45,921 nucleotides of DNA. Source: Chlorobiota bacterium. Its GTDB lineage: Bacteria > Bacteroidota > Ignavibacteria > OLB7. The position numbers and the translations under genes are program-made. Below the pieces are notes generated by a model. The model saw only the letters and a list, made by a program, of their open reading frames with translations. It was not told the DNA's origin and did not search any database. Where the stretch lies: assembly GCA_021296135.1 (NCBI GenBank), contig JAGWAZ010000009.1:20530-66450 (forward strand), in the 5' to 3' direction. Shown piece by piece: positions 1 to 45,921 of the stretch; the stretch's first letter is position 1, and each line of letters starts with the position of its first letter.

Positions 1-13
1 TCGAAGCTCAGGA

Positions 14-115
14 TGACGCATTACTGCGCAAGGAGCTTTGCACAAATAGAACCATATAGAGCTTGAATGGTAATGTTTAGGGACGGCGAAATAATATGCT
101 GTTGAGAACATAGCC
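14..115 (+). repeat. Dispersed intergenic repeat, family A, copy 1
   Basis: About 100 bases running from the segment TGACGCATTACTGC to GAACATAGCC recur at 35514-35617 in the same orientation, with scattered substitutions and one- or two-base indels. Both copies follow a stretch related to the TTCGAC/GCTCAGG palindromic motif. The sequence lies outside recognised genes in both places, although here it provides the 3' half of a small minus-strand reading frame. No transposase is nearby, so it looks like a non-autonomous or relic element. Function is unknown. Confidence 0.75.
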
Positions 116-221
116 TTTCTTGATACAACATGCCGGTGATTGAAAGGATCCCGCCAAGCTCCATCAACAGTTCCAGAGTCTCCCGGTCTGCCCGAGCTGT
201 CAAGGCATCGTAATGCTTCAT
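21..221 (-). CDS. Small hypothetical protein, possibly truncated by a repeat
   Basis: A 66-residue frame starts with ATG only 11 bases after the stop of the upstream M28 peptidase gene, with a purine-rich GAGAAAAG stretch before it. The first 35 or so residues look protein-like (charged helix, then a hydrophobic ELGGILSITGML segment). The rest is read from the dispersed repeat at 14-115, so the natural C-terminus may have been lost. I do not recognise a family. It could be a small operon partner of the peptidase or a chance frame. Confidence 0.3.
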   Translation of the reverse strand: MKHYDALTARADRETLELLMELGGILSITGMLYQERLCSQQHIISPSLNITIQALYGSICAKLLAQ

Positions 222-232
222 CAGTTCTTTTC

Positions 233-1279
233 TCAGGAAGGTTGTGTCTGGTTCAGTTCGGCTGGAATAAGCTTGTAGATTGTGTAGACCAGGAGCTTTC
301 CGACCTGCTCTAACGTTTCGACCCCGATATTGTCCATCGTGTCCTTGTGTGTATGCCAGTATCGGCGACGGGGATCGGGAGAGTTGTGTCCGACAAGGTC
401 GGTGTCAATGATGTCTATTGTCGGTATTCTTGCTATCTGATTGAGCATAAGATGGTCATCCTCAATGGAAGAGCCGTATCGTTGTTTGAACTTGCTCAAT
501 CCGAGGTGAGCCGCAGCGCTCCATATTTTTTCTACAACGGCAGATGCATATTGCATCGAATGTCCTTCTTTCGGGAACTCCGCATCCTTGTCTCCGACCA
601 TGTCGAGCAGCATACCAAATATCGGCTGGTAGCCTGCAGGTAAGTTCTGTGAGAAGTAACGAGAGCCGAGAAAGTACTGTTGGGTACCATCAATGCGTGA
701 GTGACCATAATCCTCACCATCAAACAACAGAATATCGATACCGATGGGTTGGGAATTTTCTTTAAGAATGCGGGCTAACTCCAGCAAAACACCGACACCA
801 CTTCCTCCATCGTTTGCGGCAAGGATTGGCTGGTTTTGCCTGCTGCTATCGGGATCCCAGTCGGCTCTCGGACGTGAGTCCCAGTGAGCACAGAGAAGGA
901 TTCTCGTAGTAGCCTGCAAATTGAACGAAGCGACAATGTTTGTCAGATTCAACAGGGTGCCGTTATATCCTGTATGGGTGAACTTCTGTGGACGAACCTC
1001 ATCAGCATATTTGCCAAGCTCTTCCAGGTAGTAAGCAATTGCTTTCTGTGCTCCGGGTGAATTTGGCTCTCGCGTACCAAACGTAACCTGTTTTGCAATG
1101 TGGTCGTAAGCAGCTTGTGCCGAAAAGGAAGGTATGCCGGCTGGATCGGGGAGAAGGTTGGAGATGGACGTTGTATCTGTTCGGTTAGCCTGCGGATCGA
1201 CATCCTCCGGACAGCCCGCTATAAACGGGACAAGAAATAAGAGGATGAAAATGTTCATCATGATTGAACGATGTGCCAC
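233..1279 (-). CDS. M28 family zinc peptidase / glutaminyl-peptide cyclotransferase-like lipoprotein
   Basis: The protein is a predicted extracytoplasmic zinc-dependent aminopeptidase or glutaminyl cyclase of the M28 fold. Visible metal-site motifs, in order, are AHWDSRP, AANDGGSG, FDGEDYG, LDMVGDKD and a late HTHKDTMDN, which match the H-D-E-D/E-H ligand pattern of the family. I start it at GTG 1279 because GGAG lies five bases upstream. This leaves a short basic N-terminus, a hydrophobic stretch and the lipobox IAGC with Cys at residue 23, so a lipoprotein is predicted. The frame is open further upstream to 1342, and ATGs at 1261/1258 are alternatives. The length of about 348 residues suits secreted QC-like M28 proteins of Bacteroidota. 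Cyclase and peptidase activity cannot be separated from sequence alone. Confidence 0.88.
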   Translation of the reverse strand: MAHRSIMMNIFILLFLVPFIAGCPEDVDPQANRTDTTSISNLLPDPAGIPSFSAQAAYDHIAKQVTFGTREPNSPGAQKAIAYYLEELGKYADEVRPQKFTHTGYNGTLLNLTNIVASFNLQATTRILLCAHWDSRPRADWDPDSSRQNQPILAANDGGSGVGVLLELARILKENSQPIGIDILLFDGEDYGHSRIDGTQQYFLGSRYFSQNLPAGYQPIFGMLLDMVGDKDAEFPKEGHSMQYASAVVEKIWSAAAHLGLSKFKQRYGSSIEDDHLMLNQIARIPTIDIIDTDLVGHNSPDPRRRYWHTHKDTMDNIGVETLEQVGKLLVYTIYKLIPAELNQTQPS

Positions 1280-1430
1280 GTGATCTCCGATTCTATTTAG
1301 GTTCAGGTAATGAAAAGCTTGCTTAAACGTATATGAACCCACTTCACTGCGTGTGAGATTTTACTGCTAAGATAGCAAGTTCGGTATCCCCGAATTATTC
1401 TTTTCGGATTCCATCTTGCATCTTCTTATT

Positions 1431-1458
1431 TTGACTTCAATGAATGAGATTGTAACAA
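1431..1458 (+). promoter_or_regulatory. Candidate sigma70-like promoter
   Basis: TTGACT (1431-1436) and TAACAA (1453-1458) are separated by 16 bases, about 20 bases ahead of the YtxH start at 1479. The match is to the general bacterial consensus. Bacteroidota often use a different -7/-33 pattern, so this is only a candidate. Confidence 0.3.
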
Positions 1459-1478
1459 TAACCAGGGGGATATGAGAT

Positions 1479-1949
1479 ATGGCATCTATGAGAGATTATC
1501 ATGATGAGTCGAGCTCGTCGTACGGCAAAGGAATGCTGATAGGTTTGCTAACCGGTGGAGCACTCGGCGCTGCGTTGGCTCTACTCTATGCGCCGAAAAG
1601 CGGACGTGAATTACGAGCCGATCTTGCCGAGAAGACCAACACGTACGTCGACAAAACCGGAGACGCAATTAACAACGCATCGGAAAAGGCACGCCAGATA
1701 GTCAACGATGGACGGCAGCGTGCGGAGCACATTATTGAGGATGCTCGGGAAAAAGCATCATCATTGCTAAGTGATGCTGAAAGAATTGTCAACGATGCAC
1801 GGGCGAAGGCACAGGAGACTGCTAACAAGGCACAATCGGATGTTAAAGATCAGGCCGGAAAAGTAGCCAACGCCACCAGGTCCGGAATGAAAGCATTCAA
1901 AGATGAATTGAAATCGGATCCTAAGCCACCGATTGCCGGAGGAACCTGA
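1479..1949 (+). CDS. YtxH domain-containing protein
   Basis: This 156-residue protein has a short polar N-terminus, one glycine/alanine-rich membrane segment (about residues 19-37) followed directly by the YtxH signature YAPKSGRELR, then a long alanine-, lysine- and aspartate-rich helix predicted to form a coiled coil or amphipathic rod. The family is linked to general stress and envelope functions, but its biochemical role is not established. ATG 1479 is preceded by a strong AGGGGGA ribosome site. It is followed by a DUF948 protein in the same direction, a pairing common in YtxH operons, and a second YtxH-type gene lies at 20312. Confidence 0.88.
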   Translation: MASMRDYHDESSSSYGKGMLIGLLTGGALGAALALLYAPKSGRELRADLAEKTNTYVDKTGDAINNASEKARQIVNDGRQRAEHIIEDAREKASSLLSDAERIVNDARAKAQETANKAQSDVKDQAGKVANATRSGMKAFKDELKSDPKPPIAGGT

Positions 1950-2002
1950 GCTGCCGATCAACCAAAATCATTATTTTACTCACATTATCATGGAGTTGAA
2001 AA

Positions 2003-2464
2003 ATGGAGATAGCAGATCTTCTCTACATAGCCGGAGCAATCGCGCTTCTTGCGCTTGGGGGACTTTCCATCTACCTGATAACTTTTTTCAGGGAGACAAA
2101 AGGTCTGATTGCTAATGCAAGCACAACGTTGAATGATCTTTCCGATCAACTTAACACCCAACTTCAGAGCGTTGATAGTATAGTCAAGAATGTCAACAAG
2201 TTGACTGATGATCTGACCGAGGTTGTTGATGATGTTACAGATGTCATTCATGAGGGACGAAACGTAGTTGTCAGTTTGCTTGAGTTTGAACAGAGACTGC
2301 AGCGGACTGTTCAGGAACCAATCATTGAAGTTGTCTCAGTTTTTTCAGCCCTTGGCAAAGGGATAAAAGCTTTTCGGTTGAAGCTGGCGCACAAGGTAGA
2401 GCAGAGTATGACAAAGAATGGTCTCTCTCACGATCATGAAACGACTGCAGAGTTGGAGGCTTAG
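2003..2464 (+). CDS. DUF948 domain-containing membrane protein
   Basis: The protein has 153 residues. A single N-terminal transmembrane helix (about residues 6-28) is followed by a heptad-like coiled coil rich in N/D/V/L (NDLSDQLNTQL, VDDVTDVIHEG), the usual architecture of DUF948 proteins, which are often encoded next to YtxH genes as here. A GGAG site lies seven bases before the ATG. It ends 22 bases before a strong terminator hairpin, so YtxH-DUF948 appears to be a two-gene unit. Function is unknown; the context suggests envelope stress or cell-surface organisation. Confidence 0.82.
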   Translation: MEIADLLYIAGAIALLALGGLSIYLITFFRETKGLIANASTTLNDLSDQLNTQLQSVDSIVKNVNKLTDDLTEVVDDVTDVIHEGRNVVVSLLEFEQRLQRTVQEPIIEVVSVFSALGKGIKAFRLKLAHKVEQSMTKNGLSHDHETTAELEA

Positions 2465-2486
2465 AACAATCCTTTCAATTCTCTTT

Positions 2487-2530
2487 GAGCAGGGGCATGA
2501 AATTGGTATCATGTCCCTGCTCTCTTTTTA
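2487..2530 (+). terminator. Strong intrinsic terminator after the YtxH-DUF948 unit
   Basis: Arms at 2487-2499 (GAGCAGGGGCATG) and 2510-2522 (CATGTCCCTGCTC) form a 13-bp stem with one G-T wobble and a 10-base loop, followed by TCTTTTTA. The U-tract ends right at the first possible start codon of the pantothenate kinase gene (TTG 2531, ATG 2540). Confidence 0.9.
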
Positions 2531-3253
2531 TTGACCACGATGCTCTATCTCGAAATAGGCAATACGACACTCAAACTGGCGCAACGTACGCCGGAGGGAA
2601 CGTTCCAGATAACCCGCTTCACGGACCTCGATTCCCTTCGTGCCGAGATTCCGTTGGAGGCATCTCTGCTGGTTGCCCCGATTGCCGAAGAAAGGGGGGA
2701 GGCGATCACTAACGCCCTTCAGGATCACGCCCATGTTTCCGTTCTTCATCGAGATTTGTTCTTCGACTTTATCGGAGAGAGTTACGATACTCCTGATACC
2801 CTTGGACTCGATCGTATCCTGAATCTCTATGCTCTTCATCGAGATGGGGTTGTGATTTCCTGCGGAACGGCAATCACTATCGACGCTCTCTCTAGAGGAA
2901 AACCTTTCTGGGGAGCTATCATGCCCGGATTCCGAACAGCCTCTGAAGGCTTGTCCGCACATGCTCCAGTCCTGCCTGTCATATCAGTTGATGATTTGGG
3001 GCCAATTCCTGCACGGACATCACGAGGCGCGCTGGCTAACGGCATAATATGGGGTACTGTTATCGGAGTACAAGGACTGGCCCTGACTCTTGCACAGGGG
3101 ACAGGTCTGCCAGAGGACGTGCCGGTTATAGTTACCGGTGGTGAGGCAGAGATAATGACTAAGCTTTGGTTATCAGACTACGACCTTTTGGTAGAGTCTG
3201 CGCTTTTGTTCGAAGGCATGGAGCGCAAAGCACAATCCGCCGCGGCGATATAA
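2531..3253 (+). CDS. coaX: Type III pantothenate kinase (divergent)
   Basis: The enzyme is predicted to phosphorylate pantothenate in the first step of coenzyme A synthesis. The order of motifs fits CoaX: an N-terminal nucleotide loop (LEIGNTTLK), the pantothenate/catalytic motif DTLGLDR, the second phosphate motif (ISCGTAITID), MPGF, and VTGGEAE near the C-terminus. Two usually acidic positions differ: the first Asp of DxGNT is Glu, and the Asp before xGTA is Ser. The Asp of GLDR is kept. The length of about 240 residues is slightly short for the family. The start is TTG 2531 or ATG 2540; ATG 2540 gives the usual MLYL-type N-terminus. No ribosome site is visible because a terminator hairpin fills the leader. 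It converges on kynU. Activity is likely but the substitutions leave doubt. Confidence 0.85.
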   Translation: MTTMLYLEIGNTTLKLAQRTPEGTFQITRFTDLDSLRAEIPLEASLLVAPIAEERGEAITNALQDHAHVSVLHRDLFFDFIGESYDTPDTLGLDRILNLYALHRDGVVISCGTAITIDALSRGKPFWGAIMPGFRTASEGLSAHAPVLPVISVDDLGPIPARTSRGALANGIIWGTVIGVQGLALTLAQGTGLPEDVPVIVTGGEAEIMTKLWLSDYDLLVESALLFEGMERKAQSAAAI

Positions 3254-3347
3254 AGGGGGGAAGGAGTGGTTCATTTGTAAAATGTAGGTTCCAAAGAGCC
3301 CGAATTCAACTCTGAAGTGCAACGGCTGGAGAAGAGGAGGTAGATCC

Positions 3348-4619
3348 TTACACAAACTTCTGAAGTACCTCCACAAACCTCCACACATCCTCAAACGTGT
3401 TGTACATCGGAACCGGCGCAACCCGGATAACCTCGGGACCGCGGTAGTCTGCGATGACTCCCTTGTTCTGGAGTTCACCAACGATCCGTTTTGCATTACC
3501 ACCTATACGTATTGAAAGCTGACAGCCCCGTTGCGTTGGATCCTTTGGTGTTAGAATTTCGAATCCTTCATTCCCTTGCAGCAGGTGTTCAAGGAAACCG
3601 GTCAATTTTTCTGACTTCTCTCGAAGACCTTTCATGCCAACACGGTCAAAGAGTTGCAGTGCGGCCCAGTGGGCGGCCATTGGAAGGATTTGTGCGTTCG
3701 AAAGTTGCCATCCTCCGGCCCCGCGATGCGGTACAAACTCGGAAGGCATCTCGAACCGCGTAGCAGGGTCGTTTCCCCACCATCCGGCAAAACGTGGTAG
3801 CTCAGGGTTGAAGGCATGGCGTTCATGCACGAAACATCCACTGACGCCACCTGGACCCGAATTCATGTACTTGTAAGTGCACCAGACTGCAAAGTCGACA
3901 TTCCAGTCGTGCAGGTTCAGAAGAAGGTTTCCAGCCCCATGTGCCAGATCAAAACCAACGAGGCATCCCTTCGCATGACCAGCGGCAGTAATCCGATCCA
4001 TCTCAAAGGCCTGGCCGGTATAATAGTTCACTCCACCAAGCATGACCAGCGCTATCTGTTCACCATCCCTTGCGAGAAACTCTTCGATGTCTTCAGTTCG
4101 TATAGTATTCTCTCCATCACGCGGCTTCAATTCAACTACTGCATCCTTTGGATCATAGCCATGAAAGCGAGCCTGACTGGCTACAGCATAACGGTCACTT
4201 GGAAAGGCATTCTCTTCGATCACAATCTTGTATCGTTCTTGTGTTGGACGGTAGAAGGAGACCATCATCAGGTGAAGGTTTGTTGTGAGAGTGTTCATCA
4301 CAACTACTTCTATCGGTTTTGCGCCCACGACACGGGATTCCGGCTCAGCAAACATCTCGTGGTAGCTGTACCATGGATATGTCGCCTCGACGTGTCCCTC
4401 CACAGCATAGGTTTGCCAGTCCTTCAACTCCTGCTTGATCATTCGAAATGTTGATTTGGGCTGAAGTCCGAGCGAGTTGCCGGTGAAGTACATCAGGTCG
4501 TTCCCCTGATTGTCTTTCGGTATGTAGTACTCGTCACGATACTCTGCCAGAGGATCGACCCGATCCATTTCCTGTGCGTAGTCGAGTGTGCGTTCGTGTG
4601 TTGTTGCGGTCTCTGTCAT
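3348..4619 (-). CDS. kynU: Kynureninase
   Basis: PLP-dependent hydrolysis of kynurenine or 3-hydroxykynurenine to (3-hydroxy)anthranilate plus alanine. The protein has 423 residues, the usual family length. Visible landmarks are YFTGNSLGL near residues 44-52, VVMNTLTTNLH (about 106-116), the cofactor-contacting FDLAHGAGN (about 223-231), and the Schiff-base lysine in CTYKYMNSGPGG (Lys250). It is the last gene of the minus-strand kyn operon and is about 370 bases downstream of the formamidase-like gene. Its own promoter in that gap is possible but not visible. With 3-hydroxyanthranilate dioxygenase in the same cluster, the physiological substrate is probably 3-hydroxykynurenine. Confidence 0.96.
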   Translation of the reverse strand: MTETATTHERTLDYAQEMDRVDPLAEYRDEYYIPKDNQGNDLMYFTGNSLGLQPKSTFRMIKQELKDWQTYAVEGHVEATYPWYSYHEMFAEPESRVVGAKPIEVVVMNTLTTNLHLMMVSFYRPTQERYKIVIEENAFPSDRYAVASQARFHGYDPKDAVVELKPRDGENTIRTEDIEEFLARDGEQIALVMLGGVNYYTGQAFEMDRITAAGHAKGCLVGFDLAHGAGNLLLNLHDWNVDFAVWCTYKYMNSGPGGVSGCFVHERHAFNPELPRFAGWWGNDPATRFEMPSEFVPHRGAGGWQLSNAQILPMAAHWAALQLFDRVGMKGLREKSEKLTGFLEHLLQGNEGFEILTPKDPTQRGCQLSIRIGGNAKRIVGELQNKGVIADYRGPEVIRVAPVPMYNTFEDVWRFVEVLQKFV

Positions 4620-4993
4620 TTCGGTTTCTCTTCACGGAATCTTGTTCGTGGTCCCTGCAAAAGTAATAAGGGAGGGCGACTACCCCACCCCTTTCGTGTC
4701 TCTTTGTGTTCTTTAAGCCTTGTTGGTAATCACCACGAAGAAAAAGGGTGGAGGTAAGCAATGCTTAGCAGTGTGCCGGAGCCATAACGTTACGATACAC
4801 ACATGTCAGTGGCAGAAGTCTTGCGTGCGGGGCCGATCGAAAATCTTTGCACCAATAATGTCATCGGCCATAGAACAAGCACACACAAAGGACCTTAATA
4901 AACTGAGGCAGATACTTGAGGCAGATACTCGAAAAAAGAGATTGACAAACAACTGTTGATGACCTCAGGAGGAGCATAGCAACGATTCAAAGT
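4620..4993. other. Gene-poor gap between kynU and the cyclase gene
   Basis: About 370 bases separate two genes transcribed in the same direction. A short plus-strand frame (ATG 4858, about 33 codons, lysine/glutamate-rich) contains an imperfect direct repeat GAGGCAGATACT; it has no recognisable family and I do not call it a gene. No terminator hairpin or convincing promoter was seen. The length is unusual for the interior of an operon and may reflect loss of a gene. Confidence 0.5.
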
Positions 4994-5770
4994 CTAACTC
5001 ATTATTGCCCTGAATAACAACGGCCTCGACGGCGCTGCATCAAGCGCAAAGGGTGGGACCTGAAGGTTCAGCAGGTAGAGTCCATCTTCAACCTTATCAG
5101 GGACATAAATCATCTCGGTAATTGTTCTTCCATCACTTGTGTCACCTTCAATCGAACCAGTTTCCGGCAGGTTCCAGAAAATGCGATGAGCGGTCAACAA
5201 GGGATCGTCCTCACGATCGAGTGAGGGGAGATCAACGAGAAGGTGTTGAACTCCAAGCTCTCGGATGTATCGAGCAGCATCAGGGAACAGGTAGGGTGGG
5301 TTGTGTCCAGACCACTCAGCATGAGGTTTGGAGTCGTTGTTTGGAAGCGTGCGAACGATGAGTCCCTCGATATTCGAGTATCGATTTTTGAGTGTCGAAC
5401 GAAGAGCATCCGGGGTAACAGATTGGTTTCCGTCTTTGTCTTGCTCAAGGTGGATTGAGATCAGAAGTGCAGGAATGAAGCCGTCACGTAGTACTCGGTT
5501 AATGTAGATTCGATTTGTGCTTAGGTGGCCAACGCATTCGGTATGCGTACCGTTGCCGTGGGGATTCAATGTGACGGTTTCACAATTACAGCTTCCTCCT
5601 TGTCGAGTGTCTCCGATAAAATCACCCCCTCTGGCAACCACAGCTTCGGCTCTTGGTAGGTAAAACGCATTTGGTTGCTCGTTTCCAAATCTCAACGGAA
5701 TAGAGATATCGATAGGCCGTGAAGTGTCAGCGATGTAGAGAGAGTCATTTATGGTGAACGAGAGTTGCAA
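4994..5770 (-). CDS. Cyclase-family protein, probable kynurenine formamidase
   Basis: The protein is predicted to hydrolyse N-formylkynurenine to kynurenine, a role inferred from the operon. It carries the metal motif of the cyclase family (PF04199) as HGNGTHTECVGH, with ligand candidates His71, His76 and His82 and a Glu where many members have Asp. I start it at TTG 5770, giving MQLSFTIND..., because GAGG lies eight bases upstream and homologous proteins begin with a similar strand before the conserved PIDISIPL. The frame is open to a TTG at 5860, but that extension overlaps the neighbouring pseudogene. The start codon lies inside the left arm of a 12-bp inverted repeat (5767-5778). This is the longer Bacteroidota-type cyclase, not the short KynB of proteobacteria, so the substrate is not certain. 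Confidence 0.75.
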   Translation of the reverse strand: MQLSFTINDSLYIADTSRPIDISIPLRFGNEQPNAFYLPRAEAVVARGGDFIGDTRQGGSCNCETVTLNPHGNGTHTECVGHLSTNRIYINRVLRDGFIPALLISIHLEQDKDGNQSVTPDALRSTLKNRYSNIEGLIVRTLPNNDSKPHAEWSGHNPPYLFPDAARYIRELGVQHLLVDLPSLDREDDPLLTAHRIFWNLPETGSIEGDTSDGRTITEMIYVPDKVEDGLYLLNLQVPPFALDAAPSRPLLFRAIMS

Positions 5771-5778
5771 TTTTCGAG
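5767..5778 (+). repeat. Left arm of 12-bp inverted repeat flanking the four-helix-bundle remnant
   Basis: GCAATTTTCGAG here is the exact reverse complement of CTCGAAAATTGC at 6249-6260. The two arms bracket the broken four-helix-bundle gene and fill nearly the whole space between the ACMSD stop and the cyclase start. The TTG start of the cyclase gene (5768-5770) is inside this arm. Confidence 0.8.
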
Positions 5779-5819
5779 CCTCGATTTTCGATTTGCAAAT
5801 GTGCTTGACGAACGAATAA

Positions 5820-6173
5820 CTACCTGTTGTTTCGGGCAGTTTTTTTTGACTGAACAACAATTGCTGTTAGTTCATATGCTTCGCGGATCAATCTTTGAAT
5901 CTCTGCTTGTTCCACAGTCCATAGTTCATCAAAAAAGTTCCAGCCAGAATTGCGATTTATCCGCTTCCTCTTTTAAATTCCAAGCTTTGCAATGAAGTCT
6001 GCTCTTGATTTTCCTCTACAGGCTGCACGATAGTTCGCGCCAACGGAAGTTCCGTTTCTCAGCAACTGCCTGCCAAGAGCCCAATACTCAGGTTTGCTCG
6101 GCAGTTTTGAACAAAAGTGAGTAATATCAAGAGCAAACTTCTTTGTTCTTTTCTTCGAGTCTCGTCGTTTCAT
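5820..6173 (-). pseudogene. Four-helix-bundle protein (23S rRNA IVP-like), frameshifted
   Basis: The first 66 codons from ATG 6173 encode the start of a four-helix-bundle protein, with recognisable pieces such as LPSKPEYWALGRQLLRNGTS and GANYRAACRGKSRADFIAKLGI. The frame then stops at 5973-5975. Adding one base there continues the family pattern in another frame (KEEADKSQFWLELF). Removing one base from the A6 run at 5931-5936 restores the first register through DELWTVEQAEIQRLIREAY to a natural TAG at 5820-5822. The gene therefore carries compensating -1 and +1 shifts, or sequencing indels. The family is best known from intervening sequences in 23S rRNA genes and has no assigned activity. It interrupts the kyn operon and is bounded by a 12-bp inverted repeat. 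Confidence 0.8.
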
Positions 6174-6248
6174 CAGGGCAATACGGGTTGATATTGGTGA
6201 GCCTAAATTCTATGTAGGGAAAAGTATCTATATCATACAAACAATTCA

Positions 6249-6260
6249 CTCGAAAATTGC
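6249..6260 (+). repeat. Right arm of 12-bp inverted repeat flanking the four-helix-bundle remnant
   Basis: CTCGAAAATTGC is the perfect inverted partner of 5767-5778. It lies six bases beyond the ACMSD stop codon (6267-6269), on the far side of the four-helix-bundle remnant. Confidence 0.8.
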
Positions 6261-6266
6261 CATTCG

Positions 6267-7310
6267 TCACTCTTGACTCGACATTCGGAAATTATTGGCC
6301 ACTCGCACTTCATCACTCGACATTCCAAGCCAATCAAGTGCTGTTTTCCAAAGCAACCGTTCTTTCGCTTCTTGTGTTAGTTCGCTCATTTCTTCAATCA
6401 TTTTTCCAGGGTGGTGCTCACCAAGTGGAAACGGATAATCGCTGCCGAGCATGATCCGTTTCTCACCAATCAAATCGAGCATGTAGTGAAGTGCTGTTGG
6501 ATCGTGGACGAGTGAGTCGAAATAAAGCACCGGCAGATACTCATGTGGTTCGGTTGTTGTGTGGAGCTGCACCAGATCGGGGCGAACGTGGAATCCATGT
6601 TCGATACGACCAAGTGTAATCGGAAAAGATCCACCACCATGAGCAAAGCAGAAACGGAGATTCGGGTAACGATCGAGAACTCCGCCAAACATAACCGAAC
6701 AGATAGCCCGTGAAGTCTCGGCCGGCATTCCGACAAGCCAGGGAAGCCAGTACTTTCGCATCTCATCCTTTCCCATCATATCCCAGGGGTGGACGAAGAT
6801 GGCGGCATCAAGCTCTTCGGCCGCCATATAGAACGGCTCGAACGATTCGAAGTCAAGATTCCAGTCGTTGACATGCGAACCGATTTCGACTCCTTGCAGG
6901 CCAAGCTCTTTCACACACCGCTCTAACTCTTTGGCTGCAAGATCAGGCGCTTGCATCGGTAGCGTTGCCAAACCGATAAATCTGTCGGGATAGTCGGTGC
7001 AGAGGCTTGCGATGTGATCGTTCAGGATACGACAGAGATCAAGTGTATCCTCAGGCTTGGCCCAGTAGCTGAACATGACAGGGACAGTGGAAAGCACCTG
7101 TATATCAACACCGGTGGCATCACATTCGCTCATTCTTGTAACCGGGTCCCAGCAGTTGTCCTGAATCTCACGGAAGTGGCGTCCATCAATCATCATCCTT
7201 GCACGGCAAGGGGCATGGTGTTCGAGCTGCAGCCAACCACCATACCCATAACGCTCGCGCAGGTTCGGCCAGTTCTCCGGAAGGATGTGTGTGTGGACGT
7301 CGATCTTCAT
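6267..7310 (-). CDS. 2-amino-3-carboxymuconate-6-semialdehyde decarboxylase (ACMSD)
   Basis: A zinc-dependent amidohydrolase-fold decarboxylase that turns 2-amino-3-carboxymuconate semialdehyde into 2-aminomuconate semialdehyde, committing the pathway to catabolism rather than quinolinate/NAD synthesis. The residues I know for the human enzyme fall at the same numbers here: His6 and His8 (VHTHIL), Arg47, His174 (FVHPWD), Trp191, His224 (FAHGGG) and Asp291 (GSDYPFPLGE). The N-terminus MKIDVHTHILPENWPNLRER is also very close to that of the animal enzyme. Family synonyms in bacteria include nbaD. The C-terminus carries about 15 extra residues beyond the usual WLGM end, read from low-complexity GACTC-rich DNA next to the inverted repeat, so the stop may have been displaced by an insertion. 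Confidence 0.97.
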   Translation of the reverse strand: MKIDVHTHILPENWPNLRERYGYGGWLQLEHHAPCRARMMIDGRHFREIQDNCWDPVTRMSECDATGVDIQVLSTVPVMFSYWAKPEDTLDLCRILNDHIASLCTDYPDRFIGLATLPMQAPDLAAKELERCVKELGLQGVEIGSHVNDWNLDFESFEPFYMAAEELDAAIFVHPWDMMGKDEMRKYWLPWLVGMPAETSRAICSVMFGGVLDRYPNLRFCFAHGGGSFPITLGRIEHGFHVRPDLVQLHTTTEPHEYLPVLYFDSLVHDPTALHYMLDLIGEKRIMLGSDYPFPLGEHHPGKMIEEMSELTQEAKERLLWKTALDWLGMSSDEVRVANNFRMSSQE

Positions 7311-7363
7311 CTGTTCGTTCGAATGTTAGAAGGTTCGGGGCATAACACGCAAAAGCAAAATCA

Positions 7364-7924
7364 TTATCCTGCTGGACCTGTATTCTCATTCTCATCTACA
7401 GCAACCGGTGCGGGTGGCTGAATCACCGTACTACAATTTTTGCAGGTGCGTGCATCTTCGTTGGCCCAGAAAGCATCGAAGACAGGTTTGAGTTGTGTTG
7501 TAATGTCGGTTAACTGCAGGAAATGCTCATGAAGCTTCTCCCCGCAGTTCTCACAGTACCAGACAAAGCCGTCAAGCTCGCCCTCATTCCGTTTCCGCTC
7601 CACAACCAACCCGATCGTGTTTGCCGGGCGTTGTGGCGAGTGCGGGATCCTAGGAGGGAGCAGGAAGACATCACCTTCTTTGATGTGGACATCTCTGAAT
7701 TCACCATCTTCAACGATCTTCAATGTAATGTCCCCTTCGACCTGATAGAAGAACTCCTCGCTCTCATCAACATGATAATCTTTGCGTGAGTTTGGTCCAC
7801 CGATGACCATGACTATAAAGTCAGGATTTTCCTCCTTCCAGAGCTGGTCATTACCGACCGGTGGTTTCAGCAGATGACGATGTTCGTCGATCCATTTGTG
7901 CAGATTAAATGATGTAAGTGACAT
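7364..7924 (-). CDS. 3-hydroxyanthranilate 3,4-dioxygenase
   Basis: An Fe(II) cupin dioxygenase that opens the ring of 3-hydroxyanthranilate to give 2-amino-3-carboxymuconate semialdehyde, the substrate of the next gene. The metal ligands His51 (YHVDESEEFF), Glu57 and His95 (RIPHSPQRP) and the substrate-binding Arg47 and Arg99 all sit at the positions known for the bacterial enzyme. A second, rubredoxin-like iron site is present as CENC (124-127) and CKNC (161-164), typical of the prokaryotic form. The length of 186 residues is standard. It lies 53 bases upstream of the ACMSD gene in the same operon. Synonyms are haaO and nbaC. Confidence 0.97.
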   Translation of the reverse strand: MSLTSFNLHKWIDEHRHLLKPPVGNDQLWKEENPDFIVMVIGGPNSRKDYHVDESEEFFYQVEGDITLKIVEDGEFRDVHIKEGDVFLLPPRIPHSPQRPANTIGLVVERKRNEGELDGFVWYCENCGEKLHEHFLQLTDITTQLKPVFDAFWANEDARTCKNCSTVIQPPAPVAVDENENTGPAG

Positions 7925-8061
7925 AGTAGTAGATTGGATAGTGGTTAGTAGATAGTGGTTTTAAAACTTAGTGTCTGAACGTTCGGTCGTGAACGATTAG
8001 GTCGATAGCCGTAGTCCGGTCCGTAATATCCTGATTCTGTTTGCCTCGTGAAAATCGAACT

Positions 8062-8850
8062 TTACTCTCCACTCGCAACACGAAACTCCACACTCCCCAA
8101 CTCGTCAACCATTGCCCGCACATGATTTCCTTTGTTAAGCGCCACCGCAGCAGTTGCTCCTCCGGCAAGGACTATCTGCCCGGCTTTCAGTCCCTGACCC
8201 CTTAGGGACGCCATGCGTAGAAGTTCAACAAGCGAGCGAAGCGGATGCTCGTAGATGGCCGAACTGTTCCCGATCTGTACTGGTTGTCCGTTGATCTCCA
8301 TTACAATTCCCAGGTTACCGAGGTTGACGTCGTCGATTTTCCTGACCCTTGAACCGAGAACAAAACCAGAGGCGGACGTGTTATCGGCGATAACATCTGG
8401 AAGAGTAAACTTGAAATCACGGTAGCGACTGTCAATGATTTCCAATGCAGCGCAGACTCCCTCAACTGCTTCGGCTGCTTCCGCATCAGTAACCCGGCCT
8501 TCGATGTTCTTTCCTATAATAAACGCAATTTCCGGCTCAACTCGTGGATGACATCGTCCTTCAAGTTGAATTGTACTTCCGTCGTTGATAATCATCCGGT
8601 CGGTTAACCGACCATAGATCGGTTCATGTACACCGACTTGCTCCATCTTGTCCCGACTTGTCAATCCCATCTTCATACCGACCAGCTTTTCGCCGCGGTC
8701 GAGACGCTGAGCTATCGAAGCTTCCTGAATTGCATACGCATCTGCAACATTGATCTGTGACGTCTTTTGCGTCAGTTGTTCGATTCTCTCCCCACGGGAG
8801 GCTGCTGTATCAACCAGGGCGGCAAGTTCCCTTATACGCTGTTCGTTCAT
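8062..8850 (-). CDS. 2-oxo-3-hexenedioate (4-oxalocrotonate) decarboxylase / 2-keto-4-pentenoate hydratase family
   Basis: A 262-residue member of the fumarylacetoacetase-like hydratase/decarboxylase family. Key segments are GMKMGLTSRDKM, the acidic metal site VEPEIAF with a later LEIIDSRYRDFKF, and IYEHPLRSLVELLRM. In the 2-aminomuconate branch of the kynurenine pathway, 4-oxalocrotonate released by the deaminase is decarboxylated to 2-oxopent-4-enoate; this is the likely job here (equivalent to nbaG/dmpH). The family also contains hydratases with near-identical motifs, so the context decides. It is the first gene of the minus-strand cluster and is divergent from the RodZ-like gene. Confidence 0.88.
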   Translation of the reverse strand: MNEQRIRELAALVDTAASRGERIEQLTQKTSQINVADAYAIQEASIAQRLDRGEKLVGMKMGLTSRDKMEQVGVHEPIYGRLTDRMIINDGSTIQLEGRCHPRVEPEIAFIIGKNIEGRVTDAEAAEAVEGVCAALEIIDSRYRDFKFTLPDVIADNTSASGFVLGSRVRKIDDVNLGNLGIVMEINGQPVQIGNSSAIYEHPLRSLVELLRMASLRGQGLKAGQIVLAGGATAAVALNKGNHVRAMVDELGSVEFRVASGE

Positions 8851-9074
8851 GTGTTCTATGCTTGTTGAAGCAATTCAGGGAATATAAGGGTGTTATGAAA
8901 TCTGAGGAAGATAGTAGTCACAGAGAAGATATGCAGAACAATGCTCCTGATTATATGCTATATGCTTTTATTCCCGCTCGAATCCCTCTTTCGTAGAATT
9001 CATTATCTTCAAGAAACACCACGGTCTGTTTGTCATAGAGATCTATTAAAACCTGTTGACCATTCTGGCCGACT

Positions 9075-10091
9075 ATGAGTATCGGCGAGCGCCTGCGTAC
9101 AGCCCGCGAGGAGCGGGGAATTTCGCTTGAAGATATAGCGCGAACAACATTTATCCGCGTTTATCATCTTGATGCTATCGAGCGAGACGATTATTCTTCG
9201 ATACCCCCCTCCCGCCTGTTCTATTTTGTGCGTGATTATGCACGAACTCTCGGGGTGAACCCGGAAGATCTCCTCTCGGAACTACCTCAGGCGTCAACAC
9301 CGTCAATTCCACCAGTAGCTTCTGTTCCTGAAGGATCTCAGGCACAGCCAAGACAAATAGAGAAAGGTGAGAGTGATGGTCAGGATTCGGAGTCCACGGT
9401 TATTTCGGTCTCCTCTACTCTGGATCTTGATGACACATCAAAGCGCCGTAGTCCCCGCTATAGGCCAATTGATCAGGGAAACCCGGTTCTTGCGCGAGCA
9501 TTAATGACCGTTTCTCTTATCCTTCTCGTTGGACTTGGTATCTACTATCTTACGGGAGGGTTCGATGGTTCCGATGATTCCTCATCTATGCCAGTAGAAG
9601 ACGATTCTGCTTCACCAACTCGCATTCTCTCAAGACCGGAAGGGCTGGATATGCCTGAAGGGGAAGATACGTTTGATGGTGACAGTCTTGTTCTACAAGG
9701 ACGTTTTGTTGCCAAGGCCTGGTATAATATCAAGATAGACGACAGGCGGGAAGAAGAAAACACCTTGGATAGTGGAGAGACCAGAACCTGGAAGGCAGCC
9801 GAAAAATTCTCTATATCGATTGGTAACGCCGGCGGTGTTGAATTGACGCTTAATGGAAAACCGATAGGGACGCTTGCTCCCCCTGGAAAATTAATTCGCG
9901 GAAAGATAATTACTGCAGAAGGGGTGGATGGAGGAACCAACACGGCTTCTCCCACATCAACAACCACAAACCAGTCACGGCGACGATCGTCATCACGTCC
10001 AAGGAGGAACGGAACTGAGCAGCAAGAAGGAGAGATTCGTCGTCCAGAACCTGAAAAAACAGAACCGCGTGAAGCGGTTGAAGTGGAATAA
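9075..10091 (+). CDS. RodZ-like helix-turn-helix / DUF4115 membrane protein
   Basis: The architecture is that of the bacterial morphogenesis protein RodZ: an N-terminal cytoplasmic HTH_25 domain (about residues 3-68, starting IGERLRTAREERGISLEDIA), a Ser/Pro/acidic linker, one transmembrane helix (about 141-160, ALMTVSLILLVGLGIYYLT) and a periplasmic DUF4115 beta domain (about 205-290, with WYNIKIDD and LNGKPIGTL). A polar Arg/Ser/Glu-rich tail follows. RodZ links the MreB cytoskeleton to the elongation machinery. Distant members of this HTH-TM-DUF4115 family may have other roles, so I leave the symbol empty. Its 3' end converges on the broken phytoene synthase. Confidence 0.88.
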   Translation: MSIGERLRTAREERGISLEDIARTTFIRVYHLDAIERDDYSSIPPSRLFYFVRDYARTLGVNPEDLLSELPQASTPSIPPVASVPEGSQAQPRQIEKGESDGQDSESTVISVSSTLDLDDTSKRRSPRYRPIDQGNPVLARALMTVSLILLVGLGIYYLTGGFDGSDDSSSMPVEDDSASPTRILSRPEGLDMPEGEDTFDGDSLVLQGRFVAKAWYNIKIDDRREEENTLDSGETRTWKAAEKFSISIGNAGGVELTLNGKPIGTLAPPGKLIRGKIITAEGVDGGTNTASPTSTTTNQSRRRSSSRPRRNGTEQQEGEIRRPEPEKTEPREAVEVE

Positions 10092-10144
10092 AAGGATAGG
10101 AGTTATAAAGCAACGATCTTCTTCGGCTACAATCCTTGCAGCCC

Positions 10145-10732
10145 CTAGAGCGTAACCCTTTCAAGCCAGAGTTGAGGAATACTCAGGAATTTTCTGGGGA
10201 AGGGGACAAAGGCATGTTTGGAGAAGACATCATAATTGTTCCTTTCAATGGCGTTAAGAATACCTGAGTAGTTGTGACTCATCAGCTTTACCGTCAAACG
10301 GCCCTCCGGTTCCAACAATGGTATCCCGAGATTAGCAGAGGCAGAGTATCGCCGTGCTCTATCGATCTGGAATCGTATGAACTCACGAAAGCTTGGCGTG
10401 ATCTTCCCTTCAATCAATTTCCATTTAGCCAATCGGTATGCCTCTAACTCTTCCAGGGACAGATAGATACGATTGTTGGCAACATCTTCTCCGATATCCC
10501 GCAGAATGTTTGTCAACTGCATGGCAATACCAAGATCGACTGCTCGGGAATCTCCATTCCGATCAACGTATCCAAATCTGCGTATCGGCAGAAGGCGTAG
10601 ACCGCATAGCAGGCAGTTTGCTTTGGCTTGTTCAGAAAGCGCGAAGCAAAGTAGAACGTGCAGGCATGGGTTGCCGCAGGCATGGGTTGCCGTCACAATT
10701 CGGCAATGTTCATAGGCCGCTTCAATTGTCAT
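10145..10732 (-). pseudogene. Phytoene/squalene synthase (CrtB-like), internally deleted
   Basis: The two ends of a head-to-head prenyl synthase are present. The N-terminus MTIEAAYEHCRIVTATHA and the C-terminal half from AVDLGIAMQLTNILRDIGED, including the second aspartate-rich motif, are in register. Between them, an exact 16-bp tandem duplication (10660-10691) shifts the frame. Removing one copy restores CTFYFASRFLNKPKQTACYA and YAVYAFCRYAD, the expected helix of the family. After CRYAD about 100 residues, including the first aspartate-rich region, are missing, with the junction near 10575-10581. The deletion happens to return the frame, so a misleading 200-codon reading frame stays open. 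The product cannot be a working synthase. This suggests recent loss of a carotenoid or hopanoid/squalene step. Confidence 0.88.
10660..10691 (+). repeat. Exact 16-bp tandem duplication in the phytoene synthase pseudogene
   Basis: The unit GCAGGCATGGGTTGCC occurs twice without spacer (10660-10675 and 10676-10691). It adds 16 bases and so shifts the reading frame by one. Deleting one unit restores the conserved phytoene synthase helix in the original frame. Confidence 0.95.
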
Positions 10733-10980
10733 AGGAGTCAGTATGATTCCACGTGTAAGCAAACGAAGTTCCTGATGATCTTGACGGTGCAGATTGTATC
10801 TTTCCCTTTCTTCTGATAATGACGTATAGTCTCATAATGAAACCCAAAACACTGTTAAAAAGTGTCCGCAAATAAATTTTCCCGTGACAATAATTCAGTA
10901 GGATAATGATGACGCCGGTATAGAGAAGGTCAAAAGCATTGGCTACACATCCCGATCCCAAAGTCCCTTACAGAGTTGAT

Positions 10981-12342
10981 ATGGCCAAAACACGAACAAA
11001 ATATGTGTGCAACGAGTGTGGTGCATCATCTCCACGATGGTTAGGGAAATGCCCGAATTGCGGGGCGTGGGAAAGCTATGTAGAAGAACGGGTTGCCAGC
11101 GAACCTCCGGCTAAAGCTCGTGGTGCGCGATCGAGTGCTACATCGGCTAGTGTAACTCCCCTTAATGAGGTTACTGTCGAGGAGACCACACGAATTGGGA
11201 CCGGGATTCAGGAATTTGATCGGGTTCTTGGCGGAGGCATTATACCCGGTTCGATTATTCTCGTAGGCGGGGACCCGGGCGTCGGGAAATCCACGTTGAT
11301 GGCACAAATGTGTACCGATCTTGGTCGCAGAACCCTCCTCTACGTGACAGGTGAGGAATCACTTCGACAAGTAAAGTTACGGGCAGAACGACTTGGAGTC
11401 GATACTCCCTCTCTCCTTCTCCTTGCAGAGACAAATCTTGAATTGATCACCGATGCAATTGGAACGGTCCGGCCGGAGGTTGTCGTTGTTGATTCAATTC
11501 AAACGATCTATCATCCTCGAATTGAATCAGCCCCTGGCTCAGTCTCACAAGTACGCGAATGTACAGCCATGCTGATGCGTCTTGCCAAGGATCGGGGAAT
11601 CGCCATTTTCGTGGTCGGTCATGTTACGAAGGAGGGAGCAATTGCCGGACCAAAAGTCCTGGAACACATGGTGGATACGGTCTTGCAATTTGAGGGGGAG
11701 CGGACTCATCTTTACCGAATTCTTCGAACAACGAAGAACCGGTATGGCTCAACGAACGAGATTGGGGTCTTTGAAATGAGTGAGAAGGGGCTGGAGCAGG
11801 TTGCCAATCCGAGCGCACTCTTCCTTTCAGAGAGGAACTACGGTGCCAGTGGCTCGGCTGTAGCAGCCACCATGGAGGGGACGCGACCAATTCTGGTTGA
11901 AGCGCAGGCGTTGGTAACTCCCACGAGCTATGGTGTACCGCAACGGACCGCAACCGGGTTTGACTACAAGCGACTTCAGATGTTGTTGGCTGTTCTTGAA
12001 AAACGTCTTGGGCTACGTCTTGGTGAACACGATGTCTTTGTCAACATTGCGGGGGGAGTTCGTGTGGATGATCCAGCGGTTGATCTTTCGGTTGCTGCTG
12101 CGATCGTCTCCAGCTTCCGAGAAATTCCGACAGATTCGAGAGCCGCAATTATTGGCGAGGTTGGTCTTGGAGGAGAAATTCGAGGTGTCGCTCATGTTGA
12201 TAGTCGAGCTGCCGAAGCGGCAAAGCTTGGTTTTGAGACGGTGGTGATGCCATTGGTCAACCTGAAAAAGATCGCACGTCGCGAAGGGGTTAACTTTCTT
12301 GGAGCTGTAGAAGTTGCTGAAGGGATTAACGCGGTGTTCTAA
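10981..12342 (+). CDS. radA: DNA repair protein RadA (Sms)
   Basis: A branch-migration ATPase that processes recombination intermediates with RecA. I start at ATG 10981 (MAKTRTKYVC), where RadA normally begins; the frame is open to TTG 10939. The domains in order are a C4 zinc finger (Cys10, Cys13, Cys24, Cys27) with the RWLGKCPNCGAW signature, a RecA-like core with Walker A GGDPGVGKST (about 96-105), the RadA-specific KNRYG motif, and a C-terminal Lon-protease-like domain with VNIAGGVRVDDPAVDL. The length of 453 residues is standard. All motifs look intact. It is followed by a TerC gene after a 93-base spacer of GAGTC-rich simple sequence. Confidence 0.97.
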   Translation: MAKTRTKYVCNECGASSPRWLGKCPNCGAWESYVEERVASEPPAKARGARSSATSASVTPLNEVTVEETTRIGTGIQEFDRVLGGGIIPGSIILVGGDPGVGKSTLMAQMCTDLGRRTLLYVTGEESLRQVKLRAERLGVDTPSLLLLAETNLELITDAIGTVRPEVVVVDSIQTIYHPRIESAPGSVSQVRECTAMLMRLAKDRGIAIFVVGHVTKEGAIAGPKVLEHMVDTVLQFEGERTHLYRILRTTKNRYGSTNEIGVFEMSEKGLEQVANPSALFLSERNYGASGSAVAATMEGTRPILVEAQALVTPTSYGVPQRTATGFDYKRLQMLLAVLEKRLGLRLGEHDVFVNIAGGVRVDDPAVDLSVAAAIVSSFREIPTDSRAAIIGEVGLGGEIRGVAHVDSRAAEAAKLGFETVVMPLVNLKKIARREGVNFLGAVEVAEGINAVF

Positions 12343-12400
12343 GGAGTCGAAGAGTCGAGAGTCAAGGGTCGAGAGTCGGGGTCAATCTGTCAACTATCCT
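12343..12400 (+). repeat. GAGTCGA/GAGTCAAGG simple repeats
   Basis: The spacer after radA contains several imperfect copies of GAGTCGAGAGTCAAGGGTCGAGAGTC-type sequence. Related GACTC/ACTCGA-rich sequence lies at 6249-6320 next to the inverted-repeat-bounded element. It is intergenic low-complexity sequence; function is unknown. Confidence 0.55.
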
Positions 12401-12435
12401 CGTTCTATCATTAACAGTAGTACTAACTGAAGATC

Positions 12436-13224
12436 ATGATTGAATTCTTTTCTGATCCTACTGTCTGGGCTGGCCTTGCAACGCTGACCTTGATGGAGGT
12501 TGTCCTCGGGATCGACAATATCATCTTTATCTCTATTCTCGCCGCAAAGCTCCCTCGTGATGAGCAGCACCATGCTCGTTTTGTAGGACTAAGTCTTGCA
12601 GCGATAACACGTATCATGATGCTTCTCGGTATCTCCTGGCTTGTTGGACTGGTTGAGCCGTTATTTACTCTTTTCGGACATTCATTTTCAGGCCGAGATT
12701 TGATTCTGCTTAGTGGTGGTCTTTTCCTTGTCTACAAGGCCGTTAAGGAGATTCATGAGAAGCTGGAGGGTGAGGAGGATGCTTCGGAGGAGGCCAAGGG
12801 ACGAGTCACGTTCCTGGGAGTTATGACGCAGATTATCCTGCTCGACATTATTTTCTCTCTTGATTCGATCATTACGGCTGTTGGTATGACCGATAAATTG
12901 GCGGTGATGATTATTGCGATGGTGATTGCTCTGATCATCATGATCTGGGCAGGGGCACGACTTGGGGATTTTGTGCTGAAACATCCGACGGTGAAGATGT
13001 TAGCGCTCGCCTTTTTGCTCTTGATCGGTGTTTCCTTGACGGCCGAGGCATTCCATAGCGAGGTTCCTAAAGGATATATATACTCGGCAATGGCTTTCAG
13101 TGTTCTTGTGGAGGGGTTGAATCTTATAGCAAAGAAGCGGAGAGAGAGGAAAAAAAGGATGAAAGTTGAGCCAATTCATCTGAAACAGAATGTGGTAGGG
13201 ATGAACATCGGGAAGGAGGGATAG
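12436..13224 (+). CDS. TerC family integral membrane protein
   Basis: A 262-residue polytopic membrane protein of the TerC/Alx superfamily, which is linked to manganese export, metal loading of exported enzymes and tellurite resistance. Membrane helices alternate with the conserved acidic signatures GIDNIIFI (residues about 25-32, first repeat) and FSLDSIITAVGM (second repeat), which include the intramembrane aspartates expected to bind metal. A charged loop (about 111-124, EGEEDASEEAKGR) separates the two halves, and the C-terminus is a basic KKRRERKKR tail. It lies downstream of radA on the same strand. The exact substrate cannot be told from sequence. Confidence 0.92.
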   Translation: MIEFFSDPTVWAGLATLTLMEVVLGIDNIIFISILAAKLPRDEQHHARFVGLSLAAITRIMMLLGISWLVGLVEPLFTLFGHSFSGRDLILLSGGLFLVYKAVKEIHEKLEGEEDASEEAKGRVTFLGVMTQIILLDIIFSLDSIITAVGMTDKLAVMIIAMVIALIIMIWAGARLGDFVLKHPTVKMLALAFLLLIGVSLTAEAFHSEVPKGYIYSAMAFSVLVEGLNLIAKKRRERKKRMKVEPIHLKQNVVGMNIGKEG

Positions 13225-13398
13225 TGATTGATAAGGGCCGGGTAAAGATTAGCGACCGGACGAAATAAATCCCTTGCATACACGGAACAAACCCCGTATT
13301 CTTTTGGTTCCTGATGGAGAGAGGCTGCGGGTTGACTCAATGCAATTTGAAGGTACGTTTTATTGCTTAACAGGTACTGATTACAAAATTGAGCGTTC

Positions 13399-13413
13399 GC
13401 GTCTGTAAGACGC
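13399..13413 (+). other. Small hairpin in the sprA leader
   Basis: GCGTC and GACGC form a perfect five-base stem around TGTAA, about 40 bases ahead of the first possible SprA start. It has no U-tract. It may affect translation or be chance. Confidence 0.3.
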
Positions 13414-13453
13414 ATCGGCTTATTCGCATTGCTTCGCCTATCTTTATGGTGCG

Positions 13454-16400
13454 GTGAGTAGCGAAGGGAGCTCTTTGTATATATGTTTAAGTTTGGAACT
13501 GTTGAGCAATAGAAGATCATCCATACGAACCCTGATTGCAGGGACTTTTGCGACATCAACCCTGATGTTTCTGTCCTGCTCAATCCTTTCTACCTACGGG
13601 CAGACCGATACGACATGGCAGGAGCCGGTTGTGCCGGTTATGACGCATCCCCGTATACCTCTTTCTCCGTTGACCGATCCCTTTCCATACGGAGCCTATC
13701 AACATCGTATAGAGTTTGATTCGTCAAGCGGGAATATCGAGCTGTATGAAGAATTGCTCGGTATACCTTACGGTCAATCCCGAACGCTAACTCTTGAGGA
13801 ATATATCCGTCGTCGGCAGGAAGAGGAGCGGCAGCGCATGTGGGAGGAGCGAGCACAGCAGTATAGAATGTACGCTCCCGACGAACAGGATAGTGGACTA
13901 ACGCCAAAAGCCCTCCTCGATTCTCTCCTTGCAGGTGGAGGTCCTCCTTCTATCAAGATACCATTGCCCTCAACATTTAGAGGACTCTTTGGCGATCCTA
14001 CCGTCGACATCAATGTCAACGGAAGCGTTGGGTTGCAGGCTGGGTTCCAGGTGGACAAGAATAACCTCACGTCGATTAACTCTCTCGGTTCCACACAGGC
14101 AGCCCCCTTCTTTGATCAGAACATCCAGGTCTCAGTGACCGGCAAGATCGGTAACAAGCTGAAGTTGAGTACCGACTTCGATACCCAGAGAGCATTCGAT
14201 ATTGATAATCAACTCAATATCAGGTTCGGTGGGCAGGGGACAGAGAACGATGATGCGATCATCCAGTTCGTTGAAGCAGGCAACGTATCGATGCAAACGC
14301 CAAGCACACTGATTGGAGGAAGCCAGACGCTCTTTGGTGTGAAGACCGGTATGAAGTTCGGCAAGCTTCTTCTCACAAGCATCCTCTCACAGAAGCGAGG
14401 AGAGCGTCGTGTAGTTAAGGTTTCAGGCGGTTCTGTCAGAAACATGATCTGCATAAAACCCTATGAGTATGCCCGGAATCACTTCTGGCTCGATACGACC
14501 TACAAAACGTTTTACGACGATTATTATGCGAATACTCCCCCTTCGGCAACTCCCCGGATGGCTCGATTCAAGATCACAGATATTGAGGTCTACGAGCAGG
14601 TGAAAGACGGGGCCGCACCCTCACAGTTCGATGCAGTTGCTTATGCCGATCTTGAACCTATTCCGGCCGGAAGCCGATACAGCGACGCGTTGCGTGCTCC
14701 TTCCACCAGTGCCGGTAGTGGTGTTGTGCAGCGTGGTTCGTTTATCCGACTGGAGAAGGGCCGTGGCTTTACCTACAACGCACAGCTCGGCACTGTCACT
14801 ATTCGCTCCCTTCAACGGGATAAGTTCTATGCGGTTGCCTATCGTACTGCGGATGGGCAGGCTCATGGCGAGCTGTCGAATACCCGACCTGACAGCAATA
14901 CGGTAGCAGTGTTGAAGTTGATCTATGTCAACAACATGCAACCGAGCTTTACTACTCTCTGGTCGCGGCAGATGAAGAACATCTATCAGATGCAGGGTGT
15001 ACGGAACGTTGATCTTGACAACTCGACGATACGTATCACCTATGGCATTCCACCCGACACAAGCGAGGTCTTCGGTGTAGAAGGGGGCAAGCGCATTGTA
15101 GAAGTTCTTGGTGTCGATCGCGTCAACACTTCCAATCAGGCAATACCTGATGGTGTTTTTGATATTCGTGTTGCCGACTACTTTAATTCCGTAACCGGAG
15201 AGGTGATTTTTCCCTCAACCGAGCCGTTCCGCAAACAGTTACGTGAGAAGCTTGGTCCAGGCGCTGAGTCGTTTATTCTGAATTCAATCTACGATCAGAC
15301 ACGTGATGAAGCCCAGCGCGATACACGTGTTGGCAATTATTCAATCTGTGGCGAGATTGCAGGTACCGGCGGTAGCCGGATTTCTCTTGGTACGTTCGGC
15401 GTTGCTCCAAACTCGGTTCGTGTCTTCAAGAATGGTGAGGCACTGACCAAAGGGGTTGATTATCGTGTTGATCCGATTGTCGGTCGGGTTACTCTTATCT
15501 CACCCAGAGCCAACGCAGGATCGGGTGAACTGGAGATTGAGTTCGAACAGAACGATCTCTTCACTACTTCGGTGAAAACGCTTGTTGGATTGCGCGCCGA
15601 TTATGATCTCTACACAAAACGTCGCGTTAAATCCAAGCTTGGTATGACGCTGATGCGCTATAGCCAGTCGTTGCCAACCGACAAGATCCAGATCTATGCG
15701 GGAGAGGAACCGGTTCTGAACACCGGTATCGGCTTCGATGGAGCTGTTAATTACGAAGCGCAATTCCTGACCGATTTTGTCAATGCTATCCCCTTTATTG
15801 AGACCGATGAAAAGTCCGAGATCACCTTTAGCGGTGAGTGGGCGGCCATGCTTCCAGAAGCAAAGACACAGCAAGAGTTGATCGACATCGACAGAGGTCG
15901 AAACGTAGCGTACATTGATGACTTTGAATCCGGGGCCAAGCGGCAGATTCAGCTTGGCATCAATTATACACTCTGGCATCATGCAAGCCCGCCGGTCGAC
16001 AACGATCTTGGAGTCGATGATACGACACGAGTCGAGAACAAAGGACTCTTCTGGTGGTATAATATCTCTCCATCACAGACACGAACGGATGAAATCTGGC
16101 CAAACCGTGATGTGTTGAACGATGCGTCGACGTCATCGGTTCTTGACGTTCTTTTCGATCCGAACCGTCGTGGCATCTACAATCCGAATCCAAACTATGT
16201 GAATGCGCCACCACTGAATGAGTCATGGGGTGGTATAATGCGTAGTCTCTCTTTCTTTACAACGAATCTGAACGAGGAGAACATCGACTTCATCGAGATC
16301 ACGCTTGATGCCCGGGAGTTTGATCCGAACACAACAAAGGTCTATCTCGAACTTGGACAGATATCTGAGGATGTGATCCCGAACTTCAGTCTCGATACGG

Positions 16401-19400
16401 AGGATGGAGTAACTCCGGAGAATCCGCAACGTGATGACGTCTTGAACGATGGTGAGGATATTGGTATTGATGGTTTGACCGATGATCAGGAGCGGATAGA
16501 ATATGGAACGAACGAAGAAGATCCCGCACGTGACAACTATTTCTTTGATGCATTTCGCAGTAACAATCCGGAAGATTATGTGCGGGTAAATGGATTGCAG
16601 GGAAATGTGGGCCAGGAGCGAGGACCGTTCCCGGATCAGGAAGACTTGAACAGCAACCGGAACGTCGATCTTGATAATTCATACTTCAGATATGAGATAG
16701 ATCTGAATTCTGATGCGCTGACAAATCCGCAGATCGTTGGATCGGGAACCGGTGGATGGCGTCAGTATCGCATTCCGCTTCGTACCGGTTTCACAACAGT
16801 CGGCTCACCATCCTTTGCCAACGTTCAATATGCTCGTATCGTGGTCAAGAGTCCCTCGCATGTTCACATCCGTTTTGCCGAGATGAACCTTGTTGGCAGT
16901 GAATGGCGGAACATGGCTCTGGAGGTTGGTGACTCGACGATTGATCCGAAGCTCGATATCTCCTTTGTCAATCTGGAAGACAACGGCGGCGCTCCGGATT
17001 TCTACACGCTTCCTCCGGGCGTAGAGGCAGAGATTGATGACTTGACAGCATTGCGCAAGAATGAGCAATCGCTTGCGTTAAGTGTCTCGGATCTTCAGCG
17101 TGGAGAGTCACGCGGTGCGATTCGTGTACGCCCGCGATCATTCGATGTCTTCAATTACGAGAAGATGCACTTCTATCTCCATGGTGCCGGAGATATGGAT
17201 GATGGTTTCATAGCTGCTCAGCCGCCGAAGGTTATCACCTTTGTCCGCTTCGGATGGGATTCGCTCAACTACTACGAGTATCGCGTACCGTTGCTTCGCG
17301 ATTGGAACGCTTATGAGATCGACTTCGATGATCTGGCTGCAATCAAACAGGATGCCGATTTCTCGACAATCAATGAATTCCCTGTTGCAGGCAAACCGGG
17401 GCACAGCTACGTTGTGCGCGGACTCCCTTCTCTGACGCGCATACAGTTCATAGCCTTCGGCATTGTTAACAATGCCTGGCCGGGAGCTTTAAAGACAACA
17501 ATGTGGGTCAATGAGTTGCGAGCGGTTGGTGCACAAGGAGGGGCCGACTGGGCTGCAACGGTCTCTGCTTCAGCGAAATTGGCAGACCTTGCCGGAATCA
17601 ACTACAATGCTTCACGCCGTAATCCGAACTTTCATCGTCTCGAGGAGCGCTTTGGTGATCGTGTGGACCGGACGAACTGGGCATTCAATTCCAACGTCAA
17701 TCTTACGAAGCTCCTTCCCGGGGCAATGCAGCGTGGTTCATCCATTCCCTTCACATACAGTCATACGGAGAGAATAGAGAATCCGCGCTACATAGCCGAG
17801 TCAGACGTTGATGTTAATGCTGCGACCGAGCGAATACTTGGCGATCTATCGCTACCATCTGATGTTGCCCAACGCCGTGCCGACAGCCTGCGTCGTTCTA
17901 CCGAAACCCTTGTTGTGCAGGATGCTCTTGCTCTGAGTGATATCAGTCTGAAGTTTCCTGGTGAGAACTGGATTATCTCGGATATTGTGAACAAATTCAA
18001 TTTCGGGTTCCTTTATGACCAGACACGCGAACGTTCACCATTGATTGAGCAACGATTCCGTTGGCAATGGGATTTTCGTGGGGCGTGGGGAACTCGAATT
18101 CCGGAGAACTTTGATATCAAGCCATTCAAGGGGCTGCTCGATTCTGTTCTGGTACTCGACTTCTGGAAAGACTTCCAGATCAACCTTCTGCCAACAAACG
18201 TGGGAACGAGCGTGACGCTTCACCGGGAACGCACAACCGAAAAGTTGCGAGAACTCCCCGACCCCTCACCGGTGATCCGTGATTTCCGTGCAACCCGTTC
18301 GGCAAACTTCAACTGGCCGATTATACGAGGGGGAATCATAAATCCAACGGTTGACTACAACCTTGCTGTACGGAGTTCGCTCACACATCTGGAGACCGAT
18401 GAGCTTGGTAGACAGCATACCGGTTCCAAACTCGCTGGCCTGTTCTTCCTAGATGAAGGGCGTCTCTTCAACTTTGGCCTGGACAACAACATGACCCAGA
18501 CCTTCACCTTTAACTCACGTCCACGTATTCCGTTTATACCAAGAGCGGAACAGTTCTTCCGTCCTTCAGCCTCGTACAAGGTTGATTATAAATGGGATGA
18601 TCAGCTTGGACCAACAGTTGGGAAGGGAAGCTACACCAAATCTGCACAGTATGATGCCCGTTCAACACTTGGTATGACCATCATGACGAAGCTGCTTGGT
18701 GAAGTACTCTTTGGTGATCGTACTGTTGGTAGGAGGGGAGGGCGAACCTCAGCAGATACAGCAGACAGGAGCGTACTCAACTCTATCCTGCGTGTCTTGA
18801 TCAAGGCACCGTTGCTCGATTGGGATCAGTTTACAGTTAACTTTACGCAAGATAACTCGGCAAAGAATTCCGGAGTGCTTGGAGGCACAGGCGTCTCGAA
18901 TCTATGGGGACGGTCTTTCCTCTTCCGCTCTGAGACTCCGGACTTCGGACCGGGAGCCGCCTATCAGCTTGGGCTGACCCGTTATCCACACGGCACGATC
19001 TCCTTCCCGTGGCTTGGTGGTGATGTAGAGCGAGGACTTCGAGCGCCTAATATCTATGTTGACGACAATTATAGTCAGAAGAACGATCTAACGGCAAACA
19101 CAAGTCGGCAACTCTTTCCCGGTATGACCCTGACGTTAAACTGGAATACCGGGTGGGGCTTCAATCAGAACTATTCTGTGACAACGAACGGTCTCGGTGA
19201 GGCGACGTACAGCGATTATCTGACTACCTATAATCTGAGCCGTACCTATCTCAGCCTCCCTCTTTTCTTTGATAATGACATCGGAGGGGTGGTAAACGAA
19301 TATGCTGTGAGAAAGGCCACCATTATTGAGCCTATTCTTCCGGCTAATCCTACTCCTGAACAGCAAGAAGAATACAATCAGGCGTTCACTGCCTATAACA

Positions 19401-20140
19401 GACAGATTACCGAGACTTTGTCGGATGTATTTGAGGAACAGCTCGAGGCCTTCAACTGGTTGCCGGAGAGTGTACAGAGCTTCTTCCCTCGTGCAAACTG
19501 GCGTTTGCAGTGGAATGGTCTGCATAATCTTCCCTTCATGAAAGGGTGGGCCCAGCGCGCTTCCTTGACTCATGAGTATCGCGGGCAATACAACCAGAAC
19601 TCCCGCGAGACAACCGATGGCCGTGTCCCCGAAACGCAGACAGTCTCTCGTGGATTCCAGCCGCTTATCGGGATCACGATTACTGGAAACCAGGATTTCT
19701 GGAAAGGAACCGCAAGCGCTTCATTCAACTATAACACGACCTCAGAGTTTGCGTTGGTGATCGCTGCTCGCTCGGAAATCTCCAAGAAGTTGCGCAATGA
19801 GATGCAGCTTCGTCTCAGCTATCAACGTCGTGGCCTGAAACTGAGCATTCTTGGTCTTGATTTGAAGAACGAGGTCGAGTTTACGACTGACTTCAGCATG
19901 ACACGCGAGAACACAAAACGCTTCAATCTTACGGAGTTCCCTCCTGAAGGGAACAACGATGGCTTCACTCGCATCAGCTTCCGTCCCGCCGTTCGCTATA
20001 CTATCTCCCGCACAGTCGATGCCACCGGTTTTGTCAGCTATGAAGCCACTATTCCCGATAGCGAAGGTTCGCGCAACATCAGTCGGAGTACACTGAAAGT
20101 AGGTGTTGATATCCGTCTGAAGATTTCGGGTGGAAGATAG
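13454..20140 (+). CDS. sprA: Cell surface protein SprA, type IX secretion outer-membrane translocon
   Basis: SprA (Sov) forms the giant outer-membrane beta-barrel through which T9SS cargo passes. The 2,228-residue length is typical. Recognisable family sequence includes FDQNIQVSVTGKIGNKLKLS (beta-strand repeat), FVEAGNVSMQTPSTLIGGSQ and FGVKTGMKFGKLLLTSILSQ near residues 270-310, and NVAYIDDFESGAK near 820. The protein is beta-rich with many aromatic-ended strands to the C-terminus, which ends in DIRLKISGGR. The N-terminus has a basic stretch (NRRSSIR) and a hydrophobic signal ending near STYGQ. The start is uncertain: GTG 13454 opens the frame, while TTG 13475 has GGGAG four bases upstream and would give a shorter leader. 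It stands alone on plus, with 229 bases of leader. Confidence 0.96.
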   Translation: MSSEGSSLYICLSLELLSNRRSSIRTLIAGTFATSTLMFLSCSILSTYGQTDTTWQEPVVPVMTHPRIPLSPLTDPFPYGAYQHRIEFDSSSGNIELYEELLGIPYGQSRTLTLEEYIRRRQEEERQRMWEERAQQYRMYAPDEQDSGLTPKALLDSLLAGGGPPSIKIPLPSTFRGLFGDPTVDINVNGSVGLQAGFQVDKNNLTSINSLGSTQAAPFFDQNIQVSVTGKIGNKLKLSTDFDTQRAFDIDNQLNIRFGGQGTENDDAIIQFVEAGNVSMQTPSTLIGGSQTLFGVKTGMKFGKLLLTSILSQKRGERRVVKVSGGSVRNMICIKPYEYARNHFWLDTTYKTFYDDYYANTPPSATPRMARFKITDIEVYEQVKDGAAPSQFDAVAYADLEPIPAGSRYSDALRAPSTSAGSGVVQRGSFIRLEKGRGFTYNAQLGTVTIRSLQRDKFYAVAYRTADGQAHGELSNTRPDSNTVAVLKLIYVNNMQPSFTTLWSRQMKNIYQMQGVRNVDLDNSTIRITYGIPPDTSEVFGVEGGKRIVEVLGVDRVNTSNQAIPDGVFDIRVADYFNSVTGEVIFPSTEPFRKQLREKLGPGAESFILNSIYDQTRDEAQRDTRVGNYSICGEIAGTGGSRISLGTFGVAPNSVRVFKNGEALTKGVDYRVDPIVGRVTLISPRANAGSGELEIEFEQNDLFTTSVKTLVGLRADYDLYTKRRVKSKLGMTLMRYSQSLPTDKIQIYAGEEPVLNTGIGFDGAVNYEAQFLTDFVNAIPFIETDEKSEITFSGEWAAMLPEAKTQQELIDIDRGRNVAYIDDFESGAKRQIQLGINYTLWHHASPPVDNDLGVDDTTRVENKGLFWWYNISPSQTRTDEIWPNRDVLNDASTSSVLDVLFDPNRRGIYNPNPNYVNAPPLNESWGGIMRSLSFFTTNLNEENIDFIEITLDAREFDPNTTKVYLELGQISEDVIPNFSLDTEDGVTPENPQRDDVLNDGEDIGIDGLTDDQERIEYGTNEEDPARDNYFFDAFRSNNPEDYVRVNGLQGNVGQERGPFPDQEDLNSNRNVDLDNSYFRYEIDLNSDALTNPQIVGSGTGGWRQYRIPLRTGFTTVGSPSFANVQYARIVVKSPSHVHIRFAEMNLVGSEWRNMALEVGDSTIDPKLDISFVNLEDNGGAPDFYTLPPGVEAEIDDLTALRKNEQSLALSVSDLQRGESRGAIRVRPRSFDVFNYEKMHFYLHGAGDMDDGFIAAQPPKVITFVRFGWDSLNYYEYRVPLLRDWNAYEIDFDDLAAIKQDADFSTINEFPVAGKPGHSYVVRGLPSLTRIQFIAFGIVNNAWPGALKTTMWVNELRAVGAQGGADWAATVSASAKLADLAGINYNASRRNPNFHRLEERFGDRVDRTNWAFNSNVNLTKLLPGAMQRGSSIPFTYSHTERIENPRYIAESDVDVNAATERILGDLSLPSDVAQRRADSLRRSTETLVVQDALALSDISLKFPGENWIISDIVNKFNFGFLYDQTRERSPLIEQRFRWQWDFRGAWGTRIPENFDIKPFKGLLDSVLVLDFWKDFQINLLPTNVGTSVTLHRERTTEKLRELPDPSPVIRDFRATRSANFNWPIIRGGIINPTVDYNLAVRSSLTHLETDELGRQHTGSKLAGLFFLDEGRLFNFGLDNNMTQTFTFNSRPRIPFIPRAEQFFRPSASYKVDYKWDDQLGPTVGKGSYTKSAQYDARSTLGMTIMTKLLGEVLFGDRTVGRRGGRTSADTADRSVLNSILRVLIKAPLLDWDQFTVNFTQDNSAKNSGVLGGTGVSNLWGRSFLFRSETPDFGPGAAYQLGLTRYPHGTISFPWLGGDVERGLRAPNIYVDDNYSQKNDLTANTSRQLFPGMTLTLNWNTGWGFNQNYSVTTNGLGEATYSDYLTTYNLSRTYLSLPLFFDNDIGGVVNEYAVRKATIIEPILPANPTPEQQEEYNQAFTAYNRQITETLSDVFEEQLEAFNWLPESVQSFFPRANWRLQWNGLHNLPFMKGWAQRASLTHEYRGQYNQNSRETTDGRVPETQTVSRGFQPLIGITITGNQDFWKGTASASFNYNTTSEFALVIAARSEISKKLRNEMQLRLSYQRRGLKLSILGLDLKNEVEFTTDFSMTRENTKRFNLTEFPPEGNNDGFTRISFRPAVRYTISRTVDATGFVSYEATIPDSEGSRNISRSTLKVGVDIRLKISGGR

Positions 20141-20311
20141 GGGTAGGGATAAGGGAGGAAGGCTATTGAACAGTATCATCATATAAAACCCGGCACGATT
20201 GTTGACTCTCTTTTGTTCGTAACACTGATCGATGCTTCGCGTAGATAAGATGCTTATAAAGAGGTATTGAGAATTTGATTATCAATCACACAAATCATAG
20301 AGAGGTAAGTT

Positions 20312-20665
20312 ATGGGAAGCCAAAAAAGTAAAGGACGTTCAGGAAAAGTCGTTGGATTGCTCAGTGCGCTTGGTGCGGCTGCGGCAGCATGGTATTTCAT
20401 TGATCCGAGGAATGGGAAAGATCGTCGCAAGAAGTTTGTGAAAGGGGCAAAGAAGGCATACAGCGAAGCGGAGTATCAGGTTCGTCGCCTGAGTGAAGAA
20501 GCTTCCAGGGGACTATCAACGGCAGTTGACAAAACCGGTGAGCTTGCCAGGCAAGGTCTTAACAAAGTGAGCGATGTTTCGCATAATGCCGTGGAAGGAG
20601 CGAAGCGTATTACAGAGAAGGCAAAAACCAAAGTCGGTAAGCGGGAAGGAATTCATTCTGATTGA
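20312..20665 (+). CDS. YtxH-like small envelope protein
   Basis: The protein has 117 residues with a basic N-terminus, a short hydrophobic segment (about 13-30, VVGLLSALGAAAAAWYF), then IDPRNGKDRRKK, which resembles the YtxH post-membrane motif, followed by a lysine/glutamate-rich helical tail. A GAGAGGTAAG ribosome site precedes the ATG. It resembles the protein at 1479 in layout but is shorter. A terminator-like hairpin starts at its stop codon, so it is probably a single-gene unit. The role is unknown; the family is associated with stress responses. Confidence 0.75.
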   Translation: MGSQKSKGRSGKVVGLLSALGAAAAAWYFIDPRNGKDRRKKFVKGAKKAYSEAEYQVRRLSEEASRGLSTAVDKTGELARQGLNKVSDVSHNAVEGAKRITEKAKTKVGKREGIHSD

Positions 20666-20705
20666 AAGGGGTTTCCGAGCATGTTCGGAGACGCCTTTAG
20701 TTCTT
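20665..20705 (+). terminator. Terminator-like hairpin after the YtxH-like gene
   Basis: AAAGGGGTTTCCGA (20665-20678) pairs with TCGGAGACGCCTTT (20685-20698) over 14 positions, with one G-G mismatch, one wobble and a six-base loop. The following sequence (AGTTCTTAT) is only weakly T-rich, so termination may be partial. It lies just before the amidohydrolase gene. Confidence 0.6.
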
Positions 20706-20721
20706 ATAGGCCGAAGCACGG

Positions 20722-21528
20722 ATGTTCGATAAAGAAACGGATATGGAGCGAGGGGAATGGCGGATCCTTCGCGGCGATATGCCTTTGATTACAACGTCAC
20801 TCCATGATGGTCACGATATTAAGTTGGGTGCGCTCCCTTTTCTTGTAGTAGACGAGGCGACCCGACTTCGTGAAGAGGATCCTTATACGGGTGAGCTTGC
20901 CGAAGTATCGGATACGAGGGTTATAGTCCGTCAATCCCGTTTCAAGTTTGACGTAAATCGTCCACGCGATAAGGCCGTTTATCGCTCTGCAGAGGATGCC
21001 TGGGGAATCAACGTCTGGAATGAGAACGTCCCGGAGACAATCTTTACCGAAGGGCTTGCCTTCTATGATGCTTTCAATCAGGAAGTCTTCGCGTTGCTCG
21101 ATGAGTGGGTGGAACGATTTGGTACCGTGGTTGTCTACGATCTTCATACCTATAATCATCGACGGAACGGGCCAGATGGGGAGCCTGCTGATCCAGACGG
21201 GAACCCCGAGGTGAACATCGGAACCGGAACGTTGAACCGGCAACGGTTTGGGAGAATTGTCGAACGATTTATGCAAGAGCTATCCGATGCCGACTATCTC
21301 GGACGACACCTTGATGTGCAGGAAAACGTGAAGTTCAATGGAGGGGATTTCTCGCGAAGAATTCACGAGAGATATTACGATTCAGTCTGTGTGCTGGCGA
21401 TTGAGTTCAAGAAGATCTTTATGGATGAGTGGACGGGAGAGATTGATCCGGAAGGGCTGCATGCTTTGAAACGGGCTTTAGCTTCAACAATACCAGGGGT
21501 GTTGGAAGAGTGTATAAACCTTAGTTGA
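20722..21528 (+). CDS. N-formylglutamate amidohydrolase family protein
   Basis: A 268-residue member of the FGase family (PF05013), zinc hydrolases that cleave N-formylglutamate at the end of one histidine degradation route and include related amidases. Motifs seen are TSLHDGHDI near the N-terminus (equivalent to the P-H-x-G site), VNRPRDKAVY, VYDLHTYNHRR (about 139-149) and a late IEFKKIFMDEWTG. No other histidine-utilisation genes are nearby, so the substrate is not proven. An in-frame ATG seven codons downstream is an alternative start. It converges on the large secreted WD40 protein. Confidence 0.85.
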   Translation: MFDKETDMERGEWRILRGDMPLITTSLHDGHDIKLGALPFLVVDEATRLREEDPYTGELAEVSDTRVIVRQSRFKFDVNRPRDKAVYRSAEDAWGINVWNENVPETIFTEGLAFYDAFNQEVFALLDEWVERFGTVVVYDLHTYNHRRNGPDGEPADPDGNPEVNIGTGTLNRQRFGRIVERFMQELSDADYLGRHLDVQENVKFNGGDFSRRIHERYYDSVCVLAIEFKKIFMDEWTGEIDPEGLHALKRALASTIPGVLEECINLS

Positions 21529-21597
21529 TGGTTGTGTTGGTTGAATAGTTGATAGTTCGACCAGTCCCTATTTCTTATGCGCTTCGTTCCCTTTTTC

Positions 21598-24500
21598 TCA
21601 CTCCCTCACAATCAACTTCTCACTTAACTGAGCAGTCGGCGTCTCCAATACTACGATGTAGTTTCCTCGATCAAACCCGGAAATGTCAAGGATGGCACTA
21701 TAGCTGCCGGGAATCATAACGTGGTCAACTACTGTTGCAACACGTTCTCCTTTCATATCGACAAGGTAGAGTCTGGTCTCTCCCTCTTCGATCAGCGCAA
21801 AACGAATCGTAGCCTCAGAGAGAGCTGGGTTTGGCGTTATGCCCCCCAGCTTCAACTGTCCGTCTGCGCTGAAGAGGCGTGTCTCCCCATCCCGGCAGAG
21901 TCTGTGCAGAACAAATATCCCGTCACTTTTTGCGACCTCAGGGGGACATCCCTGACTCCATGTAACATCCTCAATCACCGCCGGTGTTGATTCTGCATTC
22001 CCAAGCCCTGCGACAAGCTGCGGCTCTCCATTCATCCACGTTATGGAGCTGTCAAACGGATGCCATCTTCCCTCCCAGGCAGCAACGCGCTCTAACGGAC
22101 CTTCCTCGACAATTGCGGCCCGATTAACTGGCGTGAGTATACTCTTGTTAAAGGCAAATTGTGCGATAAAGTCGAGCGGGCCAAGCGGGGTTCCTGATTG
22201 AGATGGAGGTGGTGGATCGAGCGAGACAATGCTAAAGGGAAGCATAACCGTATCGCCTGGTGCACCGGTTATGTCCCCAACGGATGCAAGTACACGTGTG
22301 ATCGTTGTAGGACAGAACCCTTCCCCAAAGAGAATTACTGTGGCTGGAGAGCCCGGTCCGTTATGCCCAAACTCTATGGTGCCGCTAGTACGTTCTAAGG
22401 AGACTGGTGCGAACCGAAGAGACATGGCATGTGATGTGTCAGGCGCGAGTGTGAAGGGAGCTTCACCGGAAAGAATGAAAAAAGACCTCAAGTCAGGGCC
22501 ATTCTGTTTAATCGTGATGGCCAAGGGAAGTGTGCCGACGTTTGAAATGACAACTTGCACAAGCGTATCATTTTGATTACCAACCTCTACAAGGCCAAAG
22601 TCGACAATAGTAGCATCGATCCTGAGTTGTGGTGTAACACCCTGACCGGAAAGGGAGGGAGCGGGTGTGTCTATAGTACTTAGTATCTTCAGTGTAGCGT
22701 CAAACCGACCAACAGCATCAGGGGTAAATCGCAACTCCACTCCGCGGGACTTTCTTGCAGGAATCGTGAATGGGGGAAGACCAGAGATAATGTCGAATGC
22801 GCTGGCGTCCCGGCCTGTAATTTGTAGCTCATTCACTTCTATCTCAACTCCACCACTGTTCCTGAGATATCCAACGAGAACAGAGTCTTTTGAAGAGCCG
22901 ACGAGGACCTGACCAAAGTCAACGTCAAAGGCTTCTACTCCTGCATCGACGATTGCCCATAGATCATCAGATACATCGACACCGGAACCGATAGAGGTAC
23001 TATCCTCCCCACTGAGTTCCCAGATGATTGCCGTGCTGTCGTGTCCGGCGGTAACGATGTAGGAACGACCGTTCAGTTGGGTAATGTCAACTGATGTGAT
23101 AGCTTTGGTGTGACCATTATTCGGATCATCAAGAACCCCAAGCATATCACCGGTGGCAGCCTCCCAGATACGCCCTTTGCCTGGAGTATCGCCTTTGCTC
23201 CAGAGCAAATCACCCTCGCCAGTGACAATCAACGAACCATCAGGACTGAACGCTGCGTCGTTGTGACCGCTCAGAGTATACGTCGGTTCTCTTGCAGATT
23301 CGCGCCAGAGACGTGGACTCCCGTCGTTTCCGGCCGATACAATCCGGTTGCCATCATCTGAATATCTGGCAGAGGAAACACCAAGCGAGTGTGACTGATT
23401 TGGATTGACTCCGTCTGGTAGCTTTGATTTCTCTCGACCGTCCGTCGTATATATCTTGAATGTATCTTTTGATCCGGCAACAACAAACTCATTGAATTTT
23501 GGGCTGAAGTCTATCGAAGAAATCAATCCGACGTCAGTCTGAAATGATCGTAGCATTGCACTGTTGGTAGCATTCCATATTGTGATCTCTCCCCTCGATG
23601 TTCCAGTAACGAGTAAGGTGCCTCCTGGTTTGCTGAAGGCTATAACTTGAATATCCTCGTTGGGCTGCTCATCTACCGGGTTTCCACTGCTAACATCCCA
23701 CATCTTCCACGTGTTGTCATTGATGGCTGCTGCCAGGAATTTACCATCAGGACTGAACTCCAGATCAAAGACAGCGCCTGTTGGTGAAAAAGTGCGATAC
23801 GGCTGGCCGCTCTCCGTTTTCCAGACTCGCACGTTATCAGTAATGGAGTTGCTTGCTGTTGCCACATACTCCCCATCAGGACTGAAACGTGCTGCTGTAA
23901 TTTGCCCAAAGGATTCATGGCCTCTGTACGTATGGAGACGTTTTGCAAAGGGCGAACCGCCATTGCCGAGATTGAAGCTGTCGATGGTAACGCGAGCGAG
24001 GCAGCGTTGGCTTGGTGTGTTCGGTACGTGCCAGTCGTAACTGAGGCCGGTTCCTTTATCGGTGATTGTGGTCCAGGTAGTTCCGGAGTCTGTGCTGTAG
24101 TCAAGCCGGACGGTGTCGGTCGGGAGCACTCCGGTCCATCGAATTGTTCTGTTGCTTCCAACAGGAAAGCGTTCTCCTCCATTTGGCAGGACAAGCCTGA
24201 TCTCGGGTGTAACAGAACCGTTTCCCCAACGCCCACCGGCGGCATAGACTGTTTTGGTGCAGCCGTCGATCTGGATCGTTATCTCCGCATAAACAAAGGA
24301 CGAGTCAGTCGGCGCGAATTCAAAGATTACATCGTAAGCTGCATTTGGAGGAATGGTATAGGCCGGTGGAGCGCCGTTTGCAACGGCCTTGATATGTGGA
24401 TCGGAAGAGGTAATAGAGAGAACTTGGACCGGCGCGTTGCCAGTAGAGAGGGTAATAGTTTGCCTGTCGGTTGAGCCTGGCGCTACCGTGCGGAAAGCAA

Positions 24501-25431
24501 TTTCGATCGTGTTTACTGTAAGATCTGCAATAGCCTGTGGAGGAGCGATGTAGGTTGTTGTTGCTTCAGCCGGGAGCGTTTGATCAGTCAGTGTTACCGT
24601 ACGATTGGAGTCGCAGGTCGGTCCGCTTTCCCATTCGATCTCACAAGGCTCTCCTCCCTGCGCCTGATCGAGAATCAGTCGATATATCTCTGCAGCCTCT
24701 TTCGGCGATGTCACGTTCTCGAACCAGAGACCACCCGTTCTTCTGGCAACGTTTTTAAGAATCGGAGGTGCCGGGAGGCCAACGGTCACGCAGTGTATCG
24801 TGATATCTCCTGCGTTTGCTTGTCGAACAATCTCTGCTTCGTTGCCATTCCCTCGGCCATCTGTCAGGAAGACGATAACGCGTTTGTATTTCCCTTTGAG
24901 CGCGACCGGTATCGCTCCTGTTACAGGCGAGATCAGAGCGGCATCATAGGAGGTGCCTCCTTTAGGCTGCAACTCATCGATGGCAGTCTGAAGCCTTCGT
25001 GAGTCGATTGTGAAATCCTGGTTGAGGAAGCTTATGAGATTGAAGCTGGTAATTGCGCATTCGGAGATACCAAGGGGCATACTTTCAATCCAAGCATGAG
25101 CCGCAGCCCGGGCAGTCTCCAGATTGCGATCTGCATGTTCCCGCATCGAGCTTGATATATCGAGCGTCAGCACAGAAGAGATTGGAACTATCGGTTTTGG
25201 TTCCGGACAATGTAGCCGTCGTATGGTTCTCTTCGTTCCATCCTCAAAAAGTTCGAGGTCGATGATGTTGGGTCGATAGGGATTGCCGTCAGCGTCGAGT
25301 GCCAGGACATTGGCTCGGATTAAAGGATAGGCGGAAGGATCAACATCGTACAGACTAAGGGTCTGTCCATCTACGATGATCGCATAGAAGAACAGAAGTG
25401 AAGGAAGGAGGTATCGAAGGGATCGAAACAT
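21598..25431 (-). CDS. Secreted VWA / WD40 / choice-of-anchor-D protein with T9SS sorting domain
   Basis: A 1,277-residue mosaic. A signal peptide (about residues 1-23) is followed by a von Willebrand A domain with an intact MIDAS site (DISSSM, GGTSYD, FLTDGRG). Next comes a beta domain with LPNGGERFPVGSNRTIRWTG of the Ser-Thr-rich membrane-anchor type. A run of WD40 repeats follows (RFSPDGEYVATAS, EFSPDGKFLAAA and others ending in VRVW/MWD/IWE). Then come choice-of-anchor D/ASPM-like beta repeats (FDVDFGQVLVGSS, VDFGLVEVGNQ). A C-terminal T9SS type A sorting domain begins near GGITPNPALSEATI and ends in SEKLIVRE. ATG 25431 is preferred over the TTG two codons upstream. The domain set suggests a surface adhesin or scaffold exported through SprA; its ligand is unknown. 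Confidence 0.88.
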   Translation of the reverse strand: MFRSLRYLLPSLLFFYAIIVDGQTLSLYDVDPSAYPLIRANVLALDADGNPYRPNIIDLELFEDGTKRTIRRLHCPEPKPIVPISSVLTLDISSSMREHADRNLETARAAAHAWIESMPLGISECAITSFNLISFLNQDFTIDSRRLQTAIDELQPKGGTSYDAALISPVTGAIPVALKGKYKRVIVFLTDGRGNGNEAEIVRQANAGDITIHCVTVGLPAPPILKNVARRTGGLWFENVTSPKEAAEIYRLILDQAQGGEPCEIEWESGPTCDSNRTVTLTDQTLPAEATTTYIAPPQAIADLTVNTIEIAFRTVAPGSTDRQTITLSTGNAPVQVLSITSSDPHIKAVANGAPPAYTIPPNAAYDVIFEFAPTDSSFVYAEITIQIDGCTKTVYAAGGRWGNGSVTPEIRLVLPNGGERFPVGSNRTIRWTGVLPTDTVRLDYSTDSGTTWTTITDKGTGLSYDWHVPNTPSQRCLARVTIDSFNLGNGGSPFAKRLHTYRGHESFGQITAARFSPDGEYVATASNSITDNVRVWKTESGQPYRTFSPTGAVFDLEFSPDGKFLAAAINDNTWKMWDVSSGNPVDEQPNEDIQVIAFSKPGGTLLVTGTSRGEITIWNATNSAMLRSFQTDVGLISSIDFSPKFNEFVVAGSKDTFKIYTTDGREKSKLPDGVNPNQSHSLGVSSARYSDDGNRIVSAGNDGSPRLWRESAREPTYTLSGHNDAAFSPDGSLIVTGEGDLLWSKGDTPGKGRIWEAATGDMLGVLDDPNNGHTKAITSVDITQLNGRSYIVTAGHDSTAIIWELSGEDSTSIGSGVDVSDDLWAIVDAGVEAFDVDFGQVLVGSSKDSVLVGYLRNSGGVEIEVNELQITGRDASAFDIISGLPPFTIPARKSRGVELRFTPDAVGRFDATLKILSTIDTPAPSLSGQGVTPQLRIDATIVDFGLVEVGNQNDTLVQVVISNVGTLPLAITIKQNGPDLRSFFILSGEAPFTLAPDTSHAMSLRFAPVSLERTSGTIEFGHNGPGSPATVILFGEGFCPTTITRVLASVGDITGAPGDTVMLPFSIVSLDPPPPSQSGTPLGPLDFIAQFAFNKSILTPVNRAAIVEEGPLERVAAWEGRWHPFDSSITWMNGEPQLVAGLGNAESTPAVIEDVTWSQGCPPEVAKSDGIFVLHRLCRDGETRLFSADGQLKLGGITPNPALSEATIRFALIEEGETRLYLVDMKGERVATVVDHVMIPGSYSAILDISGFDRGNYIVVLETPTAQLSEKLIVRE

Positions 25432-25520
25432 ACTCAACGGTTCAATCAGTTTTCATGGTCATCAAAATATAGAGCCTGACACATCACAACCCAAATATGA
25501 TCTCTCAGGGATTATTCAAC

Positions 25521-26097
25521 TCAAGCCCCATCTCCTTCTGGAATGATCTCTGCAAGGTCGATTTTCAGTCCTTTGATCACATAAGAAAGTATTTCCCCCT
25601 TCTCCGAAACAACCTGTGCAAGCTCATATCTCTTTTCTTTAAGAGCGAGGATCTCAACGGATTTGTTTTCCGGATCGACAAGCCAGTATTCCTGAACGCC
25701 ATGCTGCTCATATAAACCTTTCTTCTCATAGCGATCTTGTTCAACTGAACCGGGAGAGATAATCTCGACAATAAGATCGGGTGGACCGACAATGGCATGA
25801 GGTTCGATAATCTCTCGACGCTCCATCGCAACAAAGAGAATATCAGGTTGAAGGGTAGAGTGATTGTCAAGAATAACGTCTGTCGGAGCAGCAAGAACAG
25901 TTCCGAGTTTCTTCTTTTTCACATAGGAGGCAATTAGGTAGGTGTAGGTTGCCCGATGTGTTCTGGTGTTTGATTTTGGGTGCAGGGGCCATAATCAGTC
26001 TTCCGTGGATGAGTTCATAACGCAGACCATCGTCGATAGCGGTATAGTCGGCGTAGGTTAGAGGTCGTTTGTCGAGTAACTGGGTCGTTGCCATCAT
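25521..26097 (-). pseudogene. Uma2 family restriction-endonuclease-fold protein, frameshifted
   Basis: Two adjacent frames together make one Uma2/DUF820 protein. The upstream part from ATG 26097 (MMATTQLLDKRPLTYADYTA, ELIHGRLIMAPAPKIKHQNT) runs into the wrong frame near 25936-25950. The rest continues in another frame as LIASYVKKKKLGTVLAAPTD, LQPDILFVA and PPDLIVEIISPGSVEQDRYE to the usual C-terminus. Restoring two bases, or removing one, in the TACCTACACCTA-type stretch joins them. The PD-(D/E)xK residues (Asp in QPD, Glu in VEIIS) are kept. Uma2 proteins are abundant putative nucleases of unclear biological role. The break may be real decay or a sequencing error. Confidence 0.8.
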
Positions 26098-26273
26098 TAT
26101 CGGATTCAGATATTCATGGTACACGAGAAAAGAACGGTTTGAAAAGAAAGTTCATGCAACAAAAGTAATGTAAGTAAAACCGCATTCACATATAGAAGAC
26201 GTTCTACCGCCACGCTCGATACAGCAGAATCAAAGAGGCGGTGAGAGGATATCGGGCAGGATTTATGATCTTA

Positions 26274-28115
<1,842 letters not shown>

Positions 28116-28167
28116 TCAACGGTGAGACCGTCTGCGGGAGTGCAATATAGGAAACACAGATAAACTC

Positions 28168-28224
28168 ATCTGTGTTCCTGATCTGCGTTCAATCTGTGTT
28201 CCTGATCTGCGTTCAATCTGTGTT
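28168..28224 (+). repeat. 24-bp tandem repeat, about 2.4 copies
   Basis: ATCTGTGTTCCTGATCTGCGTTCA occurs at 28168-28191 and 28192-28215 without change, then a partial copy continues to 28224, reaching the last base of the 2TM protein stop region. ATCTGTGTT/ATCTGCGTT-type sequences are a common intergenic motif in many bacterial genomes. Function is unknown. Confidence 0.9.
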
Positions 28225-28789
28225 ACCCGATTTTAATCCGCCGATCCCCCTTCTCAATCACAATCTTGCCTCTCTTATTCTCTACGGATAACTGTTTGCG
28301 GAGACTGTTTGCAAGACTATGCCAGCTCTCTTTTCGTTCGCGTTTCCGGCGTTCTTTCTGTTCTTTTTTCAGTAATCTGTGCGCACCACGCTCGACATCC
28401 TTCTCTTTCGGATAGAAGGCTTCGGCTGCGTCGAATGCAAGACCAATACCCCAACCAAAAAGAGGCCAGAAGAACCAGGTTCCACCCGAGGTGACCAGGT
28501 CAATTGCGAACAAAACGGCGTTGACAATGAGGTAGCTGCGAAAATGCTCAAAGAATTTTTCTTTTCGGCGTTTTTTCCACCGTTCACAAGCATCCTGAAG
28601 AGCATAAGTCTCCTCATATTCAATAATTGCCTCTTCGAGAGCTTTCTGGTCAATGTCAAGCTCGTGTGCTGTCTCCAACAACTCATTGTATGTAATGCTT
28701 GTAGGATCGCCCCCACCATTGCGTTGCAGCGCCCGTTCCAGAATTGCTCGGACTTGTTCGGGAGAGTAGTGAGCTTGTTCGTCGGCCAT
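28223..28789 (-). CDS. 2TM domain-containing protein
   Basis: The protein has 188 residues. An N-terminal acidic helical region (about 1-70) contains a segment like a SHOCT or UBA-type helix pair (YSPEQVRAILERALQ, ALEEAIIEYEE). It is followed by the 2TM domain (PF13239): a basic RWKKRRKEKFFEHFRSYLIV lead-in, two membrane helices (about 84-122) with WFFWPLFGWGIGLAFDA between and within them, and a strongly basic cytoplasmic tail. 2TM domains occur in sensors and small membrane proteins of Bacteroidota. It is upstream of pyrG on the same strand. A specific role cannot be assigned. Confidence 0.82.
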   Translation of the reverse strand: MADEQAHYSPEQVRAILERALQRNGGGDPTSITYNELLETAHELDIDQKALEEAIIEYEETYALQDACERWKKRRKEKFFEHFRSYLIVNAVLFAIDLVTSGGTWFFWPLFGWGIGLAFDAAEAFYPKEKDVERGAHRLLKKEQKERRKRERKESWHSLANSLRKQLSVENKRGKIVIEKGDRRIKIG

Positions 28790-28927
28790 GGTAGTGCAGT
28801 TCAGAAAAATGAATCGGTGGTTGGAATGCTTTAACGATCAAATATAGAGACATATTTCATCGAAGGCGAAGATTTACTGAGGAAATTTCCATTTCCTTTC
28901 CCCTACGTCCTCGTTATCTGTAATGAT

Positions 28928-29104
28928 CTAATTGTTTTCTGTGGGGTTTTCAGGATACAACCGGAACAACGAATCCTGTAACTCCTCTCTACCGGCTCGA
29001 TGTCTCCTTAAAAGATAACGTGCTCTCCGAAAATCTTGATATTCATGATTCGCAATCTTCTTTGCCATCACTGCGATTTTTCGTAAATTTCGAATGTTGT
29101 TCAT
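28928..29104 (-). CDS. Small basic hypothetical protein
   Basis: This is a 58-codon frame from ATG 29104, rich in Arg and Lys (RNLRKIAVMAKKIANHEYQD, RRARYLLRRHRAGREEL) and ending LYPENPTENN. Its composition looks protein-like and it fills the space between the 2TM gene and the divergent lipoprotein. No ribosome site is visible and I recognise no family. A longer frame from TTG 29116 is possible. It overlaps an improbable 5' extension of the opposite lipoprotein gene, and only one of the two can be real there. Confidence 0.3.
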   Translation of the reverse strand: MNNIRNLRKIAVMAKKIANHEYQDFRRARYLLRRHRAGREELQDSLFRLYPENPTENN

Positions 29105-29130
29105 CCGTGCGGCCAAACTCTTTGGTGACC

Positions 29131-30834
29131 GTGAAAAGAAACGTCTTCTACGCTTCCATCCAGATTCTTATTCTTGTTTCGGCGGCACTGCTGCTTGCCA
29201 GTTGTGCGAACCTACTCGATATGAAAGAGCGTCCGCTCTATGAATGCCCCGAGCCATTTATTCCATGTGTGCCAGGGAAATTTGACCAGGTTACGCTTGA
29301 CACCGGATCGAGCGGCTATGGTTACTATCTCGTTATCGATCGCGTTGATGGTCTCGCTACTGATCTCGATGAGTTTGGCGTAGCCTTTGCCACAAGTCTG
29401 GGTCAGCAAACAGACGGTATTGCTACTATACGGACAGGTTCACCAAGAGATGAACATGACGAGTTACATCGTGTTCGTTTCCGCTCAGTGACCGAAGCAC
29501 TTCCTCAAAGGCGGCTTGAAACACGTGATCTGCTTTCCTCGATAGGGACACCAACCTTTTTCCCGCGCTCTGATACAATGCTTATAAGTGGACAGTTACC
29601 GGGAACGGTAAAGGGCGACTATGATATTACCAAAGTGAAGGTGAATCAACAGGAGGGTCTGGATAACGTTGTTCGGAAGCCTGTCTCATCGCTCATTCGT
29701 TGGGATGCCCAACCTGCCTTTACACCTGACGGTACCGCGATGTATTTTGCCAGTGGTCGACGTGACCCAATGGGAGGCACAGGAACGGACATTTATGTCT
29801 CGCGTTTGGGGGCCGACGGTAATTGGTCAGAACCTGAACATCTTGGTCCGGCTGTTAACACACCATGTGATGAGCTGTCTCCCTTTGTCAGTAGCAATGG
29901 AAAGTGGCTCTACTTCTCTTCGTCTGGTCATGAAACGGTTGGCGGCTACGATCTTTTCCGTTCTCGTCTTTCTGGTGGGCAACCGGGTCAAGCTGAGAAT
30001 CTTGGCAGACCGATCAATACTCCGTCAGACGAGCTTTTCCCCTCATCGCCTTCAGGAGCTGTTCCTGACACGTTGCTTTACTACAGTTCTAATCAGAAGG
30101 GGTCGAACGGTTTTGATCTCTATGTCCTGCATCGCAGGTTCAGAGGACGCCCAGGAGAGGTAGCAATAACTGAGCAAGCCGACTCTATAAGGCTGACTGG
30201 AACAGTACGCACCGACGATGGTACTCCTGTTGACAGTGCGATAGTAACGCTTGACGAACGGGATCCACCACGCAGAATCGATTCAACGGAAAGTGATAAT
30301 ACGGGAGAGTATGAGTTCGAGATTGAGAAGGGAAAGAAATATGACATTACTGCAAGTAAAGAGGGGAATCTCTACGGTACGGAGACGGTAGAAGTACCAG
30401 TTTACAACAACAGGGATGAGATCAAGCGCGATATCGTCTTTCTTGATACGATTCTCTTTCGCGTCAACTTTCCTTTCAACAATGCAAGCAATCCATACGA
30501 ATACACGCTCGACGATCGGGGTTTGCCAACCGATCGACGCTGGAGCGACGTGATTGCCCAGGCAGCCGATGTGTTACGTCGTATCGATCCTGCATCAGGA
30601 ACCCGGATTGAACTGGTTGGACATACCGATCCAATCGGCTCTGATGCATACAACATCGATCTTGGCCGTCGCCGAGCAGAGTTTATCAAGCGCGAGTTGA
30701 TTCGTCGTGGTGTTAGTCCGAATCTTCTGATTGTCAGAACCGAAGGGGAACGGCGTCTGTTGCCAATGTATCCAAACGAACCGGATGAACTCTATCGTTC
30801 GCGACTGCGTAGGGTGGGGTTGTTCAGGAAGTAG
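29131..30834 (+). CDS. PorE-like lipoprotein with PD40, carboxypeptidase-regulatory and OmpA domains
   Basis: A 567-residue lipoprotein. The N-terminus from GTG 29131 gives VKRNVF, a hydrophobic stretch and the lipobox LASC (Cys25); GTG 29125 is an alternative. It has PD40 beta-propeller repeats (PAFTPDGTAMYFAS, ELSPFVSSNGKWLYFSSSG, GFDLYVLHR), then a carboxypeptidase-regulatory-like beta sandwich (IRLTGTVRTDDGTPVDSAIV). It ends in an OmpA peptidoglycan-binding domain (IELVGHTDPIGSDAYNIDLG followed by RRRAEFIKREL). The PD40-CRD-OmpA order matches PorE, the T9SS protein that ties the system to peptidoglycan, but the TPR region of PorE is absent. With sprA in the same window this is a sensible candidate. 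Other OmpA-PD40 lipoproteins with unrelated roles exist. Confidence 0.82.
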   Translation: MKRNVFYASIQILILVSAALLLASCANLLDMKERPLYECPEPFIPCVPGKFDQVTLDTGSSGYGYYLVIDRVDGLATDLDEFGVAFATSLGQQTDGIATIRTGSPRDEHDELHRVRFRSVTEALPQRRLETRDLLSSIGTPTFFPRSDTMLISGQLPGTVKGDYDITKVKVNQQEGLDNVVRKPVSSLIRWDAQPAFTPDGTAMYFASGRRDPMGGTGTDIYVSRLGADGNWSEPEHLGPAVNTPCDELSPFVSSNGKWLYFSSSGHETVGGYDLFRSRLSGGQPGQAENLGRPINTPSDELFPSSPSGAVPDTLLYYSSNQKGSNGFDLYVLHRRFRGRPGEVAITEQADSIRLTGTVRTDDGTPVDSAIVTLDERDPPRRIDSTESDNTGEYEFEIEKGKKYDITASKEGNLYGTETVEVPVYNNRDEIKRDIVFLDTILFRVNFPFNNASNPYEYTLDDRGLPTDRRWSDVIAQAADVLRRIDPASGTRIELVGHTDPIGSDAYNIDLGRRRAEFIKRELIRRGVSPNLLIVRTEGERRLLPMYPNEPDELYRSRLRRVGLFRK

Positions 30835-30988
30835 TCAATTAATTGTGCAAAGCAAAAAAGGCGGAGTTTTGAGAGGCGGATAGATCTCTTTTAAATTTTT
30901 CGGTTTTCGTTGAAAAAGGTCAATTAAAACAGGTGGGGTGCTGCGAGGGGGATAATGAGGAGTCTCTTTTTTTGAATCTTGAATTTTT

Positions 30989-32368
30989 ATGAAGTGCTAT
31001 ATACATCTGTTGATTCTTCTTCCCGGTCTTCTATACATCTCATCATTATTGACGGGATGTTATACGATCACACGAACCGAAGAAGACCTCTACACGATTA
31101 CGCAAAGCGATACCACGATTCGCGAAGAGGTGAACAATCCTCCTGGTGATCGAGACAATGGAACGATCTATCCCTCACCACGAACCGTTAAGATTGTCCG
31201 AGAGTACGTTCAGCGAGACTCCACTGTTGAGCGCCACTATCCGGCCTTCCTGCGGTTCGGTGGCATAGAGACTGCCAGCTTCCTGTCATCCGGTTCGGGC
31301 GATGGTGGTGGCAATGGATTGTTTGGCCTCTATGGGTTGTTGAACAGTAAGCGGACAACTGCCACGAAACTCTACACGGCAAACATGTATCGCTTTACGC
31401 CCTATGAGATTCGTCTCCGTTGGTTCAATGATTCACCAAACTGGACGATCGGTACGGCCGCCATTGAGTTGTTCGTCCGGCAGAATGATCCAAGTGCGGA
31501 GTGGGATGCCGATGAAAGTTTGATCGGCATTACCCCGATCTATGTCCGCAAACGATATTTCCTTCGGGAAGATCCGCCCTATATCATGATTGTCCCCTTC
31601 TTCGGTTTTTCGGGACCGTGGGGACCATCATACTATGTTAACGGGGGCGCAACGTTCGATGTCGGTTCATATGGTGGACTGAATTTCCGGGCTTATGCTG
31701 GCTATATCGCTGGAACTTCATCCCTTCTTTCGAATGAATCAAACAGCGGAGTTACGTTCCCGTATTTCGGGGTAGGTGTTTCAGCACTTGATTTTGTGAA
31801 CAAAACCGAAGAACTGTTCATTGAATGGAAAGATCATGACCATAATGCTCTGGAAGTAAGTGGGCTGAACGTCGATATTGTTCGGGCGTTCTCCGATGCG
31901 TCTGATCCGCCACTTACCGGTTTGATCCTCCGCTTTGCCTCAGCTTCGATTCCAGTTCCGATAGGGGATCGACGCTGGTTTGTGAGCACATCCATGTTTA
32001 ATCTCATGGCACTGAACAGCACAGACATTGCCTTTGGTTTTCTCCCGTTGCGTACCGGGTATCGATTGAATCTGGTTGCCGATGAATTGAACCTGGAGCC
32101 TTTTGGCGAGCTTACCTACTTCCCCTCAACTGCGTGGCACTTCGGGTTGCGGACTATGTTGAAGTTGCCTGAGATTGAACAGATTGGGTTTGATTTTCCA
32201 ATGACGTTCAACTTAGTAGCCGGTCTTCTCAGCGGTTCAACCAATATCGACGTGTTGAGCAGCTTCGAAGATCTTCAGGCTCCGAACGATTTCACGACAC
32301 CATATATCGGCTTTGGGATTGGAATAGGTGATGATCTCTTTACACCCGAGGAGGTGATGCGACGATGA
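30989..32368 (+). CDS. Hypothetical lipoprotein
   Basis: The protein has 459 residues. The N-terminus MKCYIHLLILLPGLLYISSL ends in the lipobox LTGC (Cys at about 24), so it is predicted to be lipid-anchored. The rest is rich in Gly, Tyr, Phe and Trp with alternating polar/hydrophobic strands (FGFSGPWGPSYYVNGGATFD, GLNFRAYAGYIAG, WHFGLRTMLKLP), as in outer-membrane beta-structures. I recognise no family. No ribosome site is seen; an A/T-rich leader precedes the ATG, as is common in Bacteroidota. It overlaps the next gene by four bases (ATGA), so the two are translationally coupled and probably act together. Confidence 0.8.
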   Translation: MKCYIHLLILLPGLLYISSLLTGCYTITRTEEDLYTITQSDTTIREEVNNPPGDRDNGTIYPSPRTVKIVREYVQRDSTVERHYPAFLRFGGIETASFLSSGSGDGGGNGLFGLYGLLNSKRTTATKLYTANMYRFTPYEIRLRWFNDSPNWTIGTAAIELFVRQNDPSAEWDADESLIGITPIYVRKRYFLREDPPYIMIVPFFGFSGPWGPSYYVNGGATFDVGSYGGLNFRAYAGYIAGTSSLLSNESNSGVTFPYFGVGVSALDFVNKTEELFIEWKDHDHNALEVSGLNVDIVRAFSDASDPPLTGLILRFASASIPVPIGDRRWFVSTSMFNLMALNSTDIAFGFLPLRTGYRLNLVADELNLEPFGELTYFPSTAWHFGLRTMLKLPEIEQIGFDFPMTFNLVAGLLSGSTNIDVLSSFEDLQAPNDFTTPYIGFGIGIGDDLFTPEEVMRR

Positions 32369-32958
32369 AGCATATCCTGTCTGTTCTCTTTCTGCTCTTC
32401 ACTGCTGCTCTGATGGTCGGTTGCGATTATGAACGCTATCAACTTGTTGTTGGTGACTATACTCTTGAAGGAATTGCTATCTCTGACTGGCGTGATGTAA
32501 GCAGGGCTGGCAGCTTTATCAGGATAAAGCCGGGGGGTCGTTTTGCTGTTCGTGTTGATTATCAAACACAGTATCTAACACAGTTTGATAATCAAACACA
32601 GTATCTGGCACAGTTTGATATGGCTGTTCTGTCAGGCACCGGCGCTAACTTCTATACTCGCGTTGTAACGCATCAGTTCGAGCCGACCGACGGAATTGCC
32701 TTTCACTATGCGATTGATGGCTGTAGCGTCAGAACTGAAGATGGAAGGAGAATACCACTTGAGTTCAATGCCGATACGGAAGAGGAGACAATCAAAATAC
32801 TAAGCAAAGCAGACCAGGTGGAGTTTTCTGTTGGTTGTGACAAACTCTATGAAGGATTAAGCAGTCTCGAAGGAACGGAATACATTATCATCGAGGCGCT
32901 GCCTGATTCGGAGCTTGAGATACGAGCGATTAATTACTTTGATATTGATGAGTTGTAG
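32365..32958 (+). CDS. Hypothetical lipoprotein with a duplicated segment
   Basis: The protein has 197 residues. The signal MKHILSVLFLLFTAALMVGC has the lipobox MVGC (Cys20). The mature part is a predicted beta-rich domain of unknown family. A 30-bp tandem duplication (32557-32616) encodes two near-identical decapeptides, DYQTQYLTQF and DNQTQYLAQF. Because 30 is a multiple of three the frame is kept. The start codon overlaps the stop of the upstream lipoprotein gene. The short mature domain and acidic C-terminus (YFDIDEL) give no functional clue. Confidence 0.8.
   Translation: MKHILSVLFLLFTAALMVGCDYERYQLVVGDYTLEGIAISDWRDVSRAGSFIRIKPGGRFAVRVDYQTQYLTQFDNQTQYLAQFDMAVLSGTGANFYTRVVTHQFEPTDGIAFHYAIDGCSVRTEDGRRIPLEFNADTEEETIKILSKADQVEFSVGCDKLYEGLSSLEGTEYIIIEALPDSELEIRAINYFDIDEL
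32557..32616 (+). repeat. 30-bp in-frame tandem duplication
   Basis: Two 30-base units (32557-32586 and 32587-32616) differ at only a few positions (GATTAT/GATAAT start, CTAACA/CTGGCA). They encode DYQTQYLTQF followed by DNQTQYLAQF in the lipoprotein. Confidence 0.92.
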
Positions 32959-32985
32959 AAGGGACTAACAGTTTGAGAATTTTCT

Positions 32986-33539
32986 CTATTGTACTCGATA
33001 CTTGAACACCTCATCGCGTGCCACAACAAAAATCTCATCATAGTCGTTGATAGCAATCCCTGATGCAGACCCCTCGGCATCGAAAAGTCCCAGATATCGA
33101 CCATTCTTATCAAATGTCTACACACCTTTGATATCACAGACGAAGACACGGCCAGTTCCATCCACAGCAACTGCATCAGGTGCACGAAACTTCGTCTGAT
33201 TGCTCTTCGTGTCAAGGCCGTGATTCCAGAGTGCTGTGGCGATATCTACAAGTGCGGAGGGAAAGTTTGGTGAGAGCGCGACTGCCTGTTCAAGCTCATG
33301 AGTAGCACGCTCCCAGTTGCCGTATTGGAGAAAGCCTCGACCCGACCACGATTGAGATGATCCTGAAAACTCTTGCGGGCATACTGAAGATCTTCTCGCG
33401 AAAGGCCCGCTTCAAGCGCAATGCGTTCGAGTTCATCTTCGCGTAGCTCCTCCCCTTCACGTTCGCGGCGGAGGGCGAGGATCTTTGTTATATAGTCTTG
33501 TAGCAGACGATAGTTGGTCGACCTGACATCCTCATGCAT
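32986..33539 (-). pseudogene. TPR plus NHL-repeat protein, frameshifted and with an in-frame stop
   Basis: From ATG 33539 the frame encodes an acidic helical start (MHEDVRSTNYRLLQDYITKI, DELERIALEAGLSREDLQYA). An exact 5-bp tandem duplication (GGTCG on minus, 33338-33347) then shifts it. Removing one copy continues the protein as RGFLQYGNWERATHELEQAV and ALSPNFPSALVDIATALWNH (a TPR helix pair), then NHL-type beta-propeller strands APDAVAVDGTGRVFVCDIKG. An in-frame TAG at 33118-33120 interrupts it where CAG is expected, followed by TFDKNGRYLGLFDAEGSASG and a terminal strand to TAG at 32986-32988. Two independent lesions make real decay likely. The intact protein was probably longer and secreted or periplasmic. 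Confidence 0.83.
33338..33347 (+). repeat. 5-bp tandem duplication causing the frameshift
   Basis: CGACC occurs twice in a row (33338-33342, 33343-33347). Removing one unit reconnects the two halves of the TPR region in one frame. Confidence 0.8.
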
Positions 33540-33727
33540 TTCTCAATAGGATATCAGCGAAGCAAAAAGAAATCTACAAAAGAAGAGACCTGTTCAAAAA
33601 GGAATTACACATCTGAAGATGGGAAGTTTTCATATACTTTATCGAGTTCGTATAGGCGTAGTACATCAATCTGTGGTTTCATCCTCTCGCATTCACTATC
33701 TTCTATCCCGCTTATTATGATTTGCTT

Positions 33728-35047
33728 ATGTCGATGGCTTATACACATCAGACGTCACGTCGTCGTCCGCCAAGTCGTTTCTTTCCGGTGGAGGCTGAAG
33801 AACTGCTCCGGGCTGGCGAGGTGGTAGGAGCTACGGAATTATGCAAGCAAGGCTTGGTTTATTTCCCGGAAAATATCTCCGGCTATGTAGTCCTGGCACA
33901 AGCATATCTCATGCTTGATCAACCGGTGCGTGCTCTCAACGTTCTTGAAAATGGATATCGCCGGACAAAAGCTGAAGGATTGCGTGCTTTGTGTGGTGAG
34001 ATCATTCAAGGCAATACCTCTGAGGAAGAGGTAAAGAGTGAAGATGAGCTTGAAGTTGAAGAGAGCAGAGACGAAGTGGAGAAGAGAGAGTTCGAGGCCG
34101 ATGAGATGCCAATAGAAGCAGAGGCTATCCAAACTCAACCTGAATTGTCGGTAGCCGATAGTGATCTGGCCGATACTGTAGGGGAGAAAGAATTTCTTGA
34201 TGCTCGGGCATCCGATGAACTGCGCGGAGAGACAGTTCCAAAAGAGGTTGTGCCTTCGGCAGATAGTGATGAGTCAGCGATCAAAGATGATGGTGTTGCT
34301 GATCTCGAACCGGACGATGCTTCTACAGAGGAAGAAGAACTGTCTCAGGTTGAAGAATCTGGTGAAGTTCCTCCGTCCGAAGATGGAGAAACTGGTGTTG
34401 GCTCTTCCAAAGAGAGCATTGGATTATCAATCCATTCAGGGACAAACATCTCACGTTTGCGTAGCAGTAATTTGCGATTGATTCCTGGGCTTGAGTTTGC
34501 ACCTCTTCGACGTGATGAGTCAAAGCTGAAGATTGCTCCTCTTGTCAATCCGCCTGTTGAGCTTGATCTTCCAACACCTGAACAGGAAGAGGTCAACAAG
34601 ACAAGTATTGCTGATGCTGAAGTAGCTTCAGAGACTAACGCAGAAGAGCTGAATAAAGGGATATCCGAGTCTATAGAGGTAGGTGCCGATAATTCCGAGG
34701 AAGAGATGACTCAGTTGGAGGAATTAGCGCGCCGGCTTGAGACTGCTCACATTCCTATTGTTGAGGGGAAGGAGGAGACCGAAACGCAAAGTCCAGCCTT
34801 TGAACCCTCTATTATCAGTGATACGTTTGCCGATATTCTTGCGCAGCAAGGAGCTTACGAGGAAGCAATCAAAGCCTATCAGGTCTTGGCTAAGGCGAAG
34901 CCTGAACAACGTAGGTACTATGAACACAAGATTGCTGAGCTGCGGTGGAAAATGACAAGTATCACCAACGACAGATCCGGCCACGCTGATGATAAATCAC
35001 ATGAAAAGGGGAAAGGGGAAGAAGGGAAGGAGAGGGGCGAAAGTTGA
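33728..35047 (+). CDS. TPR-containing protein with a long acidic linker
   Basis: The protein has about 439 residues from ATG 33728 (a second ATG lies at 33734). An N-terminal TPR-like helical region (about 10-95; FPVEAEELLRAGEVVGATEL, NISGYVVLAQAYLMLDQPVR) is followed by a roughly 220-residue low-complexity linker very rich in Glu, Asp and Ser. A C-terminal TPR pair (FADILAQQGAYEEAIKAYQV, EQRRYYEHKIAELRW) and a Lys/Glu tail complete it. No signal peptide is seen, so it is probably cytoplasmic. The two TPR patches at the ends of a flexible acidic rod suggest a scaffold. The family is not named. It is divergent from the TPR/NHL pseudogene. Confidence 0.82.
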   Translation: MSMAYTHQTSRRRPPSRFFPVEAEELLRAGEVVGATELCKQGLVYFPENISGYVVLAQAYLMLDQPVRALNVLENGYRRTKAEGLRALCGEIIQGNTSEEEVKSEDELEVEESRDEVEKREFEADEMPIEAEAIQTQPELSVADSDLADTVGEKEFLDARASDELRGETVPKEVVPSADSDESAIKDDGVADLEPDDASTEEEELSQVEESGEVPPSEDGETGVGSSKESIGLSIHSGTNISRLRSSNLRLIPGLEFAPLRRDESKLKIAPLVNPPVELDLPTPEQEEVNKTSIADAEVASETNAEELNKGISESIEVGADNSEEEMTQLEELARRLETAHIPIVEGKEETETQSPAFEPSIISDTFADILAQQGAYEEAIKAYQVLAKAKPEQRRYYEHKIAELRWKMTSITNDRSGHADDKSHEKGKGEEGKERGES

Positions 35048-35111
35048 GATTATCAAGCATTCAGAGAAGGAACCCTCTGCGGTACATCTCTCTTTCTTTT
35101 TCATTTTGTTG

Positions 35112-35248
35112 GCTAAGTTTAATAAAGATATGAGATAGATATGTATCTTTAGCGGCGTTATGAACTCCCAGTAATAAGCAAATTTCCGTAAAACCAACAC
35201 GAACGATACGAAACAAACAACAGAAATAACGAATCGACTCAGCCTGTC
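35112..35248 (+). repeat. Dispersed intergenic repeat, family C, copy 1
   Basis: This segment recurs at 45698-45833 in the same orientation. The last 63 bases (from CCGTAAAACC to CAGCCTGTC) are identical. The first half has small indels and substitutions (for example GCGGCGTTATG against GCCTTATG). Both copies run into the TTCGAC/GCTCAGG palindromic motif. No open reading frame or transposase accompanies it. Confidence 0.9.
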
Positions 35249-35491
35249 GAAGGGGAGAGATAGTGAAAAGTGAGAAATGAAAAGTCGGCAGAAGAAAACG
35301 GGCTTCTTTTTGACTTCCAACTTCTCACTTCTAAGTTCACGCAAAGTCGCAAAGAAACGCAAAGAAAAGTAGTTTTTTAGATCTCATACTCCTGCAATTT
35401 CAACTAAAAATGAGACATGACCTCTAACTTCCAACTTCTGACAGTTCATCCCTCTTCCTCTCTCCTTGTCTCCTCCTTCCCCCTAAGCCTT

Positions 35492-35516
35492 TCACCCTGA
35501 GCCTGTCGAAGGGTGA
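35492..35516 (+). repeat. Palindromic TTCGACAGGCTCAGG-type hairpin
   Basis: TCACCCT (35492-35498) and AGGGTGA (35510-35516) form a perfect seven-base stem around GAGCCTGTCGA. It is a short extragenic palindrome of a kind seen between genes in many bacteria. Related sequence lies at 1-13, 35240-35255 and 45834-45871. Confidence 0.75.
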
Positions 35517-35617
35517 CGCATTACTGCACAAGGAGCTTTGCCCGAATAGAACCATAGAGAGCTTTAGATCTTAATGTTTAAGGGACGACTAAATAATATG
35601 CTGTTTAGAACATAGCC
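35514..35617 (+). repeat. Dispersed intergenic repeat, family A, copy 2
   Basis: Same-orientation copy of 14-115, from TGACGCATTACTGC to GAACATAGCC, with about one change per six or seven bases. Here it is fully intergenic and is directly preceded by the palindromic hairpin. Confidence 0.75.
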
Positions 35618-35656
35618 ATTTTGTTTTGAGTTGCTCAGAATCAGCAAAGTTATACT

Positions 35657-35708
35657 CTTGCCCTGACTACGTTGTTTCCTTAGAGGTAACAATTTTCTTA
35701 AGGGCAAG
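35657..35708 (+). other. Nested inverted repeats, possible structured RNA
   Basis: CTTGCCCT (35657-35664) and AGGGCAAG (35701-35708) form a perfect outer stem. Inside it TTGTTTCCT (35672-35680) and AGGTAACAA (35684-35692) form a nine-base stem with one mismatch and a TAG loop. It sits immediately upstream of the bidirectional terminator. It could be a small RNA or a cruciform; neither is shown. Confidence 0.45.
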
Positions 35709-35710
35709 CA

Positions 35711-35756
35711 TAAAAACAGAGGGATGACTCTACTTTGAGCCATCCCTCCGTTTATT
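35711..35756 (-). terminator. Bidirectional intrinsic terminator
   Basis: ACAGAGGGATGACTC (35716-35730) and GAGCCATCCCTCCGT (35737-35751) form a 15-bp stem with two wobbles and a six-base loop. On the minus strand it is followed by TTTTTA and ends the DUF3160 gene (stop at 35782). On the plus strand TTTATTTT follows, so it can also stop transcripts coming from the left. Confidence 0.92.
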
Positions 35757-35781
35757 TTCTGAGGAGATCGATTCTTAATCG

Positions 35782-38316
35782 CTATCGAAGCAACTCAATC
35801 GTCCCGCTTGCCTGTGCTGTGCCGACGCTGACTCTGTAGAAATAGACTCCATCAACAGCTTTCTGACCATCCGGTGCCATTCCGTCCCAGCGTACCATAT
35901 AGGAACTGCTTGGCAGTCTCTCACGCATCAACTCGATGAGAAGCGAGCCCCGCGTATCGTATATCGAAACAACTGCTTCCTGGCCTGCAAGCGAGGGCGG
36001 GATGGCAAAGCTGATCGTTGTTGATGCTCCAAACGGATTCGGGAAGGCTCGTGTATTCAACGATACATTCTTTGTCCTGCCAGTACTCGGTTCATCAATG
36101 CTGCTGAGTTCTGTTTTCAGCGCTATCACTTCACCCCGTGGCCCACCATCCTTACCGGCCAGATAGATGTTTGTCCATGCCGGACGGTGAGATTTCTCCT
36201 GAAGATAGGATGCGCTCCACTCCTCATCGGTCAGACGCTGGAAGTTCGTTGTTGTATGTTCATGGTAGCTCATCACCGGGCCGGCGTATGCTGTTGTGTT
36301 CCCTTCTGAGTCGGTGCAGGTCACAATTGCCATGTTCACAAACCCTGTTCCGACGTGCACCACCCAACCGACTGTGTATCCATATTCGTCGGTTGGTGCC
36401 GTGTGGACATCCGCAACCACGAGGTCTTGCTTGATTACCTCCTCGCCAGAATCGCCGCCATAGAAGAGAGAAGAATACCAGCCGGTGAAGACATCACCAC
36501 AAACACCGGTCTCCTTTGAGAGCGTTGTCTGCAGGAAGGTGATTTCCTCCTCACTCAGCCGGGCATGTTCAAGTTCCTTCTCTGCAATTCCCTCCAGTGT
36601 TCGACTTATCTCCTCAAGTTGCTCGAAGTATGCCGTAAGGTTCTCAAGCTCCATCTCGGTAAAAATTTCCGCACCACGGGCCGCATAGTTTGCCACCGCG
36701 TCGTAGAAGGCCGGAATCGGCTCGACATATCCCTTTGGATAGGAACATCCTATACCACCGGTGTGTGACTGCTTTGCGTAGAGCAGATTATCATGGCGAA
36801 GCTGCGCCCAGGAAGCAAGTTGTGTGTTCATTTTCTCTTGCCACCATGCGGCAGTCTGCATAAAGCGTGGAAGATCGGTCCGATCCTTTGGCGGGTTCAG
36901 CCTGCGAATTGCTCCGAGCCATCCGGTATAGAGCGTTGCGTCCCAGAAGTCCCCTTCGTATGAGTCTATTAGATAACGGAGGCCGGCAAGCTGTTTTGCG
37001 TAATGGAATTTCTGAAGCTCCGGCTCCAGCAGATGAAGTGCCGCATCGTTGCCGAGCGCAAAGAGAACATCCAGAGAAGAGGGAAGCATGCGTGGTTTCG
37101 GCTTCTCTACTTTGTCGTAGACAACATTTGCCATCACGTACGAATCGATCACAAAGCGCTGACCGAAGAGCATAAAGGCCGATGCTGGCGTGACCTTATC
37201 CGGGCTTCTTGGATCATTAAAGAGAATCTGCGAAAGAATCTTCTGTTCGGAATACGGTTTGTTTGCAAGTGCGCTCTGAAAAGCGAGAAGCTTCGAGTCG
37301 ATAACAAGATCAGAGGCCTGTGTAGCTCCAACCTCACTCATCAACTCCAATATGTTTGCCGGGGTCACGTTGTCCGACTCGCCAACCATGAAACGTAAGG
37401 TTCGATCAATTGCTTCATGCGTACCGTTCAGGTTCCCGTCACGCATTGCTTCTGCCAGAAGCGCTGCCATGATGGTCTGTCGCTTCACATCTTCCGGTGA
37501 TGGTGGTATCAAGGCTCCCTTTGTCTCACTCAGGTAGATTTCCGTCCGTCCCAGCCACATCATTGCCCGAAAGTATCTGCCAAGATCCGGACTCTGGGCG
37601 TAGTGACCACGAACGGTCATCTGGCTGAAGTCGAGATCACGACTGGTATTGGCAAAGAGAGGATAACTAACCGCTTGTTCCGCGTCGATCAGTTCGATCA
37701 ACTCGTTGAGGGTTGCTTGATTCCGTGGAAATACCGGGCTGACCGGGTCTTCAGAGAGCAATTTCAACGCAACGGTCAGATAGACATCGGCGTCGTCAAG
37801 TGATGTGCGGATATCGTTGGACTGTGAGTATCGTTGAGCCAGATTTCGCAATTCGCTTCTCATACCAACAAGAAGCTCGTCGAGCTTTGGAATCAGCAAA
37901 TTTCTTTCGATTGAGATCAGGATGTTGTCATAGGATTTATGCAATGCGTGCAGAATTGCATCTGTTGAGATAAAGACAGGCAAGTCCTTGATAAAGACAT
38001 GACGGAAAGCGTCGCCAAAGGAAGGATAGCTAAGCCGCTCGCTGACCATAAATCCGTTTCGGTTAATCAGCGACTTCTCATACGCGGTCAACTCAAAAAC
38101 GCTGTCAATCTCCTGAGCGTATTCCGAAGAGGAGAACGTTGTTGAGGCTTTTGTCTTGAACAACCCTGCGTTGTGCATCGACTCAAGTCCCTCTGGATCG
38201 ATTGAGTTGTTCTCCTCGAGGAACTGTTTGTAGGCCTCGACCGAGAAGGTCTGTGCAAACCCTTGACTGAAGGCAAGAGCAAAAGCAAACAAGGAAAGTA
38301 GAATTCTCGATGTCAT
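35782..38316 (-). CDS. DUF3160 domain secreted protein with T9SS C-terminal sorting domain
   Basis: The protein has 844 residues from ATG 38316 (GGAAAG just upstream; a GTG precedes by one codon). A signal peptide (about 1-22, LLSLFAFALAFSQGFAQ) is followed by a long helical DUF3160 domain containing PVFISTDAILHALHKSYDNI and YFRAMMWLGRTEIYL. A C-terminal beta domain with FPNPFGASTTISFAIP and DGVYFYRVSVG is typical of FlgD-like/T9SS type A sorting regions. The protein is probably exported through SprA to the cell surface. DUF3160 has no established activity, and I see no catalytic motif I can name. It lies last on the minus strand, after rnc, with 240 bases between them and its own terminator. 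Confidence 0.9.
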   Translation of the reverse strand: MTSRILLSLFAFALAFSQGFAQTFSVEAYKQFLEENNSIDPEGLESMHNAGLFKTKASTTFSSSEYAQEIDSVFELTAYEKSLINRNGFMVSERLSYPSFGDAFRHVFIKDLPVFISTDAILHALHKSYDNILISIERNLLIPKLDELLVGMRSELRNLAQRYSQSNDIRTSLDDADVYLTVALKLLSEDPVSPVFPRNQATLNELIELIDAEQAVSYPLFANTSRDLDFSQMTVRGHYAQSPDLGRYFRAMMWLGRTEIYLSETKGALIPPSPEDVKRQTIMAALLAEAMRDGNLNGTHEAIDRTLRFMVGESDNVTPANILELMSEVGATQASDLVIDSKLLAFQSALANKPYSEQKILSQILFNDPRSPDKVTPASAFMLFGQRFVIDSYVMANVVYDKVEKPKPRMLPSSLDVLFALGNDAALHLLEPELQKFHYAKQLAGLRYLIDSYEGDFWDATLYTGWLGAIRRLNPPKDRTDLPRFMQTAAWWQEKMNTQLASWAQLRHDNLLYAKQSHTGGIGCSYPKGYVEPIPAFYDAVANYAARGAEIFTEMELENLTAYFEQLEEISRTLEGIAEKELEHARLSEEEITFLQTTLSKETGVCGDVFTGWYSSLFYGGDSGEEVIKQDLVVADVHTAPTDEYGYTVGWVVHVGTGFVNMAIVTCTDSEGNTTAYAGPVMSYHEHTTTNFQRLTDEEWSASYLQEKSHRPAWTNIYLAGKDGGPRGEVIALKTELSSIDEPSTGRTKNVSLNTRAFPNPFGASTTISFAIPPSLAGQEAVVSIYDTRGSLLIELMRERLPSSSYMVRWDGMAPDGQKAVDGVYFYRVSVGTAQASGTIELLR

Positions 38317-38557
38317 CACATCTTTCCGGTTGATTATGGTTGATAGAATTTCTATTAATATAAATAAAAAGACCGATATGATATAAGTTTGTTTCAGGTC
38401 TGTTGAAGACGTTGAACCATCGGGTAACGGAAAAAGTTGTGTTGAAAAAGTGAGGTTACAGAGTTGTTGGATTTGTTACTCTGAATAGTATAGTACAACA
38501 TCGAAGAGAAGAAGACCGGGAACATCACGCAGTCTCTCAGGTCTTTTCATCGGTGGG

Positions 38558-39415
38558 CTATACTGCTTGATTGTCACCCTCGAATCCGGTGCTCTTCAGC
38601 GTTGAAAACTTTTTAACTCCAACCCTTGCAGCCTTCTGCTCCGCTTTCTTTTTGCTCCTGCCTGAGCCTTTCCCAAGGACTACTCCGTTAACGTATACCT
38701 CAACGGTGAAGAGACGTGCGTGATCCGGGCCTTCCTGAGCAATGACCTCGTAGCGAGGAGCATCGTATCCCTGACCCTGCGCAAGTTCCAGAAGAGCGCT
38801 CTTGTAGTTCTCATCGAGGCTCATAATCTCTTCAAAGATTTCGGGTCGCAGGAGTGTTCGTGCAAGGAATTCCTTGACCGGGCGCAGCTTCATTCCACAG
38901 TCGAGATAGATTGCTGCCACTATGGCTTCAAAGGCGTCGGCAAGAATTGCATGGTTTCCCTGTTTCAGCGATTGTTCTGCCGATATGCTCAGCATCACAA
39001 ATCGTTCCAGGTTGACCTCTCGTGCGCCCAGAATTAACGCCTTCTTGTTAACCAGACGACTCCGCAGCTTTGTCAGTTCTCCTTCTGCGACATCGGTATA
39101 ATGCCGAAAGAGAAACTCGCCTATCAATACGTTAAGAATGGAGTCACCGAGGAACTCCAGTCGCTCGTTACTTCGAGTATACTGGTTCTCGGAAATCTGA
39201 AGGTAGCTGCGATGAGTCAAAGCCTGGACAAAACATCGAGGATCGTTCACCTGATAGCCAAGTGCTTTTTCCAGAGCACGAAGCTCTTCGGCCGGCAGAA
39301 GAGCTTCATCGGCTTCGATGACGGGTAGTTGATCGGAAAATGGATTTTCCCAAGTCTTTTTTTCCCTACCTAAGAGCTTTCCGATCAAACCCCGAATACT
39401 ACCTGTTGGTCTCAC
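38558..39415 (-). CDS. rnc: Ribonuclease III
   Basis: Cleaves double-stranded RNA in rRNA and mRNA processing. The protein has 285 residues. A 35-residue basic N-terminal extension is followed by the RNase III domain with the signature NERLEFLGDSILNVLIGEFL (catalytic Glu/Asp), a second acidic site in ADAFEAIVAAIYLD, and a C-terminal dsRNA-binding domain (NYKSALLELAQGQGYDAPRY, KGSGRSKKKAEQKAA). The start is GTG 39415 without a visible ribosome site. It follows fabF by 35 bases; acpP-fabF-rnc is a widespread arrangement. Confidence 0.96.
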   Translation of the reverse strand: MRPTGSIRGLIGKLLGREKKTWENPFSDQLPVIEADEALLPAEELRALEKALGYQVNDPRCFVQALTHRSYLQISENQYTRSNERLEFLGDSILNVLIGEFLFRHYTDVAEGELTKLRSRLVNKKALILGAREVNLERFVMLSISAEQSLKQGNHAILADAFEAIVAAIYLDCGMKLRPVKEFLARTLLRPEIFEEIMSLDENYKSALLELAQGQGYDAPRYEVIAQEGPDHARLFTVEVYVNGVVLGKGSGRSKKKAEQKAARVGVKKFSTLKSTGFEGDNQAV

Positions 39416-39450
39416 GACGTTTTTCTGTTTAGGGATGCAGATGGAGTCCT

Positions 39451-40704
39451 CTACTCTTCAAACTTCTTGAAGCAGAGCGAAGCATTATGCCCACCGAATC
39501 CAAAGGTGTTGCTGATCGCATACCTGATATCGGCTTCACGCGCCTTGTTTGGCACAAAATCGATTGGAATCTCCGGATCAGGATCTTCATTGTTGATTGT
39601 TGGATGAACGATTCCATTCTTCAATGCAAGAATAGTAGCTATCGCCTCAATTGCGCCCGCAGCGCCAAGCAAATGTCCCGTCATCGATTTTGTTGCACTG
39701 ATGAGCAGGGTGTCGGCATGATCTTCGAAGAGTGACTGTATCGCCTTTACTTCTGCTATGTCGCCAAGGGGTGTGGATGTGCCATGGACGTTGATATAGT
39801 CGATATCAGTTAATTCGATTCCCGCATCCCGGACCGCTTGTGCCATCGAACGATGTGCTCCCTCACCTTCTGGGTGAGGTGCAGTCAAATGATATGCATC
39901 GGCGGAGAGACCAATCCCAACGATCTCGCCATGGATAGTTGCTCCACGATCCATTGCACGCTCCAGGGTCTCCAGAACAACAACTCCACCCCCCTCACCA
40001 AGGACAAAGCCGTCGCGGCCCTTGTCGTATGGGCGGCTTGCTGTCTGTGGAGAATCGTTCCGTTTCGAGAGTGCCTTCATTGCGTTGAAACCACCGATTG
40101 CCATCGGTGTGACGACGGCTTCGGATCCTCCGGTCACCATTATATCGGAATCGCCCCGTTGAATCAGAATAAAGGCATCGGCGATAGCATGGGAACTGGT
40201 TGCGCAGGCCGACGTGGTTGCATAGTTCGGACCACGCAGGTGATAGCGCATAGAAATCTGTCCTGCTGCGATGTCGGCAATCAGCATTGGAATGAAGAAT
40301 GGACTGATGCGACGAGGGCCATCCTCCATATAGGCACGGAACTGTTGATGGTATGTCCACATACCTCCGATGCCGCTGCCGAAGACGACTCCTGCTCGTT
40401 CTGAGGGGATGTTATCCTGATTCAGGCCAGCCATTGTGATGGCCTCGGCAGAGGCTGCAAGTGCATACTGTGTAAAGAGATCAGTACGGTTCACCGTCTT
40501 GCGATCAAGCCGCTCCTCTGCATCGAAGTTCTTTACCTCACAGGCGAACTTCGTTGCATGATCTGTGTAATCGAATCGTGTGATGAAATCGGCACCACTC
40601 TTACCGGTGACCAATCCGTTCCAGTATTCTTCAACAGTGTTGCCAATTGGCGTTACTGCCCCCATACCGGTAACAACCACCCTTCTGCGCCCTGTATTAC
40701 TCAT
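39451..40704 (-). CDS. fabF: 3-oxoacyl-[acyl-carrier-protein] synthase II
   Basis: The elongating condensing enzyme of fatty-acid synthesis. It has 417 residues from ATG 40704 ([20 protein letters not shown]); the frame is open to 40761, but family proteins begin here. The active-site Cys167 lies in [12 protein letters not shown], with the two histidines in [10 protein letters not shown] and [11 protein letters not shown]. Length and motifs are standard. It lies in the plsX-fab-rnc operon but is separated from acpP by a 292-base gap that contains two hairpins, so its expression may be reduced relative to acpP. Confidence 0.97.
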
Positions 40705-40889
40705 GATTGAGAAGAAATAAGAATATATCTGTACCCTACGATACGGTGCGGATGTAATCAACGATGTTTAATTCCAACACTGGAGAATTGAACGTTTCGC
40801 CTGTAGATAGCAAGTAGAATGTAGAAGAGCATTATTTCATTCCTTATTCTACGTTGAATTTCTCAACGAGTTCTTCAATCCTTCTACTC

Positions 40890-40941
40890 AAGAAAGTGAG
40901 AAAGCCCGGTCTGTACGTTATTCGGCAACGACAGACCGGGC
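40890..40941 (-). terminator. Hairpin terminator or attenuator between acpP and fabF
   Basis: GCCCGGTCTGT (40904-40914) and ACAGACCGGGC (40931-40941) form a perfect 11-bp stem with further pairing inside (CGTT/AACG). Read on the minus strand it is followed by TTTCTCACTTTCTT, a moderate U-rich tail. It lies about 60 bases after the acpP stop and about 190 bases before fabF, so it can terminate part of the transcripts. Confidence 0.8.
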
Positions 40942-40949
40942 AACATGTG

Positions 40950-40982
40950 TGCGATCATACTGATGTACGGACAATGATCGCA
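40950..40982 (-). other. Second hairpin directly after acpP
   Basis: TGCGATCAT (40950-40958) and ATGATCGCA (40974-40982) form a perfect nine-base stem with a 15-base loop, 14 bases beyond the acpP stop codon. It has no U-tract; it may protect the acpP 3' end or be processed by RNase III. Confidence 0.6.
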
Positions 40983-40996
40983 GAAATCACTACCAC

Positions 40997-41245
40997 TTAT
41001 CCTTCGCCCCTGGCATTTTCCGTCAGGTAGTTGACCGCCTCGCCAACAGTCTGAATCTTTTCCGCCTCTTCATCTTCGATTGTTACGTCGAAGGTCTTTT
41101 CGAACTCCATAATCAGTTCGACTGTGTCGAGCGAGTCAGCTCCCAAATCGTTGATGAACGAGGCACTTTCTGTGACCTGCGATTCTTCAACGCCAAGTTT
41201 GTTGACGATAATTTCCTTGACTTTTGCCTCAACGTCTGCTGCCAT
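40997..41245 (-). CDS. acpP: Acyl carrier protein
   Basis: An 82-residue acidic four-helix protein that carries the growing acyl chain on 4'-phosphopantetheine. The attachment serine is Ser38 in the conserved [20 protein letters not shown]. The total length and acidic helix II ([20 protein letters not shown]) are standard. A clear GGAG lies seven bases before ATG 41245. It lies between fabG and fabF, the universal position, and is followed by two hairpins that probably stabilise or terminate an abundant acpP transcript. Confidence 0.98.
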
Positions 41246-41350
41246 TGATGTTCTCCGAAATTATGAACCGTAGTTATGTAAGTTATGAATATCCTTTTAA
41301 GATGTGTCTCAAACTGCGTGAAAGTCTTCACGCATGTTGTCTCACGTTCA

Positions 41351-42112
41351 TTATACCATTGTCATTCCACCGTCAACAGCAAGAACCTGACCTGTAATAT
41401 ACGAAGCATCATCGCTTGCCAGAAACGCTATAACTCTTGCCACCTCCTCTGGTGTGCCAATGCGAGCAAGGGGAATTTGTCCTTGAATTGCATCCTTCTG
41501 TGTTTCATTCAGCTTGTCGGTCATATCTGTATCAATAAATCCGGGGGCGATACAGTTGACCAGAATGTTTCTGGAGGCTACTTCACGTGCCATGGATTTT
41601 GTCATGCCGATCAATCCCGCTTTTGAAGCAACATAGTTTGCCTGGCCAGGATTGCCGACAAGCCCGACAACAGAAGCGATATTGATAATGCGACCCCAAC
41701 GCTCTTTCATCATTGGGCGCATCACATTCTTTGCAGCCAGAAATGCGCCGGTCAGATTTGTTTGCACAACATGCTCAAAATCTTCCCGGCTCATGCGTAG
41801 TACAAGCCTATCCCGCGTTATTCCGGCGTTGTTGACCAAAATATGAATTTTCCCCCACTGTGAGATTGTCTCTTCGACCAACTTCTCAACCTCTTCTTCC
41901 TTGCTGACATCGCATTTGAGAGCCATAGCCCGGTCTGAGCCGAGTTCCTCAACAATACTGTTTGCTGATTCGGCAGAAGAGTTGTAGGTAAAGAGAATCT
42001 TGGCTCCTTCGGTTGCGAGACGACGTACAATTGCCGCTCCTATACCACGGGATCCACCGGTCACTATCGCAACTTTTTCTTCCAGTCGTTCAGTCGATGT
42101 TGAATCGCTCAT
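41351..42112 (-). CDS. fabG: 3-oxoacyl-[acyl-carrier-protein] reductase
   Basis: The NADPH-dependent ketoreductase of the fatty-acid cycle, a short-chain dehydrogenase of 253 residues. The cofactor loop is TGGSRGIG (18-25), followed by NNAG (94-97) and the catalytic Ser147 (NIASVVG), Tyr160 and Lys164 (NYVASK). The C-terminus ends in YITGQVLAVDGGMTMV, typical for FabG. Its ATG overlaps the fabD stop in an ATGA arrangement, so the two are translationally coupled. A 105-base gap follows before acpP. Confidence 0.97.
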   Translation of the reverse strand: MSDSTSTERLEEKVAIVTGGSRGIGAAIVRRLATEGAKILFTYNSSAESANSIVEELGSDRAMALKCDVSKEEEVEKLVEETISQWGKIHILVNNAGITRDRLVLRMSREDFEHVVQTNLTGAFLAAKNVMRPMMKERWGRIINIASVVGLVGNPGQANYVASKAGLIGMTKSMAREVASRNILVNCIAPGFIDTDMTDKLNETQKDAIQGQIPLARIGTPEEVARVIAFLASDDASYITGQVLAVDGGMTMV

Positions 42113-43047
42113 TCGTTTTTTTCGGCTCCTTCAGAGTTATTGAACGTTTGAATTTGCTCTATTTTCCCGAGACCGGATGCCGGTACTTCACGGGAGATAC
42201 GTTTTGCCAGTTTTTGCAACACATTTCCCGGCCCTACTTCGATGAATTCCGTGGCTCCGTCGGCAATCATCTTTCTGATCGTTTCTGCCCAGAGAACCGG
42301 TGCAGTCAATTGTTTCAGCAGCCCTTCGCGGAGAGTTCCTGCATCAGTGACCGAGGAGGCAGAGACATTCATGTAGACCGGAAACTCGGCCTCTTCAATC
42401 GGCGCTTCCGATAGAGCCTGGGCTAATTTCTCTTCAGCCGGCCGCATCAAGGGTGAGTGAAAGGCTCCGGAGACGTTCAGTTCCGTTGCCATTCGTGCTC
42501 CGGCCTCCTTTGCAGCCTCTATTGCAGATGCTACTCCCCAGGGAGTTCCGCTAACTACAACCTGTCCGTCAGAGTTAAAGTTGGCCGGCACAACGAGGTG
42601 ATCATTCTGCGATATCGTCTGGCAAATTTCTCTGACCACATCATCATCGAGGCCTATGATTGCCCCCATTGTTCCGGGCTCTGCTGCTCCTGCTGCGGCC
42701 ATTGCTTCTGCCCGTAGCCGCACCAGTTCCAGCGCATCATCAAACCGAAGCGCTTTGGCGACGGCAAGCGCCGTGTATTCACCGAGCGAGTGTCCGGCGG
42801 CCATTGCCGGTCGTGGGTTCTCGATTGTTTGATAGAGCGCATACGCATGGAGAAAGAGTGCAGGCTGCGCATTCTCCGTTGCTCGCAGATCATCTTCGGA
42901 ACCATCAAACATTATCTCTGTCAGATGATATCCGAGCACATCGTTGGCACGATTAAAAATATCCCGCACAGCCTCCTGCTCGTGATAGGCGTCAAGCCCC
43001 ATTCCGACAAACTGCGAACCCTGACCTGGAAAAAGAAAAGCTCTCAA
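42109..43047 (-). CDS. fabD: Malonyl-CoA:ACP transacylase
   Basis: Loads malonyl groups onto ACP. The protein has 312 residues. The signature FPGQGSQFVGMG starts at residue 6. The nucleophile Ser87 is in AGHSLGEYTALA, and the partner His is in VSGAFHSPLM. It starts at TTG 43047, because MRAFLFPGQGSQ is the natural N-terminus and no ATG lies near; no ribosome site is visible. The spacer to fabH (43048-43149) is filled with GAAGTTAGA/ACTTCTAACTTC simple repeats, which may explain the poor initiation region. Its stop overlaps fabG. Confidence 0.97.
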   Translation of the reverse strand: MRAFLFPGQGSQFVGMGLDAYHEQEAVRDIFNRANDVLGYHLTEIMFDGSEDDLRATENAQPALFLHAYALYQTIENPRPAMAAGHSLGEYTALAVAKALRFDDALELVRLRAEAMAAAGAAEPGTMGAIIGLDDDVVREICQTISQNDHLVVPANFNSDGQVVVSGTPWGVASAIEAAKEAGARMATELNVSGAFHSPLMRPAEEKLAQALSEAPIEEAEFPVYMNVSASSVTDAGTLREGLLKQLTAPVLWAETIRKMIADGATEFIEVGPGNVLQKLAKRISREVPASGLGKIEQIQTFNNSEGAEKNE

Positions 43048-43149
43048 CAGAAGTTAGAAGATTTAAAGTTAGAAGTATGAAGTTAGCGGTTGGGAGTATT
43101 GCACCCTTTTCACACTTCTAACTTCACGAATCACACTTTTTAGTATGCC
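43048..43149. repeat. AGTTAGAAG / ACTTCTAACTTC simple repeats
   Basis: The spacer between fabH and fabD carries several copies of AAGTTAGAAG in one orientation (43051-43090) and ACTTCTAACTTCACG in the other (about 43114-43128). The same motif appears at 35310-35340. The two orientations can form a hairpin. It seems to be a dispersed low-complexity element. Confidence 0.6.
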
Positions 43150-44142
43150 TTAGTATGCCCACTTTAACCAACCACTTCCCCACGTGTATCCGGCTCCGAA
43201 CGTTGCAAGGATTAAATTGTCACCCTTGGCTATGTTTCCATTCTCCCACCACTCGCTCAGGCATATCGGCAGTGTTGCGGCTGTTGTGTTACCATACTTA
43301 TCAATGTTGACCATGACATTCTCCATCGGAAGTTCTATTCTGTCGGCGGTGGCCTTGATGATGCGCAGGTTTGCCTGGTGAGGGACAAGCCAGCGGACAT
43401 CTTCAGGGGCAAGATTGTTGCTCTTCATGATCCTCTCGGTGGTGTCAGCCATTCCGATAACTGCCTCTTTGAAGACGGCTTTGCCGTCCTGAAAGACATA
43501 GTGCAACTTGTTGGCAACCGACTCCTGGGTGGGCGGGTTCAGGCTTCCTCCCCCTCGCATATGCAGATAGGGCTCTCCGGCTCCATCGATATGGAGGTCG
43601 AAGTCGAGCAAACCATACCCTTCTTCTTCTGAGGGTTCGAGCAGAACAGCTCCACCACCATCACCGAACAGAATGCATGTGTTACGATCCTCAAAATCAA
43701 TGATGGAACTCATCTTGTCGGCTCCAACCACCAGCACATTCTTGTGCGTTCCCGATTCAATGAACTGTGCCCCGGTTGCCAACGCAAAGAGATAGCCGGA
43801 ACAGGCTCCCGAGAGATCGAAGCCCCATGCATTCTTTGCGCCGATCTTCTCTTGAAGAACACAGGCCGTTGAGGGAAAGAACATATCGGGGGTTACCGTC
43901 GCAACAATAATACAGTCGATGTCTTCCGGAGCAAGACCGCGGCGGTCCAGACACATCTTGATAGCTGGAACAGCCAGATCGCTCGTAGCTCCATCTTTTG
44001 CAAAACGACGCTCAATAATGCCTGTCCGCTCGCGAATCCACTGATCATTAGTGTCAAGAAATTCCTCGAAATAATGATTGTCGTATACATCCGGCGGAAC
44101 ATAATGTCCAACAGATGTTATAATCGCTTTTGTTGAGTTCAT
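43150..44142 (-). CDS. fabH: 3-oxoacyl-[acyl-carrier-protein] synthase III
   Basis: Initiates fatty-acid synthesis by condensing acetyl- (or branched) CoA with malonyl-ACP. The protein has 330 residues. The catalytic Cys114 lies in DLSGACSGYLFA, with His in VPHQANLRII and Asn in DKYGNTTAATLP. It ends TWGSGWLKWAY, as usual for the family. It follows plsX by 75 bases in the operon. The primer preference (straight or branched) cannot be read from the motifs. Confidence 0.97.
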   Translation of the reverse strand: MNSTKAIITSVGHYVPPDVYDNHYFEEFLDTNDQWIRERTGIIERRFAKDGATSDLAVPAIKMCLDRRGLAPEDIDCIIVATVTPDMFFPSTACVLQEKIGAKNAWGFDLSGACSGYLFALATGAQFIESGTHKNVLVVGADKMSSIIDFEDRNTCILFGDGGGAVLLEPSEEEGYGLLDFDLHIDGAGEPYLHMRGGGSLNPPTQESVANKLHYVFQDGKAVFKEAVIGMADTTERIMKSNNLAPEDVRWLVPHQANLRIIKATADRIELPMENVMVNIDKYGNTTAATLPICLSEWWENGNIAKGDNLILATFGAGYTWGSGWLKWAY

Positions 44143-44217
44143 GAATTCAATGGTTGTTCATGGTACGGTGATGACCCTTCAAGGCAGATACCTGCATGGG
44201 CTGAGGGCCGCCCGTCC

Positions 44218-45231
44218 CTATATGGTATCACCCGAAATTGCCTTTTTGATCTTTGCGTTCACCCCCTTCCGCGCCATCTCCTCCGCCTTGAAAATCATGT
44301 TTTTGATTGCTTTAGGGGAGGATCCACCATGACCAATGATAGAAATGCCATTGACTCCGAGCAGGGGAACACCACCATATTCTTCGTAGTTCATCTCGCG
44401 AAAGACTCCCTGCAACGTGCTGTGTGCAAGTCCTGTCATGATCTTGTTTGAAAAGGATTTTTCTGCATGGGCTACCAGCTTTGCCCGAAGCAGACTGTTG
44501 ACGCTCTCTGCAAATTTCAGGAGAATGTTGCCAACAAATCCATCACAGATAATCACTTGTACCGCTCCTTTCAGAATATCTCTCCCTTCCACGTTCCCAA
44601 CAAAGTTCAGGCTACTCTCTTTGAGTAATTTGAAAGCTTCAACAGCACGATCCTCTCCTTTGCCCTCCTCCTCTCCTACGTTCAATAATCCCACGCTCGG
44701 ATTGTTATAGCCAAAAATCTCTTCGGCATAAATGCTTGTCATCAGTGCGAACTCGTAGAGATGTTGTGGCTTGGTATCAACGTTTGCTCCAACATCGGCA
44801 ACAACCGTGAAGCCGGTTTCCGATGGGAACTGTGACGCAATGGTTGGTCGTGAGAGGCCGGGAAGACGTCCGAGAATAAACGTTGAAGCGGCCATAACCG
44901 CACCGGTGTTTCCGGCTGAGACGAAGGCATCAGCATCGCCATCGGAATGCAATCTGAGTCCGACAACAATCGAACTCTCCCGCTTCGACCGGACGGTCTG
45001 CGCTGGGTCCTCTCCCATTTCAATGATCGAATCGGCGTTGTGTACTTTCAGACGAGCACGATCAGAATCAGTGTAGTTGGATAACTCCTGCTCGATCGCC
45101 TTCTGCTTACCGACGAGGATAACTTCAAACCGGGACGGGTCTGATTCTCGAACTGCCTCCACGGCCCCACGCACGTCGTCGCTCGGAGCACAGTCGGTAC
45201 CCATCGCATCAAGAACAATTCGCAGTGGCAT
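44218..45231 (-). CDS. plsX: Phosphate acyltransferase PlsX
   Basis: Converts acyl-ACP to acyl-phosphate for phospholipid synthesis. The protein has 337 residues from ATG 45231 (MPLRIVLDAMGTDCAP). The frame is open to 45369, but the family begins at this Met. Conserved segments include DAMGTDCAPSDDVRGAVEAV, SAGNTGAVMAAS, ADVGANVDTKPQHLYEFALM and NVEGRDILKG/CDGFVGNILLKF. It is the first gene of the fab operon here. The usual upstream partners rpmF and yceD are not seen in the following 690 bases. Confidence 0.96.
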   Translation of the reverse strand: MPLRIVLDAMGTDCAPSDDVRGAVEAVRESDPSRFEVILVGKQKAIEQELSNYTDSDRARLKVHNADSIIEMGEDPAQTVRSKRESSIVVGLRLHSDGDADAFVSAGNTGAVMAASTFILGRLPGLSRPTIASQFPSETGFTVVADVGANVDTKPQHLYEFALMTSIYAEEIFGYNNPSVGLLNVGEEEGKGEDRAVEAFKLLKESSLNFVGNVEGRDILKGAVQVIICDGFVGNILLKFAESVNSLLRAKLVAHAEKSFSNKIMTGLAHSTLQGVFREMNYEEYGGVPLLGVNGISIIGHGGSSPKAIKNMIFKAEEMARKGVNAKIKKAISGDTI

Positions 45232-45697
45232 CAGCAGAAAGCGTTTGTTGCTGTGGTCAAATCTTTCGTTTTTGCGCAACAGATTATCATAAGTCATGAA
45301 ATTAGGAAAACCGAGCCATCGAGAGATCTTGGGCATACGAATTGATAAGAGACTGAGAAAGATTCTCACCCTCTATGGAGAGGGGTTAGCCTATATTCTT
45401 GCAATTCTGGACTCAAAAGTTCGGTTTTGGGTCAAGAGGCACACCTCCCAACCCCTTGTTTCCCAACTCACCCCCTCGATCCATATAGTGGTTTTGGCTT
45501 AGGGCTATCACAATCAAAGGCGGACGTGAGCACCACGAAGTTATCATTCTTATCTATCAGGGCAATACCGCGCAGATTTCCACACGCCGGAGAGGCACCA
45601 CCAGATTTTTATGACATTCTTCATTCCGAGAGACTATCTTGTGTGCTGGTTTAGCACTATAGAAGGCCTCTACGCGCCACACGCAGTAGACCTTACA

Positions 45698-45833
45698 CGC
45701 TAAGTTCTAATAAAAAACTGAAATAGATATGTATCTTTAGCCTTATGAACTCTTAGTAACAACCAAATCTCCGTAAAACCAACACGAACGATACGAAACA
45801 AACAACAGAAATAACGAATCGACTCAGCCTGTC
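45698..45833 (+). repeat. Dispersed intergenic repeat, family C, copy 2
   Basis: Partner of 35112-35248 in the same orientation. The final 63 bases are identical and the first half is diverged by small indels. It runs directly into the palindromic CCTTCGGCAGGCTC / CTTCGACAAGCTCAGG motif. Confidence 0.9.
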
Positions 45834-45871
45834 ACCCTTCGGCAGGCTCTCCTTCGACAAGCTCAGGATGG
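45834..45871 (+). repeat. TTCGACAAGCTCAGG extragenic palindromic motif
   Basis: CCCTTCGGCAGGCTC followed by CCTTCGACAAGCTCAGGATGG are two related units in a row. The same core occurs at 1-13, 35240-35255 and 35492-35516, always next to repeats A or C. Confidence 0.65.
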
Positions 45872-45921
45872 CATGCTTCGGCATTCTAACATCGTAAATC
45901 TGAAATCGTACATCATCCTTC

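Follow-up and report, generated by a model that had tools for sequence, protein, structure and literature searches.

A decayed four-helix-bundle gene between inverted heptad arrays at an ACMSD-cyclase junction, and related elements in other bacteria

The window analyzed here, a stretch of 45,921 nucleotides from a Chlorobiota bacterium, contains between its ACMSD and cyclase genes a broken four-helix-bundle gene of the PF05635 family with an array of degenerate 7-bp units (heptads) on either side, the two arrays being inverted relative to each other. The element is real, it is an insertion, and it is a decayed member of a general class. We estimate a probability of roughly 60% that it represents a stand-alone S23/IVP element in decay, that is, a selfish PF05635 gene between inverted heptad arrays that its own protein recognizes. 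What carries this reading, all of it at the level of sequence, is the anatomy of the elements, the empty sites in relatives, the bias toward one orientation, the recurrence across phyla, the agreement of heptad type with the clade of the protein, and five pairs of intact genes under purifying selection.

The insertion at the ACMSD-cyclase junction

The whole element, consisting of the PF05635 gene and two heptad arms, occupies positions 5767-6325, with approximate outer edges. It lies on the minus strand, as do all of its parts and both host genes. Upstream in the operon sense is an amidohydrolase/ACMSD gene (6267-7310, PF04909) and downstream a cyclase gene (4994-5770, PF04199, with a weak match to arylformamidase), each identified by a profile match. 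The initial annotation described the gene between the arms as broken and placed it in the protein family of the open reading frames of 23S rRNA intervening sequences (IVSs), and our analysis bears out both statements. The reading frames and profile matches define a pseudogene (5820-6173) of the 'VGANYRAACR' clade with two frameshifts: its N-terminal half is in one frame, a middle piece, EEADKSQFWLEL, is in a second, and its C-terminal part is again in the frame of the N-terminal half. The gene matched PF05635 with E=5e-9 in a profile search, and the N-terminal half scored 35.5 bits against PF05635 (cut-off 33.8) and 49.1 bits against TIGR02436 (cut-off 24).

The arms were first noticed as a perfect 12-bp inverted repeat, GCAATTTTCGAG at 5767-5778 and CTCGAAAATTGC at 6249-6260. 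The match is exact, and the two stretches pair with each other in the predicted fold. As described at the outset, the right copy is 6 nt past the ACMSD stop codon (6267-6269), and the left copy carries the cyclase TTG (5768-5770). This TTG is in frame and aligns with the ATG at which the cyclase starts in relatives. The length of the arms had to be revised: the exact 12-bp core stands, but the arms are longer and imperfect (~5767-5830 and ~6249-6325). The 5' arm, upstream in the gene sense (6249-6325), is a degenerate heptad array, GAATGTCGAGTGATGAAGTGCGAGTGGCC...GTCGAGTCAAGAGTGACGAATGGCAATTTTCGAG, a direct repeat with an identity of 0.46 to itself at lag 7 (shuffle p=0.0002). The 3' arm (5767-5830), which reads GCAATTTTCGAGCCTCGATTTTCGATTTGCAAATG on the plus strand, is a similar array (lag-7 identity 0.42, shuffle p=0.0024). 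Because both flanks are strongly periodic at 7 bp, we take the 12 bp to be the part that matches best within two degenerate heptad arrays of greater length. The ACMSD stop codon and the last ACMSD codons fall inside the heptad DNA of the 5' arm.

The element is an insertion into an operon that lacks it in relatives. The gene order ACMSD-cyclase-kynureninase is kept in nine relatives, none of which has a four-helix gene at this position, and in eight of the nine the ACMSD stop and the cyclase start overlap as ATGA. In the window the junction holds an insert of ~0.5 kb with the frameshifted gene in the operon sense. The suggestions of a replaced cyclase start and a lengthened C-terminus of ACMSD hold: a TTG from the element's own arm is found where relatives have the ATG (MQLSFTI versus MIISFTI). 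In ACMSD, the residues that follow WLGM differ from those of relatives and are encoded by heptad DNA. In our reading, the element entered the stop/start junction in the operon sense and supplied a new cyclase start and a new ACMSD tail, and the window copy has lost its protein.

Other junctions also occur in filled and empty forms. At nuoC/nuoD, several relatives are empty, with an overlapping TGATG or TAATG, and three are filled by an insert of 432-468 bp with arms. The nuoC/nuoD spacer of one genome (L139 in G021) retains only the 3' end of the gene together with the right arm and represents an intermediate stage of decay. At paaA/paaB within one genus, one genome (L360 in G045) is empty and reads TTAGCTTAA GGAGAAATTA ATG (TAA-GGAGAAATTA-ATG), and in three congeners (L357-L359) the gene is flanked by heptads that follow the stop codon immediately on one side and reach the ATG on the other. 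In these comparisons, which are between relatives and not between strains, the whole short spacer has been replaced, and no target-site duplication was seen at either junction at that distance. No transposition event was seen among the loci studied. Since the empty sites examined in relatives are without arms, the gene and its arms arrive together as a unit.

The elements sit close behind upstream stop codons and mostly run in the direction of the operon. Where arms are clear, the median distance from the upstream stop codon to the start of the 5' arm is +3 nt (within 10 nt at 55% of these loci), and the downstream start is a median of 15 nt beyond the 3' arm. With gene calls based on open-frame length and not on a gene finder, 35 elements in a broad set of loci are in the sense orientation and one is antisense between co-directional genes; in the window's class the upstream gene is co-directional at most loci, a similar bias. 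The antisense exceptions include some copies on cyanobacterial plasmids. For example, the four-helix genes on a Nostoc edaphicum plasmid (L285) and a Calothrix plasmid (L286) are antisense between two co-directional genes. A Calothrix plasmid pair that we considered as a recent duplication of the element was rejected because the shared stretch runs past the element.

Heptad arms and the four-helix protein family

Many bacteria carry genes annotated as 'four helix bundle protein' or 'S23 ribosomal protein', for which, to our knowledge, no function is known. A relative of these proteins has a solved structure (2GSC). PF05635 genes are present in 51 of 61 related genomes, and the window's genome has four, three of them broken. 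The other three in that genome are L001 (intact; 105 bits in the family profile search), between dcd and dnaG; L002 (broken), between cusB- and cusA-like genes; and L003/L004 (broken), beside pdxH. Inverted repeats can be found by eye at each of these, although not all score above the threshold. One IVP query of a phage collection gave no match.

The intact genes appear to be under purifying selection, a conclusion that rests on few pairs. Twelve pairs were compared, and five with dS of 0.06-0.57 were usable, with dN/dS of 0.11 (L024/L025), 0.14 (L016/L017), 0.01 (L034/L035), 0.09 (L194/L219) and 0.08 (L190/L200). The pair L068/L077 agrees with these (dN/dS 0.08 at dS 1.07). The remaining six were left out because their dS ranged from 1.4 to infinity (infinite in three), where zero or low ratios reflect saturation. 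Purifying selection would fit a protein with a function, either for the element or for the host.

Inverted arms are general at such genes outside rRNA. Arms were scored by reverse-complementing the downstream flank and aligning it with the upstream flank. For the 75 loci of the window's class the mean score was 36.3, versus 17.1 for shifted pairs, 17.3 for mismatched pairs and 19.9 in the direct orientation, and 73% of the loci but none of the shifted controls scored at least 26. For the broad set of 73 loci (from Bacteroidota, Bacillota, Planctomycetota, Acidobacteriota, Cyanobacteriota, Pseudomonadota, patescibacteria and others) the corresponding scores were 41.9 versus 17.6, 17.3 and 22.4, and at least 26 was reached by 78% of loci and 1.5% of shifted controls. 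The 28 loci of the window's own protein clade averaged 33.6 (control, 17.4). In the class and the broad set, the identity of an arm to itself at lag 7 is 0.37-0.42 versus 0.255, with harmonics at 14 and 21. Tandem 7-bp units are found both in the flanks in the window and as lag-7 peaks across loci, and complementary terminal repeats enclose the reading frame in the window and at most of the loci tested. Two kinds of observation had been named beforehand as telling against such an element, namely relatives with the same arms and no gene, and family copies with no flanking inverted repeat. The first was not encountered at the empty sites examined, which lack arms; the second was, in part, as clear arms are absent at about 20% of family loci.

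The initial annotation had missed that each arm is built of tandem heptads and that heptad type goes with protein clade. The heptad unit varies between loci and agrees between the two arms of a locus. A signature, NNTN[A/G]GT, is common to the units of 83 loci (3.49 bits versus 2.51 in a permuted control), whereas the signature of the window's clade is G[A/C]NGA[A/T][T/G]. In a leave-one-out classification between the two signatures, 70 of 83 and 15 of 16 arms were assigned correctly. The window's own arms are partly decayed and favor the model of their clade only slightly. Among non-orthologous loci, those with more similar proteins also have more similar units (Mantel rho 0.17, p=0.002), and in 19 pairs of different loci within one genome the units are no more alike than background. 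These patterns indicate that heptad type follows the protein clade and not the host genome.

Copies at the same junction bear on how arms change. At paaA/paaB, some species carry CAAATTA in both arms, and others carry CAAGTTA/CAGGTTT, likewise in both arms. The proteins of the two groups are only 54-58% identical, so the difference may stem from drift in place or from the arrival of another element, with no certain distinction between the two. We therefore no longer regard copies that share a junction but differ in their heptads as clean evidence for concerted change in place. The paaA/paaB set is a better case for such change than other same-junction sets. In two genomes, for example, elements between the same gene pair (L058 and L090) have proteins that are 32% identical and unrelated heptads, which suggests independent insertion at one junction or replacement.

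Maintenance of the arms and alternative origins

We suspect that the four-helix protein recognizes hairpins of its own heptads, in DNA or in RNA, and would be needed for the spread or upkeep of the element. The arms might be kept matched mainly by DNA-level copying from one arm to the other, and in the operon mRNA they could also pair as a long stem, setting the gene apart much as in the 23S rRNA IVSs that are cut by RNase III.

An alternative is that the element is an mRNA version of a 23S IVS, in which the arms are kept matched as an RNA stem whose cleavage by RNase III frees the IVP message and spares the operon. The protein family and the gross anatomy are those of the Coxiella IVS, which has a 28-bp terminal stem that is cleaved by RNase III, tandem GACAGAT heptamers upstream of the open reading frame, and an open reading frame that decays in place (PMC4990558). 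The sense orientation of the elements also agrees with this alternative, as does the pairing of the arms in the sense-strand fold at 89% of 112 loci. However, the arms pair equally well in the antisense fold (94%), and G.U wobble asymmetry, considered as a sign of selection on the sense RNA, gave a negative result: G.U-compatible mismatches had no sense-strand excess (112 versus 134, p=0.18). A very permissive alignment setting in this analysis leaned antisense and was set aside, as it aligns unrelated sequence. Selection on the arms at the RNA level is therefore not supported by these comparisons, and we consider this alternative rather unlikely. The lack of a G.U bias and the equal pairing of antisense arms favor DNA-level copying as what keeps the arms matched, although a stem may still form in the mRNA.

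A different alternative makes the heptad hairpins of the host primary, either as slippage microsatellites or as regulatory hairpins at gene junctions, with PF05635 genes merely inserting into them. Heptad arrays and hairpins that lack a gene occur commonly in genome G000 and in some others, and heptamer arrays have been reported in Xanthomonas (GGGAATC, often paired as inverted repeats, with 70-75 pairs) and Nostoc (GGGGA(T/C)T) (PMC4692102), in Beggiatoaceae (TAACTGA; PMC4679880) and in Geobacter (MTYCTGA; PMC2700814), with no link to S23/four-helix genes in the portions of these accounts that were available. Against this alternative, the empty sites of relatives that were examined contain no heptads, heptad type tracks the protein clade rather than the genome, and arrays are nearly missing from genomes without IVP genes. 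Away from PF05635 genes, there were 90 arrays in 1.41 Mb of 11 IVP-positive genomes and two in 0.78 Mb of six IVP-negative genomes, a difference with a genome-level p of 0.005 for stretches sampled by convenience and without phylogenetic correction. We judge it improbable that the hairpins came first.

Among IVP-positive genomes the rate of gene-less arrays ranges from 0 to 22 per 100 kb, with two genomes having none in the sample, and it does not scale with the number of PF05635 genes; in some genomes gene-less arrays outnumber gene-bearing ones. The window itself contains a gene-less inverted heptad hairpin of GAAGTTAG units between two co-directional genes (43049-43128) and heptad arrays at gene ends (12343-12386, 8060-8100 and 7915-7965), with GAGTCGA units after radA and further units at the junction of the hydratase and 3-hydroxyanthranilate dioxygenase genes.

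It is also conceivable that the element is an ordinary insertion sequence (IS) or a MITE-like transposon, with terminal inverted repeats recognized by a transposase in trans. An insertion with inverted ends, many dispersed copies and gene-less derivatives would be expected of both, and RAYT/REPIN and MITE systems similarly combine a few protein genes with many dispersed gene-less hairpins. In contrast to such systems, PF05635 is not a transposase family, and the repeat unit of the present elements is variable and periodic at 7 bp. The ends are degenerate heptads that differ between copies in one genome no less than between copies in different genomes, and our loci showed no fixed terminal sequence, no transposase and no target duplication. 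This origin thus seems very unlikely. Finally, the 12-bp match considered alone is weak, as a score of 24 or more is also obtained for 1.4% of the shifted and 5% of the mismatched controls, but that the repeat arose by chance around a decayed small gene between operon genes is hardly credible given the heptad periodicity of both flanks, the empty junctions in relatives, and the related heptads at L328, the closest protein relative of the window gene.

Relation to known elements and significance

As described, the rRNA IVSs with an S23/IVP open reading frame (in Leptospira and Coxiella) resemble the present elements in their PF05635 protein, in a reading frame inside a stem of terminal inverted repeats, and in a size of ~0.43-0.5 kb. 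In contrast, the present elements are at stop/start junctions between protein-coding genes, and their arms consist of inverted heptad arrays, which come in many types. The window element has no match in Rfam, and no 23S motif was found in the loci tested for rRNA-located copies. We set the element apart from the IVSs because it is located between the ACMSD and cyclase genes, and not inside a 23S rRNA gene as defines an IVS, and because heptad arms are a new defining trait. Calothrix heptanucleotides are another heptameric repeat array, and they and the Xanthomonas, Nostoc, Beggiatoaceae and Geobacter arrays are, like the present arms, intergenic degenerate heptads. In our elements, unlike in the available accounts of those arrays, the heptads bracket a gene and their type goes with its protein. 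The Avd proteins of diversity-generating retroelements form a related four-helix-bundle family. L006 matches the Avd family PHROG 3206 (E=1.6e-12), whereas L001 scores 16.3 bits against the NCBIfam Avd model NF033474, below its cut-off of 80; by profile, Avd is a distant relative.

We found no account of this class of element in the open-access literature that was searched. The class of heptad-armed four-helix inserts, widespread in bacteria, is apparently undescribed, and its novelty is provisional. We speculate, tentatively and at less than even odds, that stand-alone PF05635 genes constitute a distinct selfish class of heptad-palindrome elements, in which the four-helix protein propagates hairpins of its cognate heptad and gene-bearing and gene-less copies occupy junctions in many phyla. 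The rRNA IVSs and several heptamer repeat families could then be special cases or remnants of this class.

Most of the copies tested are bracketed by heptads that arrive with the gene and match it in type, and an orphan protein family thereby becomes a testable mobile or selfish element. Such an element would link the rRNA IVSs with the heptamer repeats known from separate reports on Xanthomonas, cyanobacteria, Beggiatoaceae and Geobacter. It also makes a biochemical prediction, that each four-helix protein would bind the hairpin of its own heptad.
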